A stretch of DNA of 64,000 nt, from positions 6,386,001-6,450,000 of the forward strand of contig NZ_CP108100.1 in assembly GCF_036195045.1 (NCBI RefSeq), given 5' to 3'. Source of the stretch: Streptomyces sp. NBC_00236. Lineage in GTDB: Bacteria > Actinomycetota > Actinomycetes > Streptomycetales > Streptomycetaceae. Below, one piece after another: positions 1-64,000 of the stretch. The position numbers were made by a program, and so were the translations under genes. The notes under the pieces were generated by a model. It did not search any database, was not told the DNA's origin, and saw only the letters and a list, made by a program, of their open reading frames with translations. Position 1 is the stretch's first letter; each line of letters begins with the position of its first letter.

Positions 1-2
1 TC

Positions 3-2048
3 GTGACGGCCACCCCGGTGAACGCCATTCCGCAGCGGCTGCGACTGCTCGGCGCCAAGCTGGGAATCATCGATCCGGTGTACGACCCCGAGGCGCTGGA
101 CGAGGACGACGACGAGCGGTACGACGAGCAGTGGCGCGAGTCGCTGCCGGCCCGTTCACGCCGCTCGTCGGCCCGCCGCTCCGAGACGCCCGAGGAGTAC
201 GACCCGGACCGGGCGGAGACCGACGCGCTCTCCAAGCGCCGCAGGCCGCGCAGGCCCTCCGTGCAGCCGGCCATGAACCGCACCATGGACGCCGTGGACG
301 TCGCCGCCGCCGCGGCTGCCGCACTCGACGGGGCGGTGCTCAACGGCATGCCGCCGTCGCCGGTCGTCGCCGACCTCACCCAGGGCGTCTCGGTGGACCG
401 CGAGCGCGCGGGCACGCCGGTGCCCGGCGCCAGGGAGGCGGAGCCGGGCCGGAGGCCGGGGGAGAGGTCCGGCTCGCCCGCCGGGGGCGTGCCCGACCTG
501 ACGAAGCCGGTACCCGACCGCTCGGAGTCGCAGCCGCTGCCGCCCCGCGCGGAGCAGCTCCAGCTCTCGGGCGACATCACCTACTCGCTGCCCTCCCTCG
601 ACCTGCTGGAGCGCGGCGGCCCGGGCAAGACCCGCAGCGCCGCCAACGACGCGATCGTCGCGTCACTGACCAACGTCTTCACCGAGTTCAAGGTGGACGC
701 CGCCGTCACCGGGTTCACCCGCGGTCCCACGGTCACGCGGTACGAGGTGGAGCTCGGGCCCGCCGTGAAGGTGGAGCGGATCACCGCGCTCGCCAAGAAC
801 ATCGCGTACGCCGTCGCCAGTCCGGACGTCCGGATCATCTCCCCGATCCCGGGGAAGTCGGCCGTCGGCATCGAGATCCCCAACTCCGACCGGGAGATGG
901 TCAACCTCGGTGACGTGCTGCGGCTCGCGGACGCGGCGGAGGACGACCACCCGATGCTGGTCGCACTCGGCAAGAACGTCGAGGGCGGTTACGAGATGGC
1001 CAATCTCGCGAAGATGCCGCACGTCCTGGTGGCCGGTGCCACCGGTTCCGGTAAGTCCTCCTGCATCAACTGCCTGATCACCTCGGTGATGATAAGGGCG
1101 ACTCCGGAGGACGTCCGGATGGTGCTGGTCGACCCCAAGCGCGTGGAGCTGACCGCCTACGAGGGCATTCCGCACCTGATCACGCCGATCATCACCAATC
1201 CCAAGAAGGCGGCCGAGGCGCTCCAGTGGGTCGTGCGCGAGATGGACCTGCGCTACGACGACCTCGCCGCGTTCGGCTACCGGCACATCGACGACTTCAA
1301 CCACGCGGTGCGCACCGGCAAGCTCAAGACGCCGGAGGGCAGCGAGCGGGAGCTGTCGCCGTACCCGTACCTGCTGGTGATCGTCGACGAGCTGGCCGAC
1401 CTCATGATGGTGGCCCCCCGCGACGTCGAGGACTCGATCGTCCGCATCACCCAGCTGGCCCGCGCGGCCGGAATCCATCTGGTGCTCGCCACCCAGCGTC
1501 CCTCGGTGGACGTCGTCACCGGTCTGATCAAGGCGAACGTGCCCTCCCGGCTCGCCTTCGCCACCTCGTCGCTGGCCGACAGCCGCGTCATCCTCGACCA
1601 GCCCGGAGCCGAAAAGCTCATCGGAAAGGGTGACGGACTGTTCCTGCCGATGGGGGCGAACAAGCCGACCCGCATGCAGGGCGCCTTCGTCACCGAGGAC
1701 GAGGTCGCGGCGGTCGTGCAGCACTGCAAGGACCAGATGGCCCCCGTCTTCCGGGACGACGTGGTGGTCGGGACGAAGCAGAAGAAGGAGATCGACGAGG
1801 ACATCGGCGACGATCTGGATCTGCTGTGCCAGGCCGCTGAGCTGGTCGTCTCCACTCAGTTCGGGTCCACCTCGATGCTCCAGCGCAAGCTGCGGGTGGG
1901 GTTCGCGAAGGCCGGACGGCTGATGGACCTGATGGAGTCGCGCAACATCGTCGGCCCGAGCGAGGGCTCCAAGGCGCGCGATGTCATGGTGAAACCGGAC
2001 GAACTCGACGGGGTGTTGGCACTGATCCGTGGGGAAACCGGTTCGTAA
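3..2048 (+). CDS. ftsK: DNA translocase FtsK/SpoIIIE, C-terminal part (gene cut by window edge)
   Basis: This is the motor part of the septal DNA pump that clears chromosomes from the division or sporulation septum. The visible 681 residues start with an acidic, Arg/Pro-rich linker (about 1-190). The RecA-like motor follows, with Walker [10 protein letters not shown] near residue 345 and Walker [14 protein letters not shown] near 458-470. A C-terminal gamma winged-helix domain lies at about 600-665 ([18 protein letters not shown]). FtsK proteins normally begin with membrane helices, and none are seen here, so the true start lies upstream of the window. The GTG at base 3 is just the first start codon in the frame. 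Stop TAA is at 2046-2048. Confidence 0.95.
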
Positions 2049-2252
2049 GGGTTTTGCGGGCAACCGTTTCGCCGGGCCGTACGTCAAGTTGAAGGGAGGG
2101 ACAGCATGATGTTTCCTCCCGGGGCGGTCCGGCGAATCCGACTCTGTTCGAATCTGATGGCGTACAAAGTCCTCCCTCCCGGTTGCCCCACCCTTTCGTA
2201 CCCCCCCTAGACTGAACACCCAGCAGGTGGCTCACGCTCGAAAGGCGCCCCC

Positions 2253-3053
2253 GTGTCCATCGGCAACTCCCCCGAAGACGACCGGCCTTCGATCGGTCGA
2301 GTGCTTCAGCAGGCTCGCATCGCCGCAGGTCTCACGGTCGAAGAGGTCAGCACGTCCACCCGGGTGCGCATCCCCATCGTGCACGCGATCGAGGAGGACG
2401 ACTTCTCCCGCTGCGGCGGCGACGTGTACGCCCGCGGCCATATCCGAACGCTCGCACGTGCCGTAGGCACCGAACCGGAACCGCTGGTTTCGCAGTACGA
2501 CGCCGAGCACGGCGGCCGTCCCGCGCCCACGCCCGCGGCCCCGCTGTTCGAGGCCGAGCGGATCCGTTCCGAACCCCGGCGGCCCAACTGGACCGCGGCC
2601 ATGGTCGCGGCCATCGTGGCCGTCGTCGGATTCGTCGGCTTCACCTTCTTCAAGGGCGGTGACGAGCCCTCGACCGCCGGCCAGGTCGCCGAAGGCCCGA
2701 CATCCGACAAGATCACCCCCAAACCGGCCTCCAGCAAGCCCGTCGACCCCAAGCCGGCCCCCTCGGACAGTGCCATCGCGGCAGCGCCCCAGGACAAGGT
2801 GACGGTCAAGCTCAGTGCGAGCCAGGGCAAGAGCTGGATCTCCGCCAAGGACCACAACGGCCGGTCCCTCTTCGACGGAACCCTCCAGCAGGGCGAGACG
2901 AAGACCTTCCAGGACAAGGAGCGGGTCGACCTCGTCCTCGGCGACGCCGGTTCGATCGAACTCTTCGTCAACGGCAAGAAGGTCGAGGACCAGTTCCAGC
3001 CCGGACAGGTCGAGCGGCTCTCCTACACCAAGGGCGACCCCGAGGTCGGCTGA
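2253..3053 (+). CDS. RodZ-like helix-turn-helix membrane protein
   Basis: A 266-residue protein with an N-terminal Cro/XRE-like HTH (about residues 15-75, with GRVLQQARIAAGLTVEEVS). A charged linker follows, then one membrane segment at about 113-133 (MVAAIVAVVGFVGFTFF), a Pro/Lys-rich stalk and an extracytoplasmic beta-type domain (about 175-260). This is the RodZ architecture: cytoplasmic HTH, single span, outer domain. RodZ organises the MreB cytoskeleton. In Streptomyces the role of this homologue is not something I can state. The GTG start lies 204 bases after ftsK. A TAGACT hexamer at 2208-2213 could be its -10 element. A strong terminator follows the gene. Confidence 0.85.
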   Translation: MSIGNSPEDDRPSIGRVLQQARIAAGLTVEEVSTSTRVRIPIVHAIEEDDFSRCGGDVYARGHIRTLARAVGTEPEPLVSQYDAEHGGRPAPTPAAPLFEAERIRSEPRRPNWTAAMVAAIVAVVGFVGFTFFKGGDEPSTAGQVAEGPTSDKITPKPASSKPVDPKPAPSDSAIAAAPQDKVTVKLSASQGKSWISAKDHNGRSLFDGTLQQGETKTFQDKERVDLVLGDAGSIELFVNGKKVEDQFQPGQVERLSYTKGDPEVG

Positions 3054-3075
3054 CCCCGGATCCGGCAGTTCACAG

Positions 3076-3115
3076 GGCGGCGGGCGCCCGGCCATCGTGC
3101 CGGGCGCCCGCCGCC
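3076..3115 (+). terminator. Rho-independent terminator after rodZ-like gene
   Basis: A perfect 17-bp inverted repeat (arms 3076-3092 and 3099-3115, loop CATCGT) starts 22 bases after the stop codon and is followed by TTTGT. It separates the rodZ-like gene from rimO. Confidence 0.8.
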
Positions 3116-3185
3116 TTTGTCACTCCCTGTAACGGTCGAACCCTGCACGGCGGGGCCAGTGCCGGGACAAAGTAGTCTTGAGCCC

Positions 3186-4664
3186 ATGCCCGAACGCCGT
3201 ACCGTCGCCCTTGTCACTCTTGGCTGCGCCCGTAACGAGGTGGACTCGGAGGAGCTCGCAGGCCGCTTGGCAGCGGACGGCTGGGAGCTCGTCGAGGATG
3301 CCTCCGATGCCGATGTCGCCGTCGTCAACACCTGTGGATTCGTCGAGGCCGCCAAGAAGGACTCCGTCGATGCCCTGCTCGAAGCCAATGATCTGAAGGA
3401 CCACGGCCGGACCCAGGCCGTCGTCGCCGTCGGCTGCATGGCCGAGCGCTACGGCAAGGACCTCGCCGAGGCCCTGCCGGAGGCGGACGGAGTCCTCGGA
3501 TTCGACGACTACGCAGACATCTCCGACCGCCTCCAGACCATCCTCAACGGCGGCATCCACGCCTCCCACACCCCGCGCGACCGCCGCAAGCTGCTGCCCA
3601 TCAGCCCGGCAGACCGCCAGGACGCAGCCGTGGCCCTGCCCGGCCACGCCCAGGAGGCCACGCCGCCGCCCGCCGACCTCCCGGACGGCGTCGCGCCGGT
3701 CTCCGGTCCCCGGGCGCCCCTGCGCCGACGGCTGGGCACCAGCCCCGTCGCCTCCGTGAAGCTGGCCTCGGGCTGCGACCGCCGCTGCTCCTTCTGCGCC
3801 ATCCCGTCCTTCCGCGGCTCCTTCATCTCGCGGCGGCCCTCGGACGTCCTGGGCGAGACGCGCTGGCTGGCGGAGCAGGGTGTGAAGGAGGTCATGCTGG
3901 TCTCCGAGAACAACACCTCGTACGGCAAGGACCTGGGCGACATCCGCCTCCTGGAGACACTGCTTCCGGAGCTCGCGGACGTCGAGGGGATCGAGCGCAT
4001 CCGGGTCAGCTATCTGCAGCCCGCCGAGATGCGGCCCGGTCTGATCGACGTCCTGACGTCCACGCCGAAGGTCGCGCCCTACTTCGACCTGTCCTTCCAG
4101 CACTCGGCCCCCGGCGTGCTGCGCGCGATGCGGCGCTTCGGTGACACCGACAGCTTCCTGGAGCTCCTGCACACCATCCGGAGCAAGGCACCGCAGGCCG
4201 GTGCCCGCTCCAACTTCATCGTGGGCTTCCCCGGGGAGACCGAGGCGGACCTGGCTGAGCTGGAACGGTTCCTCACCGGCGCCCGCCTCGACGCCATCGG
4301 CGTCTTCGGCTACTCCGACGAGGACGGTACGGAGGCGGTCGGCTACGAGAACAAGCTGGACGCCGACACGATCGCCGAGCGCCTGGCGCACATCTCGCAG
4401 CTGGCCGAGGAGCTGACCTCGCAGCGGGCCGAGGAGCGCCTCGGCGAGTCGCTCCAGGTGCTGGTCGAGTCGGTCGAGCCCACCGAGGACGAGCCGCGTG
4501 CCGTGGGCCGAGCCGCCCACCAGGCGCCCGAAACGGACGGACAGGTGCTCTTCACCGCACGCGAAGGACTTGTCCCGGGCCGTATGGTCGAGGCGAAGGT
4601 AGTGGGCACCGAAGGCGTGGACCTGGTGGCGGAGAGCTGTGAACTTGCGGAGGTAGCCAGATGA
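3186..4664 (+). CDS. rimO: Ribosomal protein S12 methylthiotransferase RimO
   Basis: A radical-SAM enzyme that methylthiolates the conserved aspartate of ribosomal protein S12. The N-terminal UPF0004 domain carries the auxiliary cluster cysteines in [17 protein letters not shown] and GCMAERY. The radical-SAM triad CxxxCxxC is in [17 protein letters not shown] (about residues 196-212), and a C-terminal TRAM-like domain follows. The 492-residue length from ATG 3186 suits the family. The frame is open further upstream to 3117, but the family begins close to this ATG. It overlaps pgsA by the ATGA at 4661-4664, so the two are translationally coupled. RimO rather than MiaB is called from [12 protein letters not shown] separate MiaB is encoded at 36.7 kb. 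Confidence 0.95.
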
Positions 4665-5533
4665 CCGGAGTCCCGGCATCCGCGGCAGACGGTTCCGGCG
4701 CGACGCCGGCCCGCGGCGGAAAACTGGGTGCTGCGGCCGTCAATCAGGCCAGCCTGTGGAACATCGCCAATCTCCTCACCATGGCTCGGCTGGTCCTGGT
4801 CCCCGGGTTCGTCGTGCTGCTGCTTCACGACGGCGGATACGACCCGGCCTGGCGTTCCATCGCCTGGGCCGCGTTCGCCGTCGCGATGATCACCGATGTG
4901 TTCGACGGGCATCTGGCGCGTAAGTACAACCTGGTCACCGACTTCGGGAAGATCGCCGACCCGATCGCGGACAAGGCGATCATGGGCGCTGCGCTGATCT
5001 GCCTGTCCTATCTCGGGGACCTGCCCTGGTGGGTCACCGGCGTGATCCTCTTCCGGGAACTCGGCATCACGCTGATGCGGTTCTGGGTGATCCGCCACGG
5101 TGTGATTCCCGCCAGTCGCGGCGGGAAGATGAAGACGCTGGCCCAGGGGACCGCTGTCGGGATGTACGTCCTGGCGCTGACCGGTCCGCTGGCCACGCTG
5201 CGCTTCTGGGTGATGGCGGTGGCGGTCGTGCTGACGGTCGTCACCGGCCTGGACTACGTGCGCCAGGCCGTCGTGCTGCGGCGCCAGGGGCTCAGGGCGG
5301 AGAAGGCCGCCGCGGCCCAGGAGGCCGCCGAGAACGCCGAGGCGGCTCTGGAGAGCGCCAAGGACGACGGGCGGGCCACTCGCAAGGCCTCCCGGGGTGC
5401 CTCTCGCGACGCTTCTCCTCGCGATGCTCATGGCTCCTCCCACGGTGCCGAGACTGCCGGGGCCGCCTCCGACGGGCCCGGCGACCCGGAGCGGGTGTCC
5501 GGGAACCGGGGCGCCGCGGAGGCCGAGCGGTGA
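4661..5533 (+). CDS. pgsA: CDP-diacylglycerol--glycerol-3-phosphate 3-phosphatidyltransferase
   Basis: A membrane enzyme of phospholipid synthesis. It transfers the phosphatidyl group from CDP-diacylglycerol to glycerol-3-phosphate, the first committed step to phosphatidylglycerol and cardiolipin. The CDP-alcohol phosphotransferase signature D-G-x2-A-R-x8-G-x3-D-x3-D is complete in [20 protein letters not shown] and the residues after it (about 83-105). Several hydrophobic helices surround it. The last 80 residues are a hydrophilic Ala/Glu/Arg/Ser-rich tail absent from the core family. The start overlaps the rimO stop (ATGA) and the stop overlaps the cinA GTG start (GTGA). rimO-pgsA-cinA is therefore one coupled transcription unit. 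Confidence 0.93.
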
Positions 5534-6039
5534 CAGCCGCGGCCCAGGTGCTGCGGCTGCTCGTGGGGCGGGGGGAGACCCTCGCCGTCGCCGAGTCACT
5601 CACCGGCGGCCTGGTCGCGGCGGAGCTGACGTCCGTACCCGGTGCCTCGCAGGCCTTCCGCGGGTCCGTGACGGCTTATGCGACCCCCCTCAAGAGTGAA
5701 GTCCTGGGCGTGGACGCGGAGCTTCTGGCGGCACGAGGGGCAGTGGACGCCGAGGTCGCGCGCCAGATGGCAGCAGGCGTACGCCGGGCGCTCGGTGCAG
5801 ACTGGGGAGCGGCGACGACCGGCGTAGCCGGTCCCGATACGCAGGACGGCCACCCGGTCGGAACGGTCTTCGTCGCAGTCTGCGGGCCCTTTGACGCCGG
5901 GAAAGTGACCGCGTTGCGGTTGAACGGCGGACGGGCGGACATCCGTAGGAAGAGCGTACGGAGCGTGCTCGAACTGCTCTCCGGCGAACTCGGCGGGTAC
6001 GCGAGCGCACAGGATACGGAACACAACGGGGGGAATTGA
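5530..6039 (+). CDS. cinA: CinA C-terminal domain protein (nicotinamide-nucleotide amidohydrolase type)
   Basis: A 169-residue stand-alone CinA/PncC domain. The family hydrolyses nicotinamide mononucleotide to nicotinate mononucleotide and ammonia. The typical opening AVAESLTGGLVAAELTSVPG, the SVTAYATPLKSEVLGV segment and the TTGVAGPDTQDGHPVGTVFV segment are all present. The GTG start at 5530 overlaps the pgsA stop. The frame is open far upstream inside pgsA but does not look coding there. The N-terminal MoCF-like domain of long CinA proteins is absent, as is usual in actinobacteria. In Streptomyces cinA is often found close to recA; here they are about 14 kb apart. Confidence 0.9.
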   Translation: MTAAAQVLRLLVGRGETLAVAESLTGGLVAAELTSVPGASQAFRGSVTAYATPLKSEVLGVDAELLAARGAVDAEVARQMAAGVRRALGADWGAATTGVAGPDTQDGHPVGTVFVAVCGPFDAGKVTALRLNGGRADIRRKSVRSVLELLSGELGGYASAQDTEHNGGN

Positions 6040-6148
6040 TGTTTGCAGCCCTGAGTGAACACGACATCGCTCCCCGCACGGCCGCAGCGCTAGGCGGTAC
6101 GGTGGGGCGTGAAGGATGCGGCTACGCGGTCCGAGGAGGGAGCCACCG

Positions 6149-6532
6149 ATGATTCTGCTCCGTCGCCTGCTTGGTGACGTGCTGCGTCGGCAGCGCCAGC
6201 GCCAAGGCCGTACTCTGCGCGAAGTCTCCTCGTCCGCCCGAGTTTCGCTCGGCTATCTCTCCGAGGTGGAGCGGGGGCAGAAGGAGGCATCCTCCGAACT
6301 GCTCTCCGCCATTTGCGACGCGCTTGATGTACGGATGTCCGAGCTCATGCGTGAAGTGAGCGATGAGCTGTCCCTGGCCGAACTGGCCGAGTCGGCAGCG
6401 GCCAGCGATCCGGTACCTGTACCGGTGCGCCCCATGCTCAATTCCGTCTCCGTTTCGTCGGTGACGGGTGTGCCGACGGGGCGGGTGACCATCAAGGCGC
6501 CTGCGGAAGCGGTGGATGTCGTCGCCGCTTGA
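6149..6532 (+). CDS. clgR: Transcriptional regulator ClgR (clp gene regulator), XRE family
   Basis: A 127-residue protein with one Cro/XRE HTH (about 10-70, including [20 protein letters not shown] and [20 protein letters not shown]). It matches ClgR, the actinobacterial activator of clpP/clpC and lon genes. The ATG at 6149 is chosen over an in-frame ATG at 6116 because GGAGGG lies at 6135-6140. The protein ends in VDVVAA. In Streptomyces the terminal Ala-Ala of ClgR is known to mark it for ClpP-dependent degradation, which gives feedback control. No clear ClgR operator was recognised in the 109 bases upstream. A terminator follows directly. Confidence 0.88.
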
Positions 6533-6557
6533 CCCGCTCGGTTCGGTGTGACGCCGG

Positions 6558-6593
6558 AGCCCCGGTCCTCCCCTCAGCGGGCGGACCGGGGCT
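6558..6593 (+). terminator. Terminator-like hairpin after clgR
   Basis: An 11-bp perfect stem AGCCCCGGTCC / GGACCGGGGCT (6558-6568 and 6583-6593) with a 14-base loop, 26 bases downstream of the clgR stop. Confidence 0.65.
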
Positions 6594-6831
6594 TCTGTGC
6601 GTCCGCGGGCCCGTGGACGGGGGTGTGACCGGGACGGCCCAGTGGCCTTCGGGCGGTCCGGGCCGGCCCGGACGACTGCCCGGTCCGGGGTGTTGGCGTG
6701 CTCCTTGCGGGCAGGCGCATCAATGAGAGCGGGGAATGAACGCTTCGAACATTTCCCCGGATGACCGTTTTGCTTCGTTTGTGCCATCGTGGTTGGTGCT
6801 GAACGGAACGGATATCAGATCGGAGACGTGC

Positions 6832-7302
6832 ATGTCTGTGGTGAAGAGCCCGCTGTCCGAGGCCGACCTCAAGTCCGTGGGTGAGGCTCTCCAGGGAGCC
6901 CTGGTGGACCTCGTCGATCTTTCTCTGGTGGCCAAGCAGGTCCACTGGAACGTGGTCGGGCCCCGCTTCAGGTCGGTTCACCTCCAGCTCGACGAGGTCG
7001 TCGACACCGCCCGTCAGCACTCCGACACGGTGGCCGAGCGGGCCTCCGCGGTGGGCGTCAATCCGGACGGGCGGTCGGGGACGATCGCCAGGACCACGGC
7101 CATCGATTCCGTGCCTGAGGGCTGGGTCAAGGACGTCGACGCCGTGCGGACGCTGGTGGACGCCCTGGGCATCGTGATCGGCCGGATGCGCGAGCGGATC
7201 GACGTGACGGGCGATCCCGACCCGGTCAGCCAGGACATTCTCATCGCGCTGACCGCGGACCTCGAGAAGCACGCGTGGATGTTCCAGGCGGAGAGCGCCT
7301 GA
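6832..7302 (+). CDS. dps: Dps-family ferritin-like DNA-protecting protein
   Basis: A 156-residue Dps/ferritin-like protein of the mini-ferritin class, which oxidises and stores iron and protects DNA under stress. The ferroxidase signature is visible as KQVHWNVVGPRFRSVHLQLD, with the VHWN histidine and the LxxD acidic residue, followed by the conserved SDTVAERASAVGVNPDG helix. The ATG at 6832 is preceded by GGAGAC. An in-frame ATG at 6736 would add 32 residues unlike the family. The 240 bases between the clgR terminator and this gene hold only its control region. Confidence 0.88.
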   Translation: MSVVKSPLSEADLKSVGEALQGALVDLVDLSLVAKQVHWNVVGPRFRSVHLQLDEVVDTARQHSDTVAERASAVGVNPDGRSGTIARTTAIDSVPEGWVKDVDAVRTLVDALGIVIGRMRERIDVTGDPDPVSQDILIALTADLEKHAWMFQAESA

Positions 7303-7408
7303 CCCGGTTCTCCGACCCGCTCGGCCGGTTGTCCGCCGGTCGGGCCCCATCTCAGCCGGTCTGCCCGGTATCGGGCGAAGGCCGGACCGCAAGACGCGAG
7401 GAGTTGCG

Positions 7409-7603
7409 ATGACTGACGAGAGCGCCAAGGACAAGATGGCCGGCAAGGCCAAGGAAGCCATGGGCAAGATGACCGGCAACAAGCGCATGGAGTCCGAGGG
7501 CAAGGCGGACCAGGCGAAGGGCAAGGCCAAGGGCGCCATGGGCGAGGCCAAGGAACGTGCTGAGGGCGTCAAGGACTCCCTGTCCCGCGACGACAAGAAC
7601 TGA
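7409..7603 (+). CDS. CsbD-family stress-response protein
   Basis: A 64-residue, very Lys/Ala/Glu-rich protein with the repeated KAKxAxGxMxGxxxxExxGKADQ pattern of the CsbD family. In Bacillus, CsbD is a general-stress protein controlled by sigma-B. Function is not known in detail. The ATG at 7409 has AGGAG a few bases upstream (GCGAGGAGTTGCG). It follows dps on the same strand and ends at a strong terminator, which suggests a small stress locus. Confidence 0.85.
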   Translation: MTDESAKDKMAGKAKEAMGKMTGNKRMESEGKADQAKGKAKGAMGEAKERAEGVKDSLSRDDKN

Positions 7604-7615
7604 GCGGAAGTGGCC

Positions 7616-7645
7616 GGAGCCCCCACCGGAAGCGGTGGGGGCTCC
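7616..7645 (+). terminator. Strong terminator hairpin after csbD-like gene
   Basis: A perfect 12-bp stem GGAGCCCCCACC / GGTGGGGGCTCC (7616-7627, 7634-7645) with a GGAAGC loop, 12 bases after the stop codon. Confidence 0.8.
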
Positions 7646-7916
7646 CCGCTGGAGGAAGGCATCCGGCGGGGAGGCCTGCGGCTCGCCGGCCGGTCGGGCG
7701 GGCGTGGTCGGCGGCGGCCGAGGGTGGGTGGCCGGTGGGATGTGACCGACCGGGCCAAAGGGGCGTGCGGATGCATGGTGCGCGCCTGTACTGCGCCGGT
7801 GTGCTCTCCCGCCGGGTGACCGGGCAGGGCTAGGGTCTTCCGTTCGGATCAGGGCGGGCCCACGAGCTCGGCACGTTCCGAACGACAGGCCCCGGGTTCG
7901 GCCGAAGGAGGCAGCC

Positions 7917-8426
7917 ATGGTGCGGCGATGGGTGCCGGCGCTCGTGCTCGGCGGTGTGTGGTGGTGGGCGGTGCTGCGGCTGGTGCTGGAGCCGGCGCAC
8001 GCGGGGCCCGTCGAGGGGGTGGTGGCGGCGGGTGGATGGGGGCTCAGCCTCCTGCCCGTACACGTGACCGAGACCGTCCGGCCGATGGGGATATTCGACG
8101 CGGGGAGCGGTCTGCTGCGGCGGTGTGCCGAAGGTGCGCGTGAGATGGTCCGGCACTGGCAGTCACTGATATCCGGCTCGTCGATACCCGGCTCGATGCC
8201 CGGCTCGATGCCCGGCCCGTCGTGGCGGGGGAGCGGCTGGACCCGGCTCCCTGCCGCCCTGTCCGGGGGGACCTCCGCCTGGTCTCGACGAACTTCTGCC
8301 CTGTTCGGACGGGCGAAGGGGCCTTGGCGGTGCGAGGGCCGCCGGTCCTGGTCCCTGGGCAGGGTGTGGCGCGCTACCAGGGCATGGCGACGCCGCCGTT
8401 CGGGCGGAGGATCTGACCGGTCATGA
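7917..8426 (+). CDS. Small uncharacterised protein with N-terminal membrane or signal segment
   Basis: I do not recognise this gene. The ATG is preceded by a strong AAGGAGG (7905-7911), the best argument that it is translated. Residues 1-28 form a hydrophobic, Trp-rich segment (VPALVLGGVWWWAVLRLVLE), and a short GSMPGSMPG repeat sits mid-protein. Codon bias is convincing up to about base 8230. The following Trp/Arg/Ser-rich tail is poorer, and the next frame is slightly better there, so the 3' end may be shifted by a frameshift near 8220-8270. The last 53 bases overlap the convergent SDR gene. Confidence 0.5.
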   Translation: MVRRWVPALVLGGVWWWAVLRLVLEPAHAGPVEGVVAAGGWGLSLLPVHVTETVRPMGIFDAGSGLLRRCAEGAREMVRHWQSLISGSSIPGSMPGSMPGPSWRGSGWTRLPAALSGGTSAWSRRTSALFGRAKGPWRCEGRRSWSLGRVWRATRAWRRRRSGGGSDRS

Positions 8427-9138
8427 AGGCCGACGCGTCCGAAGCCAGATGCAGCACCGTGTGGGCGACGTCGTCGGGCTCGCCGACCCTGCCCAGTGGG
8501 GAAATGCGGGCCATCGTGGCCTCGGCCCGGTGCTGCTGCTCCGCGTCGTGGCGGGCGGTCATGGGGGTGCGGATCCATCCGGGGGCGACCGCGTTGACCC
8601 GGATGCCGTGGGGTCCCAGCTCGGTGGCCAGGGTCTTGGTCAGCTGGACCACCGCGGCCTTCGCAGCGCTGTAGCAGAGCAGGCCCGGGCTCGCGGAGTC
8701 GACCGCCCCCGAGGCCATCGTGATCAGCGAGCCGGGCGAGGTGCGCGCCAGCATCGTGCGAGCCACCTCCTGGCAGGCGTAAAGAACACCCTTGAAGTTG
8801 ACCGAGAGCACACGGTCGAGGTCCTCGTCCGTGGTCTCCAGCACGCTGCTCGTATGCATGATTCCGGCGACGGCGGCCAGGATGTCCACTTCACCCGCGG
8901 CCGAGACGGCGGCCCGGACCTGGTTGCGGTCGGTGACATCCAGCGGATGGGTGTGGGCTTCGCCACCTGCGGAGTAGATCAGGCCGAGGGTCTCCAGGAG
9001 GCCCTTCTCGTCGAGATCGGCGCAGTGCACGGTGGCACCCGCCTCCGCCAGCAGGACGGCCGAGGCGCGGCCGATACCGCCGGCGGCGCCGGTGACGAAC
9101 GCGGAGCGGCCGGTGAGGTCGTACGCGGCGAGTGGCAT
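8374..9138 (-). CDS. SDR-family NAD(P)-dependent oxidoreductase
   Basis: A 254-residue classical short-chain dehydrogenase/reductase. The TGxxxGxG nucleotide motif is TGAAGGIG at residues 16-23. NAG-like segment AAVAGIM, catalytic Ser in SLITMASGAV and the YxxxK pair in CYSAAKAAV are present. It ends with the usual QILRPNGGVAMPW-type C-terminus. The substrate cannot be told. The ATG giving MPLAAYDLTG is chosen; a TTG 36 bases further upstream (9174) is possible but has no clear ribosome site. Convergent with, and slightly overlapping, the small gene at 7917. Confidence 0.88.
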   Translation of the reverse strand: MPLAAYDLTGRSAFVTGAAGGIGRASAVLLAEAGATVHCADLDEKGLLETLGLIYSAGGEAHTHPLDVTDRNQVRAAVSAAGEVDILAAVAGIMHTSSVLETTDEDLDRVLSVNFKGVLYACQEVARTMLARTSPGSLITMASGAVDSASPGLLCYSAAKAAVVQLTKTLATELGPHGIRVNAVAPGWIRTPMTARHDAEQQHRAEATMARISPLGRVGEPDDVAHTVLHLASDASAFMTGQILRPNGGVAMPW

Positions 9139-9228
9139 GACGGGACCGTACGGCGCTATCTGACGGATCGTCAACTATCGTGCGGTGGCTGACTGCCCGT
9201 CCGGGTCCTTCGTTTGGGCCAGGCCGGC

Positions 9229-10056
9229 TCAGGGAGTGGGGCCCGGCTGGCAGTGGGGGCACCAGTAGGTGGGGCGGGTGTCCTGCTCCGCCATGCGGAT
9301 CGCCGTGCCGCAGCGCAGGCAGGGGCGGTGGGTCCGGCCGTAGACCCACAGGTTCTCGCTGGTGCGACGGTCGCGAGACACCGGAGCGGCGGCGGTCCGG
9401 GGGCGGGCACCGACAGTGGTGGTGCGGACCGGACGGTCGCGGTTGGCTTCCAGGAGCTGCTTGGCCGTGGTGACCATGAGGGCTGCGGTGGGTTCGGGGA
9501 GCCGGCCGACGGGGAGCCAGGGGGTGGCCCGGGCGAGGAAGCAGAGCTCGCACTTGTAGACGTTGCCGATCCCGGCCAGGTTGCGTTGGTCCAGAAGGGC
9601 TTCGCCGAGGGGGCGGGCGGGGTCGGCGAGCAGATTGCGCAGCGCGGTGTCGGCGTTCCAGTCCGGGCCGAGCAGGTCCGGACCGAGGTGACCGACCGCC
9701 TGCTCCTCGTCCTTCGTACGCAGGAGTTCGAGGACGGGGAGGCGGTAGCCGACCGCGGTGTGCGTGGCGTTGGCCAGGATGGCGCGGATCTGGTGGGAGG
9801 GGCCGCCCCGCCAGCGTTCGTCGGGGGCGTAGACACGCCAGGCGCCGTCCATCCGCAGATGGCTGTGGAGGGTGAGACCGCCCTCGACGCGGGTCAGCAG
9901 ATGCTTGCCGCGTGCGGAGACATCCAGAACGGTACGGCCGGTGAGATCGGCGGTGGCGAACCGGGGGACGCGCAGATCGGACCGGGTGAGGACCTGGCCG
10001 GCCAGTGCGCTGTGCAGCCGCTTCGCGGTCTGCAGGACGGTGTCTCCTTCGGGCAT
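9229..10056 (-). CDS. nei: Fpg/Nei-family DNA glycosylase/AP lyase (Nei-type)
   Basis: A bifunctional base-excision repair enzyme that removes oxidised bases and nicks the abasic site. The catalytic N-terminal Pro-Glu is in MPEGDTVLQTAKRL, where P2 acts after Met removal. MPEGDT is typical of Nei (endonuclease VIII) rather than Fpg. The helix-two-turn-helix segment LLDQRNLAGIGNVYKCELC is present. A C-terminal zinc finger has the cysteine pairs CLRCG and CPHCQ. Length is 275 residues. It is downstream of lhr on the same strand (88-base gap), so the two probably form a DNA-repair unit. Confidence 0.92.
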   Translation of the reverse strand: MPEGDTVLQTAKRLHSALAGQVLTRSDLRVPRFATADLTGRTVLDVSARGKHLLTRVEGGLTLHSHLRMDGAWRVYAPDERWRGGPSHQIRAILANATHTAVGYRLPVLELLRTKDEEQAVGHLGPDLLGPDWNADTALRNLLADPARPLGEALLDQRNLAGIGNVYKCELCFLARATPWLPVGRLPEPTAALMVTTAKQLLEANRDRPVRTTTVGARPRTAAAPVSRDRRTSENLWVYGRTHRPCLRCGTAIRMAEQDTRPTYWCPHCQPGPTP

Positions 10057-10080
10057 ACACCCATGATGCGCGGGTGAGCT

Positions 10081-10110
10081 TGCGGGTGCGGGTGCGGGTG
10101 CGGGTGCGGG
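10081..10110. repeat. Five tandem copies of hexamer TGCGGG
   Basis: Five perfect copies of TGCGGG between the nei start and the lhr stop. No function is evident. Confidence 0.8.
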
Positions 10111-10144
10111 TGCCTTGGCCTGGCGGTGGCGGTGGTCCTCGGGC

Positions 10145-13100
10145 TCAGGCGCGCAGACGCAGGCCTCTCGGGGTGGCGAGGAAGCCGGCTGACTCCAGGG
10201 TGCGGCCGAGCGGTGAGGTCAGCGACGAGGCGCCGTTGGTGCGCTCCACCGTGACGGTGCCGAGGGCTCCGGCCCGGGCCGCGGCTGCGAGGGCCGTCGC
10301 GGCTGCTCGGAGCGCGGGGTCGTCCGGGTCGGTCGGCCAGGCGAGCAGCGTCTTGCCGCCGCGCTCCATGTAGAGCGTCAGCTCACCGTCCACCAGGACG
10401 ACGAGGGAGCCGGCCTTCCGGCCGGGCTTGTGGCCGGCCCCGGCCGGTGGCTCGGGCCACGGCAGGGCCGCCCCGTAGGCGTTGGCGGGATCGGCCGCGG
10501 CGAGGACCAGCGCCCGGGGGGCCGCGCCCGGTTCCGTACGGTCGCGGGCGGTGGAGGCCGCGCGGAGCCGGTCGACCGCGCCGTCCATGGCGAACTGTGC
10601 TGCCCCCAGCCCCTCCACGACGTAGCCGCGGCGCGCCTGTCCGTTGTCCTCGAAGGCGGACAGCACGCGGTATGCGGCGGAGAAGCCGCCCTCGACACCC
10701 TCGGCTTGGACCGCGCCGCGCGTCACCACACCGTGCCGGTCCAGGAGGGTGCGGGCCAGGGCGTGGGCCCGGTGTGTGGGTTCGGGTTCGGTGGAGGGCA
10801 GCAGGGACCACCGGCCCGAGACCGTGGGCGGGCCCGTGCGCGAGACAGGACGGGCCGAGGCGGAAAGAGAACCGTAACGGCCGCGTGGAACGTTGCGTTT
10901 GGCGCGGTGCGCGGTCGATCCGGCTGTGCGCCCCGAGCCCAGGAGCGCACGCAGCGGGGCGAGGGTGTCGTTGGTGAGGCGGCCCGACCAGGTGAGGTCC
11001 CAGAGGGCGTCCGCGAGCTGGGGATCGGTGGAGTCCGGGTGCGTGGTGGCGCGGACCTGATCGGCGATCTGCCGGAAGAAGAGCCCGTATCCCGCGCTGA
11101 GCGCGGTCAGCACGGATTCGTGCAGCGCGCTGAGTTCGAGCGGGCGCGGGGGAGGCAGAAGGAGGGGCGCGCTGTCGGCCGGGTAGAGGGAGAGCCAGCC
11201 GTCCTTGCCCGGCAGGGCCCCCGCGCCGGCCCACACGACCTCACCGGTGGTGGTGAGTTCGTCCAGGAGCGCCGGGGAGTAGCCGCTGACCCGGCTCGGC
11301 AGGATGAGCTTCTCCAACGCGGACGCGGGGACGGGTGCGCCCTGCAACTGCTCGACGGCGCGCGCCAGTCCGTCGACGCCACGCAGGCTGTTGTCGCCGA
11401 GATGCTGCCACTGGGGGAGGAACCCCGCCAGCGCGGCGGGAGGTACCGGCTCCAGTTCATGGCGGAGCGCGGCGAGCGAGCGGCGCCGCAGCCGCCGCAG
11501 CACCGTGGCGTCGCACCACTCCTGGCCGATACCGGCGGGGTGGAACTCGCCCTGGACGATCCGGCCGGAAGCCGCGAGCCGCTGCAGCGCGCCGTCGGTG
11601 ACGGCGGTGCCGAGGCCGAAGCGGGCCGCCGCCGTGGTGGAGGTGAAAGGACCGTGCGTACGGGCGTAGCGGGCGAGGAGGTCGCCGAGGGGGTCCTTCA
11701 CCGGTTCGGTGAACGCCTCGGGGACGCCGACCGGGAGTGCCGTGCCCAGGGCGTCGCGCAGCCGGCCCGCGTCCTCGATGGCAGCCCAGTGATCGACGCC
11801 GCCGATCCGGACCTGGATGGCGCGGCGTGCCGATGCCAGTTCGTCCGCCCATGGGGGCTCGGCCCCGCGCTCGGCCAGTTCCGCATCGGTGAGCGGGCCG
11901 AGGACCCGCAGCAGGTCGGCGACCCCTTCGACGTCCTTGATCCGGCGGTCCTCGGCCAGCCACTGGAGCTCACGCTCCAGTTCGGTCAGGACCTCGGCGT
12001 CGAGGAGTTCGCGCAACTCCGCGCGGCCCAGCAGTTCGGCCAGGAGGTGGGAGTCGAGCGAGAGCGCGGCGGCCCGCCGCTCGGCGAGCGGGGAGTCGCC
12101 CTCGTACAGGAACTGCGCGACATACCCGAACAGGAGCGAGCGGGCGAACGGGGAAGGCTCCGGCGTGGTCACCTCGACCAGACGGATCCGGCGGGCTTCG
12201 AGGTCGCCCATCACCTCGGTGAGCCCGGGTACGTCGAAGACGTCCTGGAGGCATTCACGGACCGCTTCGAGAACGATGGGGAAGGAGCCGAACTCGGAGG
12301 CCACCTGAAGGAGCTGAGCGGCCCGCTGACGCTGTTGCCACAGCGGTGTGCGCTTGCCGGGGCTGCGCCGCGGCAGCAGCAGCGCGCGGGCCGCGCACTC
12401 GCGGAACCGCGAGGCGAACAGGGCGGAACCGCCGACCTGGTCCGTGACGATCTGCTCGATCTCGCCCTTGTCGAAGGCCACATCGGCGGCACCCACCGGG
12501 GGCTGGTCGCTGTCGAGGGAGGTGTTGGCGGGAGGGAGCGGTGCGGCGGCGGGCGCCTGGGACGGATCCTGGGCGGGGTCGAAGTCGAGGAGGTCCAAGC
12601 CCATCATGTCCGCGTCCGGGAGCCTCAGCACGATGCCGTCGTCGGCATGCATGACCTGGGCGTCCATGCCGTACCGCTCGGCGAGGCGGGCGCTGAGGGC
12701 GAGCGCCCACGGGGCGTGCACCTGGGCGCCGAACGGGGAGTGCACGACGACGCGCCAGTCGCCCAGCTCGTCCCGGAAACGCTCGACGAGGATGGTCCGG
12801 TCGTCCGGCACATGGCCGCAGGCCCGGCGTTGCTCGTCGATGTAGGACAGCACGTTGTCGACGGCCCACGTGTCCAGACCCGCGGCCAGCAGCCGCTGCC
12901 GGGCGTCGTCCGGGGACAGCCCGCCGAGCTCGCGGAGAAAGGCGCCCAGCGCACGCCCCAGCTCCAGTGGACGGCCCAGCTGGTCGCCCTTCCAGAACGG
13001 CAGCCGTCCCGGAACACCCGGTGCGGGCGAGACCAGGACCCGGTCGCGGGTGATGTCCTCGATCCGCCACGACGTGGTGCCCAGGGTGAAGACGTCACCG

Positions 13101-14809
13101 ACCCGGGACTCGTACACCATCTCCTCGTCCAGCTCCCCGACCCGGCCGCCGCCCTTCTTGGGGTCGGAGCCGGCGAGGAAGACCCCGAAGAGGCCGCGAT
13201 CGGGGATGGTGCCCCCGGAGGTGACGGCGAGCCGTTGGGCGCCGGGCCGGCCCGTGACCGTACCGGCGATCCGGTCCCAGACGACACGGGGACGCAGCTC
13301 GGCGAAGGCGTCGGACGGATAGCGGCCGGCGAGCATGTCGAGCACGGCGGTGAACGCCGACTCGGGGAGCGAGGCGAAGGGCGCGGCCCGGCGGGTCACC
13401 GCCAGCAGGTCGTCTACCTGCCAGCTGTCCAGGGCGACCATCGCGACCAGCTGCTGGGCCAGCACGTCCAGCGGGTTGGAAGGGACCCGCAGCGCCTCGA
13501 TGGATCCTTCACGCATGCGTTCGGTGACCACAGCCGCCTGCACCAGGTCGCCGCGGTACTTCGGAAAGACGACCCCGGTGGAGACCGCGCCGACCTGATG
13601 CCCGGCACGGCCGACCCGCTGAAGCCCGGAAGCGACCGACGGCGGCGACTCGACCTGGATGACCAGGTCGACCGCTCCCATGTCGATTCCCAGCTCCAGG
13701 CTGGAGGTGGCGACCACCGCGGGCAGCCGGCCCGCCTTGAGGTCCTCCTCCACCTGCGCGCGCTGCTCCTTGGAGACCGATCCGTGATGGGCCCGGGCGA
13801 GAAGCGGGGGCGCACCCTTCGCCGCACCGGACTCCGCCATGACCTCGGCGGGGGAGTGGGCCTCGGGCATCGTCTCGCCCGTGGCCCGTTCGTACGCGAT
13901 CTCGTTGAGCCGGTTGCAGAGCCGCTCGGCCAGCCGGCGGGAGTTGGCGAAGACGATCGTGGAGCGGTGGGACTGCACGAGATCGGCGATCCGCTCCTCC
14001 ACATGGGGCCAGATCGACGGCTTGTCCGTCTGCCCGGAGTCCGGGTCGGTGGCGGGGGAGCCGCCGAGCTCACCCAGATCCTCCACCGGTACGACCACCG
14101 ACAGATCGAACTGCTTGGTGGAAGGCGGCTGGACGATCTCCACCTTCCGCCGGGGTGAGAGGAAACGCGCGACCTCGTCGACCGGGCGGACCGTGGCCGA
14201 CAGGCCGATGCGGCGGGCCGGGCGGGGCAGCAGCTCGTCGAGCCGCTCGAGCGACACGGCGAGATGGGCGCCCCGCTTGGTGCCCGCGACCGCGTGCACC
14301 TCGTCGAGAATCACCGTTTCGATCCCGGCCAGCGCCTCCCGCGCCGAGGACGTCAGCATCAGGAAGAGGGACTCGGGTGTGGTGATCAGGATGTCCGGCG
14401 GCCGCGTCGTCATCGAGCGACGCTCGGCGGGCGGGGTGTCGCCGGAACGGATACCCACGCGCACCTCGGGCTCGGGCAGCCCCAGGCGCGCCGATTCCTG
14501 GCGGATACCGGTCAGCGGCGAGCGGAGATTGCGCTCCACGTCGACGGCGAGCGCCTTGAGCGGCGATACGTACAGCACACGGCAGCGCTTCTTCGCCTCG
14601 GCGGGCGGCGGGACCGCGGTCAGCTGGTCCAGGGCGGCGAGGAAGGCGGCCAGAGTCTTTCCCGACCCGGTCGGCGCGACGACCAGGACGTCCGACCCCT
14701 CGCCGATCGCCCGCCAGGCACCTTCCTGCGCCGCTGTCGGCGCGCTGAAGGCCCCCGTGAACCAATTGCGGGTCGCGGGGGAGAACGCATCGAGTGCGGA
14801 GCCGGTCAT
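10145..14809 (-). CDS. lhr: Large DEAD/DEAH-box helicase Lhr
   Basis: A 1,554-residue superfamily 2 helicase of the Lhr type, a 3'-5' DNA-dependent ATPase/helicase of actinobacterial DNA repair. Motif I APTGSGKT is at residues 45-52. Motif II is DEVH in VILDEVHAVAGTKRG, motif III SATV in IGLSATVRPVDE, and motif VI QRVGRAGHQ. The long C-terminal Lhr-specific region (about 850-1554) follows. Length is typical of bacterial Lhr. The frame is open for another 440 codons upstream, which lie opposite the AraC and azlC genes and are not coding. The ATG at 14809 gives MTGSALDAFSP; another ATG three codons earlier (14818) is equally possible. Confidence 0.93.
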   Translation of the reverse strand: MTGSALDAFSPATRNWFTGAFSAPTAAQEGAWRAIGEGSDVLVVAPTGSGKTLAAFLAALDQLTAVPPPAEAKKRCRVLYVSPLKALAVDVERNLRSPLTGIRQESARLGLPEPEVRVGIRSGDTPPAERRSMTTRPPDILITTPESLFLMLTSSAREALAGIETVILDEVHAVAGTKRGAHLAVSLERLDELLPRPARRIGLSATVRPVDEVARFLSPRRKVEIVQPPSTKQFDLSVVVPVEDLGELGGSPATDPDSGQTDKPSIWPHVEERIADLVQSHRSTIVFANSRRLAERLCNRLNEIAYERATGETMPEAHSPAEVMAESGAAKGAPPLLARAHHGSVSKEQRAQVEEDLKAGRLPAVVATSSLELGIDMGAVDLVIQVESPPSVASGLQRVGRAGHQVGAVSTGVVFPKYRGDLVQAAVVTERMREGSIEALRVPSNPLDVLAQQLVAMVALDSWQVDDLLAVTRRAAPFASLPESAFTAVLDMLAGRYPSDAFAELRPRVVWDRIAGTVTGRPGAQRLAVTSGGTIPDRGLFGVFLAGSDPKKGGGRVGELDEEMVYESRVGDVFTLGTTSWRIEDITRDRVLVSPAPGVPGRLPFWKGDQLGRPLELGRALGAFLRELGGLSPDDARQRLLAAGLDTWAVDNVLSYIDEQRRACGHVPDDRTILVERFRDELGDWRVVVHSPFGAQVHAPWALALSARLAERYGMDAQVMHADDGIVLRLPDADMMGLDLLDFDPAQDPSQAPAAAPLPPANTSLDSDQPPVGAADVAFDKGEIEQIVTDQVGGSALFASRFRECAARALLLPRRSPGKRTPLWQQRQRAAQLLQVASEFGSFPIVLEAVRECLQDVFDVPGLTEVMGDLEARRIRLVEVTTPEPSPFARSLLFGYVAQFLYEGDSPLAERRAAALSLDSHLLAELLGRAELRELLDAEVLTELERELQWLAEDRRIKDVEGVADLLRVLGPLTDAELAERGAEPPWADELASARRAIQVRIGGVDHWAAIEDAGRLRDALGTALPVGVPEAFTEPVKDPLGDLLARYARTHGPFTSTTAAARFGLGTAVTDGALQRLAASGRIVQGEFHPAGIGQEWCDATVLRRLRRRSLAALRHELEPVPPAALAGFLPQWQHLGDNSLRGVDGLARAVEQLQGAPVPASALEKLILPSRVSGYSPALLDELTTTGEVVWAGAGALPGKDGWLSLYPADSAPLLLPPPRPLELSALHESVLTALSAGYGLFFRQIADQVRATTHPDSTDPQLADALWDLTWSGRLTNDTLAPLRALLGSGRTAGSTAHRAKRNVPRGRYGSLSASARPVSRTGPPTVSGRWSLLPSTEPEPTHRAHALARTLLDRHGVVTRGAVQAEGVEGGFSAAYRVLSAFEDNGQARRGYVVEGLGAAQFAMDGAVDRLRAASTARDRTEPGAAPRALVLAAADPANAYGAALPWPEPPAGAGHKPGRKAGSLVVLVDGELTLYMERGGKTLLAWPTDPDDPALRAAATALAAAARAGALGTVTVERTNGASSLTSPLGRTLESAGFLATPRGLRLRA

Positions 14810-14950
14810 GTCCCCCATCGTGCACCCCGCCACTGACAACGGCCCCGGAAACGGACCCGCCGGGTCGCGTCCGCACTCGGATGAGGCGTGACGGCTGGGC
14901 CGGCCACGGGCCCGGGGCACCCGCAGCCCGCGGGCTGCGAGAATTCGAGC

Positions 14951-15814
14951 ATGGCAGGAGCGACGGGACCGGAGGAGTGGGCGAGGCACTGGCAGTACGC
15001 GGAGCTGCCCGGCCTCGACCTGCTGCGCGCCCGCTACATCCGCCACACCTTCCCGCGCCACAGCCACGAGGGCTTTGTGTTCGGCGCCGTCACCCAGGGC
15101 GTCGAGGACGTCGAGCTGCCCGGTGGCACCGTCCACGCGGGGCCCGGCTCCGTCGTCATGATCAACCCTGAGGTGCCGCACACCGCAAGGGCGGGTGTTC
15201 CCGAGGGCTGGGCGTACACCACGCTCTATCCGTCCGCTCAGGCGGTCAACGCCATCGCGGCCGACATGACGAATCTCCGCGGCACCGTCGGTTTCACGGA
15301 GACCAGCGTGGCCGATCCCTACGCGGCGCGGCTCATCGGCGAGGTCCACCGGGCAGCGGAGGAGGGCAACGCGCTGGCGGCGGACAGCGTGCTGCGGGTC
15401 CTGGTCACGCGTCTGCTCACCCGGCACGGCAGCGTCCTGCCCACTCCGGTGCCCGGGGCGGCCGGCGCCCGGAACGCGGCGCGGGCCCGGGCCGTACTGG
15501 AGAGCAGGATGTCGCAGCCGCCCACCCTGGAGGCACTGGCCGCCGAACTCGGCACGAGTCCGTTCGCCCTGCTCCGGGCCTTCAAGAAGCAGTACGGGAT
15601 GCCGCCGCACACCTGGCTCACCGACGCGCGCGTCCGCCGCGCGCGACGGATGCTCGACGCGGGCACGGCCCCCGCCGCGGCTGCCGCAGCGGTCGGCTTC
15701 ACCGACCAGCCGCATCTCAACCGTCATTTCACCCGGATCGTGGGTGTGCCCCCCGGCGCCTACCAGCGGGAACGTGCAAGAACGTACAAGACCGGTCGCG
15801 AAGTGCCCGGGTAG
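14951..15814 (+). CDS. AraC-family transcriptional regulator
   Basis: A 287-residue regulator with an N-terminal cupin-like sensing domain (HTFPRHSHEGFVFGAVTQG, about 30-55) and a C-terminal double HTH (about 185-280, with SPFALLRAFKKQYGMPPHTW and AAVGFTDQPHLNRHFTRIVG). The pattern matches AraC regulators paired with amino-acid exporters. The ATG at 14951 is used; an upstream GTG at 14888 would add 21 unlikely residues. Its stop is 10 bases before azlC, so it is probably cotranscribed with the transporter it controls. Confidence 0.88.
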   Translation: MAGATGPEEWARHWQYAELPGLDLLRARYIRHTFPRHSHEGFVFGAVTQGVEDVELPGGTVHAGPGSVVMINPEVPHTARAGVPEGWAYTTLYPSAQAVNAIAADMTNLRGTVGFTETSVADPYAARLIGEVHRAAEEGNALAADSVLRVLVTRLLTRHGSVLPTPVPGAAGARNAARARAVLESRMSQPPTLEALAAELGTSPFALLRAFKKQYGMPPHTWLTDARVRRARRMLDAGTAPAAAAAAVGFTDQPHLNRHFTRIVGVPPGAYQRERARTYKTGREVPG

Positions 15815-15824
15815 CGTCCCGCTC

Positions 15825-16691
15825 GTGGCAGAACAGACAGCACCCCCTGAGAACGTCGTCGGCCCGCCCGGCGCCGGCGCCATCACAGCCGAGGCCAAGC
15901 CGGACGCGGCCGTCGTACGTGACGCACTCGGCGTCGGCATAGCCGTCGGCCTCTCCGGCTTCGCCTTCGGCGTCACGGCGGCCGGGTCAGGCTTGAGCCT
16001 GCTGCAGATCTGCGCGCTCAGCCTCCTCGTCTTCACCGGCGCCTCCCAGTTCGCCCTGGTGGGCGCCCTGGCCGCCGGGGGCAACCCGTACACCGCGGCT
16101 GCCGGTGCCTTCTTTCTCGGCGTGCGCAATTCCTTCTACGGCTTGCGGCTGTCGCAGCTGCTCGCGCTCCCGGGCGCCCTGCGTCCCCTCGCCGCCCAGT
16201 GGGTCATCGACGAGACGACCGCCGTGACGCTGCCCCAGCCCACCCGGCGCGCCGCCCGGATCGGTTTCACCGTCACCGGACTCACGATCTACGTGCTGTG
16301 GAACGTCACCACGCTGGTCGGCGCGCTCGGTGCCGAGGCGCTCGGCGACACCGCCGCCTGGGGGCTGGACGCGGCAGGTCCTGCCGCCTTCCTCGCCCTG
16401 CTTGCACCGATGCTGAAGAGCACGACGGAGCGGGTCACCGCCGCGCTCGCCGTCGTGCTCGCGCTCGGCCTGCTGCCCGTTCTGCCCGCAGGAGTGCCCG
16501 TACTGCTGGCCGCGCTCGCGGCGCCGGCCGTCCTCTTCCTGATGGGCCGCGACAAGACCGGGCTGATGGGCCGCGACAAGACAGGAAGCCCGGATGAACC
16601 GGCCGGGACGGCCGGGCAGGGGCAGGAAGCGGAGAGGGCCGCCGCGCAGACCGGGGAGCCGAGCACCACCACGCAGGAGGACGGCCGATGA
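15825..16691 (+). CDS. azlC: AzlC-family branched-chain amino acid exporter, large subunit
   Basis: A 288-residue membrane protein with several hydrophobic helices and the AzlC signatures GFAFGVTAAGSGLS, FTGASQFALVGALAAGG and FFLGVRNSFYGLRLS. AzlC with AzlD exports branched-chain amino acids or analogues. The GTG start (VAEQTAPPENV) is taken because the longer open frame lies inside the AraC gene. The hydrophilic C-terminus contains a perfect 24-base tandem duplication (16539-16562 and 16563-16585) giving LMGRDKTG twice. The stop overlaps the azlD start (ATGA). Confidence 0.9.
   Translation: MAEQTAPPENVVGPPGAGAITAEAKPDAAVVRDALGVGIAVGLSGFAFGVTAAGSGLSLLQICALSLLVFTGASQFALVGALAAGGNPYTAAAGAFFLGVRNSFYGLRLSQLLALPGALRPLAAQWVIDETTAVTLPQPTRRAARIGFTVTGLTIYVLWNVTTLVGALGAEALGDTAAWGLDAAGPAAFLALLAPMLKSTTERVTAALAVVLALGLLPVLPAGVPVLLAALAAPAVLFLMGRDKTGLMGRDKTGSPDEPAGTAGQGQEAERAAAQTGEPSTTTQEDGR
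16539..16586. repeat. 24-bp tandem duplication inside azlC
   Basis: CTGATGGGCCGCGACAAGAC occurs twice with a 24-base period, keeping the frame and doubling LMGRDKTG. Confidence 0.8.
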
Positions 16692-16993
16692 ACGTCTGGA
16701 TCGCCATCGCACTCACCGCCCTCGGCTGTTATCTCGCCAAGCTCCTGGGCCTTCTGGTGCCGGCCGGCGCCCTGGAACGTCCCGTCGTGCAGCGCCTGGC
16801 CGCTCTGCTTCCGGTGGCCCTGCTGGCTGCCCTGACCGCGCAGCAGGCGTTCGGCACCGGCCAGCACCTGGTGCTCGACGCCAGGGGCGCCGGGCTTGCC
16901 GCCGCGGCCCTCGCCTTCGTGCTGCGTGCGCCCTTCCTCGTGGTCGTGGGCGTGGCCGTGGCCGTCACCGCCGGAGTGCGCGCCCTCGGCTGA
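16688..16993 (+). CDS. azlD: AzlD-family branched-chain amino acid exporter, small subunit
   Basis: A 101-residue integral membrane protein with about three to four helices (MNVWIAIALTALGCYLAKLL, LLPVALLAALTAQQAF, AALAFVLRAPFLVVVGVAVA). It is the usual partner of AzlC and is coupled to it by a 4-base ATGA overlap. Confidence 0.9.
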   Translation: MNVWIAIALTALGCYLAKLLGLLVPAGALERPVVQRLAALLPVALLAALTAQQAFGTGQHLVLDARGAGLAAAALAFVLRAPFLVVVGVAVAVTAGVRALG

Positions 16994-17350
16994 CCGTGCG
17001 TACGACAGCCCGGGACGGGTAAGGGGCTCGGTCCAGGCCGTGACCGCCGTGTCCGGAGCCGGCTTGAGGCGCGCCGGGTTCTGGTCGTACCAGCCGCCAC
17101 CGATTCCGTACGACGTACGACGAACTCCGGCTTGTCGTAGGCCGGATGCAGAGAGGGCTTCGACAGCAGAAGCTCCGGCGGCACCCGCACGTCGTGCACC
17201 ACCGTGTCGAGGCGGTGGCCCGCGTACAGGCAGGGCCCTGGTCTGGTGGCACAGCGGGTCCAGGAGACGCGCGGTGGCGTCGAGCGCCCGATGGACCCGG
17301 TCCCTGCCTGCGATCCGGCACGCCGTGCCCGGAAGCAGGAGGACGGCCAC
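16990..17350 (-). pseudogene. Frameshifted gene remnant, family not recognised
   Basis: The 405 bases between azlD and the toroid gene hold no intact gene. On the minus strand coding-like sequence with Streptomyces codon bias switches frame twice. It begins with VAVLLLPGTACRIAGRDR from about 17350 and jumps near 17235 to LYAGHRLDTVVHDVRVPPEL and PSLHPAYDKPEFVVRR. It jumps back near 17110 to SYGIGGGWYDQNPARLKPAP and ends TAWTEPLTRPGLSYA at about 17000. No ribosome site precedes the first part and no in-frame stop closes the last. It looks truncated at both ends. The product is unknown. Sequencing error is an alternative to decay. Confidence 0.5.
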
Positions 17351-17399
17351 GGCAGTGTGTGAGAGCCCGGGGCGGGAGGCGGCCGCCGGTGCCCGGGGG

Positions 17400-18314
17400 T
17401 CAGCCCAGACAGCGCCCGTACGCCCGAAGTGTCTGCAGGGCTCTGAGCGTGACCAGCGGTCGCCCCTCCAGGGCGGTTCCCGGGGCCCACTGCCGCCACG
17501 TCACCGGCCACCCGCCGTCCGGCTGCTGCGCGGCTGCCAGATGATCCAGCGCTCGATCCATCTCCGCGTCGGTGAACCAGCGCCGGGCGAGAGACTCCGG
17601 CGCGCGGGCGTAGTCGTACGGAAAGTGCTGCTCACCCGGTGCGTACCCGGGCGCCACGGGGTACTCCGCGCGCCGCTCCGGGTCCAGGGTGGCGAGCCGC
17701 TGCTCGCGCACCAGACGTCCGAGCCGGTCGGCCGCGGCCTCGGCCCGCGGACGGTCCGGCGCACCGTCGAGGAAGGCGACCGCGGCCTCGACCTCGTAGG
17801 GATGCGACACCTCCAGGGCGTCGACGGCGGCCCAGCAGAAGTCCGTGGCCCGGAACAGCCAGGCGTGCCACACCGAATTGCGGTGGAGCAGCCCGACGAC
17901 GGGCCCGGTGACCAGCAGCTCGGCCGGTGGATCGTCGACGACCGGGATGAACGGCGCGGCCGGGTAGCCGCGTTGCGAGGGGAGCAGAGCGGGTAAGGCG
18001 CCCTCCTTGGTGGACACGGCGGTCAGGAATCGGCAGATCCGTTCCACCCGGAGCCCGCCGCAGCGATCGATGGAGTCGAGGACGCTCAGCGCGTGTGCCG
18101 TGTGGAGCGGCTGACTCACGGGACCTCGCAGATCGGGTTCGAGCGCGTGACCGTATCCGCCGTCCTCGTTGAGGAAGGCGGCGAGCGCTGTTTCCACGGC
18201 GTCCGCACTTCCTTTCAGGAAGTGATGGGCGAACCGCCGCTGTTCCAGGACGCGGGCCGTGAGCCAGATGAACTGCTCGGCACGGTTGAGGGGACTTGTT
18301 CCGGTTCCAGCCAT
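17400..18314 (-). CDS. Alpha/alpha-toroid (prenyltransferase/squalene-cyclase fold) protein of unknown function
   Basis: A 304-residue protein. Features typical of alpha/alpha-barrel toroids are FLNEDGGYGHALEPD, a repeat-like TAHALSVLDSI helix and the C-terminal AAQQPDGGWPVTW (QxxDGGW, a QW-like motif). No DxDD cyclase motif is visible, so terpene cyclisation is not supported. The ATG giving MAGTGTSPLNRAEQF is chosen; an ATG 21 bases upstream is also in frame. The remnant at 16990-17350 lies downstream on the same strand. Confidence 0.75.
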   Translation of the reverse strand: MAGTGTSPLNRAEQFIWLTARVLEQRRFAHHFLKGSADAVETALAAFLNEDGGYGHALEPDLRGPVSQPLHTAHALSVLDSIDRCGGLRVERICRFLTAVSTKEGALPALLPSQRGYPAAPFIPVVDDPPAELLVTGPVVGLLHRNSVWHAWLFRATDFCWAAVDALEVSHPYEVEAAVAFLDGAPDRPRAEAAADRLGRLVREQRLATLDPERRAEYPVAPGYAPGEQHFPYDYARAPESLARRWFTDAEMDRALDHLAAAQQPDGGWPVTWRQWAPGTALEGRPLVTLRALQTLRAYGRCLG

Positions 18315-18393
18315 GCACCGACCGTAGGACGGCAAGCGCTCTCGGCAAGGCCGGGCGGCCAGGCTGCACTCTCAGGAGCGGGATACTGGGGGC

Positions 18394-18588
18394 ATGCGGT
18401 TGACGATTTTCTGGGAACGGATGGCGGACCACTTCGGCGCGGGGTACGCCGACTCCTTCGCGCGCGACCATGTGATGGCCGAGCTCGGCGGGCGCACCGT
18501 GTGGCAGGCGCTGGACGCGGGCTGGGAGGCCAAGGACGTCTGGCGTGGGGTGTGCACGGCCGTGGACGTGCCCGCGGACAAGCGCTGA
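18394..18588 (+). CDS. DUF3046 family protein
   Basis: A 64-residue actinobacterial protein with the whole-length DUF3046 pattern: MRLTIFWERMADHFGAGYAD, SFARDHVMAELGGRTVWQAL and KDVWRGVCTAVDVP. Function is unknown. DUF3046 genes usually lie just upstream of recA in actinobacteria, as here. Confidence 0.88.
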   Translation: MRLTIFWERMADHFGAGYADSFARDHVMAELGGRTVWQALDAGWEAKDVWRGVCTAVDVPADKR

Positions 18589-18670
18589 AGCACGATCCGA
18601 GCCGGTACGGCGGCCTGGCCGGAGCCGGGGCGCGCGACCGCGTGCCCGCGCAGTAGGCGAGACTTGCTCC

Positions 18671-19942
18671 GTGGCACCGACAGACGAGACCGCTCAGACC
18701 CAGCCGCCCCTCGACCCGCCCGTCCCGCCGGCCGCGCCACCGCCCCCGCAGTCCGGCGCCGGGCGCGCCCGCATGCCGGGCTGGCTGCCGCGTGCCATGG
18801 TCCTGGCACTGGCGCTCTACGCCTGTTTCCGGCTCGGCAGCTGGGCCTTCGACCAGCTCATCGGTCTGTTGATCAATGTGCTGATCGCCTTCTTCCTGGC
18901 ACTCGCGATCGAACCCGCGGTGAGCCGGATGTCGGCCCGCGGCGTACGACGGGGCTTCGCCACCTTCCTGGTCTTCCTCGGCGTGCTGATCGCCGGCGCC
19001 GGCTTCGTCGTGCTGCTCAGCTCGATGCTCGCGGGCCAGATCGTCGACATGGTGGAGGACTTCCCGAAGTACCTCGACTCGGTGATCAACTGGGTCAACC
19101 AGACCTTCCGCACCGAGCTCTCCCGTGTCGAGGTGCAGGACAGCCTGCTGCACTCCGACTGGTTGCAGAAGTACGTCCAGAACAGTGCGAGCGGTGTCCT
19201 CGACGTGTCCACCACGGTCCTCGGCGGCCTGTTCCGGCTGCTGACGATCTTCCTGTTCTCGTTCTACTTCGCGGCCGACGGCCCCCGGCTGCGCCGCGCG
19301 CTGTGCTCCGTCCTCCCGCCGTCCCGCCAGGCCGAGGTGCTGCGGGCCTGGGAGATCGCGGTCGACAAGACGGGCGGGTACCTCTACTCGCGCGGGCTGA
19401 TGGCGCTCGTCTCCGGAGTCGCGCACTACATCCTGCTGCTGGCCCTGGGAGTGCCGTACGCGCCGGTGCTCGCGGTGTGGGTGGGACTCGTCTCGCAGTT
19501 CATCCCCACGATCGGTACGTATCTGGCAGGGGCCCTGCCGATGCTGATCGCGTTCACCGTCGACCCCTGGTACGCGCTGTGGGTCCTCGGCTTCGTGGTG
19601 GTCTACCAGCAGTTCGAGAACTACGTGCTGCAGCCCAAGCTGACCTCGAAGACCGTGGACATCCATCCCGCGGTCGCCTTCGGCTCGGTCATCGCGGGCA
19701 CGGCCCTGATGGGCGCGGTCGGTGCGCTGATCGCCATTCCGGCCGTCGCCACGCTGCAGGCATTCCTCGGCGCCTACGTGAAGCGCTACGACGTCACGGA
19801 CGACCCCCGGGTGCACGGACGCCATCAGTGGCGGCGCGGTGAACCGGTGGCCGTGCGGCTGCGCCGGATCTGGCACGCCCCCGAGGCCGAGGACGGCCAG
19901 GGGGAGGGTGACGAGCCTCAGGACCCGCAGCCTCGTTCCTGA
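18671..19942 (+). CDS. AI-2E family transporter (PerM-like membrane protein)
   Basis: A 423-residue polytopic membrane protein. After a Pro-rich N-terminus there are about seven to eight helices in the AI-2E/UPF0118 arrangement, with LIGLLINVLIAFFLALAIEP, the LVSQFIPTIGTYLAGALPML signature and VVVYQQFENYVLQPKLTSKT near the C-terminus. Substrate is unknown; some family members export quorum-sensing AI-2, others antiport ions. The GTG at 18671 is chosen because the longer frame overlaps the DUF3046 gene. It is followed by a 300-base region holding the recA promoter. Confidence 0.85.
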   Translation: MAPTDETAQTQPPLDPPVPPAAPPPPQSGAGRARMPGWLPRAMVLALALYACFRLGSWAFDQLIGLLINVLIAFFLALAIEPAVSRMSARGVRRGFATFLVFLGVLIAGAGFVVLLSSMLAGQIVDMVEDFPKYLDSVINWVNQTFRTELSRVEVQDSLLHSDWLQKYVQNSASGVLDVSTTVLGGLFRLLTIFLFSFYFAADGPRLRRALCSVLPPSRQAEVLRAWEIAVDKTGGYLYSRGLMALVSGVAHYILLLALGVPYAPVLAVWVGLVSQFIPTIGTYLAGALPMLIAFTVDPWYALWVLGFVVVYQQFENYVLQPKLTSKTVDIHPAVAFGSVIAGTALMGAVGALIAIPAVATLQAFLGAYVKRYDVTDDPRVHGRHQWRRGEPVAVRLRRIWHAPEAEDGQGEGDEPQDPQPRS

Positions 19943-20076
19943 GGCTCGGCGTTCCTCCGGTTCACATTGCCCATGAACACCTCAATTGCGGCGTGGTGTC
20001 GCGTTGGTGATCTTTTCCCCTGAATGCCCGACTTCGCGGCGCTATCCTGAGGGCGAGCCGGTGCGGCGTGGTGCGC

Positions 20077-20105
20077 TTGACACCAAAATCGAACATCCAT
20101 TCTCA
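20077..20105 (+). promoter_or_regulatory. recA promoter region with SOS-like (LexA) box
   Basis: TTGACA (20077-20082) is a good -35 element, with TTCTCA/TCTCAT 17-18 bases on as a weak -10. Between and overlapping them lies TCGAACATCCATTCTC (20089-20104). This has the left half TCGAAC of the actinobacterial SOS box TCGAAC-N4-GTTCGA and a degenerate right half. A GAACATCCATTC-type box is the form I recall from other Streptomyces recA genes. The box is about 140 bases before the recA start. Confidence 0.65.
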
Positions 20106-20242
20106 TGGGATTCCGGCCGGGTTTTCCCGGGCTCGACCGTGGAGTTGTCCACAGGCCGGGAGGACGTCGAGGCCCATTGTCAGTGGCAGGGGTTAGCGTC
20201 TTTGACGTGAAGCGATCGACTCAAGCAAATCGGGTGGAACCC

Positions 20243-21373
20243 ATGGCAGGAACCGACCGCGAGAAGGCGTTGGACGCCGCACTCGCACAGATTGAACGGC
20301 AATTCGGCAAGGGCGCGGTGATGCGCCTGGGCGAGCGGCCGAACGAGCCCATCGAGGTGATTCCCACCGGGTCGACCGCGCTGGACGTGGCGCTCGGCGT
20401 CGGCGGTCTGCCGCGCGGCCGTGTGGTGGAGGTGTACGGGCCGGAGTCCTCCGGTAAGACGACGCTGACACTGCACGCCGTGGCGAACGCGCAGAAGCTC
20501 GGCGGCCAGGTGGCGTTCATCGACGCGGAGCACGCGCTCGACCCGGAGTACGCCAAGAAGCTCGGCGTCGACATCGACAACCTCATCCTGTCCCAGCCGG
20601 ACAACGGTGAGCAGGCCCTCGAGATCGTGGACATGCTGGTCCGCTCGGGTGCGCTCGACCTGATCGTCATCGACTCCGTCGCGGCCCTCGTGCCGCGCGC
20701 GGAGATCGAGGGCGAGATGGGTGACTCGCACGTGGGTCTGCAGGCCCGCCTCATGAGCCAGGCGCTGCGGAAGATCACCAGTGCGCTCAACCAGTCCAAG
20801 ACCACCGCGATCTTCATCAACCAGCTGCGCGAGAAGATCGGTGTGATGTTCGGCTCGCCGGAGACCACCACCGGTGGCCGGGCGCTGAAGTTCTACGCCT
20901 CGGTGCGCCTGGACATCCGGCGCATCGAGACGCTGAAGGACGGCACCGACGCGGTCGGTAACCGTACCCGCGTCAAGGTCGTCAAGAACAAGGTCGCGCC
21001 GCCGTTCAAGCAGGCCGAGTTCGACATCCTCTACGGCCAGGGCATCAGCCGCGAGGGCGGCCTGATCGACATGGGCGTGGAGCACGGCTTCGTCCGCAAG
21101 GCCGGCGCCTGGTACACGTACGAGGGCGACCAGCTCGGCCAGGGCAAGGAGAACGCCCGCAACTTCCTCAAGGACAACCCCGACCTCGCCAACGAGATCG
21201 AGAAGAAGATCCTCGAGAAGCTGGGCGTCGGAGTCCGGCCCGAGGCCGAGTCCGCCGAACCCGGTGCGGACGCGGCAGGCGCGGCGACGGCTCCGGCCGA
21301 CGGCGCGGCGAAGTCGGTGCCCGCTCCGGCCGGCAAGACCAAGCCGGCCAAGACGGCGGCGGCCAAGAGCTAG
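20243..21373 (+). CDS. recA: Recombinase RecA
   Basis: A 376-residue recombinase that drives homologous strand exchange and triggers LexA self-cleavage. Walker [10 protein letters not shown] is at about residues 67-75. Other signatures include [38 protein letters not shown] (Walker B and L1 region), and L2/core sequence [20 protein letters not shown] and [21 protein letters not shown] Streptomyces-style C-terminal Ala/Lys/Pro-rich tail ends in KTAAAKS. The ATG at 20243 follows GGTGGAA. An upstream in-frame start at 20105 lies in the promoter region. recX starts three bases after the stop. Confidence 0.98.
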
Positions 21374-21376
21374 ACC

Positions 21377-22126
21377 GTGACGCGTCGTACGGAGTGGCCG
21401 GGCAGCGCCGCCGATTCCGGTACGGGCCCCGGCCCCGAATTCGCCGCCGCGCGATCGGCCGGATCCGATCATGAGTCCGATGTCTCCCACGGGCCGGCCG
21501 CCAGAGCCGGCCGTGGGAGAAACGCGGCCTCGGGCACCGGATTCGGTGAGGGAGCGGGGCGCCGTTCCCGTTCCCGGTCCAGGGACGGCGGTTCCCCCTC
21601 CTCGTCGAGGGCCGAGAAGGGGGAACCGCTGGACCCGGTCGAGCAGGCGCGCAACATCTGCCTGCGACTGCTCACCGGGACCCCGCGCACGCGCAAGCAG
21701 CTCGCGGACGCTCTGCGCAAGCGGGAGATCCCGGACGAGGCGGCCGAAGAGGTGCTGTCGCGCTTCGAGGACGTCGGGCTGATCGACGATGCCGCGTTCG
21801 CCGGTGCCTGGGTGGAATCGCGGCACCACGGACGCGGGCTGGCCCGCCGCGCGCTCGTCCGTGAGCTGCGGACCAAGGGGGTGGACTCCGCCGTGATCGA
21901 CGAGGCCGTAGGTCAGCTCGACTCCGAGCAGGAGGAGGAGACGGCGCGTGAGCTCGTCGCTCGCAAGCTCCGGTCGACCCGGGGCCTGGAGCGCGACAAG
22001 CGGCTTCGCCGTCTTGCGGGCATGCTCGCCCGCAAGGGGTACGGGGAGGGCATGGCCCTGCGCGTAGTGCGCCGGGCGCTGGAGGAAGAGGGCGAGGACA
22101 CGGAAGGGCTGGACGAACCTTTCTGA
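21377..22126 (+). CDS. recX: Regulatory protein RecX
   Basis: A 249-residue modulator that inhibits RecA filaments. The N-terminal 90 residues are low complexity (Gly/Ser/Arg). The three-helix RecX repeats follow from about 95: ARNICLRLLTGTPRTRKQLA, VLSRFEDVGLIDDAAFAGAW, RALVRELRTKGVDSAVIDEA and RLAGMLARKGYGEGMALRVV. The GTG start is three bases after the recA stop, so recAX is an operon. Confidence 0.93.
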   Translation: MTRRTEWPGSAADSGTGPGPEFAAARSAGSDHESDVSHGPAARAGRGRNAASGTGFGEGAGRRSRSRSRDGGSPSSSRAEKGEPLDPVEQARNICLRLLTGTPRTRKQLADALRKREIPDEAAEEVLSRFEDVGLIDDAAFAGAWVESRHHGRGLARRALVRELRTKGVDSAVIDEAVGQLDSEQEEETARELVARKLRSTRGLERDKRLRRLAGMLARKGYGEGMALRVVRRALEEEGEDTEGLDEPF

Positions 22127-22254
22127 ACGGCATCGTTAGCGGTATCGGTAACGGTGGCATCAAGGGTGACGGCGGTGTCGACGGCGGTGGCGTCGGCGGC
22201 AACAGCAAGAGCAGCGGCATCCGTTGAGCCGGTGCGCCGTTGTCTCCCGTGCAG

Positions 22255-22896
22255 TTACTGCCCGGCGCGGGCCGCGCGGCTGATGGCGGCGTCGATCAGG
22301 GCGAGGGCGTCTGCGGCGGTGCGCCCCGGGTAGCGGTTCCACGGACCGATGAGCCCCGTCCATCCCTGGGCACGAAGCTCGGAGATGAGCCAGGCACCGG
22401 CCCGGTCGACGGTGTGCGCCGATCCGTAGCCCAGCCGGTGTGCCGTGAGCATGGCGCCGCAGATACAGCGGGCGCCCCGGGCGTTGCGGAGCCGGTACGG
22501 GGTGTTCTGCCAGCCCCATTCGGTCAGGATCTGACGGGCATGGGCGAGATGGACGGAGGGCCGCACCTCCGGCTGTCCGATGCGCCGCCAGGCGTGGAGC
22601 CGGTCGGGCAGCACCGCACCGAGACGCCCGGGGAGGGGCCGCTCGCGCGGCAGGGCCGCGGGCAGCGCGCGCACCGTATCGGCGATGAGCTGATCCACCG
22701 GTACGGACAGCAGATCGCGCCAGTCGTCCGACGGAGCGGGACGGTTCTGCTCGGCACCGGGTGAGACGGGTCCCGGCGGTTCGGGGACGGTGAGGTCCCA
22801 GCCCGTGACGATCTGCTGCCAGGCCTCCGTGTCATGGAGGCGAGCGGCCTGGGCGTCGAGTTCGTCGGGCGTGAGGGCGGTGGCGGTGGTCGGCAT
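22255..22896 (-). CDS. DUF6197-like hypothetical protein
   Basis: A 213-residue protein without membrane segments. The C-terminal half (HARQILTEWGWQNTPYRLRN, ARCICGAMLTAHRLGYGS, then a Trp-rich NRYPGRTAADALALIDAAI) resembles the DUF6197 proteins of streptomycetes, in which Cys-x-Cys-Gly is conserved. Function is unknown. The ATG at 22896 is selected; the open frame extends further upstream through low-complexity repeats that are not convincing protein. It is convergent with recX. Confidence 0.6.
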   Translation of the reverse strand: MPTTATALTPDELDAQAARLHDTEAWQQIVTGWDLTVPEPPGPVSPGAEQNRPAPSDDWRDLLSVPVDQLIADTVRALPAALPRERPLPGRLGAVLPDRLHAWRRIGQPEVRPSVHLAHARQILTEWGWQNTPYRLRNARGARCICGAMLTAHRLGYGSAHTVDRAGAWLISELRAQGWTGLIGPWNRYPGRTAADALALIDAAISRAARAGQ

Positions 22897-23173
22897 GGGT
22901 GCGGGCTCCCCGTCGTAGCGGTGGCGAAGCGGTACCGCGGCGGCGGGATGGTGATGCCGTGGCGGACCTCGCCGTTGAGGCGAATGTCCGTCCGGTCCGC
23001 GGTTCGCTCCACCGGAGCGAGGCCATACGGGTGTGTCGCAACGCATTTCGGGGATGGCGAGCGGCCGGCCGGGCCCGCCGGCGTGTGCCTGGGCGCGGTG
23101 AAACGGGAGGCGCTGAACGGGGAGTCCGGCAAGGGAAGCGCGGCGGGCGGGGAAGAGCGGCGCGGGAGCAGCC

Positions 23174-23244
23174 CGGCGGGAGGGGAACCCCCGGCGGGAG
23201 GGGAACCCCCGGCGGGAGAGGAAGGCCGGCGGGAGGGGAACCCC
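23174..23244. repeat. Tandem repeat, 18-bp unit CGGCGGGAGGGGAACCCC
   Basis: Copies at 23174-23191, 23192-23209, a degenerate 17-base copy at 23210-23226, and 23227-23244. Each unit contains the short self-complementary GGGGAACCCC. Confidence 0.85.
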
Positions 23245-23300
23245 CGGCACGGGGAGCAGCACGGGGGAAAACCCCCCTACGAAGACGCCGGAACACTCCA

Positions 23301-23320
23301 GTGCACAGACATCTGTGCAC
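23301..23320. promoter_or_regulatory. Perfect 20-bp palindromic operator candidate
   Basis: GTGCACAGACATCTGTGCAC consists of two 9-base arms with a CA spacer, ending 17 bases before the ATG of the ArsR-like gene. Position and symmetry fit an autoregulatory operator for a dimeric winged-helix regulator. Confidence 0.65.
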
Positions 23321-23337
23321 AGAGCAGTGTGTGACGC

Positions 23338-24072
23338 ATGCCAGAGAAGCCCGGCGGTACCGAGATCACCGAGCTGGCCGCCCTCAAGGCCCTCGCCCAG
23401 CCGCGACGCCAGCAGATCCTTCAGCACCTCACCCTGCACGGTCCCGCGACATCCGCGATCCTCGCCCGTGCCCTGGGACTGAACACCGGGGCCACCAGCT
23501 ACCACCTGCGCGAACTGGCCCGGTACGGCTTCGTCACCGACACCGTGCCGCAGGCGCCGGGCGGGGGCCGGGCACGATGGTGGCGGGCCGTGCCCGGTGA
23601 CCGCAGGTTCCCGCCTCCGTCCCGCCGGACACCCGGGATGCGGCTCGTCATGGACGAGCTGAACCGTCACGCGTACGCCGCGGACCTCGCACTTTTCGAG
23701 CGGCTCCAGCGCGAGAGCGGGGCCGCCGGGGCTTCCGGAGACGGCGCGGCGCCCGACGAGTGGGCCGACGCGCACGCGTACTCACGTGGCTCGCTGCGGC
23801 TCACCCTGCCCGAGCTCCAGCAGTTCTTCGAGGAGTACATCGCCCTCATGAACCGCTACAAGCGCCCCGAAGCGGAGACGCCGCCGGGCGCCCGCACGGT
23901 CCACACCCGGCTGCTGGCCTTCCCGGCGCCGGGCGAGGACGGCCATGACCTGAGGTCGGGCGAGCACGGCCATGACCCGGCGCCGGGCGAAGACGGCCAT
24001 GACCCCCGTGGCGTCCATGCGCCCCGTGGCGCCCGCACGGACGACAACGGAAGAGAGACGGACGCATCATGA
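23338..24072 (+). CDS. ArsR-like winged-helix transcriptional regulator with repeat tail
   Basis: A 244-residue regulator. Residues 10-75 form a winged HTH (ALAQPRRQQILQHLTLHGPA, LGLNTGATSYHLRELARYGF) followed by a helical region (MRLVMDELNRHAYAADLALF). The C-terminus carries a 27-base DNA repeat in three copies (about 23931-24011) encoding GEDGHD / GEHGHD / GEDGHD, an acidic His-containing tail that could bind metal, though this is only suggested. A perfect palindrome lies just upstream. The TGA overlaps the ATG of the permease gene, so regulator and permease are coupled. The ligand is unknown. Confidence 0.8.
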   Translation: MPEKPGGTEITELAALKALAQPRRQQILQHLTLHGPATSAILARALGLNTGATSYHLRELARYGFVTDTVPQAPGGGRARWWRAVPGDRRFPPPSRRTPGMRLVMDELNRHAYAADLALFERLQRESGAAGASGDGAAPDEWADAHAYSRGSLRLTLPELQQFFEEYIALMNRYKRPEAETPPGARTVHTRLLAFPAPGEDGHDLRSGEHGHDPAPGEDGHDPRGVHAPRGARTDDNGRETDAS

Positions 24073-26672
24073 TGCTGCGCTATGCCCTGCGCACGGTCCG
24101 CGACCGCAGAGGAGGATTCCTCAGCGCGCTGTTGGCACTCATGTGCGCCGCAGCCCTCGTCACCGCCTGCGGCACCCTTCTGGAGACCGGCCTGCGCGGA
24201 CGGATCGCCACCGAGCGCTACGCCGCGAGCCCGGTCGTCGTCTCCGCCGACCAGAACGTCCACCGGACCACCGTCAAGCACAAGGGCAACGGGAAGACGA
24301 AGGTCAAGCACAAGGCCAAGCCCGTTGCCGAGCGTGCCTGGCTGCCCGTCACCACCGCCGACCGGCTCCGTACCCTGGAGGGTGTACGAGCGGTCGTCCC
24401 CGAACTGACCTTCCTCGCCGAGCCGTTGTCGGTGGTCCGCTCTCCGCGTGCGGGGAACGGGAGCGGCGGCACGTCCTCCCTGCCCGCGCGCGCCGGAAGC
24501 GGCGACACGCCCTCGTACGGACACTCCTGGGAGTCCGCCCCCCTCACCCCGTTCGCCCTCACCGCCGGCCGCGCCCCCGCCTCGTCCGGCGACGTGGTGA
24601 TCGACCGGGGCCTCGCCGAACGGACCGGCCTGACCACCGGGGACCGGCTCACCGTGCAGTCCACGCAGGCTCCCCGCACGTACCGTGTCAGCGGAATCGC
24701 CGCCCCGCGCGGACCCGGCGAACTGCGGCAGCAGACCTCGCTGTTCTTCTCCGCGGCGGAGGCCGAACGCCTTGCCGCCCGCCCGGGCCAGGTCTCCGCC
24801 CTGGGCGTGCTGCCCGCAACCGGTACGGACACCGACCGGCTGAAACAACGGATCGAGCAGGCACTCGACGGCACCGGCGCCCAGGTCTCGGCGGGGGACG
24901 AACGCGGCCAGGTCGAGTTCCTGGATGCGGCCGGCGCGAGGGTCAAGCTGGTCTCGATGGGCGGCGCCATGGGCGGAACCTCGCTGCTGGTCGCGGTGCT
25001 CGTGGTCGTCGGGACCTTCGCACTCTCCATCCAGCAACGCCAACGCGAACTCGCGCTGCTGCGTACGATCGCCGCCACGTCGCGGCAGATCCGCCGCCTG
25101 CTCGGCCGGGAGGCACTGCTGGTGGGTGCCGTCGCCGGGGTCTTGGGGGCCCTTGCCGGTCTGCCGCTGGCCACCTGGCTGCACAGTCGATTCATCGACA
25201 TGGGCGTGGTCCCGGCGACGCTGGAGCGGACGGCCGGAATCCTTCCTGCCGGTGCCGCACTCGCCGTCACCCTCCTCGGTGCCTGGGCCGCAGCCCGCAT
25301 CTCCGGCCGTCGCATCGCCCGTCTCCGCCCCGCCGAGGCCATGGCCGAGTCCGCGGTCGAGCGCCGCCGCCCCGCCCGGGGGCGAATCGCCGCCGGTCTG
25401 GTCCTGCTCATCGGCGGCGGGGTGCTCGTCGCGGTGCTGAGCATCCTGCACACCGAGGCCGCCTCGACCCCGGTCACCTTCCTGGCCGTGGTGGTGCTGG
25501 CCACGGCGGTGTCGCTGCTCGGCCCCCTCTTGGTCCGGGCTGCCGCGTTCCTCCTGGCGGGCGTGAACCGGACGGCCGGACACGTCGGCGTCCTGGCCAC
25601 GGCGAACATCCGCGGGAACTCCACCCGGATGGCCTCCGTCGTCACCCCGCTCACCCTGCTCATCGGCATGACCTGCACGGTTCTCTTCGTCCAGCCGACC
25701 CTCGGCGACGCCGCCCTGGCCCAGGCCCGTGAGGGCACCCGCGCCACCTGGGTGCTGGGCGCGCAGGGCCCCGGTGTGCCGTCGGCAGCCGCCGAGGCCG
25801 TGCGCGGGACGCCCGGAGTCACCGCCGCCACGGAGGTGGTCCGCACCACCGTCCGGGTCGGGCTCGCCAAGTACCAGGCCCAGGGAGTCACCACAGCGGG
25901 TCTCGCCCGCACCTGGGACCCCGGCGTGACGAGCGGTTCGATCGCCGCGTTCACTGCGGACGCCCGCTCCGCCGCCATCAGTGAACTGGCCGCCGGTCAA
26001 CTGGGCCTGCGCCCCGGCAGCGAACTGAAGCTGCACCTGGGCGACGGCACCCCCGCCACCCTCACGGTCGCGGCCGTCTACCGTCGCGGGCTGGGCTTCG
26101 GCGACCTGACGCTTCCGCACGACCTGCTCGCCCGGCACATGGACAATCCACTCGCCGCGACCGTCCTGGTCGCAGGGAACGCGAGCCGCGGCGAACTGAC
26201 GGCCGCTCTGGGGAGGTTCCCGGGCGTCGCCGTCGTCGCGCCCGAGACCGCCGACCGGCTCCAGGCAGACCGTCAGCAGGAGAACGCCGAGGTCAACCTG
26301 CTGGCCATGGGGCTCGTGCTGGCCTTCACCGCCATCGCCGTCGTCAACACGCTCGCCATGTCGGTCTCCGAGCGGCTCAAGGAGTTCGCGCTCCTGAGAC
26401 TGGCCGGGGCGACGCGCCGTCAGGTGCTGCGGATGCTCCGCATCGAGACCCTGTCGGTCCTGGCCGTCGCCGCTGCCCTCGGCACGGGTATCGCGCTGGC
26501 CGTACTGACCGCCTTCAGCATCGGCATGACGGGCAGCGCCGCGCCCACCGTGGTCCCGTTGGTGTACGCGACGGTGGTGGGCGCCGCGGCCGTGCTCGCC
26601 CTGGTCGCCACGGCGTTGCCGGGCAGGCTGACACTGAAGGCCCGCCCGGTGGAGGCCGTCACGAGCCGATGA
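24069..26672 (+). CDS. ABC transporter permease, FtsX/MacB-like
   Basis: An 867-residue permease of the type III (FtsX-domain) class. The first helix is near residue 20 (FLSALLALMCAAALVTACG), with a large extracytoplasmic domain to about 290. A first FtsX domain (about 295-420, SIQQRQRELALLRTIAATSR) and a second (about 745-860, VSERLKEFALLRLAGATRRQ) follow. These proteins work with an ATP-binding subunit in lipoprotein, peptide or drug handling. No ATPase gene is next to this one. It is translationally coupled to the ArsR-like regulator by ATGA. Confidence 0.87.
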   Translation: MMLRYALRTVRDRRGGFLSALLALMCAAALVTACGTLLETGLRGRIATERYAASPVVVSADQNVHRTTVKHKGNGKTKVKHKAKPVAERAWLPVTTADRLRTLEGVRAVVPELTFLAEPLSVVRSPRAGNGSGGTSSLPARAGSGDTPSYGHSWESAPLTPFALTAGRAPASSGDVVIDRGLAERTGLTTGDRLTVQSTQAPRTYRVSGIAAPRGPGELRQQTSLFFSAAEAERLAARPGQVSALGVLPATGTDTDRLKQRIEQALDGTGAQVSAGDERGQVEFLDAAGARVKLVSMGGAMGGTSLLVAVLVVVGTFALSIQQRQRELALLRTIAATSRQIRRLLGREALLVGAVAGVLGALAGLPLATWLHSRFIDMGVVPATLERTAGILPAGAALAVTLLGAWAAARISGRRIARLRPAEAMAESAVERRRPARGRIAAGLVLLIGGGVLVAVLSILHTEAASTPVTFLAVVVLATAVSLLGPLLVRAAAFLLAGVNRTAGHVGVLATANIRGNSTRMASVVTPLTLLIGMTCTVLFVQPTLGDAALAQAREGTRATWVLGAQGPGVPSAAAEAVRGTPGVTAATEVVRTTVRVGLAKYQAQGVTTAGLARTWDPGVTSGSIAAFTADARSAAISELAAGQLGLRPGSELKLHLGDGTPATLTVAAVYRRGLGFGDLTLPHDLLARHMDNPLAATVLVAGNASRGELTAALGRFPGVAVVAPETADRLQADRQQENAEVNLLAMGLVLAFTAIAVVNTLAMSVSERLKEFALLRLAGATRRQVLRMLRIETLSVLAVAAALGTGIALAVLTAFSIGMTGSAAPTVVPLVYATVVGAAAVLALVATALPGRLTLKARPVEAVTSR

Positions 26673-26681
26673 CCGATGGCC

Positions 26682-26715
26682 CCGGGCACGGCGGGGGTTC
26701 CCACGCCGTGCCCGG
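26682..26715 (+). terminator. Terminator hairpin between permease and rhodanese genes
   Basis: A perfect 12-bp stem CCGGGCACGGCG / CGCCGTGCCCGG (26682-26693, 26704-26715), ten bases after the permease stop and 26 before the convergent rhodanese stop. It may act in both directions. Confidence 0.65.
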
Positions 26716-26740
26716 CTGCCGAGCGCGGCGGGGCTCCCGG

Positions 26741-27151
26741 TCACACCTCGACGGGGAGCCCCGCCGCGCGCCAGGCCTGGAAGCCGCCGACCAGGTCCGT
26801 CGCCCGGTACAGCCCGAGCCGGTGCAGCGACTCGGCGGCGAGGCTCGACGCGTACCCCTCGTTGCAGATCACCACCACACGCAAGCCGTGGCTCACGGCC
26901 TCCGCCGCGCGATGGCTTCCCCGCGGGTCCAGCCGCCATTCCAGCTCGTTGCGTTCGACGACCAGGGCCCCCGGGATCAGCCCGTCCCGCGCCCGCAGCT
27001 CCGCGTAGCGGATGTCCACGAGCAGCGCGCCGTCCTCGGCGGCCGCCTTCGCCTCCTGCGGTCCGAGCCGCTCGTATCCGGCCCGCACCCGCTCCAGCAG
27101 CTGGTCGATGCCGGGCGGGGTGTCGCCGCCGTCGTGCCGATCGTCGCTCAC
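26741..27151 (-). CDS. Rhodanese-like sulfurtransferase domain protein
   Basis: A 136-residue single-domain rhodanese. The active-site loop is VICNEGYASSLAAESL, with the catalytic persulfide cysteine in CNEGYAS. The upstream LLVDIRYAELRARDGLIPGA motif is also typical. It is coupled to the cysteine dioxygenase gene by a 4-base overlap (27148-27151). The likely role is transfer or oxidation of sulfane sulfur arising from cysteine catabolism. The operon is preceded by a cysteine-rich leader ORF. Confidence 0.88.
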   Translation of the reverse strand: MSDDRHDGGDTPPGIDQLLERVRAGYERLGPQEAKAAAEDGALLVDIRYAELRARDGLIPGALVVERNELEWRLDPRGSHRAAEAVSHGLRVVVICNEGYASSLAAESLHRLGLYRATDLVGGFQAWRAAGLPVEV

Positions 27152-27684
27152 TGCCAGTCCTCCGGGCGTTCGGTCTGCTCAAGGCGGAGCACCGCGCCGG
27201 TGCGGCTGTAGCGCCGGATCTGCGGCAGTGGCGGGTAGTACGCGTGGACGGAAACGGCGTGCTCCGTGGCGGACTCGTTCAGCACCTCGTGGACGTGGTG
27301 CCGGCCGAAGGCCTTGCCCTGACCCGCCGTCAACTCCCTTGACCGGTCGATGTCCTCGGTCAGTTCCAGGGTCTTCCAGCCGTCGGTGGGCAGCCGTGCC
27401 GCGAGTGAGTGCTCCTTCAGCGTGCCGGCCGCGGTGAGGAAGGCGCCGATCGAGTCGGCGTGGTCGTGCCAGCCGGTGCCGGTGCCGGGTGGCCAGCCGA
27501 TCAGCCAGGCCTCGCTGCCCCCGGGCCCGTCGAGCCGGATCCAGGTGCGGCCCTCGGGGTCGAGGGGGAGCGAGGCGATGAGTGCGGTGTCGGCGGCGGT
27601 ACGTCGGACGAAGTCGAGCAGTTCCGCGGCGGTCGGGCCGGAGGCCGTACGTACGGGCACGACAGGGGAGGGAGAGGCAGACAC
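27148..27684 (-). CDS. Cysteine dioxygenase-type cupin protein
   Basis: A 178-residue cupin of the cysteine dioxygenase family, which oxidises L-cysteine to cysteine sulfinate with a non-haem iron. Metal-binding histidines are visible in GTGWHDHADSIGAF (HxH) and AFGRHHVHEVLNES. The C-terminal YYPPLPQIRRY is typical of bacterial members. Its stop overlaps the rhodanese start (ATGA). Upstream lie a 12-base-armed hairpin and a 28-codon leader ORF rich in cysteine near its end, so expression may respond to cysteine supply. Confidence 0.85.
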   Translation of the reverse strand: MSASPSPVVPVRTASGPTAAELLDFVRRTAADTALIASLPLDPEGRTWIRLDGPGGSEAWLIGWPPGTGTGWHDHADSIGAFLTAAGTLKEHSLAARLPTDGWKTLELTEDIDRSRELTAGQGKAFGRHHVHEVLNESATEHAVSVHAYYPPLPQIRRYSRTGAVLRLEQTERPEDWQ

Positions 27685-27711
27685 GGGGACCGTCCTGAGA
27701 GTTCGCGTGGA

Positions 27712-27746
27712 TGCTCCTGCCGCACGTCACCGCGCGCGGCGGAGCA
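27712..27746 (-). promoter_or_regulatory. Hairpin between leader ORF and cysteine dioxygenase gene
   Basis: On the transcript, TGCTCCGCCGC (27746-27736) pairs with GCGGCAGGAGCA (27723-27712), leaving one bulged A and a 12-base loop. It lies 13 bases beyond the leader stop codon and 28 bases before the dioxygenase start. This is where ribosome stalling in the leader could change folding or access to the start. Confidence 0.55.
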
Positions 27747-27758
27747 GGAGGAGGCGAT

Positions 27759-27845
27759 TCAGCAGGACGGGCGACACACGCAGCCCGCATAGCGGAGCAG
27801 GTCCATATGGACCCTCCGCCACAGGCGCACATCGGTGTCGGTCAT
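27759..27845 (-). CDS. Cysteine-rich leader peptide (putative attenuator uORF)
   Basis: A 28-codon ORF starting MTDTDVRLWRRV and ending YAGCVCRPSC, with three cysteines in the last seven residues. Its ATG lies only seven bases after a TCTACT -10 hexamer, so the mRNA probably starts at or next to the ATG (leaderless). A second in-frame ATG (27806) gives a 15-residue form preceded by GGAGGG. Short uORFs of this kind occur before sulfur-metabolism operons in actinobacteria, and in mycobacteria leaderless polycysteine uORFs act as cysteine-responsive attenuators. The assignment here is by similarity of layout and is not proven. Confidence 0.7.
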   Translation of the reverse strand: MTDTDVRLWRRVHMDLLRYAGCVCRPSC

Positions 27846-27852
27846 GTTCCGG

Positions 27853-27881
27853 AGTAGACCATGTGCGCCTGCGTCGGTCAA
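27853..27881 (-). promoter_or_regulatory. Promoter of leader peptide-cysteine dioxygenase-rhodanese operon
   Basis: TTGACC (27881-27876) and TCTACT (27858-27853) are separated by exactly 17 bases on the minus strand. The -35 overlaps the stop codon of the upstream monooxygenase gene. The expected start point falls on the leader ATG at 27845. Confidence 0.65.
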
Positions 27882-29491
27882 TTGACGTCTGCGGTCCGGT
27901 CGGAGCGTACGGAGGTGAGGGCCGCGCCGCCGCGCGCCGCGTCCGCCGCCGCGAGGAGCTCCGCCGGCCGGACGCCGCCGAACGACTCCACGAGATGGCC
28001 GTCCGGCCTGATCAGCAGCACGGTGTGCGCCGACGCACCCGGGTAGCTCTCGGCGACCAGCAACTCGGCCTTCACCGGGAGGCCGTCGACCGTCTCGACG
28101 AGCCGGGGCATGACTCCGGCCCGCATCCAGTGCCGCCGGTCCCAGACGCCCGTGCCCGGTGCGACGAGCAGCACCAGCAGATGCCCCTGCCCCAGCCGCT
28201 CCCGGAGCCGTACGGGCGTTCCGTCAGGCGCGGTGACCCGCACATCGGCGACCGGCGCACCGGGGGGCGTACCCACCGATGTGTGCGCCTCCGCGCGTGG
28301 GGGCGCAAGGGGGGAGTGGGAGTAGGACGGGGGCGCACCGAGTGGCCCGCACCCCAGATGGCCGTCGGTGAGCAGCGAGTCGTGCCCCCGTGCGCTCCCC
28401 GGGACCAGGGTCCGCAGACCTCCGCCGCCCCGCAGTATCGGCAGCGACTGGTCGGCGGCGCGCAGCCGCGAGGCGACCGCGGCCCGTCGCTCGGCCTGGT
28501 AGCTGTCGAGGAGCACCTCGGACGCGCCGTGATGCCAGGCCAGCGCCAGCTTCCACGCCAGGTTCTCGGCGTCCCGCAGCCCTTCGTCGAGCCCCTGGGT
28601 GCCCAGGGCGCCCAGCAGATGCGCGGCGTCCCCGGCCAGGAACGCCCGCTTCACCCGCCACCGCCGGGCGAGCCGGTGATGGAGCGTGTACACGCCGGTG
28701 TCCAGCAGTTCGTACGGGGGTGTCTCGCCGCACCAGCCCTCCAGGGTGTCCCGGACCCGGGTGACCAGGGCATCCGGCGTGACGAGCTCACCGCGCGGCG
28801 GCAGCAGCCAGTCCAGCCGCCAGACCCCGTCCGGCAGCGGCCGCGCCGTGACCTCGGCGCCGCCGGTGCGCCAGGGCGGCAACCGGTGCAGTACGGCTTC
28901 GCCGGGCCAGGGCAGCTCGGTGCGCAGCGCGGCGACGGCATGCCGCTCCACCGCCGTACGCCCGGGAAACCGGATGTCGAGGAGCTTGCGGACGGTGGAC
29001 CGGGCCCCGTCGCAGCCGACCAGATAACTCCCTCGCCACCAGGTCGAACCGGGCTCCCGGGTGTGCACCGTGACACCGTCGGCGTCCTGCTCCAGCGTGT
29101 CGATCCGGCTGAGCCGCGCCGTCTGCACGAGTTCCTGCGCGGCCACCGCGTCCCGCAGCCCCCGCACCAGCGCGTGCTGCGGGACATGGACGGGAGCGGC
29201 AGGCAGGTCGCCGGCGGGGGAGCCCTCGCCGAGCGACAGCTTCCGTACGACCTGCCGGCGCCGCACGGACCGCCAGCCGGTCCAGCGAAGGCCCTCGTCC
29301 TGGAGCGTCTTGCATCCCAGCCGTTCCACCAGGCCGGCGGTGTCCTCACGGAGCACGACCGTGCGGGCCGGACGTGTCTCGTCCTTGCCCGGGTCCTCGT
29401 CGAGGAGCACGGAGGGCACACCCTGCGCCGCGAGGGCGAGCGACAGCACCAGGCCCACGGGCCCGGCGCCGACGACGATCACCGGGTCCAC
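27878..29491 (-). CDS. FAD-dependent aromatic-ring monooxygenase-like protein
   Basis: A 537-residue flavoprotein of the PHBH/UbiH-like monooxygenase class. The FAD Rossmann motif VIVVGAGPVGLVLSLALAAQ is at the N-terminus. GCDGARSTVRKLL (DG motif) and the second FAD motif RAFLAGDAAHLLGALGTQGL (GDAAH) are present. A C-terminal thioredoxin-like region with the HLLVLLVAPGTGVWD segment is typical of aromatic hydroxylases. The substrate is unknown. The GTG at 29491 is chosen because it places the Rossmann fold at residue 3; the frame is open upstream to 29716. The next operon starts within its stop region. Confidence 0.82.
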   Translation of the reverse strand: MDPVIVVGAGPVGLVLSLALAAQGVPSVLLDEDPGKDETRPARTVVLREDTAGLVERLGCKTLQDEGLRWTGWRSVRRRQVVRKLSLGEGSPAGDLPAAPVHVPQHALVRGLRDAVAAQELVQTARLSRIDTLEQDADGVTVHTREPGSTWWRGSYLVGCDGARSTVRKLLDIRFPGRTAVERHAVAALRTELPWPGEAVLHRLPPWRTGGAEVTARPLPDGVWRLDWLLPPRGELVTPDALVTRVRDTLEGWCGETPPYELLDTGVYTLHHRLARRWRVKRAFLAGDAAHLLGALGTQGLDEGLRDAENLAWKLALAWHHGASEVLLDSYQAERRAAVASRLRAADQSLPILRGGGGLRTLVPGSARGHDSLLTDGHLGCGPLGAPPSYSHSPLAPPRAEAHTSVGTPPGAPVADVRVTAPDGTPVRLRERLGQGHLLVLLVAPGTGVWDRRHWMRAGVMPRLVETVDGLPVKAELLVAESYPGASAHTVLLIRPDGHLVESFGGVRPAELLAAADAARGGAALTSVRSDRTADVN

Positions 29492-29676
29492 GGCGCGGCC
29501 CCCGGAACACCTGTGGTCGGACGCGAGGAGGCGCACGAGCGGAGGGAGGAAGCCTGGACGGCTCCTGAGGCGGAGGGCGGCGTCGAAGGAGATGCGGCGG
29601 CGGAGGCTCGGGGCGCGATCACAGAACGTATGCAACCTACTGGGGGTGCGTGCGTCAAGTGACACCGGAACGCGGC

Positions 29677-29708
29677 GAGGGGCGGTGGCAGATGCGCCAC
29701 CGCCCCTC
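29677..29708 (-). terminator. Terminator of gluABCD operon
   Basis: A perfect 13-bp stem GAGGGGCGGTGGC / GCCACCGCCCCTC (29677-29689, 29696-29708), 22 bases beyond the gluD stop on the minus strand. Confidence 0.75.
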
Positions 29709-29730
29709 ACGGGCATTCACCGACGTACCG

Positions 29731-30642
29731 TCAGACGGCGCGATTCCCATCGATTTTGAGCGACGGCGCATCGATCGTCTCCAGGTCGCCCCCGGGGCCG
29801 GTACCCACGATGGCGCCCGTGCTCTTCTTCCCGCGCCGGAGGCGCTGCTCCAGCCAGCTCGCGAACGAGGTGAGGGCGAAGTTCACCGCGAGGTAGATCA
29901 CGGCGATGATCGTGAAGCACGCGATGGTGTTCGCGCCGTAGTTCGCGGCCATCGGCCGGACCGAGGCCAGCAGCTCCGGGAAGCTGAGCACCGCGCCACC
30001 GAGGGCGGTGTCCTTCACGATCACCACGATCTGGCTGACGATCGCGGGCAGCATGGCGGTGACCGCCTGCGGCAGCAGCACGAAGACCATGGTCTGGCCC
30101 TTGCGCATACCGATCGCCTTGGCCGCGTCCGTCTGTCCCGACGGGAGCGTCAGGATGCCGGCCCGCACGATCTCGGCGAGCACCGAGGCGTTGTAGAGCA
30201 CCAGCCCCGTGATCACGGCGTAGAGCAGGCGGGTGTCCGGAGCGAGGTCGGTGTACTCGAAGTACGCCTGGTTCGCGATGAGCATCAGGATCAGGACCGG
30301 AATGGCCCGGAAGAACTCCACGACCACACCGGATGGTCCACGCATCCACCGGTGGTCCGAGAGCCGGCCGATTCCGAAGAGGGCACCCAGCGGAAGTGCG
30401 ATGATCAGCGCGAAGAATGCCGCCTTGAGCGTGTTCTGGAGCCCGGGCCAGATGTACGTCTCCCACGGCTGGGAGCTGGTGAAGAACGGCTTCCACTTGA
30501 TCCAGTCGAGCTGGTGCTTGGAGGCGAGACCGTCGTACACCCACCAGACCACGGCCGCCGCGCCCAGCACGAACAGCACGGTGTAGAGGATGTTCCGACG
30601 CTTGGCGCGGGGCCCCTGGGCGTCGTAGAGGACCGAGGTCAT
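29731..30642 (-). CDS. gluD: Glutamate ABC transporter permease GluD
   Basis: A 303-residue inner-membrane subunit of the GluABCD importer. The HisM/PAAT permease domain includes the EAA-type loop (SVLAEIVRAGILTLPSGQTD, AAKAIGMRKGQTMVFVLLPQ), helices around 25-45 and 80-270, and a charged C-terminal tail (RLRRGKKSTGAIVGTGPGG). The start overlaps the gluC stop (ATGA), which fixes the ATG at 30642 even though the frame continues far upstream. Confidence 0.92.
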   Translation of the reverse strand: MTSVLYDAQGPRAKRRNILYTVLFVLGAAAVVWWVYDGLASKHQLDWIKWKPFFTSSQPWETYIWPGLQNTLKAAFFALIIALPLGALFGIGRLSDHRWMRGPSGVVVEFFRAIPVLILMLIANQAYFEYTDLAPDTRLLYAVITGLVLYNASVLAEIVRAGILTLPSGQTDAAKAIGMRKGQTMVFVLLPQAVTAMLPAIVSQIVVIVKDTALGGAVLSFPELLASVRPMAANYGANTIACFTIIAVIYLAVNFALTSFASWLEQRLRRGKKSTGAIVGTGPGGDLETIDAPSLKIDGNRAV

Positions 30643-31322
30643 CGCTTCACCGCCACCTTCTTGCTCACCCAGCCGAGGATGAGGCCGGTCGGGAGGGTCA
30701 GAACGATGAAGCCGAACGCGAAGACGGCCGAGATCAGAAGCAGCTGCGCCTCGTTCTCGATCATCTTCTTCATCAGGTAGGAGGCCTCCGCCACCCCGAT
30801 CGCGGAAGCGACCGTGGTGTTCTTCGTCAGCGCGATCAGCACGTTGGAGAGCGGATTGACGACCGAGCGGAAGGCCTGCGGGAGAATGATCAGCCGCAGT
30901 ACCTGGGTGAAGCTCAGACCGAGGGCGCGTGCGGCCTCGGCCTGGCCGACAGGCACCGTGTTGATGCCGGACCGCAGGGCCTCGCACACGAACGCGGCGG
31001 TGTAGGCGCTCAGGGCGAGCACCGCGAGCCGGAAGTTGATCCCCGTGAAACCGTCGGCGCCGAGCTTGACGCCGAGCGTGGAGAACAGACCCAGCGACGC
31101 GAAGAGAATGATCACGGTCAACGGAATGTTCCGGACCACGTTCACGTAGCCGGTCGAGAAACCGCGCATCAGGGGGACCGGGCTGACCTTCATGCCGGCC
31201 AGCAGCGTTCCCCATATGAGGGAGCCGAGGGCGGAGTAGACGGTGAGTTGCACCGTCACCCAGAAGGCCCCCAGCAGGTCGTAACCATCAAGAAAGTCGA
31301 ACACGATCTCCCGCGCTTCCAC
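30639..31322 (-). CDS. gluC: Glutamate ABC transporter permease GluC
   Basis: A 227-residue partner permease with about five helices and the conserved EALRSGINTVPVGQAEAARA and LGLSFTQVLRLIILPQAFRS loop that contacts the ATPase. A GTG start gives MEAREIVFDFLDGYD. A hairpin separates it from gluB upstream. It is coupled to gluD. Confidence 0.92.
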   Translation of the reverse strand: MEAREIVFDFLDGYDLLGAFWVTVQLTVYSALGSLIWGTLLAGMKVSPVPLMRGFSTGYVNVVRNIPLTVIILFASLGLFSTLGVKLGADGFTGINFRLAVLALSAYTAAFVCEALRSGINTVPVGQAEAARALGLSFTQVLRLIILPQAFRSVVNPLSNVLIALTKNTTVASAIGVAEASYLMKKMIENEAQLLLISAVFAFGFIVLTLPTGLILGWVSKKVAVKR

Positions 31323-31336
31323 GTGTAGAAGGGCAC

Positions 31337-31364
31337 GGCGCGCCGCCCTCAGTGGCGGCGCGCC
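31337..31364 (-). terminator. Intra-operon hairpin between gluB and gluC
   Basis: A perfect 11-bp stem GGCGCGCCGCC / GGCGGCGCGCC (31337-31347, 31354-31364) in the 56-base gap between gluB and gluC. It probably stabilises the gluB end of the message or partly terminates, giving more binding protein than permease. Confidence 0.55.
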
Positions 31365-31378
31365 CGGTCAGCCCTGCT

Positions 31379-32221
31379 TCACTTGACGACGTTGCCGATC
31401 TTCGGAGCGTCCTCGTTCTTGTAGCCCGCCGGGCCGAAGTTGGCGTCCACGGCCTTCTTCCACGAACCGTCCGAGACCATCTTGGTCAACGCGTCGTTGA
31501 TCTTCTTCTTGAGGTCGGCGTCGCCCTTCTTCAGGCCGATGCCGTAGTTCTCGTTGGTCATCTTGAAGCCGGCCAGCTTGAACTTGCCCTTGTTGGCGTC
31601 CTGCGAGGCATAGCCGGCCAGGATGCTGTCATCGGTGGTCAGCGCGTCGACAGCCTTGTTCTCCAGGCCGGTCAGGCACTCCGAGTAGCCGCCGTACTCC
31701 TGGAGGTCCGCCTTCGGGGCCAGCTTGTCGTGGACGTTCTGCGCCGAGGTCGAGCCCGTGACCGAGCAGAGCTTCTTGTTGTTCAGGTCCTCCGGCGCCT
31801 TGATGGAGGTGTCATCCGCGCGGACCAGGATGTCCTGGTGGGCGAGGAGGTACGGACCCGCGAAGTCGACCTTCTTCAGCCGCTCGTCGTTGATCGAGTA
31901 GGAGGCGGCGATGAACTTCACGTCACCGCGCTCGATCGACGTCTCGCGGTCGGCGCTCTTGGTCTCCTTGAACTCGATGTCCTTGGCGTCGTAGCCCAGT
32001 TCCTTGGCTACGTACGTGGCGACATCGACGTCGAAGCCGGTGTACTTGCCGTCCGGGGTCTTCAGCCCGATACCCGGTTGGTCGATCTTGATACCGATCG
32101 TGATCTTCTTGCCGCCGCCCGAACCGGACGCGTCGTCCTTGTCGTCGGAACCACAAGCGGTGGCGGTCAGGGCGAGGGCGAGCACGGCGGCCGAGGCGGC
32201 GGTGACCTTACGAAGCTGCAT
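31379..32221 (-). CDS. gluB: Glutamate-binding lipoprotein GluB
   Basis: A 280-residue solute-binding protein. The signal peptide ends in the lipobox LTATAC (Cys 23), so it is lipid-anchored outside the membrane. The SBP type-3 domain shows PDGKYTGFDVDVATYVAKEL, VKFIAASYSINDERLKKVDF and CSVTGSTSAQNVHDKL. It delivers glutamate to GluCD. Confidence 0.93.
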   Translation of the reverse strand: MQLRKVTAASAAVLALALTATACGSDDKDDASGSGGGKKITIGIKIDQPGIGLKTPDGKYTGFDVDVATYVAKELGYDAKDIEFKETKSADRETSIERGDVKFIAASYSINDERLKKVDFAGPYLLAHQDILVRADDTSIKAPEDLNNKKLCSVTGSTSAQNVHDKLAPKADLQEYGGYSECLTGLENKAVDALTTDDSILAGYASQDANKGKFKLAGFKMTNENYGIGLKKGDADLKKKINDALTKMVSDGSWKKAVDANFGPAGYKNEDAPKIGNVVK

Positions 32222-32290
32222 GGTGAAATTCCCTAGAGTTGACGCGATGTGAGTGATCGGCCGGTCCGGAGACCGGCGCCGAAGGCTCCA

Positions 32291-33079
32291 TCAGTGGTGA
32301 AGGATCTTCGACAGGAAGTCCTTGGCCCGGTCACTGCGCGGGTTGCTGAAGAACTGGTCGGGCGTGGCCTCTTCGACGATCTTTCCGTCCGCCATGAAGA
32401 CGACCCGGTTCGCCGCGGAGCGGGCGAAGCCCATCTCGTGGGTGACGACGACCATGGTCATGCCGTCGCGGGCGAGCTGCTGCATGACCTCCAGCACCTC
32501 GTTGATCATCTCCGGGTCGAGCGCGGAGGTCGGCTCGTCGAAGAGCATGACCTTCGGGTCCATCGCCAACGCCCGCGCGATCGCCACACGTTGCTGCTGG
32601 CCACCGGAGAGCTGGGAGGGGTACTTGTCGGCCTGGGTTCCGACGCCCACCCGGTCGAGCAGGGAACGCGCCTTGTCCTCGGCAGCCTTCTTGTCCGTCT
32701 TGCGGACCTTGAGCTGGCCGAGCGTCACGTTCTCGAGCACTGTCTTGTGCGCGAAGAGATTGAACGACTGGAAGACCATGCCGACATCGGCACGCAGCCT
32801 CGCCAGCTCCTTGCCCTCCGCGGGCAACGGCTTTCCGTCGATCGAGATCGCGCCCGAGTCGATCGTCTCCAAGCGGTTGATCGTGCGGCACAGCGTGGAC
32901 TTCCCGGACCCGGAGGGCCCGATGACGACCACGACCTCGCCACGGGCGATCGTCAGGTCGATGTCCTGGAGCACATGCAGCGCGCCGAAGTGCTTGTTGA
33001 CGTTGCTCAGCACGACCAGGTCGCCGCCGGGCGCGGGTGCAGCGTCCTCGGCGCCCTTGGTCACTGAAACTCCGCTCAT
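32291..33079 (-). CDS. gluA: Glutamate ABC transporter ATP-binding protein GluA
   Basis: A 262-residue ABC ATPase of the polar amino-acid class. Walker [11 protein letters not shown]-loop VFQSFNLF, signature [16 protein letters not shown], Walker [16 protein letters not shown] and the switch histidine in [11 protein letters not shown] are all present. It is the first gene of the gluABCD operon. A possible promoter lies 35-64 bases upstream. Confidence 0.95.
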
Positions 33080-33113
33080 CGGCTTCTTGCTCCGTCCTCC
33101 TCGGTTGGGAAGG

Positions 33114-33143
33114 ACCTTAGTGACGCAGTGCGACCAGCGTCAT
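33114..33143 (-). promoter_or_regulatory. Possible gluABCD promoter
   Basis: On the minus strand ATGACG (33143-33138) and TAAGGT (33119-33114) are 18 bases apart, about 35 bases before the gluA start. The match to a vegetative promoter is moderate. Confidence 0.4.
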
Positions 33144-33396
33144 TACATCTGAGCGGAAATTGAGCATAACGATCCGGCTGCAACCGGACACTCCGTGTGA
33201 ACGGGGCGCCTTTCAGTGCCCCGGGGCGTACCGGGTGCATAACGGAAACCTGGATGCAACAGGCGGGCACTTGACTGGCCCCCCGTCATCGGGGTGGATG
33301 CTCTGGTACACCCTGACGTGAAACGCCCCGGTACGGGGAAGTAACGGGAGGGGTACGCGACCGTACCGACACCGAGTGGGAAGGAAAAGGGGGGCC

Positions 33397-34089
33397 ATGA
33401 GACTGCTGCTCGTCGAGGACGACAACCACGTCGCCGCCGCCCTGTCCGCGATCCTCACCCGGCACGGTTTTCAGGTCGTGCACGCCCGCAGCGGCGAGGA
33501 GGCCCTCCAGGCGCTCCTGCCCACCGAGACGGAACCCTTCGGTGTCGTACTCCTCGACCTCGGCCTGCCCGACCAGGACGGCTACGAGGTCTGCGGGAAG
33601 ATCCGCAAGCGCAGTTCCGTCCCCGTGATCATGGTGACCGCGCGGGCCGACGTCCGCTCACGGATCCACGGCCTCAACCTCGGCGCCGACGACTACGTGA
33701 CCAAGCCGTACGACACCGGCGAACTCCTCGCCCGTATCCACGCCGTCAGCAGGCGCAAGACGGGCCCCGAGGACACCGCGCCCACGCCCGTGGCCGCGCT
33801 GCGCCTGGGACATGTGCACATCGAGCTGCCGACCCGCCGGGTCAGCGTCGACGGGAGCGAGGTCCAGCTCACCCGCAAGGAGTTCGACCTCCTTGCGCTG
33901 CTCGCCCAGCGGCCCGGCGTGGTGTTCCGCCGTGAACAGATCATCAGCGAGGTGTGGCGTACGAGCTGGGAGGGCACGGGCCGCACCCTGGAGGTGCACG
34001 TCGCCTCCCTGCGCTCCAAGCTGCGGCTGCCCGCCCTGATCGAGACCGTGCGCGGGGTCGGCTACCGCCTCGTCGCGCCGGCCGCGTAG
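33397..34089 (+). CDS. OmpR-family response regulator
   Basis: A 230-residue two-component regulator. The receiver domain has acidic residues EDD at 7-9, phospho-acceptor Asp 54 in VVLLDLGLPDQDGYEV and Lys in DYVTKPYDTGEL. A C-terminal winged helix (about 135-228) has VQLTRKEFDLLALLAQRPGV and GRTLEVHVASLRSKLRLP. The ATG at 33397 follows the purine-rich AAGGAAAAGGGGGG; an in-frame ATG 21 bases upstream (33376) is less likely. The histidine kinase gene starts 16 bases after the stop. The 317 bases upstream hold the divergent promoters with gluA, including TTGACT at 33271. Confidence 0.93.
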   Translation: MRLLLVEDDNHVAAALSAILTRHGFQVVHARSGEEALQALLPTETEPFGVVLLDLGLPDQDGYEVCGKIRKRSSVPVIMVTARADVRSRIHGLNLGADDYVTKPYDTGELLARIHAVSRRKTGPEDTAPTPVAALRLGHVHIELPTRRVSVDGSEVQLTRKEFDLLALLAQRPGVVFRREQIISEVWRTSWEGTGRTLEVHVASLRSKLRLPALIETVRGVGYRLVAPAA

Positions 34090-34105
34090 AGGGCGCACGT
34101 TCCCG

Positions 34106-35500
34106 TTGCGTACCCGGCTGCTTCCGCTGCTCATCGTCCTCATGGCGGGCGTCCTGCTCGCCCTCGGCTTCCCGCTGGCCGTCAGTGTGGCGGCGGCCAG
34201 GCAACAGGGCGTCGTGATCGACCGCATCGACGACACGGCACGCTTCGCCGCACTCGCCCAGTTCATCACCGAACGCACCAGCGGCTACGACGAACGGCGC
34301 CGCACGCTCCAGGGCGAGCTGGAGACGTACGACTCCGTCTACGGCATCAGGGCCGGTGTCTTCTACCGCGACGACACCGCCATGGCCAAGGCGCCCGCGT
34401 CCTGGCGGCTGCCCGACGAGGGCGAGGGCCGTGAGGCGTTCAAGGAGGCGCTGCTCGGCCGTCGCAGCCACGACCCGCCCCAGGTCTGGCCCTGGCAGGA
34501 CGGCCGGGTGGTCGTCGCCTCACCCGTCGTGCGGGACGGCGACGTGATCGCCGTCGTCGTGATCGACTCGCCCACCGACCAGATGCGCGCCGCCACACTC
34601 CGCGGCTGGCTGGTGATCGCCGCGGGGGAGGTCATCGCGATGCTGGTGGCCGTGGGCGCCGCGAACCGGCTCACCGGCTGGGTGCTGCTCCCCGTGCGGA
34701 CACTCGACGCCGCCGCCCACGACATCGCCGTCGGGCGCATGCGGTCCCGGGTGGCGGCCTCCGGCGGGCCCCCGGAACTCAGGCGTCTGGCCCGTTCGTT
34801 CAACGAGATGGCCGACAACGTCGAGGACGTGCTGGAGCAGCAGCGCGCCTTCGTGGCCGACGCCTCGCACCAGTTGCGCAATCCCCTGGCCGCCCTGCTG
34901 CTGCGGATCGAACTGCTCGCTCTCGAACTCCCCGAGGGCAACGAGGAGATCGCCTCCGTGCGTACGGAGGGCAAGCGCCTCGGCCAGGTGCTCGACGATC
35001 TGCTCGACCTGGCGCTGGCCGAGCACACCGGCGCCGATCTGCAGCTCACGGACATCGGCGCCCTCAGTGCCGAACGGGTCGCTTCCTGGAGGCCGGTGGC
35101 CGAGGAGAGGGGCGTACGGCTGCGGGCGGACGGCATGGGAGCCGTCACCGCCTGGGCGGACCCCATCGCCCTGTCCAGCGCACTCGACGCGATCATCGAC
35201 AACGCCCTCAAGTTCACCCCGCGGGACGAGGAGGTCCGGGTCACGGTCGCCTCCGACAGCGCGTGCGTCACCGTCGTCGTCGCGGACGGCGGACCGGGAC
35301 TCACCGAGCAGGAGATGGAGCGCGTGGGCGACCGGTTCTGGCGCAGTTCCCAGCATCAGAACGTACGAGGATCGGGGCTCGGCCTCTCCATCTCCAAGGC
35401 CCTCCTCGCCGCGAGCGACGGCTCACTGTCCTGCACGCGGAACGAACCTCACGGGCTCCGTGTGACGGTCTCGGTCCCGCGCACCGGGCCGCAGGGCTGA
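34106..35500 (+). CDS. Sensor histidine kinase
   Basis: A 464-residue membrane kinase paired with the regulator just upstream. A first helix (LLPLLIVLMAGVLLALGFPL, residues 5-24), an extracytoplasmic sensor domain (about 30-165) and a second helix near 172-190 precede a HAMP domain. The H-box ADASHQLRNPLAALLLRIE (about 250-268) and ATP-binding boxes N (AIIDNALKFTPRD), G1 (ADGGPGLTEQEM), F (DRFWR) and G2 (GSGLGLSIS) complete it. The start is TTG. The signal sensed is unknown. Confidence 0.9.
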   Translation: MRTRLLPLLIVLMAGVLLALGFPLAVSVAAARQQGVVIDRIDDTARFAALAQFITERTSGYDERRRTLQGELETYDSVYGIRAGVFYRDDTAMAKAPASWRLPDEGEGREAFKEALLGRRSHDPPQVWPWQDGRVVVASPVVRDGDVIAVVVIDSPTDQMRAATLRGWLVIAAGEVIAMLVAVGAANRLTGWVLLPVRTLDAAAHDIAVGRMRSRVAASGGPPELRRLARSFNEMADNVEDVLEQQRAFVADASHQLRNPLAALLLRIELLALELPEGNEEIASVRTEGKRLGQVLDDLLDLALAEHTGADLQLTDIGALSAERVASWRPVAEERGVRLRADGMGAVTAWADPIALSSALDAIIDNALKFTPRDEEVRVTVASDSACVTVVVADGGPGLTEQEMERVGDRFWRSSQHQNVRGSGLGLSISKALLAASDGSLSCTRNEPHGLRVTVSVPRTGPQG

Positions 35501-35581
35501 GCAGCCCTCACCGGAGGGCGGTAGGGCCGAGAAGCCCTCACCGGAAGGGCAGCAGGGCCGAGAAGTCCTCACCCGGAGCCA
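35491..35581. repeat. Three tandem ~30-bp repeats with hairpins, between convergent genes
   Basis: Units start at 35491, 35521 and 35552, consensus AGGGCCGAGAAGCCCTCACC. The first two contain a small hairpin AGGGC...GCCCT. They span the kinase stop and the end of the convergent TAXI gene and may serve as a weak bidirectional terminator. Confidence 0.7.
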
Positions 35582-35593
35582 GTCCGGAGTCGG

Positions 35594-36592
35594 TCAGGGC
35601 TTCACCGAGCGGTAGTAGCGCTTGGCCCCTTCGTGCAGCGGCAGCGGATCCGTGTAGATCGCCGTCCGCAGGTCCACCAGCTGCGCGGCGTGCACCTCAC
35701 GGCCGATCCGGTCCCTGCTGTCGATCACGGTGCGCGTGAACGCCTCCGTCATCGCGGCGCTGGTGCGGTCCGTGGTCACCAGCACGTTGGCGACCGCGAC
35801 GGTGGGAACGGCCTGTCCCTGCTGGGCGTCGCGGTAGGCGTCGGCCGGCATCACGGCCGAGCGGTAGAAGCGGGTGGACCCGCCGGCCGCCTGGAGCTGC
35901 CTGATGAGCGGGTCCTCCAGCGGAACCAGCCGGATCGAGAACCGGGCGGAGAGATCCGCGACCGCGGTGGTCGGCAGCCCGCCGGACCAGAAGAACGCGT
36001 CCAGCCGGCCGTCCTCCAGCAGCTTCGGCATCGTGTCGATGCCCGCGGGCACGGCCGTCACGTCCGCGACGGGATCCAGGCCCGCCGCCGTCATCAGCCG
36101 GTCGGCGACCAGCCGCACGCCCGAGCCCGGCTGTCCGACCGCGACCGTCTTGCCCCGCAGATCCGCGACCTTGCGGATGTCCGAGCCCCGCTCCACGACC
36201 AGCTGTATGTAGTCGTCGTACAGGCGGACACAGCCGCGCAGCCGGTCGGCGCCCGGCTTGCGGTCCCGGAGATAGGTGGCGACGGCGTCGGTGGTCGCGA
36301 TGGTGAAGTCGGCCTTGCCCGTCGCCACCCGGGCGATGTTCTGCTGCGAGCCCTCGCTGGTCTGGAGCTGTATCGACACCTCGGGAAGGTCCTTGGCGAG
36401 CGCGCCCTCCAGCCGCTCGCCGTAGCGCTGGTAGACGCCGCTGCGCACTCCCGTGCTGAACGTCAGCGTCCCGTTCGGCGCCGGATCCCCGAGGGGGAGC
36501 AGCCACCAGAGCAGCAGTCCGAGCACGACGACGAGGGCGGCGCCCGCCCGTAGTGAGCGACGCCGGCCGATTCGGGACAGAGCCGGGAGCAT
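35594..36592 (-). CDS. TAXI-family TRAP-type solute-binding protein
   Basis: A 332-residue extracytoplasmic protein. An N-terminal membrane anchor ([20 protein letters not shown]) precedes the TAXI domain ([51 protein letters not shown]). TAXI receptors feed TRAP permeases, but no DctM/DctQ-like membrane gene is adjacent. It is convergent with the two-component system; a sensory role alongside that kinase is possible but unproven. The ATG at 36592 is chosen; the much longer open frame upstream is antisense to miaB. Confidence 0.83.
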
Positions 36593-36727
36593 GGCGGCGA
36601 TCCTGCCAGGTGGTTCCCGGCCCTGGCCAGGGGTGCCGTCGGATCTCACAGCCCGCTGCGGCACCCGGTGCGCGGTCCGCGGGCCGCCCGCGGCGGGAGG
36701 TGTCCGTGCAGCGCCTACCCTTGTCGC

Positions 36728-38248
36728 ATGAGCAGCGGCAACCGGAGCGAAGCAGTGGACGTCAGAAAAAGCTATGAGGTGCGCACCTACGGGTGCCAGA
36801 TGAACGTCCACGACTCCGAGCGGTTGTCGGGTCTGCTGGAGGACGCCGGCTACGTACGGGCGCCCGAGGGATCCGACGGCGACGCCGATGTCGTCGTCTT
36901 CAACACCTGCGCGGTGCGGGAGAACGCCGACAACAAGCTCTACGGCAACCTCGGCCGGCTCGCCCCGATGAAGACGAAGCGCCCCGGGATGCAGATCGCG
37001 GTCGGCGGCTGCCTCGCGCAGAAGGACCGCGACACGATCGTCCAGCGGGCCCCCTGGGTCGACGTGGTCTTCGGTACGCACAACATCGGCAAGCTGCCCG
37101 TGCTGCTGGAGCGCGCCCGGATCCAGGAGGAGGCGCAGATCGAGATCGCCGAGTCCCTGGAGGCGTTCCCCTCGACGCTGCCCACCCGCCGCGAGTCCGC
37201 GTACGCCGCGTGGGTCTCGATCTCGGTCGGCTGCAACAACACCTGCACCTTCTGCATCGTCCCGGCGCTGCGCGGCAAGGAGAAGGACCGCCGGACCGGC
37301 GACATCCTCGCCGAGATCGAGGCCCTGGTCGCCGAGGGCGTCTCCGAGATCACCCTGCTCGGCCAGAACGTGAACGCGTACGGCTCCGACATCGGCGACC
37401 GCGAGGCCTTCTCCAAGCTGCTGCGGGCCTGCGGGCGGATCGAGGGACTGGAGCGGGTCCGCTTCACCTCGCCGCACCCGCGCGACTTCACCGACGACGT
37501 GATCGCGGCCATGGCCGAGACGCCGAACGTGATGCCGCAGCTGCACATGCCCATGCAGTCGGGCTCGGACACGATCCTGAAGGCGATGCGGCGCTCGTAC
37601 CGGCAGGAACGCTTCCTCGGCATCATCGACAAGGTGCGCGCCGCGATGCCGGACGCCGCGATCTCCACCGACATCATCGTCGGCTTCCCGGGGGAGACCG
37701 AGGAGGACTTCGAGCAGACCATGCACGCGGTCCGCGAGGCGCGCTTCGCCAACGCCTTCACCTTCCAGTACTCCAAGCGCCCCGGAACCCCCGCCGCCGA
37801 CATGGAAGGGCAGATCCCCAAGGAGGTCGTCCAGGAGCGGTACATGCGCCTGTCCGTCCTCCAGGAGGAGATCTCCTGGTCGGAGAACAAGAAGCAGGTC
37901 GGCCGCACCCTGGACGTCATGGTCGCGGAGGGCGAGGGCCGCAAGGACGGCGCGACCCACCGCCTGTCCGGCCGCGCTCCCGACAACCGCCTGGTCCACT
38001 TCACCAAGCCGGACGAGGACGTGCGGCCCGGCGACGTGGTGACCGTCGAGATCAGCTACGCCGCCCCGCACCACCTGCTGGCCGAGGGCGCGCCCCTCGG
38101 GGTGCGGCGGACCCGTTCGGGGGACGCCTGGGAGAAGCGGACCGCCGCCGCGGCCGCCAAGCCGGCCGGTGTCATGCTGGGCCTGCCGGGGATCGGCGCC
38201 CCGGCGCCGCTGCCCGCCGCCTCGGCACCGGGCTGCGGCTGCGACTGA
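36728..38248 (+). CDS. miaB: tRNA-2-methylthio-N6-dimethylallyladenosine synthase MiaB
   Basis: A radical-SAM methylthiotransferase that adds the 2-methylthio group to i6A37 of tRNAs. Cluster cysteines lie in [28 protein letters not shown] and VGGCLAQKD. The SAM triad is in [20 protein letters not shown], and a C-terminal TRAM domain follows. The length of 506 residues includes an extra tail ending GCGCD. miaA, which makes the i6A substrate, lies 1.4 kb downstream on the same strand. Confidence 0.95.
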
Positions 38249-38250
38249 CG

Positions 38251-38271
38251 GCGCGGGTACGATCCCCGCGC
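38251..38271 (+). terminator. Small hairpin after miaB
   Basis: A 7-bp stem GCGCGGG / CCCGCGC with a 7-base loop, two bases beyond the miaB stop. Weak terminator candidate. Confidence 0.4.
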
Positions 38272-38305
38272 GGCATGCCCGCGGCGGGCCAGTACGCTGC
38301 CCCTC

Positions 38306-39028
38306 ATGCTTGTCGCCGCCGCAGTCTGCCCCTGCCCGCCGCTGCTGGTCCCCGAGGTCGCCGCCGGTGCCGCGCCCGAGCTCGATGGAGCGAGGACCGC
38401 GTGCACCGACGCCCTGGGGGTGCTCGCGGCCTCCCGGCCCGATCTGCTGATCGTGATCGGTCCGGCCGGCATCGAGGGCCGCGGCACGCACCCGGAAGGG
38501 GCCACGGGCGGCTTCCAGGAGTTCGGTGTGGACCTCGACGTACGGCTGGGGCGAGCCGGTGACACGGGCGGCGTCGCCGAGCGTCGGCTCCCGCCGTCGC
38601 TCGCGGTCGGCGCGTGGCTGCTGTCCCGCACCGGCGGATGGGCGGGCACCCCGGTCGAGGCGCTCGGTGTGGGGGAGCCGCTGGAGACCGCCCGCTGCGC
38701 GGAGACGGGGCGTGCCCTGGCCGCTCGCGCGGACCGGGTCGCGCTGCTGGTGATGGGTGACGGCAGTGCCTGCCGGACCGTGAAGTCGCCCGGCTACCTG
38801 GACGAGCGCGCCGCCGGGTTCGACGCGGAGGCCGCGCGGGCGCTGGGGGCGGCGGACACGGGGGCGCTGATCGCGCTGGACGAGGCGCTGGCGTACGAAC
38901 TCAAGGCTGCGGGACGCGCGCCCTGGCAGGTGCTTGCCGGGGCGGCAGAGGGGGCCGGCCTGGACGGGCGGCTGCTCTACGACGACGCGCCGTACGGCGT
39001 GGGCTACATGGTCGCGGCCTGGGCCTGA
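38306..39028 (+). CDS. Class III extradiol dioxygenase (LigB)-like protein
   Basis: A 240-residue protein of the LigB/AMMECR1-associated extradiol-dioxygenase fold: MLVAAAVCPCPPLLVPEVAA, RPDLLIVIGPAG, RADRVALLVMGDGSACRTVK and DDAPYGVGYMVAAWA. The full metal-binding histidine set of true dioxygenases is not evident, so catalysis is uncertain. It is regularly found between miaB and miaA in streptomycetes. A very long hairpin follows. Confidence 0.75.
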   Translation: MLVAAAVCPCPPLLVPEVAAGAAPELDGARTACTDALGVLAASRPDLLIVIGPAGIEGRGTHPEGATGGFQEFGVDLDVRLGRAGDTGGVAERRLPPSLAVGAWLLSRTGGWAGTPVEALGVGEPLETARCAETGRALAARADRVALLVMGDGSACRTVKSPGYLDERAAGFDAEAARALGAADTGALIALDEALAYELKAAGRAPWQVLAGAAEGAGLDGRLLYDDAPYGVGYMVAAWA

Positions 39029-39041
39029 CGCTCTCCCTGAG

Positions 39042-39099
39042 CCAGGAGGGCACGACGGCCGTGGAGCGATACCGCTCCACGGCCGTCGTGCCCTCCTGG
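39042..39099. terminator. Bidirectional terminator, perfect 27-bp stem
   Basis: Arms 39042-39068 and 39073-39099 pair perfectly over 27 bases with a 4-base ATAC loop. They lie between two convergent genes (stops at 39028 and 39110). Confidence 0.85.
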
Positions 39100-39109
39100 C
39101 TGCCCGGTG

Positions 39110-39373
39110 TCAGGAAGCCGGCGGCGGCGGGGTGCTGCCCGAGGTGGGCGGCGTACCGCCCCCGTCCTTCTGGGCCAGCTTGTCCACCGCTCCCTTGGCC
39201 TTCTGCGTGCCGGACACGATCTTGTCGCTGTACTTGCCCTTGGTCTTCGCGTCCACCGCCCGCGCGGCCTTGTCGAGCCCTTGGTCGATCTTGCCCCCGT
39301 GCTGCTGCGCGAGGTCACTCACCTTGTCCTTCGCAGGGCTCAGCTTCGCCTTCAAATTGTCCATGAAGCCCAT
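39110..39373 (-). CDS. MT0933-type antitoxin-like small protein
   Basis: An 87-residue Lys/Ala/Asp-rich helical protein with MDNLKAKLSPAKDKVSDLA and HGGKIDQGLDKAARAVDAKT, resembling the MT0933/Rv0909 antitoxin domain family. The C-terminus is a Pro/Gly/Ser tail. No toxin gene is adjacent, so antitoxin function is doubtful; many streptomycete members are solitary and may be stress proteins. The ATG at 39373 is chosen, with another at 39364. Confidence 0.72.
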   Translation of the reverse strand: MGFMDNLKAKLSPAKDKVSDLAQQHGGKIDQGLDKAARAVDAKTKGKYSDKIVSGTQKAKGAVDKLAQKDGGGTPPTSGSTPPPPAS

Positions 39374-39603
39374 CGGACACCTTCTCTGCTGGGGGCTGCG
39401 TGCGTGTGCTCTCTCCGGTCCCGATACCCGCCGCGCCGCCCCGTACTCCCGGCCGCGGTATCGGCTGCCTCGGGGGACAAACGGCAGAACCATGAGAAAC
39501 CACCCATATGTAGACACCATTTTACTTGGCGGCGCGTGACGACGCGCACACCGCATGGTCCGTTCCTCGCTCATTCGGGAACGGGCCCGAGGTTTGCGAG
39601 ACT

Positions 39604-40548
39604 GTGGCAGTGAGAAGTCCAGCTCCCGCACCGCGGGTCATCGCCGTCGTCGGTCCCACCGCAGCCGGAAAGTCCGACCTGGGGGTGTTCCTCGCTCAGC
39701 AGCTCGGGGGCGAAGTGGTCAATGCCGACTCCATGCAGCTCTACCGGGGCATGGACATCGGCACCGCCAAACTGACACCCGCCGAGCGCGGCTCCGTGCC
39801 CCACCGGCTGCTGGACATCTGGGACGTCACCGAGACCGCCAGCGTGGCGGAGTACCAGCGCCTGGCCCGCGCCGAGATCGACCGGCTGCTCGCCGAGGGC
39901 CGCACGCCCGTCCTGGTCGGCGGCTCCGGTCTGTACGTGAAGGGCGCGATCGACGCCCTGGAGTTCCCCGGTACGGACCCCGGCGTCCGCGCCGCCCTGG
40001 AGGAGGAGCTGGCCGAGCACGGCTCGGGCGCTCTGCACGCACGGCTGGCCGCGGCCGACCCGGAGGCGGGCCGCGCCATTCTGCCGAGCAACGGCCGGCG
40101 CATCGTGCGGGCCCTGGAGGTCATCGAGATCACCGGCAAACCGTTCACCGCCAACCTTCCCGGTAACGATGCGGTCTACGACGCCGTCCAGATCGGCGTC
40201 GACGTGGCCCGCCCCGAACTCGACGAGCGCATTGCCGTACGCGTCGACATGATGTGGGAGGCCGGGCTCGTGGACGAGGTGCGCGACCTGGAGGCGCGCG
40301 GGCTGCGCGAGGGACGCACCGCCTCCCGGGCGCTCGGCTACCAGCAGGTGCTCACCGCCCTGGCCGGGGAATGCACGGAGGACGATGCGCGCACCGAGAC
40401 CGTGCGCGCCACCAAACGTTTCGCGCGCCGCCAGGACTCCTGGTTCCGCCGCGACCCGCGCGTCCAGTGGCTGAACGGTGCCGCGGAGCACCGGGGGGAA
40501 CTGCCGGGCCGGGCGCTGGCATTGGTCGAACGAGCGGTTACAGGCTGA
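39604..40548 (+). CDS. miaA: tRNA dimethylallyltransferase MiaA
   Basis: Transfers the dimethylallyl group to N6 of A37 in tRNAs reading UNN codons, the substrate for MiaB. The P-loop is VVGPTAAGKSDLGVFLAQQL, followed by VNADSMQLYRGMDIGTAKLT, LVGGSGLYVKGAIDAL and FARRQDSWFRRDPRVQWL. Length is 314 residues from GTG 39604; a GTG six bases later is also possible. The open frame upstream to 39526 is not family-like. Confidence 0.94.
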   Translation: MAVRSPAPAPRVIAVVGPTAAGKSDLGVFLAQQLGGEVVNADSMQLYRGMDIGTAKLTPAERGSVPHRLLDIWDVTETASVAEYQRLARAEIDRLLAEGRTPVLVGGSGLYVKGAIDALEFPGTDPGVRAALEEELAEHGSGALHARLAAADPEAGRAILPSNGRRIVRALEVIEITGKPFTANLPGNDAVYDAVQIGVDVARPELDERIAVRVDMMWEAGLVDEVRDLEARGLREGRTASRALGYQQVLTALAGECTEDDARTETVRATKRFARRQDSWFRRDPRVQWLNGAAEHRGELPGRALALVERAVTG

Positions 40549-40580
40549 CGGCGTGACGAGGGCGCGACGAGGGCGCGACG

Positions 40581-40845
40581 GTGGCGCAGGAACTCCGCCT
40601 GTGCCGCATCGACCCAGACGGTCCACCCGCACCGGGGAACCGACTGCGCCGACCTCATCCTGGGTCAGTGCGTTCTCAGCGATCCGACGCTCCTGCTGTC
40701 CTATGCCTCGGACACCGCGGAGGCCGGCGCGCCCCGCGAACTGACCCTGGAGGTGTTCACCACGTCCGACACGACCGATTCAACTCCGTACGCCGGGCTG
40801 CACGAGGGCCGCACTCGGCTGCACGTCCTGCCCGCAGGTCCCTGA
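40581..40845 (+). pseudogene. Frameshifted small gene of unknown function
   Basis: The 334 bases between miaA and the MocR gene hold one coding-like stretch broken by a frame change. A GTG at 40581 gives VAQELRLCRIDPDGPPAPG. From about 40640 the coding-like frame is the next one, reading DCADLILGQCVLSDPTLLLS, YASDTAEAGAPRELTLEVFT and YAGLHEGRTRLHVLPAGP to TGA 40843-40845. Third-position G/C is good in both parts. A one-base deletion or insertion near 40635-40645, real or from sequencing, would explain it. The family was not recognised. Confidence 0.5.
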
Positions 40846-40882
40846 CGGCGTTCCGGGGTACTCGTGCCGGTACAGGCGGGCT

Positions 40883-42328
40883 TCAGACGATCCAATGCGG
40901 CTGGTGTGTGCTCGCGGCGGGCGGCAGCCCGGACGCCGCAGCCATCCGCTGCACCGCGTCGCGGAGGACATCGGGCGGCATCGCGTAGGGGATGCGCAGG
41001 CGGTTCTCGAAGATGCCCGGTGCTGCCGCGAAACAGCCACCGCCCTCGATCCGGACGCCGAAGCCGAGCGAGCGCTCGGCCAGCCATGCCGCCGCGGGCT
41101 CACCCAGGTCGGCCCAGAGGGACAGGCCGCCGGGCGGCTGGTTCCACTGCCAGTGGGGGAAGTGCTTCGTGAGCGCTTCGGACAGGGCCGCGCGCTGCCC
41201 GCGGATGCGTGCCAAGTGCGCCGGGAGCCAGTCCGGGGCGGCATGCAGAAGGGTGTCGGCCACCAGTTGGTCGATCACCGAGCCGCCCAGGTCGTTGGCG
41301 ATCCGCTGCCCGGCGAGCTCCGTCACCAGGTTCGCCGTCGCGCGCAGCCAGCCGATGCGCAGCCCACCCCAGTGGCTCTTGCTCATCGAACCGAGGACGA
41401 TGACCTTTCCCGTGTCGCCCGGGGCGGCGAACGAGGCGAAGGGCGCCGGCGGCGACACGTCGAGTGCCAGGTCGGTCAGCGTCTCGTCGACGATGAGCCA
41501 GCTGTCCGCGCGTCTGGCTGCGGCGAGCACCCGGACCCGTTCGTCGTCGGGCATCAGGAGACCGGTCGGATTGTGGAAGTCCGGGATGAGGAAGGCTAGT
41601 TGGGGTACGGCGTGGCGGAAGGCCGACTCGACGGCGTCCATGTTCCACCCCTGGTCCGATACCGGGACCGTCAGCGTGCGCAGGTGGGCGCGCCGCATGG
41701 CTTCCAGGGCGATCGGGTAGGACGGGTTCTCGACCAGGATCCGGTCCCCGGGGGCGGTCAGCAGGCCGAGCACCAGCGAGAGCGCGTGCTGGGCTCCGGA
41801 GGTCACCAGGATCTGCTCGGGCCGGGTGGGCAGACCGCGCTGGGTGAACCTCTCGGCGATCGTGACTCGGAGCTGCGGCTGTCCGTAGGGGTTGTAGCCC
41901 GTCATGCGGTCCTCGTGGGCAAGCTGGCCGGCGACGCGGGACAGGGCGTCCTCCAGTACCTCACGGGGCAGCGCCGGGGCCGCGCGCGCGAGATCGATCG
42001 TTGTGTCCGGGGCCGGTATGGTCTGCAACACCCGTGTGGGTGCCGCGTCCTTGGGCAGCGCCGTCCAGGTGCCGGAGCCCTGCCGACTGTGTGCGTATCC
42101 CGTCGCGCGAAGACGGTCGTAGGTCGCGGTGACGGTCGGCCTGCTCACACCCAGCGCCGTTGCCAGTTCCCGTTCGGCGGGGAGCCGGACGTGCAGCGCC
42201 ACCTGGCCGTCGAGGATGAGCCGGCTGATGGCCTCGGCGAGGTGCCGGTAGAGGGGGCGAAGCCCGTCCAGGTTCGGCAGGAGCGAGGCCAACTGCCGCC
42301 CACGGACCGTCTGTACCACGTCTCGCAT
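40883..42328 (-). CDS. MocR-type (GntR-aminotransferase) transcriptional regulator, YczR-like
   Basis: A 481-residue fusion. An N-terminal GntR winged HTH (about 15-80, VRLPAERELATALGVSRPTV) precedes a fold type I aminotransferase domain. The PLP lysine is in VLGSMSKSHWGGLRIGWLRA, with IPDFHNPTG and IVDETLTDL ahead of it. MocR regulators sense PLP or amino-acid adducts. The gene is divergent from a YczE-like membrane gene, the arrangement described for YczR/YczE pairs, so YczE is its likely target. The ATG at 42328 is used; the longer frame runs into the intergenic region. Confidence 0.88.
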   Translation of the reverse strand: MRDVVQTVRGRQLASLLPNLDGLRPLYRHLAEAISRLILDGQVALHVRLPAERELATALGVSRPTVTATYDRLRATGYAHSRQGSGTWTALPKDAAPTRVLQTIPAPDTTIDLARAAPALPREVLEDALSRVAGQLAHEDRMTGYNPYGQPQLRVTIAERFTQRGLPTRPEQILVTSGAQHALSLVLGLLTAPGDRILVENPSYPIALEAMRRAHLRTLTVPVSDQGWNMDAVESAFRHAVPQLAFLIPDFHNPTGLLMPDDERVRVLAAARRADSWLIVDETLTDLALDVSPPAPFASFAAPGDTGKVIVLGSMSKSHWGGLRIGWLRATANLVTELAGQRIANDLGGSVIDQLVADTLLHAAPDWLPAHLARIRGQRAALSEALTKHFPHWQWNQPPGGLSLWADLGEPAAAWLAERSLGFGVRIEGGGCFAAAPGIFENRLRIPYAMPPDVLRDAVQRMAAASGLPPAASTHQPHWIV

Positions 42329-42373
42329 TGCGCAACCTCGGTGAAGTGTGAAGCAAGCAAGCCAATCCAGTGG

Positions 42374-42397
42374 AATTGGCCATGTTAATTGTGGCCA
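42374..42397. promoter_or_regulatory. Direct repeats in the mocR-yczE intergenic region
   Basis: AATTGGCCA (42374-42382) and AATTGTGGCCA (42387-42397) start 13 bases apart in the 118-base AT-richer gap between the divergent genes. MocR proteins often bind direct repeats, so this is a candidate operator. Confidence 0.4.
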
Positions 42398-42455
42398 CCA
42401 GTCTACAGAATCGCTCAAGTGGCAAGGTGGACGCTAGCTTCTGGGAGTGGCCGTG

Positions 42456-43196
42456 ATGGCGAGGGTGAATATCGGGAAGATCTCTCAGAGGCGTTCGGGT
42501 CGCGCGGACAGCCCCACCCCGCCCGTCCTGACCTGTCTGCCCGTCGGCGAGCGCCCGATCCGCCGACTCGCCCAGCTCCTCGGCGGACTGGTGCTGTACG
42601 GGCTCAGCATGTCCGTGCTGGTGCGCGCCGCGCTGGGGGTGAACCCCTGGAGTGTCCTCTATGAGGGACTGCAGCATCAGACGTCGCTCAGTTTCGGCAC
42701 CATCAGCGCGGTTGTCGGCCTGCTGGTGCTGCTCGGGTGGATCCCGCTGCGCCAGAAGCCGACCCTCGGCACCGTCGCCAACATCGCCGTACTCGCCGTG
42801 GCCTCGGATCTCGGTCTCGCGCTGATTCCGGCCGTCACGACCCTGGCCGGGCAGATGATGCTGCTGCTCCTCGGGATCGCGCTCAACGGATTCGCCGTCG
42901 CCGTGTACGTCGGGGCGCGGTTCGGCCCCGGCCCCCGTGATGGTCTGATGACGGGGCTCTCCCACCGGACGGGAGGGTCCGTACGGCTGGTCCGTACTCT
43001 GCTGGAGGTCACTGTCCTCCTCGTGGGCTGGGCCCTGGGCGGCAGGGCAGGGGTGGGGACCCTGCTCTACGCACTGCTCGTCGGGCCGATCACCCAGTTC
43101 TTCCTTCCCCGGTTCGCCTACCGGGGACGCCGCGCGGCGCAGGCGGCCGAGGTACACACCGTCGGCGCGGCGGAGAAACTCGAGCGCGCGGTGTGA
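42456..43196 (+). CDS. YczE/YyaS/YitT-family membrane protein
   Basis: A 246-residue polytopic protein with about five helices: AQLLGGLVLYGLSMSVLVRA, TISAVVGLLVLLGWIPL, TVANIAVLAVASDLGLALIP, MMLLLLGIALNGFAVAVYVG and LLEVTVLLVGWALGG. The YczE signature GARFGPGPRDGLMTGLSHRT is present. Function is unknown. The start is ambiguous: GTG 42447, GTG 42453 and ATG 42456 all follow GGGAG at 42441. Confidence 0.83.
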   Translation: MARVNIGKISQRRSGRADSPTPPVLTCLPVGERPIRRLAQLLGGLVLYGLSMSVLVRAALGVNPWSVLYEGLQHQTSLSFGTISAVVGLLVLLGWIPLRQKPTLGTVANIAVLAVASDLGLALIPAVTTLAGQMMLLLLGIALNGFAVAVYVGARFGPGPRDGLMTGLSHRTGGSVRLVRTLLEVTVLLVGWALGGRAGVGTLLYALLVGPITQFFLPRFAYRGRRAAQAAEVHTVGAAEKLERAV

Positions 43197-43310
43197 TCTC
43201 CGGGCCGACGCAGCGGAGCAGATGACGGGCCGCCGGCCCCGGACCGGGGCCGGACGTTGCCGAGCGTCGGAGCGTGTCGCTCGATTCGTCGTTCCGTAGG
43301 CTCGGTCGCC

Positions 43311-43754
43311 ATGGAGACAACGGCGTCCTTCCCTCATCACCTCGGGGTGTTCGCTTCGGGCTTCGAGGCCGGCGAGCGGTTCTGTACCTCTGCGCCGGGA
43401 GCTCCGGGGGTCGGTGTCGGGTTCCGGGCCGACGGCGGTGCCGAGTACTGGAGCCCGGAGCGGGACACACCGTCGCTGTCCCTGGAACGCGCGGAGGACG
43501 CCGTCACCGAGGGGGTGCACATCGCGTTCACAGCGGTCAGCCGGGATGCGGCGGATGCCTTCCGCTCGGCTGCGGCAGCGGCCGGGGGTGCTTCCCGGCA
43601 CGGGCCCCGCACGTGGGGCGGGTACCGCGCCCACTGTGCGTTCGTCAGCGACCCGGACGGCAACAACATCGAAGCCGTCCAGAAGGAGACTTCCCGGCGA
43701 TCCGGAGCTGGTGTCCAGGATCACGTGGACCGGAGCGCCGTCGGGACGCGCTGA
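43311..43754 (+). CDS. VOC-superfamily (glyoxalase-like) protein
   Basis: A 147-residue protein related to the vicinal oxygen chelate fold: HHLGVFASGFEAGERFCTSA, GVHIAFTAVSRDAADAFRSA, YRAHCAFVSDPDGNNIEAVQ. The C-terminal DPDGNNIE motif is a reliable marker. The N-terminal strand lacks the usual HVxLxVxD pattern and looks diverged. The C-terminus runs on as an unusual tail (SGAGVQDHVDRSAVGTR), next to the integrase remnant. It could be a recently altered gene. Confidence 0.62.
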   Translation: METTASFPHHLGVFASGFEAGERFCTSAPGAPGVGVGFRADGGAEYWSPERDTPSLSLERAEDAVTEGVHIAFTAVSRDAADAFRSAAAAAGGASRHGPRTWGGYRAHCAFVSDPDGNNIEAVQKETSRRSGAGVQDHVDRSAVGTR

Positions 43755-43789
43755 CGGATGCTCTTTGAGCGCTGCCCAGGGCGGCGGTG

Positions 43790-44146
43790 GTCCCCCTTGC
43801 GGCGCCGGTCGAAAGAGGCGTAGGTGCGCATCCGGAACGCGCTCGCGGCTTTCGTGCGGCCGGTGAGACCGCGCCTGCGGGTGAACCGTGCCTCCGTACT
43901 CCTCGAAGGCCATCTCGCCGAGGGGCTCCCGCAGTTCGGCGATCGTCCTCGGAGTGGTCCTGCGGGACGCACAGAGTTCGGTCAGGCGCTCGATGGCGGC
44001 GTCCTGGGTGGGGAAGCCGCATCCTCCGCCTGCATGCCCCGGGTGTTGCGGAAGCGGATCGTGGGGAGGTGCGGGCAGCTCTACGGGCGGCGGCACTCGC
44101 CGGGCTCGAAGAAGCCGCCCCTACCCCGCGCAAGCGTGTTCGACAT
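43790..44146 (-). pseudogene. 5' remnant of a site-specific integrase gene (tyrosine recombinase)
   Basis: From ATG 44146 the minus strand reads MSNTLARGRGGFFEPGECRR. This is the opening I recognise from integrases of integrative elements in Streptomyces. An in-frame TAG follows at 44081-44083. The same frame continues SCPHLPTIRFRNTRGMQAED, then a frameshift near 44020 is needed to reach GFPTQDAAIERLTELCASRR and TIAELREPLGEMAFEEYGG, the N-terminal core-binding region. Similarity fades by about 43790. The catalytic domain with the R-H-R-Y residues is absent. This is a dead, truncated gene. Confidence 0.65.
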
Positions 44147-44397
44147 GATTGAGAAGGTTCCTTCTTCGGCTGCTCGCGACCGGTCAATCGGGGCGCTGAC
44201 CTGGGGCTATTGCTGACCCCTTGCTGACTCGCCGACCAGCAGCAGGCGCCTGACCTGCGTAAACCCTGGAGCAGGGCTATAACAGCCTGATCACGTGATG
44301 GCATCGGGAAGCCCTGCCCGTCATTTCGGCGACCTGCGGCGTGCCATCATCGAGCATCGATCGACCAGTGGAGTCCGAGTTGGGAGGGCGCGTGGCG
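44147..44397. other. Non-coding region beside the integrase remnant
   Basis: No gene is visible. It contains a 10-base palindrome ATCACGTGAT (44290-44299) and two nearby TTGCTGAC/TGCTGACC repeats (about 44211-44227). It must hold the promoter of the following membrane gene. No tRNA end or obvious att duplication was seen. Confidence 0.4.
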
Positions 44398-44838
44398 ATG
44401 GAGGCCGGCCCTCGCGACACAGAACAAGACGCACCGGACGCGCAGCACGAGGCAGGGCGGCTGAGCCCCGACGGGCCCGATGAGCTCGCTGTGACCCCCG
44501 AGGTCGAGGTGGAGCTGCGTCCCGCCCGCCGGATGCGTATCTGGCAGCTTGCGCCGATCGTCATGCTGGCCGCGCTGGGATCGCTGATGTTCGCCTTCCC
44601 GCTCGCCTTCGAGGTGGGCGACGGCGGCCCGGTGGTCGCCATGCTGGGGCTTCTCATCAGCTGCTGCGCCGCCGGCTGGGGCATGATGGCCGCCCGCCGC
44701 GTCGGGCACACCTGGCCGGGACTGCCGTCCCGGGGTTCCGGGGAGCGGGCCGACTGGCGGGTGGTCGCGCTGTACGTGGCGGTGTGCGCCGTACTGGTCG
44801 CGCTGGCCGTCTGGCGCGTCGCCCGGCTGCGGGGCTGA
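44398..44838 (+). CDS. Small membrane protein, unknown function
   Basis: A 146-residue protein. The first 60 residues are hydrophilic and acidic. Three membrane segments follow (LAPIVMLAALGSLMFAFPLA, VVAMLGLLISCCAAGWGMMA, VVALYVAVCAVLVALAVWRV). ATG 44398 follows GGGAGGG at 44382-44388 at a good distance; GTG 44392 is an alternative. It precedes dapF on the same strand. I do not recognise a characterised family. Confidence 0.75.
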   Translation: MEAGPRDTEQDAPDAQHEAGRLSPDGPDELAVTPEVEVELRPARRMRIWQLAPIVMLAALGSLMFAFPLAFEVGDGGPVVAMLGLLISCCAAGWGMMAARRVGHTWPGLPSRGSGERADWRVVALYVAVCAVLVALAVWRVARLRG

Positions 44839-44913
44839 GGGAGCGGACCGGCGCCTCTGCCGTCCGGCGGGCCGGTTCGCCGCGCTGTCGGTGCGGGCTC
44901 GTACAGTTGTCCT

Positions 44914-45786
44914 GTGACCATCTCGCAGATCGCCTTCCTCAAGGGCCACGGCACCGAGAACGACTTCGTGATCGTTCCCGATCCGGACAACGCCATCGAC
45001 CTGCCGGCGTCCCTCGTCGCCGGGTTGTGCGACCGTCGCGCCGGTATCGGCGGTGACGGCATGCTGCACGTCGTGCGGTCCGCCGCCCACCCCGAGGCGC
45101 AGGCCATGGCGGACGAGGCCGAGTGGTTCATGGACTACCGCAACGCGGACGGCTCGGTCGCCGAGATGTGCGGCAACGGCGTGCGGGTCTTCGCCCGCTA
45201 CCTGCAGCACGTCGGCGCTGTGGAGGAGGGCGACCTCGCGGTGGCCACCCGCGGCGGAGTGAAGAAGGTGCACCTCGCCAAGAACGGCGACGTCACGGTC
45301 TCGATGGGCCGCGCCCTGCTCCCCGGCGACGGGGTCACCGTCACCGTCGGCGGCCGCAGCTGGGACACCCGCAACGTGAACATGGGCAATCCGCACGCCA
45401 TCGCGTTCGTCGACGACCTGGCGCACGCCGGCGACCTGTTCAGTGAGCCGGCGTTCGCGCCCGCCGCCGTCTACCCCGACGGGGTCAACATCGAGTTCGT
45501 CGTGGACCGCGGCCCCCGGCACGTCGCGATGCGGGTTCACGAGCGCGGCTCGGGCGAGACCCGCTCCTGCGGCACCGGCGCCTGCGCCGTGGCCGTCGCC
45601 GCGGCCCGGCGGGACGCGGCGGACCCCGCGGAGACCGGGGTCCCGGTCACGTACACCGTCGATCTGCCGGGCGGCACCCTGGTGATCACCGAGCACCCGG
45701 ACGGTGAGATCGAGATGACCGGAGCGGCCGTGATCGTTGCCGAGGGCGTGATCGACCCGGCGTGGCTGGAAACGCTGAACGGATAG
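44914..45786 (+). CDS. dapF: Diaminopimelate epimerase DapF
   Basis: A 290-residue cofactor-independent epimerase converting LL- to meso-diaminopimelate for lysine and peptidoglycan. The two catalytic cysteines lie in VAEMCGNGVRVFARY and TRSCGTGACAVAVAA. FLKGHGTENDFVIVPD and RNVNMGNPHAIAFVDDL are further signatures. GTG start at 44914. LL-DAP is the form used in Streptomyces cell walls, so this enzyme mainly serves lysine synthesis. The gene ends in a segment related to the repeats just downstream. Confidence 0.95.
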   Translation: MTISQIAFLKGHGTENDFVIVPDPDNAIDLPASLVAGLCDRRAGIGGDGMLHVVRSAAHPEAQAMADEAEWFMDYRNADGSVAEMCGNGVRVFARYLQHVGAVEEGDLAVATRGGVKKVHLAKNGDVTVSMGRALLPGDGVTVTVGGRSWDTRNVNMGNPHAIAFVDDLAHAGDLFSEPAFAPAAVYPDGVNIEFVVDRGPRHVAMRVHERGSGETRSCGTGACAVAVAAARRDAADPAETGVPVTYTVDLPGGTLVITEHPDGEIEMTGAAVIVAEGVIDPAWLETLNG

Positions 45787-45890
45787 CCCTCGAAACGCTG
45801 GGCGGACGGTGCTCGGCACACTGAAGGGACTGCGCTCGAAGCGCTGAGCCGACAAAGATCGAAACGCTGAGCGAACAGAGCTTCGCTCGA
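45769..45890. repeat. Degenerate ~23-bp repeats starting in the dapF 3' end
   Basis: TGGAAACGCTGAACGGAT (45769, last dapF codons), TCGAAACGCTGGGCGGAC (45790), TCGAAGCGCTGAGCCGAC (45836) and TCGAAACGCTGAGCGAAC (45859) share an 18-base core. Spacing is 21, 46 and 23 bases, so a roughly 23-base unit repeated several times with one or two eroded copies. Confidence 0.75.
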
Positions 45891-46018
45891 ATGGGTGATC
45901 CGTTTCACGCTGGGCGAGAGCCGGACTCCGCCACGTGGTGGGGTCGGTAGCATCAAGCACCGGCCCGGAAGCGCGACCGCGCCTCCCCACCGCCGGTCGA
46001 CGTTGCCGGAGGTGCCCC

Positions 46019-48190
46019 ATGAGCGCAGAGGCCACCAACCCAGGTGCTCCCATCCGCAGGCGGGGCCGTCCCCGGATCGATCTCCGCAGGCTCGGCCGGG
46101 TCGCCCTGCTCGGCCCGGTCTCCCGGGACCGCCTTCCGGACGCGATCGGGCATGTCGCCGAGGCGCACCGGGCCCACCACCCCGACGCCGACCTCTCCGT
46201 CCTGCACCGGGCCTACGTCCTCGCGGAGAGCTCGCACCGCGGGCAGATGCGCAAGAGCGGTGAGCCGTACATCACGCACCCGCTCGCGGTCACGCTCATC
46301 CTCGCCGAGCTCGGCGCCGAGACCACCACCCTGACGGCGTCCCTCCTCCACGACACGGTCGAGGACACCGAGGTGACCCTCGACCAGGTGCGGGAGCAGT
46401 TCGGCGAGGAGGTCTGTTACCTCGTCGACGGTGTGACCAAGCTGGAGAAGGTCGACTACGGCGCCGCCGCCGAGCCGGAGACGTTCCGCAAGATGCTCGT
46501 CGCCACCGGCGACGACGTCCGGGTGATGTCGATCAAGCTCGCCGACCGGCTGCACAACATGCGCACGCTCGGCGTGATGCGCCCCGAGAAACAGGCCAGG
46601 ATCGCCCACGTCACCCGTGACGTCCTGATCCCCCTCGCCGAACGGCTCGGCGTGCAGGCGCTCAAGACCGAGCTGGAGGACCTCGTCTTCGCCATCCTCC
46701 ATCCCGAGGAGTACGCGCACACCCGCGCCGTGATCTCCGCCGCAGCCGCCGCGACCTCGACGGCGGACCCGCTCACCGCCATCGCGGACAACGTGGCCTC
46801 GGTGCTGCGGGAGGCCGGCATCACCGCCGAAGTGGCCGTCCGGCCACGCCACTTCGTCTCCGTGCACCGCGTCCGGATCAAACGCGGTGAGCTGCGCGGC
46901 AGCGACTTCGGACGCCTGCTGGTGCTCGTGGGCGAGGACGCCGACTGCTATGCCGTCCTCGGCGAGCTCCACACCTGCTTCACCCCGGTGATCTCCGAGT
47001 TCAAGGACTTCATCGCCTCACCCAAGTTCAACCTGTACCAGTCGCTCCACACCGCGGTGGTGGGCCCGGACGGCGAGGTCGCCGAAGTCCTCATCCGTAC
47101 CCACCGCATGCACAAGGTCGCCGAGGCCGGCGTCATCGCGCTCGGCAATCCGTACGCCGCGGACGGCACGGCCCCGGGCGCCGAACCCGCCGACGGCACG
47201 GCACCCGGCGCCGAACCCGGCGACGGCGAACGGGCCGACCCGACCCGCCCCGGCTGGCTCTCCCGGCTGCTCCAGTGGCAGCAGTCCGCACCCGACCCCG
47301 ACACGTTCTGGACCACCCTGCGTGCCGACCTCGCCCAGGACCGTGAGATCACCGTCTTCCGCACCGACGGCGGCACGCTCGGCCTGCCCGCAGGGGCCAC
47401 CTGCGTGGACGCCGCCTACGCGCAGTACGGGGACGCCGCCCACAACTGCATCGGCGCCCGGGTGAACGGCCGGCTGGCCACCCTCAGCACCGTGCTCGGC
47501 GACGGGGACACGGTCCAGCCGCTCCTCGCCGAGGACGCCGCGTCCGGGCCCTCGCCCGACTGGCTCGACCACGCCCGGACGCCCACCGCCCGCATCGCCA
47601 TCACCGGCTGGCTCGACGCCCACCCCCAGGACGCGGAGACCGCCGCCGCAAGCCCGGCCGACGCCACCGGGCCCGGTCCGCAGCCGGAACGGTCCGCCCG
47701 GCCCGCACGGTCCGGATCCGCCGGAACGGCCGGCCGCAAGGTGAGCGCCGTGGTCGAGCAGCCCGACACCACGGTGCGCCTCGCCGGCTGCTGCACCCCT
47801 GTACCTCCCGACGAGGTCACCGGCTTCACGGTGCGCGGCGGCGCCGTCACCGTGCACCGGCTGGAGTGTCCGGTCGTGACCAGGATGGAGGCCGTCGGCC
47901 GGGTGCCGGTCGTCGTGAGCTGGGGCGACGCGGCCGAATGCCGGGTGACCCTGGTCGCGGAGTCCTTCGGACGGCCCCGGCTCCTCGCCGACCTCACCGA
48001 GGCGATTGCCGGCGCGGACGCCGCGGTCATCTCCGCCACCGTCGAGCCCCCCAGTGAACAGCGCGTTCGCCACACCTACACCCTGCATCTCCCCGACGCC
48101 GCAGGACTGCCCGCGCTGATGCGCGCCATGCGTGACGTACCGGGGGTGTACGACGTGAGCCGCGCCCAGCACCCGGCCGCCGCACTCTGA
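46019..48190 (+). CDS. rshA: RelA/SpoT homologue RshA ((p)ppGpp hydrolase/synthetase family)
   Basis: A 723-residue long RSH protein. The HD hydrolase domain (about 60-230) is intact: ITHPLAVTLI, LLHDTVEDTEV and SIKLADRLHNMRTL. The synthetase-like region keeps FKDFIASPKFNLYQSLHTAV and EVLIRT but is short around GSDFGRLLVLVGEDADCY. There the family's IYDLVAVR-like stretch with the catalytic Asp appears missing. TGS (about 440-500) and ACT (about 640-715) domains follow. A duplicated DGTAPGAEP sits near 47160-47225. ATG 46019 follows GGAGG. By position after dapF this is RshA rather than the main RelA. Confidence 0.9.
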   Translation: MSAEATNPGAPIRRRGRPRIDLRRLGRVALLGPVSRDRLPDAIGHVAEAHRAHHPDADLSVLHRAYVLAESSHRGQMRKSGEPYITHPLAVTLILAELGAETTTLTASLLHDTVEDTEVTLDQVREQFGEEVCYLVDGVTKLEKVDYGAAAEPETFRKMLVATGDDVRVMSIKLADRLHNMRTLGVMRPEKQARIAHVTRDVLIPLAERLGVQALKTELEDLVFAILHPEEYAHTRAVISAAAAATSTADPLTAIADNVASVLREAGITAEVAVRPRHFVSVHRVRIKRGELRGSDFGRLLVLVGEDADCYAVLGELHTCFTPVISEFKDFIASPKFNLYQSLHTAVVGPDGEVAEVLIRTHRMHKVAEAGVIALGNPYAADGTAPGAEPADGTAPGAEPGDGERADPTRPGWLSRLLQWQQSAPDPDTFWTTLRADLAQDREITVFRTDGGTLGLPAGATCVDAAYAQYGDAAHNCIGARVNGRLATLSTVLGDGDTVQPLLAEDAASGPSPDWLDHARTPTARIAITGWLDAHPQDAETAAASPADATGPGPQPERSARPARSGSAGTAGRKVSAVVEQPDTTVRLAGCCTPVPPDEVTGFTVRGGAVTVHRLECPVVTRMEAVGRVPVVVSWGDAAECRVTLVAESFGRPRLLADLTEAIAGADAAVISATVEPPSEQRVRHTYTLHLPDAAGLPALMRAMRDVPGVYDVSRAQHPAAAL

Positions 48191-48357
48191 CGGACCGCCC
48201 CGCTCGGCTCCGTGGCTCCGGCCCATGGTCCTGTCCGCCCCGTGTCCCTGATCGGCGGCCCTGTCGGCCCGCGCACTTCCGCCACGGCGGATCTCGTTCG
48301 GGTGGCGCGGTGCGCGCCGTCCCGGTAGGGCGGGTGCGGCGCTGGTAGCCGTAGTCC

Positions 48358-49821
48358 ATGCCGTTCCTCTCCCGCCGTCTGCGGGCCGCCCTGCTGGCCA
48401 CCGCATCGGCCACCCTCGTCGCCGCCACCCTGCCCGCACCGGTGCCCCTCGGCATCGGGGACCCGCTCTTCCCGCACCTCGGAAACCCCGGATACGACGT
48501 ACTGGCCTACGACATCGGCCTCGGTTACCGGGGCCGCAACACCGACCCCCTCGACGCCGTCACCACGATCGACGCGCGGACGACCGAGCCGCTGGACCGG
48601 ATCAACCTCGACTTCACCCGCGGAACCGTTCGCTCCGTCGACGTCAACGGGCTGCGCGCGGACTTCGCGTCCGAGGACGAGGACCTGATCATCGAGGTGC
48701 CGGGCCACCTCCCGGCAGGCGTGCCGCTGCGCATCACCGTCCGCCACACCAGCGATCCCTCGGGCGAGCGGGACAGCGGGGGCTGGGTGCGGACCGCCGA
48801 CGGGCTCGCCATGGCCAACCAGGCCGACGCCGGGCACCGGGTCTTCCCGAGCAACGACCACCCTGCGGACAAGGCGTACTTCACCTTCCGTGTCACCGCC
48901 CCGCAGGAACTCACCGTGGTGGCCAACGGCGAGCGGACGGGGCGGTTCCGGCACGGCGACCGCACCACCTGGACCTACCGCACCGATCACCCCATGGCCA
49001 CCGAACTGGCGCAGGTCAGCATCGGCCGGTCCACCGTCGTCGAGCGCACCGGCCCGCACGGGCTGCCCGTGCGCGATGTCGTACCGGCCGCCGACAGGGA
49101 GAGGCTGGAACCCTGGCTGAGGAAGACGCCCGGCCAGCTGGAATGGATGGAACGGCAGGTCGGCCGCTACCCGTTCGAGAACTACGGCGTGCTGGTCGCC
49201 GACACGGAGACCGGGTTCGAGCTGGAGACCCAGACGCTCTCCCTCTTCGAGCGCCGCCTGTTCACCGACGGCGGCTACCCCGAGTGGTACGTCGACTCGG
49301 TCATGGTCCACGAGCTGGCCCACCAGTGGTTCGGCGACAGCGTCTCCCCACGGACCTGGTCCGATCTCTGGCTCAACGAGGGGCACGCCAGCTGGTACGA
49401 GGCGCGCTATGCCGAGGAGCACGCCGGCAAGCCGCTGGAGCGCCGGATGCGCGACGCCTACACCCGCTCGGACGGCTGGCGTGCCCAGGGCGGTCCGCCG
49501 GCCCGCCCCGCCGCGCCGGCGCCCGGCGAGAAGATCAGCCTGTTCCGGCCGGTGATGTACGACGGAAGCGCGCTGGTCCTGTACGCCCTCCGCCAGGAGA
49601 TCGGCGAAGGCACATTCGACCGGCTGGAGCGGCTCTGGGTGAGGAAGCACCGCGACTCCAACGCCGACACGGCCGACTTCACCGGCCTGGCGTCCCGGGT
49701 GGCCGGACGCGACCTGACGTCCTTCTTCGACGGCTGGCTGCACGGGAAGAAGACACCGCCCATGCCGGGGCACCCGGACTGGACGAGTGAGACACCCGCG
49801 AGGAGCGGTAAACCCGCGTGA
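48358..49821 (+). CDS. Secreted M1-family metallopeptidase
   Basis: A 487-residue zinc aminopeptidase-like protein. A signal peptide precedes the beta domain (about 40-240). The catalytic site is VHELAHQWFGDSV (HExxH) with the third zinc ligand in WLNEGHASWYEARYAEEH 18 residues on. The GxMEN exopeptidase motif is not evident; its place is taken by GFELETQTLSLF. The C-terminal region (about 390-460) resembles short M1 members. The ATG at 48358 starts MPFLSRRLRAALL. Probably secreted or surface located. Confidence 0.85.
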   Translation: MPFLSRRLRAALLATASATLVAATLPAPVPLGIGDPLFPHLGNPGYDVLAYDIGLGYRGRNTDPLDAVTTIDARTTEPLDRINLDFTRGTVRSVDVNGLRADFASEDEDLIIEVPGHLPAGVPLRITVRHTSDPSGERDSGGWVRTADGLAMANQADAGHRVFPSNDHPADKAYFTFRVTAPQELTVVANGERTGRFRHGDRTTWTYRTDHPMATELAQVSIGRSTVVERTGPHGLPVRDVVPAADRERLEPWLRKTPGQLEWMERQVGRYPFENYGVLVADTETGFELETQTLSLFERRLFTDGGYPEWYVDSVMVHELAHQWFGDSVSPRTWSDLWLNEGHASWYEARYAEEHAGKPLERRMRDAYTRSDGWRAQGGPPARPAAPAPGEKISLFRPVMYDGSALVLYALRQEIGEGTFDRLERLWVRKHRDSNADTADFTGLASRVAGRDLTSFFDGWLHGKKTPPMPGHPDWTSETPARSGKPA

Positions 49822-49954
49822 CGGGCCGGGCCCGCCGTGCCACTATCGACGAGTCCCCGCAGCGGCCGGACCGGAGAAACCCCCCTGCGGGAATCTTCCC
49901 GGGAGGTCACGCGTTGTGACTGATGTATCCCACTCCTCTCGACGTAAGGATCCA

Positions 49955-51475
49955 ATGACCTCCTCTTCTTCCCTTCCCCAGGACGCGCAGGACGCGCAGA
50001 GTGCCACGGAGAACGTCACCGAGAGCCTCACCGAAAGCCTTCGGGCCGACGCCCTGATGGAAGAGGACGTCGCCTGGAGCCACGAGATCGACGGAGCGCG
50101 GGACGGCGACCAGCTGGACCGCTCCGACCGCGCCGCACTGCGGCGCGTGGCGGGCCTCTCCACCGAACTCGAGGACGTCACCGAGGTCGAATACCGGCAG
50201 CTGCGCCTGGAGCGCGTGGTGCTCGTCGGTGTCTGGACCTCGGGCACGGTGCACGATGCGGAGATTTCCCTCGCAGAGCTGGCGGCCCTGGCCGAGACGG
50301 CCGGAGCCCAGGTGCTCGACGCCGTCTTCCAGCGGCGTGACAAGCCCGACCCGGCCACCTACATCGGTTCCGGCAAGGCGCTCGAACTGCGCGACATCGT
50401 CCTCGAAACCGGGGCCGACACCGTCGTCTGCGACGGTGAGCTCAGCCCCGGCCAGCTCATCCACCTGGAAGACGTCGTCAAGGTCAAGGTGGTCGACCGG
50501 ACCGCTCTGATCCTCGACATCTTCGCCCAGCACGCCAAGTCCCGTGAGGGCAAGGCGCAGGTCTCGCTGGCACAGATGCAGTACATGCTGCCGCGCCTGC
50601 GCGGCTGGGGCCAGTCGCTCTCCCGTCAGATGGGCGGCGGCGGTTCCAGCGGCGGTGGCGGCATGGCCACCCGTGGCCCCGGTGAGACCAAGATCGAGAC
50701 GGACCGGCGCCGGATCCGCGAGAAGATGGCGAAGATGCGCCGGGAGATCGCGGAGATGAAGACCGGCCGCGAGATCAAGCGGCAGGAACGCAAGCGCAAC
50801 AAGGTGCCTTCGGTCGCCATCGCGGGCTACACCAACGCGGGCAAGTCCTCGCTGCTCAACCGGCTGACCGGCGCGGGTGTGCTGGTGGAGAACGCACTGT
50901 TCGCCACCCTCGACCCGACCGTGCGCCGGGCGGAGACGCCGAGCGGACGGGTCTACACCCTCGCCGACACCGTCGGGTTCGTACGGCACCTGCCGCACCA
51001 CCTCGTCGAGGCGTTCCGCTCCACCATGGAGGAGGTCGGCGAGTCCGATCTCATCCTGCACGTGGTGGACGGCTCGCACCCGGTGCCGGAGGAGCAGCTC
51101 GCCGCGGTCCGCGAGGTGATCCGTGAGGTGGGCGCGGTCGACGTGCCCGAGATCGTGGTGATCAACAAGGCGGACGCGGCAGATCCGCTGGTTCTCCAGC
51201 GGCTGCTGCGCAACGAGAAGCACGCGATCGCGGTGTCGGCACGGACCGGCGCCGGTATCGACGAGCTGCTCGCTCTCATCGACAGCGAGCTGCCGAGGCC
51301 CTCGGTCGAGATCGAGGCACTCGTGCCGTACACCCAGGGCGGACTCGTCTCCCGGGTGCACGCCGAGGGTGAGGTGATCTCCGAGGAGCACACGTCGGAG
51401 GGCACCCTGCTCAAGGCGCGGGTGCACGAGGAGCTCGCTTCGGACCTCGCCGCGTTCGTACCCGCGGTGAGCTGA
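49955..51475 (+). CDS. hflX: GTPase HflX
   Basis: A 506-residue ribosome-associated GTPase that splits stalled ribosomes. The N-terminal nucleotide-binding domain includes DPATYIGSGKALELRDIVLE. A glycine-rich linker (MGGGGSSGGGGMATRGPGET) leads to a coiled-coil (DRRRIREKMAKMRREIAEMK). The GTPase domain has G1 GYTNAGKSS, G3 DTVGFVRHLPHHLVEAFRST and G4 VINKADAAD. ATG 49955 has AAGGA upstream; GTG 49916, 13 codons earlier, follows GGGAGG and is an alternative. Confidence 0.93.
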   Translation: MTSSSSLPQDAQDAQSATENVTESLTESLRADALMEEDVAWSHEIDGARDGDQLDRSDRAALRRVAGLSTELEDVTEVEYRQLRLERVVLVGVWTSGTVHDAEISLAELAALAETAGAQVLDAVFQRRDKPDPATYIGSGKALELRDIVLETGADTVVCDGELSPGQLIHLEDVVKVKVVDRTALILDIFAQHAKSREGKAQVSLAQMQYMLPRLRGWGQSLSRQMGGGGSSGGGGMATRGPGETKIETDRRRIREKMAKMRREIAEMKTGREIKRQERKRNKVPSVAIAGYTNAGKSSLLNRLTGAGVLVENALFATLDPTVRRAETPSGRVYTLADTVGFVRHLPHHLVEAFRSTMEEVGESDLILHVVDGSHPVPEEQLAAVREVIREVGAVDVPEIVVINKADAADPLVLQRLLRNEKHAIAVSARTGAGIDELLALIDSELPRPSVEIEALVPYTQGGLVSRVHAEGEVISEEHTSEGTLLKARVHEELASDLAAFVPAVS

Positions 51476-51486
51476 GCACGGCGCTC

Positions 51487-51529
51487 ACGGCGGAGGGCCC
51501 GCACCCCATGGGTGCGGGCCCTCCGCCGT
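51487..51529. terminator. Strong bidirectional terminator after hflX
   Basis: A perfect 20-bp stem (51487-51506 with 51510-51529) and a 3-base CAT loop, between the convergent hflX (stop 51475) and protease (stop 51548) genes. Confidence 0.85.
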
Positions 51530-51547
51530 TTCCGGGCGCGGGTGCCG

Positions 51548-52720
51548 CTACCGGGCTCCGAACTTGTCGCTCATCATCGTGAAGATCTGCTGGGCGCCCT
51601 CGCCGAGGCGGGGTCCGGCGAGCCAGCCCGCGGTCACCGGTCCGATGGACGTGTTGGAGACCAGGGCCAGTTCGCCGTCGCTCGTCTCGCTGAACCAGCC
51701 GCCACCGGACGAGCCGCCGGTCATCGTGCAGCCGATGCGGTACATCGTGGGGGTGGCGGGGCTGAGGGAGAGCCGGCCGGGGCGGTCGACGCACTTGTGC
51801 ATGATCAGACCGTCGTACGGCGGGGCGGCGGGGTAACCCCAGGCCCCCATCGCGCTGATCTGCGCGACCTGAGGGGCGTCGAAGTCGACCGGCAGCGCGT
51901 TGCCCACGGTCTCCTCCAGGGACTTGGTGCCCCGCTCGGGCTTCACATGCAGGACCGCGTAGTCGTACGGGGCGCCCTCGCCGCCCGTGGGGCCGCCGTC
52001 GGCCAGCCACTCGCCCGAGGTGCTGGCCCAGTCCGCCCAGTAGGCACCGTACGGGGCGATCTCCTGCGGCTGCGCGTTCTTCAGCGAAGCGGCGTCCTTG
52101 CCCTGGTCGTTGTAGGCGGGCACGAAGACGATGTTGCGGTACCAGCCGCCCTTCGCACCGGCGTGGACGCAGTGACCGGCCGTCCACACCAGGTTGGACC
52201 TGCCGGGGTTCTTCGGGTCCTTGACGACCGTGCCCGAGCAGACCATGGAGCCCTCGGGGGAGTCGAAGAACACCTTGCCGACCGGGGCAGCGTAGTCGTG
52301 GTAGGGCGTCTTCTCGCGCTCGGCCGTGACCGGCGCCGGCTCCGCGTCGCTGACGCCCTGGTCACCGGAGAGGTCCCCCGCGGACATCGTCTTGGCCGGG
52401 TCCTTCGCCGTCTTCATCCGGTCGGGCTTCCACAGCCCGTCGATGACCGGGTTGACGAAGTCCTTGGCCTCGTGCAGCCACTTGTCCTTGTCCCAGTTCT
52501 TCCAGTCGCCGCCCTTCCACTTGTCCAGGTCGACACCGTGCTTCTTCAGGGTGTCGGCCAGATCGGCGGATATGCCGCCGCCGGAGTCCTTGCCGTCGGC
52601 GGACGCGGTGGTCGCCGGCTTGTCGGCAGCGGCGTCCTCGCTCGGACCGCAGGCCGTCGCCGTCAGCGCGAGTGCGGCGACCAGACCGGTCGCGCTCAGC
52701 AGCGGACGTATGAATCGCAT
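51548..52720 (-). CDS. Trypsin-like serine protease lipoprotein (paralogue 1)
   Basis: A 390-residue exported protein. The lipobox LTATAC is at Cys 24. An unusual N-terminal module follows (VDLDKWKGGDWKNWDKDKW), then a trypsin/V8-like domain with the catalytic His in VWTAGHCVHAG, a likely Asp in APYDYAVLHVKPE and Ser in MTGGSSGGGWFSE. It ends with SNTSIGPVTAGWLAGPRLG. Predicted extracellular, membrane-anchored. It has a paralogue immediately upstream at 52998-54227. Confidence 0.85.
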   Translation of the reverse strand: MRFIRPLLSATGLVAALALTATACGPSEDAAADKPATTASADGKDSGGGISADLADTLKKHGVDLDKWKGGDWKNWDKDKWLHEAKDFVNPVIDGLWKPDRMKTAKDPAKTMSAGDLSGDQGVSDAEPAPVTAEREKTPYHDYAAPVGKVFFDSPEGSMVCSGTVVKDPKNPGRSNLVWTAGHCVHAGAKGGWYRNIVFVPAYNDQGKDAASLKNAQPQEIAPYGAYWADWASTSGEWLADGGPTGGEGAPYDYAVLHVKPERGTKSLEETVGNALPVDFDAPQVAQISAMGAWGYPAAPPYDGLIMHKCVDRPGRLSLSPATPTMYRIGCTMTGGSSGGGWFSETSDGELALVSNTSIGPVTAGWLAGPRLGEGAQQIFTMMSDKFGAR

Positions 52721-52940
52721 GGAAAGATTCCCCCTGAAACCTTCGAAAATGGCATGAGCGTGTCATGCCGCACGCCGGACTGGCCGGCTGCCGGTGATGT
52801 GCGGGGACCACCCTATGACGGCCCGGACGGCCGCCCCTGCCACCGGAGGGCCGTACGGGACCGGGGCCCGGACCCCACGAAGCGGATCAGGGGCCTCCGG
52901 CGCGAGATGTCCCGCCGAAGACCCCTGTCGGGTCGTCATC

Positions 52941-52986
52941 CGCCCCGGAGCGCGAAAGGCGATCCGCCCCGGAGCGAAAGGCGATC
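52941..52986. repeat. Two tandem copies of a ~23-bp sequence between the protease genes
   Basis: CGCCCCGGAGCG(CG)AAAGGCGATC occurs at 52941-52964 and, without the extra CG, at 52965-52986. The rest of the 277-base gap holds no gene. Confidence 0.65.
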
Positions 52987-52997
52987 CGTACCCGTCC

Positions 52998-54227
52998 TTA
53001 CTGTCCCGCGTACTTCTTGCTGACCGAGTCGTAGACGCCCTTGGCTTCCTTGCCCAGGCGCGGACCGGCGAGCCAGCCGGCCGACACCGGGCCGATGGAG
53101 GTGTTCGAGACCAGTGCGGGCTTGCCGTCCTGCCCCGCCGCGACCCAGCCGCCACCGGAGGAACCACCGGTCATCGAGCAGCCGATGCGGTACATCGTCG
53201 GGTCGTCCTTGGTGAGCGACAGCCGGCCCGGCTTGTCCTCGCACTGGTAGAGCTTCTGGCCGTCGTACGGCGGAGCGGCCGGGAAGCCGGTGGCCGTCAT
53301 CTCGGCGATCTTGGGCACCGCCGGGGCGTTGAACTCGACCGGCAGCGCCGAACCGACCGTCTCCTCCAGGGACTTGCCCGTAGAACCCTTCTCCGGCGTC
53401 ACGTGCAGCACGGCGAAGTCGTACGGGGCACCCAGGCCGCCGACCGAAGCGCCCTGGTCGATCCACTGCTCGGAGGTCTGCGCCCACGAGCCCCACCACA
53501 CGCCGTACGGGGCGACCTTCTCCTTGGGCGGGTTGTTCCGCAGCTCGTCGGTCGACAACCCGCTGTTGTTGTACGACGGCACGAAGGCGATGTTGCGGTA
53601 CCAGCCGCCCTTCTTGCCCGCGTGCACACAGTGTCCCGCGGTCCACACCATGTTGGACTTCCCGGGGTGCGCCGGGTCCTTCACCACGGTCGCCGAGCAG
53701 ACCATCGAACCCTCGGGGCCGTCGAAGAACAGCTTCCCGGACTCGGCGGCGTTGTCGTGGAAGGGCGTCTGCACGCCAACGGCGCGGACCGGGGCGGGCG
53801 TCGGGTCCGTCACACCCGCGTCGCCCGAGATGTCGTTCTCGACCGGCTGCTCGGGGGCCTTGTCGGCGTCCCGCATCCGGTCCGGGTCCCAGAGGTCCTC
53901 GATGATGGGGTTGATGTAGTCCTTGGCCTCACGCAGCCACTTGTCCTTGTCCCAGTTCTTCCAGTCGCCGCCCTTCCACTGGTCGAGGTCGATCCCGTGC
54001 TCCTTGAGCCGGTCCTTCAGATCATCCGGAATGGTGATCTTGCCGTCCGACGTCTGGCCCGCGGAACTGCTGCTCGGCTCGGTGCTCGCGTCGTCCTCGC
54101 CGGGCCCGCAGGCCGTCGCGGTGAGGGCGAGGACGGCGGTGACCGCCGCCGTCGCGAGCACGGTGGAGGGGGCGCGGCGAGCGCTTCCCCCGCGGCGTGC
54201 GGTGGTTCCTGGTCGAATGAGTCGCAT
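52998..54227 (-). CDS. Trypsin-like serine protease lipoprotein (paralogue 2)
   Basis: A 409-residue paralogue of the preceding gene. Its signal sequence ends in LTATAC. It shares the N-terminal module (IDLDQWKGGDWKNWDKDKW) and the catalytic residues: His in VWTAGHCVHAG, Asp in APYDFAVLHVTPE and Ser in MTGGSSGGGWVAA. It also has the SNTSIGPVSAGWLAGPRLG ending. The ATG giving MRLIRPGTTARRGG is chosen. The two genes lie head to tail and arose by tandem duplication. Confidence 0.85.
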   Translation of the reverse strand: MRLIRPGTTARRGGSARRAPSTVLATAAVTAVLALTATACGPGEDDASTEPSSSSAGQTSDGKITIPDDLKDRLKEHGIDLDQWKGGDWKNWDKDKWLREAKDYINPIIEDLWDPDRMRDADKAPEQPVENDISGDAGVTDPTPAPVRAVGVQTPFHDNAAESGKLFFDGPEGSMVCSATVVKDPAHPGKSNMVWTAGHCVHAGKKGGWYRNIAFVPSYNNSGLSTDELRNNPPKEKVAPYGVWWGSWAQTSEQWIDQGASVGGLGAPYDFAVLHVTPEKGSTGKSLEETVGSALPVEFNAPAVPKIAEMTATGFPAAPPYDGQKLYQCEDKPGRLSLTKDDPTMYRIGCSMTGGSSGGGWVAAGQDGKPALVSNTSIGPVSAGWLAGPRLGKEAKGVYDSVSKKYAGQ

Positions 54228-54588
54228 CTCGTGATCCCCCTGGGACTTCGTAACCCAACGCTTCTGTACTGCACTTCCGCACTGCCCGACGCCCACGGGC
54301 CGGCTCCACCGGACGACGGTCCGGGTGCCTTTCCGGGCAGGCCACGGCGCCCAGGAGCCTGTCCCGGGGCCACGGCACGGTCCCCCACTATGCCGGTGCG
54401 GCCGTGGACGGCATGCGGCAGGGCCCCGGTTGGGGTCCGCAAGGATCTTCGGATTTACCCGTGATCCGCCGCGCCCGGCGTCGTTGGTACGTACGGGGGA
54501 CACGGAGACAGCGTTCACCCCCGCAGTCCGTCCTTGCGGAATCGTGCTGACGTGCAACGCAACTGTTACAGCGGGAGGATCAACAGCC
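54228..54588. other. 361-base control region between protease and siderophore operon
   Basis: No gene is visible. It must contain the divergent promoters. I searched it by eye for the DmdR/IdeR iron box (TTAGGTTAGGCTCACCTAA-like) and found none. A GGGAGGA ribosome site for the aminotransferase is at 54573-54579. Confidence 0.5.
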
Positions 54589-55968
54589 GTGGCCGTGACC
54601 GAACCAGCTCCGGCACCACCACTCGCGCCGCACGAGGGCATCCTGCGCCGTCAGTCGCTGCGTGAATCGGCCGCCCGTACCTATGCGCGCTCACTGCCGA
54701 TCGTGCCGGTACGGGCACGGGGGCTCACCATCGAGGGAGCGGACGGGCGGCGGTATCTCGACTGCCTGTCCGGAGCGGGGACCCTGGCCCTCGGGCACAA
54801 CCACCCGGTCGTCCTGGAGGCGATCAAGAAGGTCCTCGACTCCGGTGCGCCCCTGCACGTGCTCGATCTGGCCACGCCGGTCAAGGACGCCTTCACCACG
54901 GAGCTCTTCGCCACGCTGCCGCGGGAGTTCGCCGACAACGCCCGCATCCAGTTCTGCGGACCGGCCGGGACCGACGCGGTCGAGGCGGCTTTCACCCTGG
55001 TCCGTGCCGCCACCGGCCGCAGCGGCCTGCTCGCCTTCACCGGTGCGTACCACGGCATGACGGCGGGTGCCCTCGCGGCGTCCGGCGGCGCCGAGGACGT
55101 ACGGGTGACCCGGCTCCCGTTCCCGCAGGATTACCGCTGCCCCTTCGGCACCGGAGGCGAACACGGCGCGGAAATCGCCGCACGGTGGACCGAGAGCGTG
55201 CTCGACGACCCCAAGAGCGGAACACCCGCACCGGCCGGCATGATCCTCGAACCCGTCCAGGGCGAGGGCGGGGTGAACCCGGCCCCCGACGCCTGGATGC
55301 GCCGGATGCGGGCGGTCACCGCGGCCCGGTCCATCCCCCTGATCGCCGACGAGGTCCAGACCGGCGTCGGCCGGACCGGAGCCTTCTGGGGCGTCGAGCA
55401 CAGCGGCATCGTGCCCGACGTGATGGTGCTGTCCAAGGCCATCGGGGGCTCCCTGCCGCTCGCCGTGATCGTCTACCGCTCCGAACTCGACACCTGGCAG
55501 CCGGGCGCGCACGCCGGTACCTTCCGCGGCAATCAGCTCGCCATGGCCGCCGGCACCGCCACCCTCGCGTACGTGCGGGAGAACCGGCTCGCCGATCGGG
55601 CCGCCGACCTCGGTGCCCGGATGCTCGCGAGCCTGCGGGCCCTGGCCCCCCACCACCCCTGCATCGGCGACGTCCGCGGGCGGGGCCTGATGATCGGCGT
55701 GGAACTCGTCGACCCCGAGGCCGCCCCGGTGGGGTCGGGCGGCGAGGCACCGCCGGATCCCGTGCTCGCCACGGCCGTCCAGCAGGAGTGTCTGCGCCGT
55801 GGGCTCATCGTCGAGCTCGGCGGCCGTCACTCCACCGTCGTACGCCTGCTCCCGCCCCTCACGCTCACCGACGAACAGGCGACAGCGGTCGTCGACCGCC
55901 TCGCCGACGCCCTGGCAGCCGCCGAACGCTCATCGCATCGACGGACCGCGACCGCGTCGATCCGCTGA
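54589..55968 (+). CDS. Class III aminotransferase, diaminobutyrate transaminase-like (siderophore operon)
   Basis: A 459-residue PLP enzyme of the diaminobutyrate:2-oxoglutarate aminotransferase type. LDCLSGAGTLALGHNHPVV, FTGAYHGMTAGALAASGG, IPLIADEVQTGVGRTGAFWG and the PLP lysine in VMVLSKAIGGSLPLAV are all present. Such enzymes make L-2,4-diaminobutyrate from aspartate semialdehyde, a building block for siderophores of the rhizobactin/schizokinen type. The GTG at 54589 (VAVTEPAPAPP) follows GGGAGGA. First gene of a four-gene operon; the next gene starts 29 bases on. Confidence 0.85.
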   Translation: MAVTEPAPAPPLAPHEGILRRQSLRESAARTYARSLPIVPVRARGLTIEGADGRRYLDCLSGAGTLALGHNHPVVLEAIKKVLDSGAPLHVLDLATPVKDAFTTELFATLPREFADNARIQFCGPAGTDAVEAAFTLVRAATGRSGLLAFTGAYHGMTAGALAASGGAEDVRVTRLPFPQDYRCPFGTGGEHGAEIAARWTESVLDDPKSGTPAPAGMILEPVQGEGGVNPAPDAWMRRMRAVTAARSIPLIADEVQTGVGRTGAFWGVEHSGIVPDVMVLSKAIGGSLPLAVIVYRSELDTWQPGAHAGTFRGNQLAMAAGTATLAYVRENRLADRAADLGARMLASLRALAPHHPCIGDVRGRGLMIGVELVDPEAAPVGSGGEAPPDPVLATAVQQECLRRGLIVELGGRHSTVVRLLPPLTLTDEQATAVVDRLADALAAAERSSHRRTATASIR

Positions 55969-55997
55969 CCCCGGAAACCATCACAGGAAAGACCGCC

Positions 55998-57890
55998 GTG
56001 AACCCCACCCCCGCGCCCGAGGCCGACGGCCCTCCCTCCAGCCACCACCGGGGAGAGGCCGGGACCTCCGGCCACCTCGCCGTCGAGACGTCGACCGTGC
56101 CGCGCCAGAAGGAGGTACCGCACGGTCAGTGGCAGAGCCACCGGACGGCGGCCGGCTGCACCGCGCCGGCCACGGACCCCCTGGACCACCCGGACCCGCT
56201 GCGCGCAGCCGATGCGGCGGGCATCGAGAACCTGCTCCGCTGCTGGGTCCGCGAATGCGACCTGCCCCGCCCGGAGGAGGAGACACTCCGCATCCCGCTC
56301 CCCGCCAGCGGCACCGCTCTGCTCGTCCCCGTCCGGCACTGGTCCGCCACCGGCTGGCACCGCTTCGGCCCGCCCCTCCTGGAACACGCCCCCGAAGGCG
56401 CGCCCACCGCCGACGCCGTCACCGTCGCCGCACTCCTGGGCAGGGAGGCGGACCACAACGAGGGCGCCGACATGGTGGCCAGGGTGGCCGACTCGGTACG
56501 GCGGACCGCCGGATTCATCGAGGTGCAGCGGCGCCGCCCCACCGCCCCCGCCGAAGCGGACCTCTTCCTCACCGCGGAGCAGTCCCTTCTCCTCGGCCAC
56601 CCGCTCCACCCCTCGCCGAAGAGCCGGGAAGGCCTCTCCGACTCCGAGTCCCGCCTCTACTCACCCGAGGCGCACGGCTCCTTCGCGCTCCACTGGATGG
56701 CCGTCGACCGGTCCGTCCTGGCCACCGACTCGGCGTGGACCGACCACGGCCGGCCGGTCCCCGCCGCGGAACTCGTGGCCCGCCACGCCGACGGCCTGCG
56801 CATCCCCGCGCACACCACGCCGATCCCGCTCCACCCCTGGCAGGCCCGCGAACTGGCGATGCGGCCCGAAGTCGCCGCCCTCGCCGACTCCGGCCTGCTG
56901 CACGACCTCGGCCCGTACGGCGAGCGCTGGCACCCCACCTCCTCGGTGCGCACCGTGCAACGGCCCGGCGTCGACCTCATGCTGAAACTCTCCCTCGGCG
57001 TACGCATCACCAACTCCCGCCGGGAGAACCTCCGCAAGGAACTCCACCGCGGCGTGGAGGTCCACCGGCTGCTGCGCACCGGACTCGCCCGGCAGTGGCA
57101 CGCCGTCCACCCCGGATTCGACATCGTCCGGGACCCCGCCTGGCTCGCGGTCGACACCCCCGAGGGCGAACCCGTTCCCGGCCTCGACGTCATGCTGCGC
57201 CACAACCCGTTCGACCGGTACGACGACGCCGTCTGCATCGCCGGGCTCACCGCCCCGCGCCCCTGGCCGGACCGGCCGGAGATGCGCTCCCGCCTCGCCG
57301 ACATCGTCCGCCGCCTCGCCGCCGCCACCGGCCGGACCACGACCGCCGTCGCCGCCGAGTGGTTCCTGCGCTACCTGGACCGCGTCGTGCAGCCGGTCCT
57401 CTGGCTCGACGGCAACGCCGGAGTCGCCCTCGAAGCACACCAGCAGAACACCCTGGTCCTCCTCGACGCCGAGGGCTGGCCGGTCGGCGGCCGCTACCGC
57501 GACAATCAGGGCTACTACTTCCGTGAGTCCCACCGCGCCGTGCTCGACCGCAGGCTCCCCGGCATCGGAGCGGTCAGCGACACCTTCGTCTCCGACGCCG
57601 TCACCGACGAACGCTTCGCGTACTACCTCGGCATCAACAACGTGTTCGGACTGATCGGGGCGTTCGGCGCCCAGCAGCTCGCCGACGAACGGGTGCTCCT
57701 TGCCGCCTTCCGGCGGTTCCTGGGAACGGCCGGCGCACTGGGATCCCCACTGCCCGCACAACTGCTGGAGACCCCCCGCCTGCGCTGCAAGGCCAATATG
57801 CTCACGCGCCTCCGGGGCCTCGACGAACTCGTCGGACCCGTGGACACCCAGTCCGTCTACGTCACCATCGCCAACCCCCTGTGCGGCTGA
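55998..57890 (+). CDS. IucA/IucC-family NIS siderophore synthetase (first)
   Basis: A 630-residue NRPS-independent siderophore synthetase, which adenylates a carboxylate such as citrate and couples it to an amine or hydroxylamine. The ATP-binding motif is LLLGHPLHPSPKSREGL, with IPLHPWQARE, SSVRTVQ (S-S-x-R-T) and the FhuF-like C-terminal half (LEAHQQNTLVLLDAEGWPVG, GYYFRES). GTG 55998 has AGGAAAG upstream. The longer frame upstream is antisense-like sequence inside the aminotransferase gene. The substrate cannot be deduced. Confidence 0.9.
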   Translation: MNPTPAPEADGPPSSHHRGEAGTSGHLAVETSTVPRQKEVPHGQWQSHRTAAGCTAPATDPLDHPDPLRAADAAGIENLLRCWVRECDLPRPEEETLRIPLPASGTALLVPVRHWSATGWHRFGPPLLEHAPEGAPTADAVTVAALLGREADHNEGADMVARVADSVRRTAGFIEVQRRRPTAPAEADLFLTAEQSLLLGHPLHPSPKSREGLSDSESRLYSPEAHGSFALHWMAVDRSVLATDSAWTDHGRPVPAAELVARHADGLRIPAHTTPIPLHPWQARELAMRPEVAALADSGLLHDLGPYGERWHPTSSVRTVQRPGVDLMLKLSLGVRITNSRRENLRKELHRGVEVHRLLRTGLARQWHAVHPGFDIVRDPAWLAVDTPEGEPVPGLDVMLRHNPFDRYDDAVCIAGLTAPRPWPDRPEMRSRLADIVRRLAAATGRTTTAVAAEWFLRYLDRVVQPVLWLDGNAGVALEAHQQNTLVLLDAEGWPVGGRYRDNQGYYFRESHRAVLDRRLPGIGAVSDTFVSDAVTDERFAYYLGINNVFGLIGAFGAQQLADERVLLAAFRRFLGTAGALGSPLPAQLLETPRLRCKANMLTRLRGLDELVGPVDTQSVYVTIANPLCG

Positions 57891-57966
57891 GGGAACCACT
57901 CCGTCCCCGCCGGGACGCCGACCATCGAGAGACGGACGCCAACCGTCGAGAGAGGAGAGCGTCACC

Positions 57967-58674
57967 GTGCCTCCTGCCGATGCGCCCACCGACCCCCAGG
58001 CCGGGCCGGGCGCCGAGGACACCCTGGACCTGCGGCTCACCGCCGAACTGCTGGCGCTCCTGGGCGAGGAGACCCCCGCGGACGGGTACGGACCGCAGGA
58101 CTCCGGTCTGCTCGACCGGCCGGCCGAGTGGAAGCCCGTCACCACTCCGGCCGGCGTGTTCCAGCTCGTCCCCGTGCGACTGGAACGCGACCTCGCGGTG
58201 ATCAGCCGCTGGATGAACGACCCCGCCGTCGCGGCCTTCTGGGAACTCGCCGGAGCCGAGACCGTCACCGCCGGGCATCTGATGCCCCAACTCGACGGCG
58301 ACGGACGCAGCGTGCCCTGTCTGGGGGTGCTCTCGGGTGTCCCCATGAGCTACTGGGAGATCTACCGGGCCGACCTCGACCCCCTGGCCCGGCACTGCCC
58401 GATCCGGCCGCACGACACCGGGATCCACCTCCTCATCGGCGAGGTGGGCCGGCGGGGCCATGGGATCGGGAGCACCCTGCTGCGGGCCGTCGCCGACCTT
58501 GTGCTCGACAACCGCCCACGGTGCGCACGCGTGGTCGCCGAGCCCGACGTCCGCAACACCCCGTCCGTCTCCGCCTTCCTGAGTGCCGGATTCCGCTACT
58601 CCGCCGAGGTCGAACTCCCGGAGAAGCGGGCCGCGCTGATGGTCCGCGACCGAGCCCACCGCGCCCAGCTGTGA
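57967..58674 (+). CDS. GNAT N-acyltransferase of siderophore biosynthesis (IucB/RhbD-like)
   Basis: A 235-residue acetyltransferase with the hydroxamate-pathway signature ISRWMNDPAVAAFWELAG and acyl-CoA-binding segment IGEVGRRGHGIGSTLLRAVA. Relatives acetylate an N-hydroxylated diamine or lysine to give the hydroxamate. An N-terminal extension of about 50 residues precedes the domain. GTG at 57967, 76 bases after the first synthetase. No N-hydroxylase is encoded nearby, so the acceptor may be a plain amine or be supplied from elsewhere. Confidence 0.85.
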   Translation: MPPADAPTDPQAGPGAEDTLDLRLTAELLALLGEETPADGYGPQDSGLLDRPAEWKPVTTPAGVFQLVPVRLERDLAVISRWMNDPAVAAFWELAGAETVTAGHLMPQLDGDGRSVPCLGVLSGVPMSYWEIYRADLDPLARHCPIRPHDTGIHLLIGEVGRRGHGIGSTLLRAVADLVLDNRPRCARVVAEPDVRNTPSVSAFLSAGFRYSAEVELPEKRAALMVRDRAHRAQL

Positions 58675-58734
58675 ACGATCCGCTGCCCTGTCCCCGCCGC
58701 TCGAACCCCGTCGGTTCCCACCCGAGGAGTCCCC

Positions 58735-60642
58735 GTGCAGAAATATCCCGCGAGCCGTGACGCAGTCCCTTCGCCCGCGCTGCTCAGCACCCCGGAACTG
58801 AACCGTGCGGTCTGGGACCGGGCAGCCGCCCGGCTGCTCGCCAAGATGCTCGGCGAATTCGCCTACGAGGAGGTGGTCCGGCCCGTCCCACGATCCGCCG
58901 GAGGCGATACGTACACCCTCGTGCTCGACGACGGTGGCAGCCTGAGCTTCACCGCCCGGCGAGGGGTCTACGGCAGCTGGCGCGTCGCCCCCGACTCGAT
59001 CCGGGAGGCGAGCAGCGAGGCGACGGAGGCCGACGCCGCCGCCGAGGCGGAGGGTGGGGCGGGAACCGGATCCGGGGCGCCGGGCCGGGACCAGGTCGCG
59101 GACAGTGTCCCCTTCGGGGATCCGCTGCTGTTCCTCGCCCGCGCCCGCCGTCTCCTCGATCTGGACGGTGCCACCCTCGGCCATCTCGTGCGCGAACTCA
59201 CCACCACGCTCACCGCCGATGCCCGCCTCGACCACGGCGCACTCAGCGCCGCCGAGCTGGCCGACCTCGGTTACGCCGAGCTCGAAGGCCACCAGACCGG
59301 CCACCCCTGGATCGTCGCCAACAAGGGGCGGCTCGGCTTCTCCGCCAGCGACGCGGCCCGCTTCACTCCCGAGGCCCGCACACCGGTCACCCTGCCCTGG
59401 ATCGCCGTCTCCTCCCGGATCGCCGCCTACCGGGGCGTGAGCGAGCTCGCCGATCCCGGCCGCCTCTACGCCCAGGAGCTGGACCCCGCGGTCCGCGAGT
59501 CGTTCTCCGCCGTCCTGCGCGGCCGCGGTCTCGACCCGGACGGCTACTACTGCCTGCCCGTTCACCCCTGGCAGTGGGACGAGTGGATCGTGCCCCTGTT
59601 CGCCCCCGCCATCGCCGCCGGCGACATCGTCCCGCTGCACGCCGACCCGGACCTGCGGCTGCCGCAGCAGTCCATCCGCACCTTCGCCAACCTGGACCGG
59701 CCCGACCGGCACACGGTCAAGCTCCCGCTGTCCATCCTCAACACACTGGTCTGGCGCGGCCTGCCGACCGAACGCACCCTCGCCGCGCCCGCCGTCACCG
59801 GCTGGGTGCAGGGGCTGCGCGACAACGATCCGTTCCTGCGCGACACCTGCGGTGTCATCCTCCTCGGCGAGGTCGCCTCCGTCACGGTCGAGCACCCGCT
59901 CTACGACCACCTCCCCGAGACGCCGTACCAGTTCAAGGAGATCCTCGGCGCGATCTGGCGCGAGCCGCTCCTGCCGCGCCTGGCACCCGGTGAGCGGGCC
60001 CGCACCCTCGCCTCCCTGCTGCACACCGACCCACAGGGCCGCGCCTTCACCGCCGAGCTGGTCGCCCGCTCAGGTCTGACACCCACCGTCTGGCTCACCC
60101 GGCTCTTCGCCGCGCTGCTCCCGCCGCTGCTGCACTTCCTGTACCGCTACGGCACCGTCTTCTCCCCGCACGGCGAGAACGCCATCGTCGTCTTCGACGA
60201 CCACGACGTCCCGGTGCGCCTGGCGATCAAGGACTTCGTCGACGACGTGAACGTCAGCGCCCGGCCGCTGCCCGAGCACGACACGATGCCGCCCGACGTG
60301 CGCCGCGTCCTGCTCACCGAGGAACCGGCCTTCCTCACCCAGTTCATCCACTCCGGTCTCTTCACCGGAGTCTTCCGCTTCCTGTCCCCGCTCTGCGAGG
60401 AACAGCTCGGGATCCCGGAGAGCGTGTTCTGGTCACTCGTCCGGGCGGAGATCCTGCGCCACCAAGCCCGCTTCCCCGAGCTGAAGGAGAGGTTCGAGAT
60501 GTTCGACATGCTGACGCCCCGCATCGAACGCCTCTGTCTGAACCGCAACCGCCTGCACCTCGACGGCTACCGCGACCGGCCGGAGCGCCCGCACGCGGCG
60601 GTCCACGGCACCGTGGCCAACCCGCTCCACCCCTCCACGTGA
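58735..60642 (+). CDS. IucA/IucC-family NIS siderophore synthetase (second)
   Basis: A 635-residue second NIS synthetase. Motifs are ELEGHQTGHPWIVANKGRLG (a GHP-x-K variant), LPVHPWQWDEW, QQSIRTFANLDR (S-x-R-T) and FSPHGENAIVVFDDHDVPV. A low-complexity Ala/Glu/Gly insert near residues 95-115 is probably a loop. GTG at 58735 is 60 bases after the GNAT gene. Two synthetases in one operon suggest two condensations on one carboxylate core. No exporter, receptor or reductase gene is linked. Confidence 0.9.
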   Translation: MQKYPASRDAVPSPALLSTPELNRAVWDRAAARLLAKMLGEFAYEEVVRPVPRSAGGDTYTLVLDDGGSLSFTARRGVYGSWRVAPDSIREASSEATEADAAAEAEGGAGTGSGAPGRDQVADSVPFGDPLLFLARARRLLDLDGATLGHLVRELTTTLTADARLDHGALSAAELADLGYAELEGHQTGHPWIVANKGRLGFSASDAARFTPEARTPVTLPWIAVSSRIAAYRGVSELADPGRLYAQELDPAVRESFSAVLRGRGLDPDGYYCLPVHPWQWDEWIVPLFAPAIAAGDIVPLHADPDLRLPQQSIRTFANLDRPDRHTVKLPLSILNTLVWRGLPTERTLAAPAVTGWVQGLRDNDPFLRDTCGVILLGEVASVTVEHPLYDHLPETPYQFKEILGAIWREPLLPRLAPGERARTLASLLHTDPQGRAFTAELVARSGLTPTVWLTRLFAALLPPLLHFLYRYGTVFSPHGENAIVVFDDHDVPVRLAIKDFVDDVNVSARPLPEHDTMPPDVRRVLLTEEPAFLTQFIHSGLFTGVFRFLSPLCEEQLGIPESVFWSLVRAEILRHQARFPELKERFEMFDMLTPRIERLCLNRNRLHLDGYRDRPERPHAAVHGTVANPLHPST

Positions 60643-60692
60643 GTCCGGGAGTGACCGTCGTTGTCAGCGGCGCCCCGTAGGCTGGCCGGGCT

Positions 60693-62663
60693 ATGACGAA
60701 GCCATCTCTCCCCGAGCTCCTGCACGCCGCCGTGACCGCCGTCGGCGGCACGGAGCGACCCGGCCAGGCCGCCATGGCCGATGCCGTCGCCGAGGCCGTA
60801 GACGACCAATCCCACCTGCTCGTCCAGGCGGGCACCGGCACGGGCAAATCGCTCGGCTATCTGGTGCCCGCCCTGGCGCACGGCGAGCGCGTCGTGGTGG
60901 CCACGGCGACGCTGGCCCTGCAGCGCCAGCTCGTGGAGCGCGATCTTCCGCGTACGGTCGACGCCCTGCATCCGCTGCTGCGCCGCCGCCCGCAGTTCGC
61001 CATGCTCAAGGGCCGGTCGAACTACCTCTGTCTGCACCGCCTCCACGAGGGCGTGCCGCAGGATGAGGAAGAAGGGCTCTTCGACCAGTTCGAGGCGGCG
61101 GCCCCGTCGAGCAAGCTCGGCCAGGACCTGCTGCGCATGCGCGACTGGGCGGACGAGACGGAGACGGGCGACCGGGACGACCTGACGCCCGGTGTCTCGG
61201 ACCGGGCCTGGGCGCAGATCTCCGTCTCCTCCCGGGAGTGCCTGGGCGCCACCAAGTGTGCGTACGGGGCCGAGTGCTTCGCCGAGCAGGCCCGCGAGCG
61301 CGCCAAGCTCGCCGATGTGGTGGTGACGAACCACGCGCTTCTGGCCATCGACGCCATCGAGGGTGCCCCGGTGCTCCCGAGCCACGAGGTACTGATCGTC
61401 GACGAGGCCCATGAGCTGGTTTCCCGGGTCACGGGGGTCGCCACCGGCGAGCTCACCCCCGGCCAGGTCAACCGTGCGGTGCGCCGGGCGGCGAAGCTGG
61501 TCAACGAGAAGGCCGCCGACGCGCTGCAGACGGCTTCGGAGGGGTTCGAGCGGGTCATGGAGCTGGCCCTGCCCGGCCGGCTGGAGGAAGTGCCCGAGGA
61601 CCTCGGATACGCGCTGATGGCGCTGCGGGACGCCGCTCGTACGGTGATCACCGCGCTCGGCTCCACCCGTGACAAGTCCGTCGCGGACGAGGACGCGGTC
61701 CGGAAGCAGGCGCTCGCCTCGGTCGAGACCATTCACGGTGTGGCCGAGCGCATTACGCAGGGCTCCGAGTACGACGTCGTCTGGTTCGAGCGCCACGACC
61801 GCTTCGGCGCCTCCGTGCGGGTCGCCCCGCTCTCCGTCTCCGGGCTGCTGCGCGAGAAGCTCTTCAACGAGCGCTCCGTGGTCCTGACCTCGGCCACCCT
61901 CAAGCTCGGCGGCGACTTCAACGGTGTGGGCGCGTCCCTCGGGCTCTCCCCGGAGGGCACCGCGGGCGATGACGTCCCGCAGTGGAAGGGCCTCGACGTC
62001 GGCTCGCCCTTCGACTACCCGAAGCAGGGGATCCTGTACGTCGCCCGGCATCTGGCGACCCCCGGCCGGGAGGGCTCCCGCACCGACATGCTGGACGAGC
62101 TCGCCGAGCTGGTGGAAGCCGCGGGCGGGCGCACACTCGGACTGTTCTCCTCGATGCGGGCGGCCCAGGCCGCTGCCGAGGAGCTGCGGGGCCGGCTGGA
62201 GAAGCCGATCCTGCTCCAGGGCGAGGAGACCCTGGGGGAGCTGATCAAGAACTTCGCGGCCGACCCCGAGACGTGCCTCTTCGGCACGCTCTCGCTCTGG
62301 CAGGGTGTCGACGTCCCCGGTGCGAGCTGTCAGCTGGTGGTCATGGACCGGATTCCGTTCCCTCGGCCCGACGATCCGTTGATGAGCGCCCGGCAGAAGG
62401 CCGTCGAGGAGGCGGGGGGCAACGGCTTCATGGCCGTGGCCGCCACCCACGCGGCGCTGCTGATGGCCCAGGGCGCCGGCCGTCTGGTCCGGGCCACGGG
62501 GGACAAGGGCGTCGTCGCCGTGCTCGACCCGCGCCTGGCCAATGCCAGGTACGGCAGCTATCTGCGCGCCTCGCTGCCCGACTTCTGGTACACGACGGAC
62601 CCGAACCAGGCACGCCGCTCGCTCGCCGCGATCGACGCGGCGGCCAAGGCCGACATGAAGTAG
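60693..62663 (+). CDS. DinG/XPD-like ATP-dependent DNA helicase
   Basis: A 656-residue superfamily 2 iron-sulfur helicase. Walker A is VQAGTGTGKSLGYLVPA. The four cluster cysteines are in SNYLCLHR, SSRECLGATKCAYGAECFAE. The DEAH box is LIVDEAHELVSR, then VVLTSATLKLGG and motif VI QGAGRLVRATGDKG. Homologues unwind damaged or structured DNA. It converges on lexA, and no LexA-type box was seen in the 50 bases before its ATG. Confidence 0.9.
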   Translation: MTKPSLPELLHAAVTAVGGTERPGQAAMADAVAEAVDDQSHLLVQAGTGTGKSLGYLVPALAHGERVVVATATLALQRQLVERDLPRTVDALHPLLRRRPQFAMLKGRSNYLCLHRLHEGVPQDEEEGLFDQFEAAAPSSKLGQDLLRMRDWADETETGDRDDLTPGVSDRAWAQISVSSRECLGATKCAYGAECFAEQARERAKLADVVVTNHALLAIDAIEGAPVLPSHEVLIVDEAHELVSRVTGVATGELTPGQVNRAVRRAAKLVNEKAADALQTASEGFERVMELALPGRLEEVPEDLGYALMALRDAARTVITALGSTRDKSVADEDAVRKQALASVETIHGVAERITQGSEYDVVWFERHDRFGASVRVAPLSVSGLLREKLFNERSVVLTSATLKLGGDFNGVGASLGLSPEGTAGDDVPQWKGLDVGSPFDYPKQGILYVARHLATPGREGSRTDMLDELAELVEAAGGRTLGLFSSMRAAQAAAEELRGRLEKPILLQGEETLGELIKNFAADPETCLFGTLSLWQGVDVPGASCQLVVMDRIPFPRPDDPLMSARQKAVEEAGGNGFMAVAATHAALLMAQGAGRLVRATGDKGVVAVLDPRLANARYGSYLRASLPDFWYTTDPNQARRSLAAIDAAAKADMK

Positions 62664-62688
62664 CCCGCGCGGGCCGTGGAGACATGGC

Positions 62689-62726
62689 CAGGGCCCCTGG
62701 ATCCGTACAGCGGATACCAGGGGCCC
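62689..62726. terminator. Bidirectional terminator between dinG-like gene and lexA
   Basis: AGGGCCCCTGG-ATCCG pairs with CGGAT-A-CCAGGGGCCCT (62689-62704 and 62710-62726), a 16-bp stem with one bulged A. It lies between the stops at 62663 and 62747. Confidence 0.75.
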
Positions 62727-62746
62727 TCGCGGTTGACGACAGGGCT

Positions 62747-63541
62747 TCACACCCGCCGCAGCACCGCCACGACCTTGCCGAGGATCGTCGCCTCGTCGCC
62801 GGGAATCGGCTGGTACGCGGAGTTGTGCGGGAGCAGCCACACATGGCCGTCCTCGCGCTTGAAGCGCTTGACCGTGGCCTCGCCGTCCAGCATGGCGGCC
62901 ACGATGTCGCCGTTCTCCGCCACGGGCTGACGTCGTACGGTGACCCAGTCCCCGTCGCAGATCGCCGCTTCGATCATCGAGTCACCGACGACCTTCAGTA
63001 CGAAGAGCTCTCCGTCCCCGACCAGCTGGCGGGGGAGGGGGAACACGTCCTCCACCGATTCCTCGGCGAGGATCGGCCCACCGGCCGCGATCCGGCCGAC
63101 CAACGGCACGTACGACGCCGCGGGCTTCCCGGTGGTGTCCGTGGGCTGTGTGCTGGGCTGGTCCGAGCCGCGCACCTCGTACGCCCGGGGGCGATGGGGG
63201 TCGCGGCGCAGGAAGCCCTTGCGCTCCAGGGCCATCAGCTGATGTGCGACGGAGGACGTGCTGGAAAGGCCCACCGCCTGACCGATCTCCCGCATCGACG
63301 GGGGGTAGCCCCGCCGTTGTACGGAGTCCCGGATGACTTCGATCACTCGCCGCTGCCGGTCCGTGAGCCCCGAGCTGTCCGCCCGGATTCCAGGAGGTCG
63401 TCCGGGCAGCGAGCGCGCTGGGCGCGCGGGCTCCGGCCCCTCCGTGTTCGTGACTGAGTCATTCATGGCATGCACCGGCTCGAGTCGGCTCTGGGAGCGG
63501 TCCTGGGCAGTGATGATGGCACTGTCTGCGGTGGTGGTCAC
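62747..63541 (-). CDS. lexA: SOS repressor LexA
   Basis: A 264-residue LexA. The N-terminal winged HTH is at about 58-125 ([40 protein letters not shown]). The Ala-Gly autocleavage bond is in [14 protein letters not shown], the catalytic Ser in [15 protein letters not shown] and Lys in [11 protein letters not shown]. The first 55 residues are an extension longer than in E. coli. The GTG start is at 63541; the ATG giving [10 protein letters not shown] (63466) is an alternative. A near-consensus SOS box lies 62-77 bases upstream, so lexA is autoregulated. Confidence 0.96.
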
Positions 63542-63602
63542 GTCGGCCCCTCTCGAATGGTCTCCCTAGCTGGACAACGGTAGTAGCTTTCGAAAGGTTG
63601 CG

Positions 63603-63618
63603 CCAAACACACGTTCGA
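63603..63618. promoter_or_regulatory. LexA (SOS) box upstream of lexA
   Basis: CCAAACACACGTTCGA matches TCGAAC-N4-GTTCGA at 10 of 12 fixed positions, with the GTTCGA half perfect. Confidence 0.7.
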
Positions 63619-63962
63619 GTGAAAAACGAATAAAAGTGTGCCGAGTGTTCAGTGCCAGGTGTATGAGCGAAGCCGGGAGTGGCGTTGCGCCGTCGGGCCG
63701 GACGGTATTCCGCGCGTGCGGACGTTCCGGCAATTCGGACCATTACGCTACCGTCCGTGCCCGCGGCGTGAGCGCGCGGGGTAGCGGTCCCGGTCGTCCG
63801 GGGCGGGCGCGGGGGTGGCCGGACCGGTGCTCGAGCGGCCCCGGCGCCGTCGCCCCGCACTCGGTCGCGCCGAGCGCTTCCCGTACCCTCGTGGTCGGTC
63901 GTACGCTGCCTTCCGGTCACGTCGGACGCGCGACACGCGCCAGGGCCAAATGCGCGACCAAA

Positions 63963-63978
63963 CCCAAGATCTAGTGGT
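63963..63978. promoter_or_regulatory. Possible NrdR box at the window end
   Basis: CCCAAGATCTAGTGGT has the imperfect dyad and ATCTAGTG core expected for an NrdR box. In Streptomyces nrdR-nrdJ (ribonucleotide reductase) lies next to lexA, which would place its promoter here. A second box about three helical turns on would be outside the window. The rest of 63620-63960 holds no gene I can support. Confidence 0.4.
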
Positions 63979-64000
63979 TGGATTGCTACAGCCACCCAGA

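Follow-up and report, generated by a model that had tools for sequence, protein, structure and literature searches.

A conserved leader open reading frame may tie a Streptomyces cysteine dioxygenase-rhodanese operon to cysteine supply

Introduction

Here, we ask how an operon that destroys cysteine might be coupled to the supply of cysteine, and with which sign. In the window, i.e., the whole stretch of 64,000 nucleotides from Streptomyces sp. NBC_00236 that was analyzed (contig NZ_CP108100.1, positions 6,386,001 to 6,450,000), a short upstream open reading frame (uORF) with several Cys codons sits between an FAD monooxygenase gene and a gene pair for a cysteine dioxygenase (CDO) and a rhodanese. 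The original prediction for this locus held that the uORF is leaderless, that ribosomes stall at its Cys codons, and that the response has the opposite sign to that of a biosynthetic attenuator. We give an even chance to a scenario in which the uORF is part of a ribosome-read translational attenuator that turns CDO synthesis on when cysteine is short.

Results

The TTGACC-17-TCTACT element, the 28-codon ORF and the hairpin described in the original prediction are all present on the minus strand, and the genes behind the uORF have the proposed identities. The features of the locus, in window coordinates, are:

27876 to 27881, minus strand: −35-like TTGACC, overlapping the stop codon of the upstream FAD monooxygenase gene (27881-27878)
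27853 to 27858, minus strand: −10-like TCTACT, 7 bases ahead of the ATG, with a spacer of 17 to the −35
27759 to 27845, minus strand: uORF of 28 codons with leaderless architecture; ATG 27845-27843, stop TGA 27761-27759
27792 to 27820, minus strand: hairpin within the uORF (GGCGGAGGGUCC-AUAU-GGACC..UCCGC), from the fold of locus L022
27780 to 27782, minus strand: Cys codon 22, UGC; Cys in 125 of 126 leaders
27774 to 27776, minus strand: Cys codon 24, rare UGU, proposed sensor; TGT in 126 of 126 leaders
27763 to 27770, minus strand: arm CCGUCCUG from codons 26-28, complement of the CDO ribosome-binding site
27754 to 27757, minus strand: UCGC right behind the uORF stop, which could pair with GCGA at 27706-27703
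27714 to 27750, minus strand: variable central hairpin CTCCTGC...GCAGGAG between uORF and CDO
27690 to 27697, minus strand: CAGGACGG, CDO ribosome-binding site and second stem arm; exact in 119 of 126 loci
27148 to 27684, minus strand: CDO, start GTG 27684; PF05995, 159.8 bits
26741 to 27151, minus strand: rhodanese, its start overlapping the CDO stop (GTGA); PF00581, 49.8 bits

The uORF translates as MTDTDVRLWRRVHMDLLRYAGCVCRPSC. Among PDB sequences, the CDO matches named cysteine dioxygenases (best E 4e-12), and an alignment by eye places WIR at the position of Y58-T59-R60 in rat CDO numbering, i.e., the enzyme is of the Arg type. Because an Arg at R60 is what we take to be the mark of true cysteine dioxygenases, the paradox of the sign is not removed by calling the enzyme something other than a CDO; other thiols are possible substrates nonetheless. 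Across the genus, a rhodanese gene lies downstream of the CDO in 127 of 130 loci, and the two genes overlap by GTGA or ATGA in 128 of 130.

The leader is a stable feature of the locus. The uORF peptide scores 36.9 bits against NCBIfam NF042934, "putative leader peptide" (cut-off 27), and is thus a leader of a recognized kind. CDO relatives (E up to 1e-10, paralogs included) occur in 144 of 150 genomes of the genus, and in the 130 orthologous CDO loci that were compared (30 + 100), a strict pattern found the leader ahead of the CDO in 126, arguing that it is not there by chance. The four misses comprise two contig ends (L112, L113), a truncated, rearranged locus (L151) and a locus in which the leader is present with DF in place of DL (L037). 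G145 (L304), a 131st and more distant ortholog at 51% identity, has no leader. Of 80 named loci in a second sample, which shares species with the first, 78 have the leader and two (L470, L479) lack it by the pattern. Leaders start with GTG (79) or ATG (47), and all 118 leaders of 28 codons end with TGA.

The putative promoter is equally constant. TTGA is found at −35 in 126/126 loci (TTGACC in 113/126), with 17 or 18 bases to the −10, and a T--A-T hexamer (TGTACT, TTCACT, TCTACT, TTGACT or TTCAGT) lies 6 or 7 bases ahead of the start codon in all 126. The combined element TTGA-N16-18-TNNANT-N6/7-[AG]TG marks 126/126 uORF starts vs. 1 of 7,273 other ATG/GTG codons in the same loci; because TNNANT was chosen after inspection of the sequences, this control applies to a pattern that had been fitted to the very loci compared. 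The mean distance between −10 and start is 6.3 nt at leaderless promoters of S. lividans (PMC8079986), and the spacing in the window fits a transcript start on the ATG. No Shine-Dalgarno (SD)-like 4-mer was found 4 to 16 bases before the uORF start in any of the 126 loci, which also fits a leaderless start. Both observations agree with the leaderless architecture of the original prediction. The window hexamer is without the A at position 2 of TAnnnT; a strict sigma-70 scan returned no site at this promoter, and a strict TANNNT pattern matched the −10 in 0/126 loci. The absence of this A throughout the genus, next to TACGAT and TAACGT in other leaders of the set, raises the question of the sigma factor or an activator. 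An 11-base inverted repeat, CAGGCGCACAT/ATGTGCGCCTG (27871-27861 and 27832-27822), flanks the −10 and the start codon; it was considered as an operator and dropped, its left arm occurring only in some relatives.

Both the peptide and its codons are conserved. The 118 leaders that are 28 codons long share W9, R10, V12, H13, D15, L16, R18, Y19, G21, C22 and C24 without exception, and position 28 is Cys in 106. Conservation of the C-terminal Cys residues, which the original prediction had named as a check, stands at 126/126 for C24, 125/126 for C22 and 106/118 for C28. Codon choice was compared with a background of 58,935 codons from the collected CDO, sirA, cysO, sseA and symporter genes. R10 is CGG in 114/118, V12 GTC in 118/118 and D15 GAC in 117/118 leaders. 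Codons that are rare in the background recur at R11 (AGG in 109/118 vs. 2.4% of Arg codons), H13 (CAT in 102/118 vs. 8%), Y19 (TAT in 67/118 vs. 2.5%) and, without exception, C24 (TGT in 118/118, and in 126/126 of all leaders, vs. 1.8% of Cys codons). The other Cys codons are mostly TGC (119/125 at C22; 106/113 at C28). At conserved residues, the third codon position has an entropy of 0.30 in the uORF vs. 0.67 in a CDO block, for which only 53 sequences could be aligned. The codon skew and this low entropy argue that RNA or codon identity is constrained as well as the peptide.

The same codon recurs in leaders of other operons. In the genome of the window, NF042934 marks 7 places above its cut-off and, less strongly though still clearly, three more (26.1, 22.7 and 21.5 bits). 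These leaders precede genes for sulfite reductase, CysO, an SseA-type rhodanese, sulfatase, transport, a monooxygenase, a symporter, a flavin reductase and a ROK regulator, and the domains behind those other than the CDO leader are NIR_SIR, ThiS, Rhodanese, Sulfatase, NMT1, Flavin_Reduct, Bac_luciferase, SDF and that of one ROK regulator. The ROK-family regulator, which is not a sulfur enzyme, follows a leader (G000:C1:6941729-6941782) that at 21.5 bits lies below the cut-off. Leaders of four of these operons (sirA, cysO, sseA and the sdf symporter) were gathered from up to 30 genomes each, and the matching place was defined as the Cys that follows the HxDLxR Asp by nine codons. This Cys is encoded by TGT in 29/29 sirA, 28/28 cysO, 30/30 sseA and 20/22 sdf leaders (107/109 together), in 5/5 further leaders of the same genome and in 14/14 such leaders before CDO genes outside the genus. 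The remaining Cys codons in these leaders are TGC in 32/34 (cysO), 28/32 (sseA), 3/3 (sirA) and 35/59 (symporter) cases. A single tRNA-Cys would be expected to read UGU more slowly than UGC. The codon conservation suggests that UGU at codon 24 is likely the sensor. Of the original prediction, the Cys leader with conserved C-terminal Cys residues is supported, but the Cys codons are not equal, codon 24 alone being always UGU.

The invariant residues also accommodate a different cause of the pause, i.e., a nascent-chain arrest peptide in which H-x-D-L-x-R in the exit tunnel would halt the ribosome at codon 24, with free cysteine or some other ligand adjusting the pause. An arrest peptide would be in line with the identity of W9, R10, V12, H13, D15, L16, R18, Y19 and G21 in 118/118 cdo1 leaders, with the fixed spacing of D, L, R and Cys (R three and Cys nine after D) in leaders of five operons that differ in RNA context, and with the many members that have a single Cys codon there rather than a run. 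The sharing of the motif is partly by construction, since the motif served to find the leaders, and the consistent use of UGU points to tRNA decoding rather than to the residue alone. We consider arrest of this type quite unlikely as the explanation.

Codons 26-28 (CCG UCC UG) are complementary to CAGGACGG, and in most loci the CDO start codon follows about 5 to 6 bases on. The hairpin of the original prediction is real but predicted not to be free-standing, the last uORF codons forming a stem arm over the CDO ribosome-binding site; its reported distance of 13 bases from the uORF roughly applies to the inner stem, while the full stem starts 8 bases after the stop. Accessibility of this site was modeled by partition-function folding of 114 leaders, with the unpaired probability of the AGGA core as readout. 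The mean was 0.046 with no ribosome, 0.047 with the ribosomal A site at codon 22, 0.204 at codon 23, 0.296 at codon 24 and 0.352 at codon 29. Opening was partial, exceeding 0.5 in only 6 to 16% of leaders. In 24 leaders, the step from codon 22 to codon 24 held at an assumed 3′ reach of the ribosome of 13 to 17 nt, faded at 18 to 19 nt and was nearly gone at 19 nt. In silico synonymous recoding of P26-S27-C28 in 30 leaders raised the ribosome-free value from 0.007 to 0.26, i.e., to that with a ribosome at codon 24. The segment from codon 25 to the SD folded with z < −2 against mononucleotide shuffles in 26 of the 30 leaders examined, which favors the stem.

Pairing of the uORF end with the ribosome-binding site in 8 of 8 positions occurs in 96/122 cdo1 leaders vs. 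0/88 leaders of the four other operons, these being related and not independent sequences. Random recoding by codon usage gave 8-of-8 pairing in 25% of trials and at least 7 in 80%, because Pro, Ser and Cys have these codons as common ones. Covariation failed as proof of the stem because the sequences are too invariant: among 46 chosen leaders, none of the 8 arm pairs had a compensatory change, the whole structure did no better than 45 of 500 shuffles, and the hairpin within the uORF had almost no covariation. RNAalifold found only 6 pairs, in a shifted register (−0.38 kcal/mol), on a MAFFT alignment and did not call the arm pair on an anchored set. In favor of the stem, helix cells were paired in 95.1% vs. 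28.6 to 52.0% for the whole structure when slid; for the second helix (UCGC/GCGA), 69.7% of cells were paired in the partly misaligned set of 46. Also in its favor, an order-level relative (L303) has a different, again complementary pair, CCCGTCCG/CGGACGGG, read by eye. Dependence on ribosome position was absent in sirA (21) and cysO (27) leaders despite the same peptide motif, arguing that the mechanism is not common to the whole leader family; sseA leaders (23) were most open at and just before their Cys. Within the uORF, GGTCCATATGGACC is a perfect and nearly invariant 14-base palindrome (27813-27800), with GGAGG six bases before its ATG at codon 14. An internal start there (GGAGG-N6-ATG) was rejected: its bases are shared with the uORF hairpin, and 12/126 leaders have CTG and 1/126 CTC as codon 14.

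Control at the level of transcription, by an intrinsic or a Rho-dependent terminator between uORF and CDO, is improbable in our judgment. Many loci have pyrimidine-rich stretches behind the uORF, and Rho has been suggested for mycobacterial cys leaders (PMC1262725); against termination, no terminator-like hairpin with a T run was found in 27100-28100, and the sequence and length between uORF and CDO vary widely among loci. Rfam had no match up to E = 1 in 27600-27960.

Leaders occur at other CDO genes as well. Of 53 CDO loci chosen outside the genus, a loose criterion gave 16 a short upstream ORF ending in a Cys-rich or HxDL-type sequence and left 37 without one; once 7 paralogs from the genus are added, the count is 23/60 vs. 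8/60 on the antisense strand. A second Streptomyces CDO has a Cys-rich leader in 24/27 loci by a loose criterion that lacks its own control and with at least two that look like chance. These leader-like ORFs (G000:C1:3118422-3118781 in the genome of the window; L399-L425 across the genus) have many Cys codons (such as ...ARCCCCCSSC), TGT in 90/118, and in the 10 of 27 that were profiled, opening of the SD was flat with ribosome position (0.19 to 0.22). The coupling is laid out differently at two loci outside the genus (L348, L300), where the Cys leader ORF passes or overlaps the CDO start. The presence of leaders at part of the CDO loci indicates that control of CDO by cysteine through leaders seems recurrent but not universal.

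Discussion

We suggest the following scenario for the CDO operon. The transcript would start at or next to the uORF start codon, and the uORF would be translated leaderless. With no ribosome near the uORF end, codons 26-28 are modeled to pair with the CDO ribosome-binding site and keep it closed; a ribosome with its A site at codon 23 to 29 would cover this arm and free the site in part. When charged Cys-tRNA is low, ribosomes would wait at the putative sensor, UGU codon 24, the site would stay open for longer, and CDO and the translationally overlapping rhodanese would be made. Codon 22 (UGC), just short of the position at which the site opens, would damp the response. CDO would thereby share a cysteine-limitation set with sulfite reductase, CysO and the remaining operons of the genome that have such leaders.

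The sign follows from this anatomy, since a site that is open only with a ribosome at codons 23 to 29, together with a rare codon at 24, predicts more open time as Cys-tRNA falls. In a kinetic toy model with assumed rates, the open fraction, 0.03-0.26 with Cys-tRNA at its full level, climbed to 0.66-0.83 and leveled off as the shortage became severe. The anatomy thus favors induction by cysteine limitation. The original prediction expected the reverse; folding and toy model instead give the sign of a biosynthetic attenuator.

The same switch could in principle work in reverse: waiting at codon 22 in shortage would leave the site closed, and in plenty a pause at codon 24 or at the stop would open it, so that CDO is on in plenty. 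Such a response is metabolically sensible, while the limitation-on sign makes little obvious metabolic sense for an enzyme that oxidizes cysteine. In the folding models, moreover, a ribosome at codon 22 leaves the site closed and one at codon 24 does not, and Cys22 is nearly fixed in cdo1 leaders (125/126) vs. 0/109 at the matching place in sirA, cysO, sseA and sdf leaders. However, the toy model shows no such inversion; Cys22 is missing from L053 (Tyr), L289 (Ser), L314 (Arg) and several CDO leaders outside the genus; and codon 22 is the common UGC and codon 24 the rare UGU, so that the longer wait is expected at codon 24. In Streptomyces SCUT-3 grown on feather, cdo1 mRNA was up 50.2-fold and cdo2 mRNA 8.3-fold (PMC7181669), which lends the reversed sign some support without settling it; the comparison was with LB, which does not tell plenty from shortage, and the SCUT-3 genes were not matched to the gene in the window. 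On balance, we regard a plenty-on switch as unlikely. Under a limitation-on switch, CDO made in shortage might supply sulfite, either to redistribute sulfur or for keratin sulfitolysis, or might act on a different thiol.

Elements of arrest and of tRNA sensing may also be combined. As a joint proposal that we put forward tentatively and with more doubt than confidence, the H-x-D-L-x-R nascent-chain motif of actinomycete Cys leaders would hold the ribosome, a single UGU nine codons past the Asp would report charged Cys-tRNA with the UGC codons as non-sensors, and one branch would have fused this switch to a stem made of its own last codons, with CDO on in shortage.

Altogether, the original interpretation appears right in kind and wrong or unproven in sign. 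A ribosome-read Cys attenuator is of a known kind; new here are its catabolic target, the modeled pairing of the last leader codons with the CDO ribosome-binding site, and the conserved rare UGU at codon 24. If the limitation-on scenario is true, the leader-controlled cysteine set, known for acquisition genes, also takes in a cysteine-destroying operon, and the sensor narrows to a single synonymous position, such that one-base changes can test both which leader codon senses the amino acid and what role CDO has in a cysteine-short cell. A literature search, with subscription papers mostly outside its scope and hence no proof of absence, returned no paper on a cysteine dioxygenase leader.

Compared with known systems, the uORF resembles NF042934 leaders in its score, in its Cys near the end and in its place ahead of a sulfur gene pair; that family is a model without a tested function, and the cdo1 subgroup adds Cys22, the PSC end and pairing with the ribosome-binding site. 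It differs from classical attenuators with an intrinsic terminator, given that 27100-28100 holds no terminator hairpin with a T run. TnaC, the leader of the E. coli tna operon, precedes a catabolic operon, has conserved residues upstream of its pause and is tuned by Trp; the leader here also precedes a catabolic operon and has conserved residues, a likeness at the level of residue conservation. Closer in layout are the leaderless short ORFs before amino acid genes in S. lividans (leuL, trpL, metL and others; eight in Table 4 of PMC8079986), none of these eight being a CDO leader. In the same table, a leader before metNIQ that is read there as Met dependent ends in RCMCRRMCAF and might be a Cys leader.

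The mycobacterial leaderless polycysteine sORFs are likewise Cys leaders of leaderless architecture, and NF042933 (Ms5788A) and NF042936 (Ms4527A) represent them. Against NF042933, the window uORF scores 17.8 bits and the Streptomyces sseA leader 43.6 bits, close to but below the cut-off of 45; against NF042936, the sirA leader scores 28.2 bits, also below 45. Canestrari et al. reportedly described in 2020 that ribosomes stalling on these sORFs upon cysteine limitation free a sequestered ribosome-binding site. In our folding models, a ribosome at a Cys codon would do so at codon 24 and not at codon 22, and the limitation-on sign predicted here is that of the mycobacterial attenuators. PMC13236596 cites the polycysteine leaders as a case of translation attenuation. 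By contrast, the window uORF has no consecutive Cys run (C22-V-C24-RPS-C28), a single UGU is its proposed sensor codon, and its target oxidizes cysteine.
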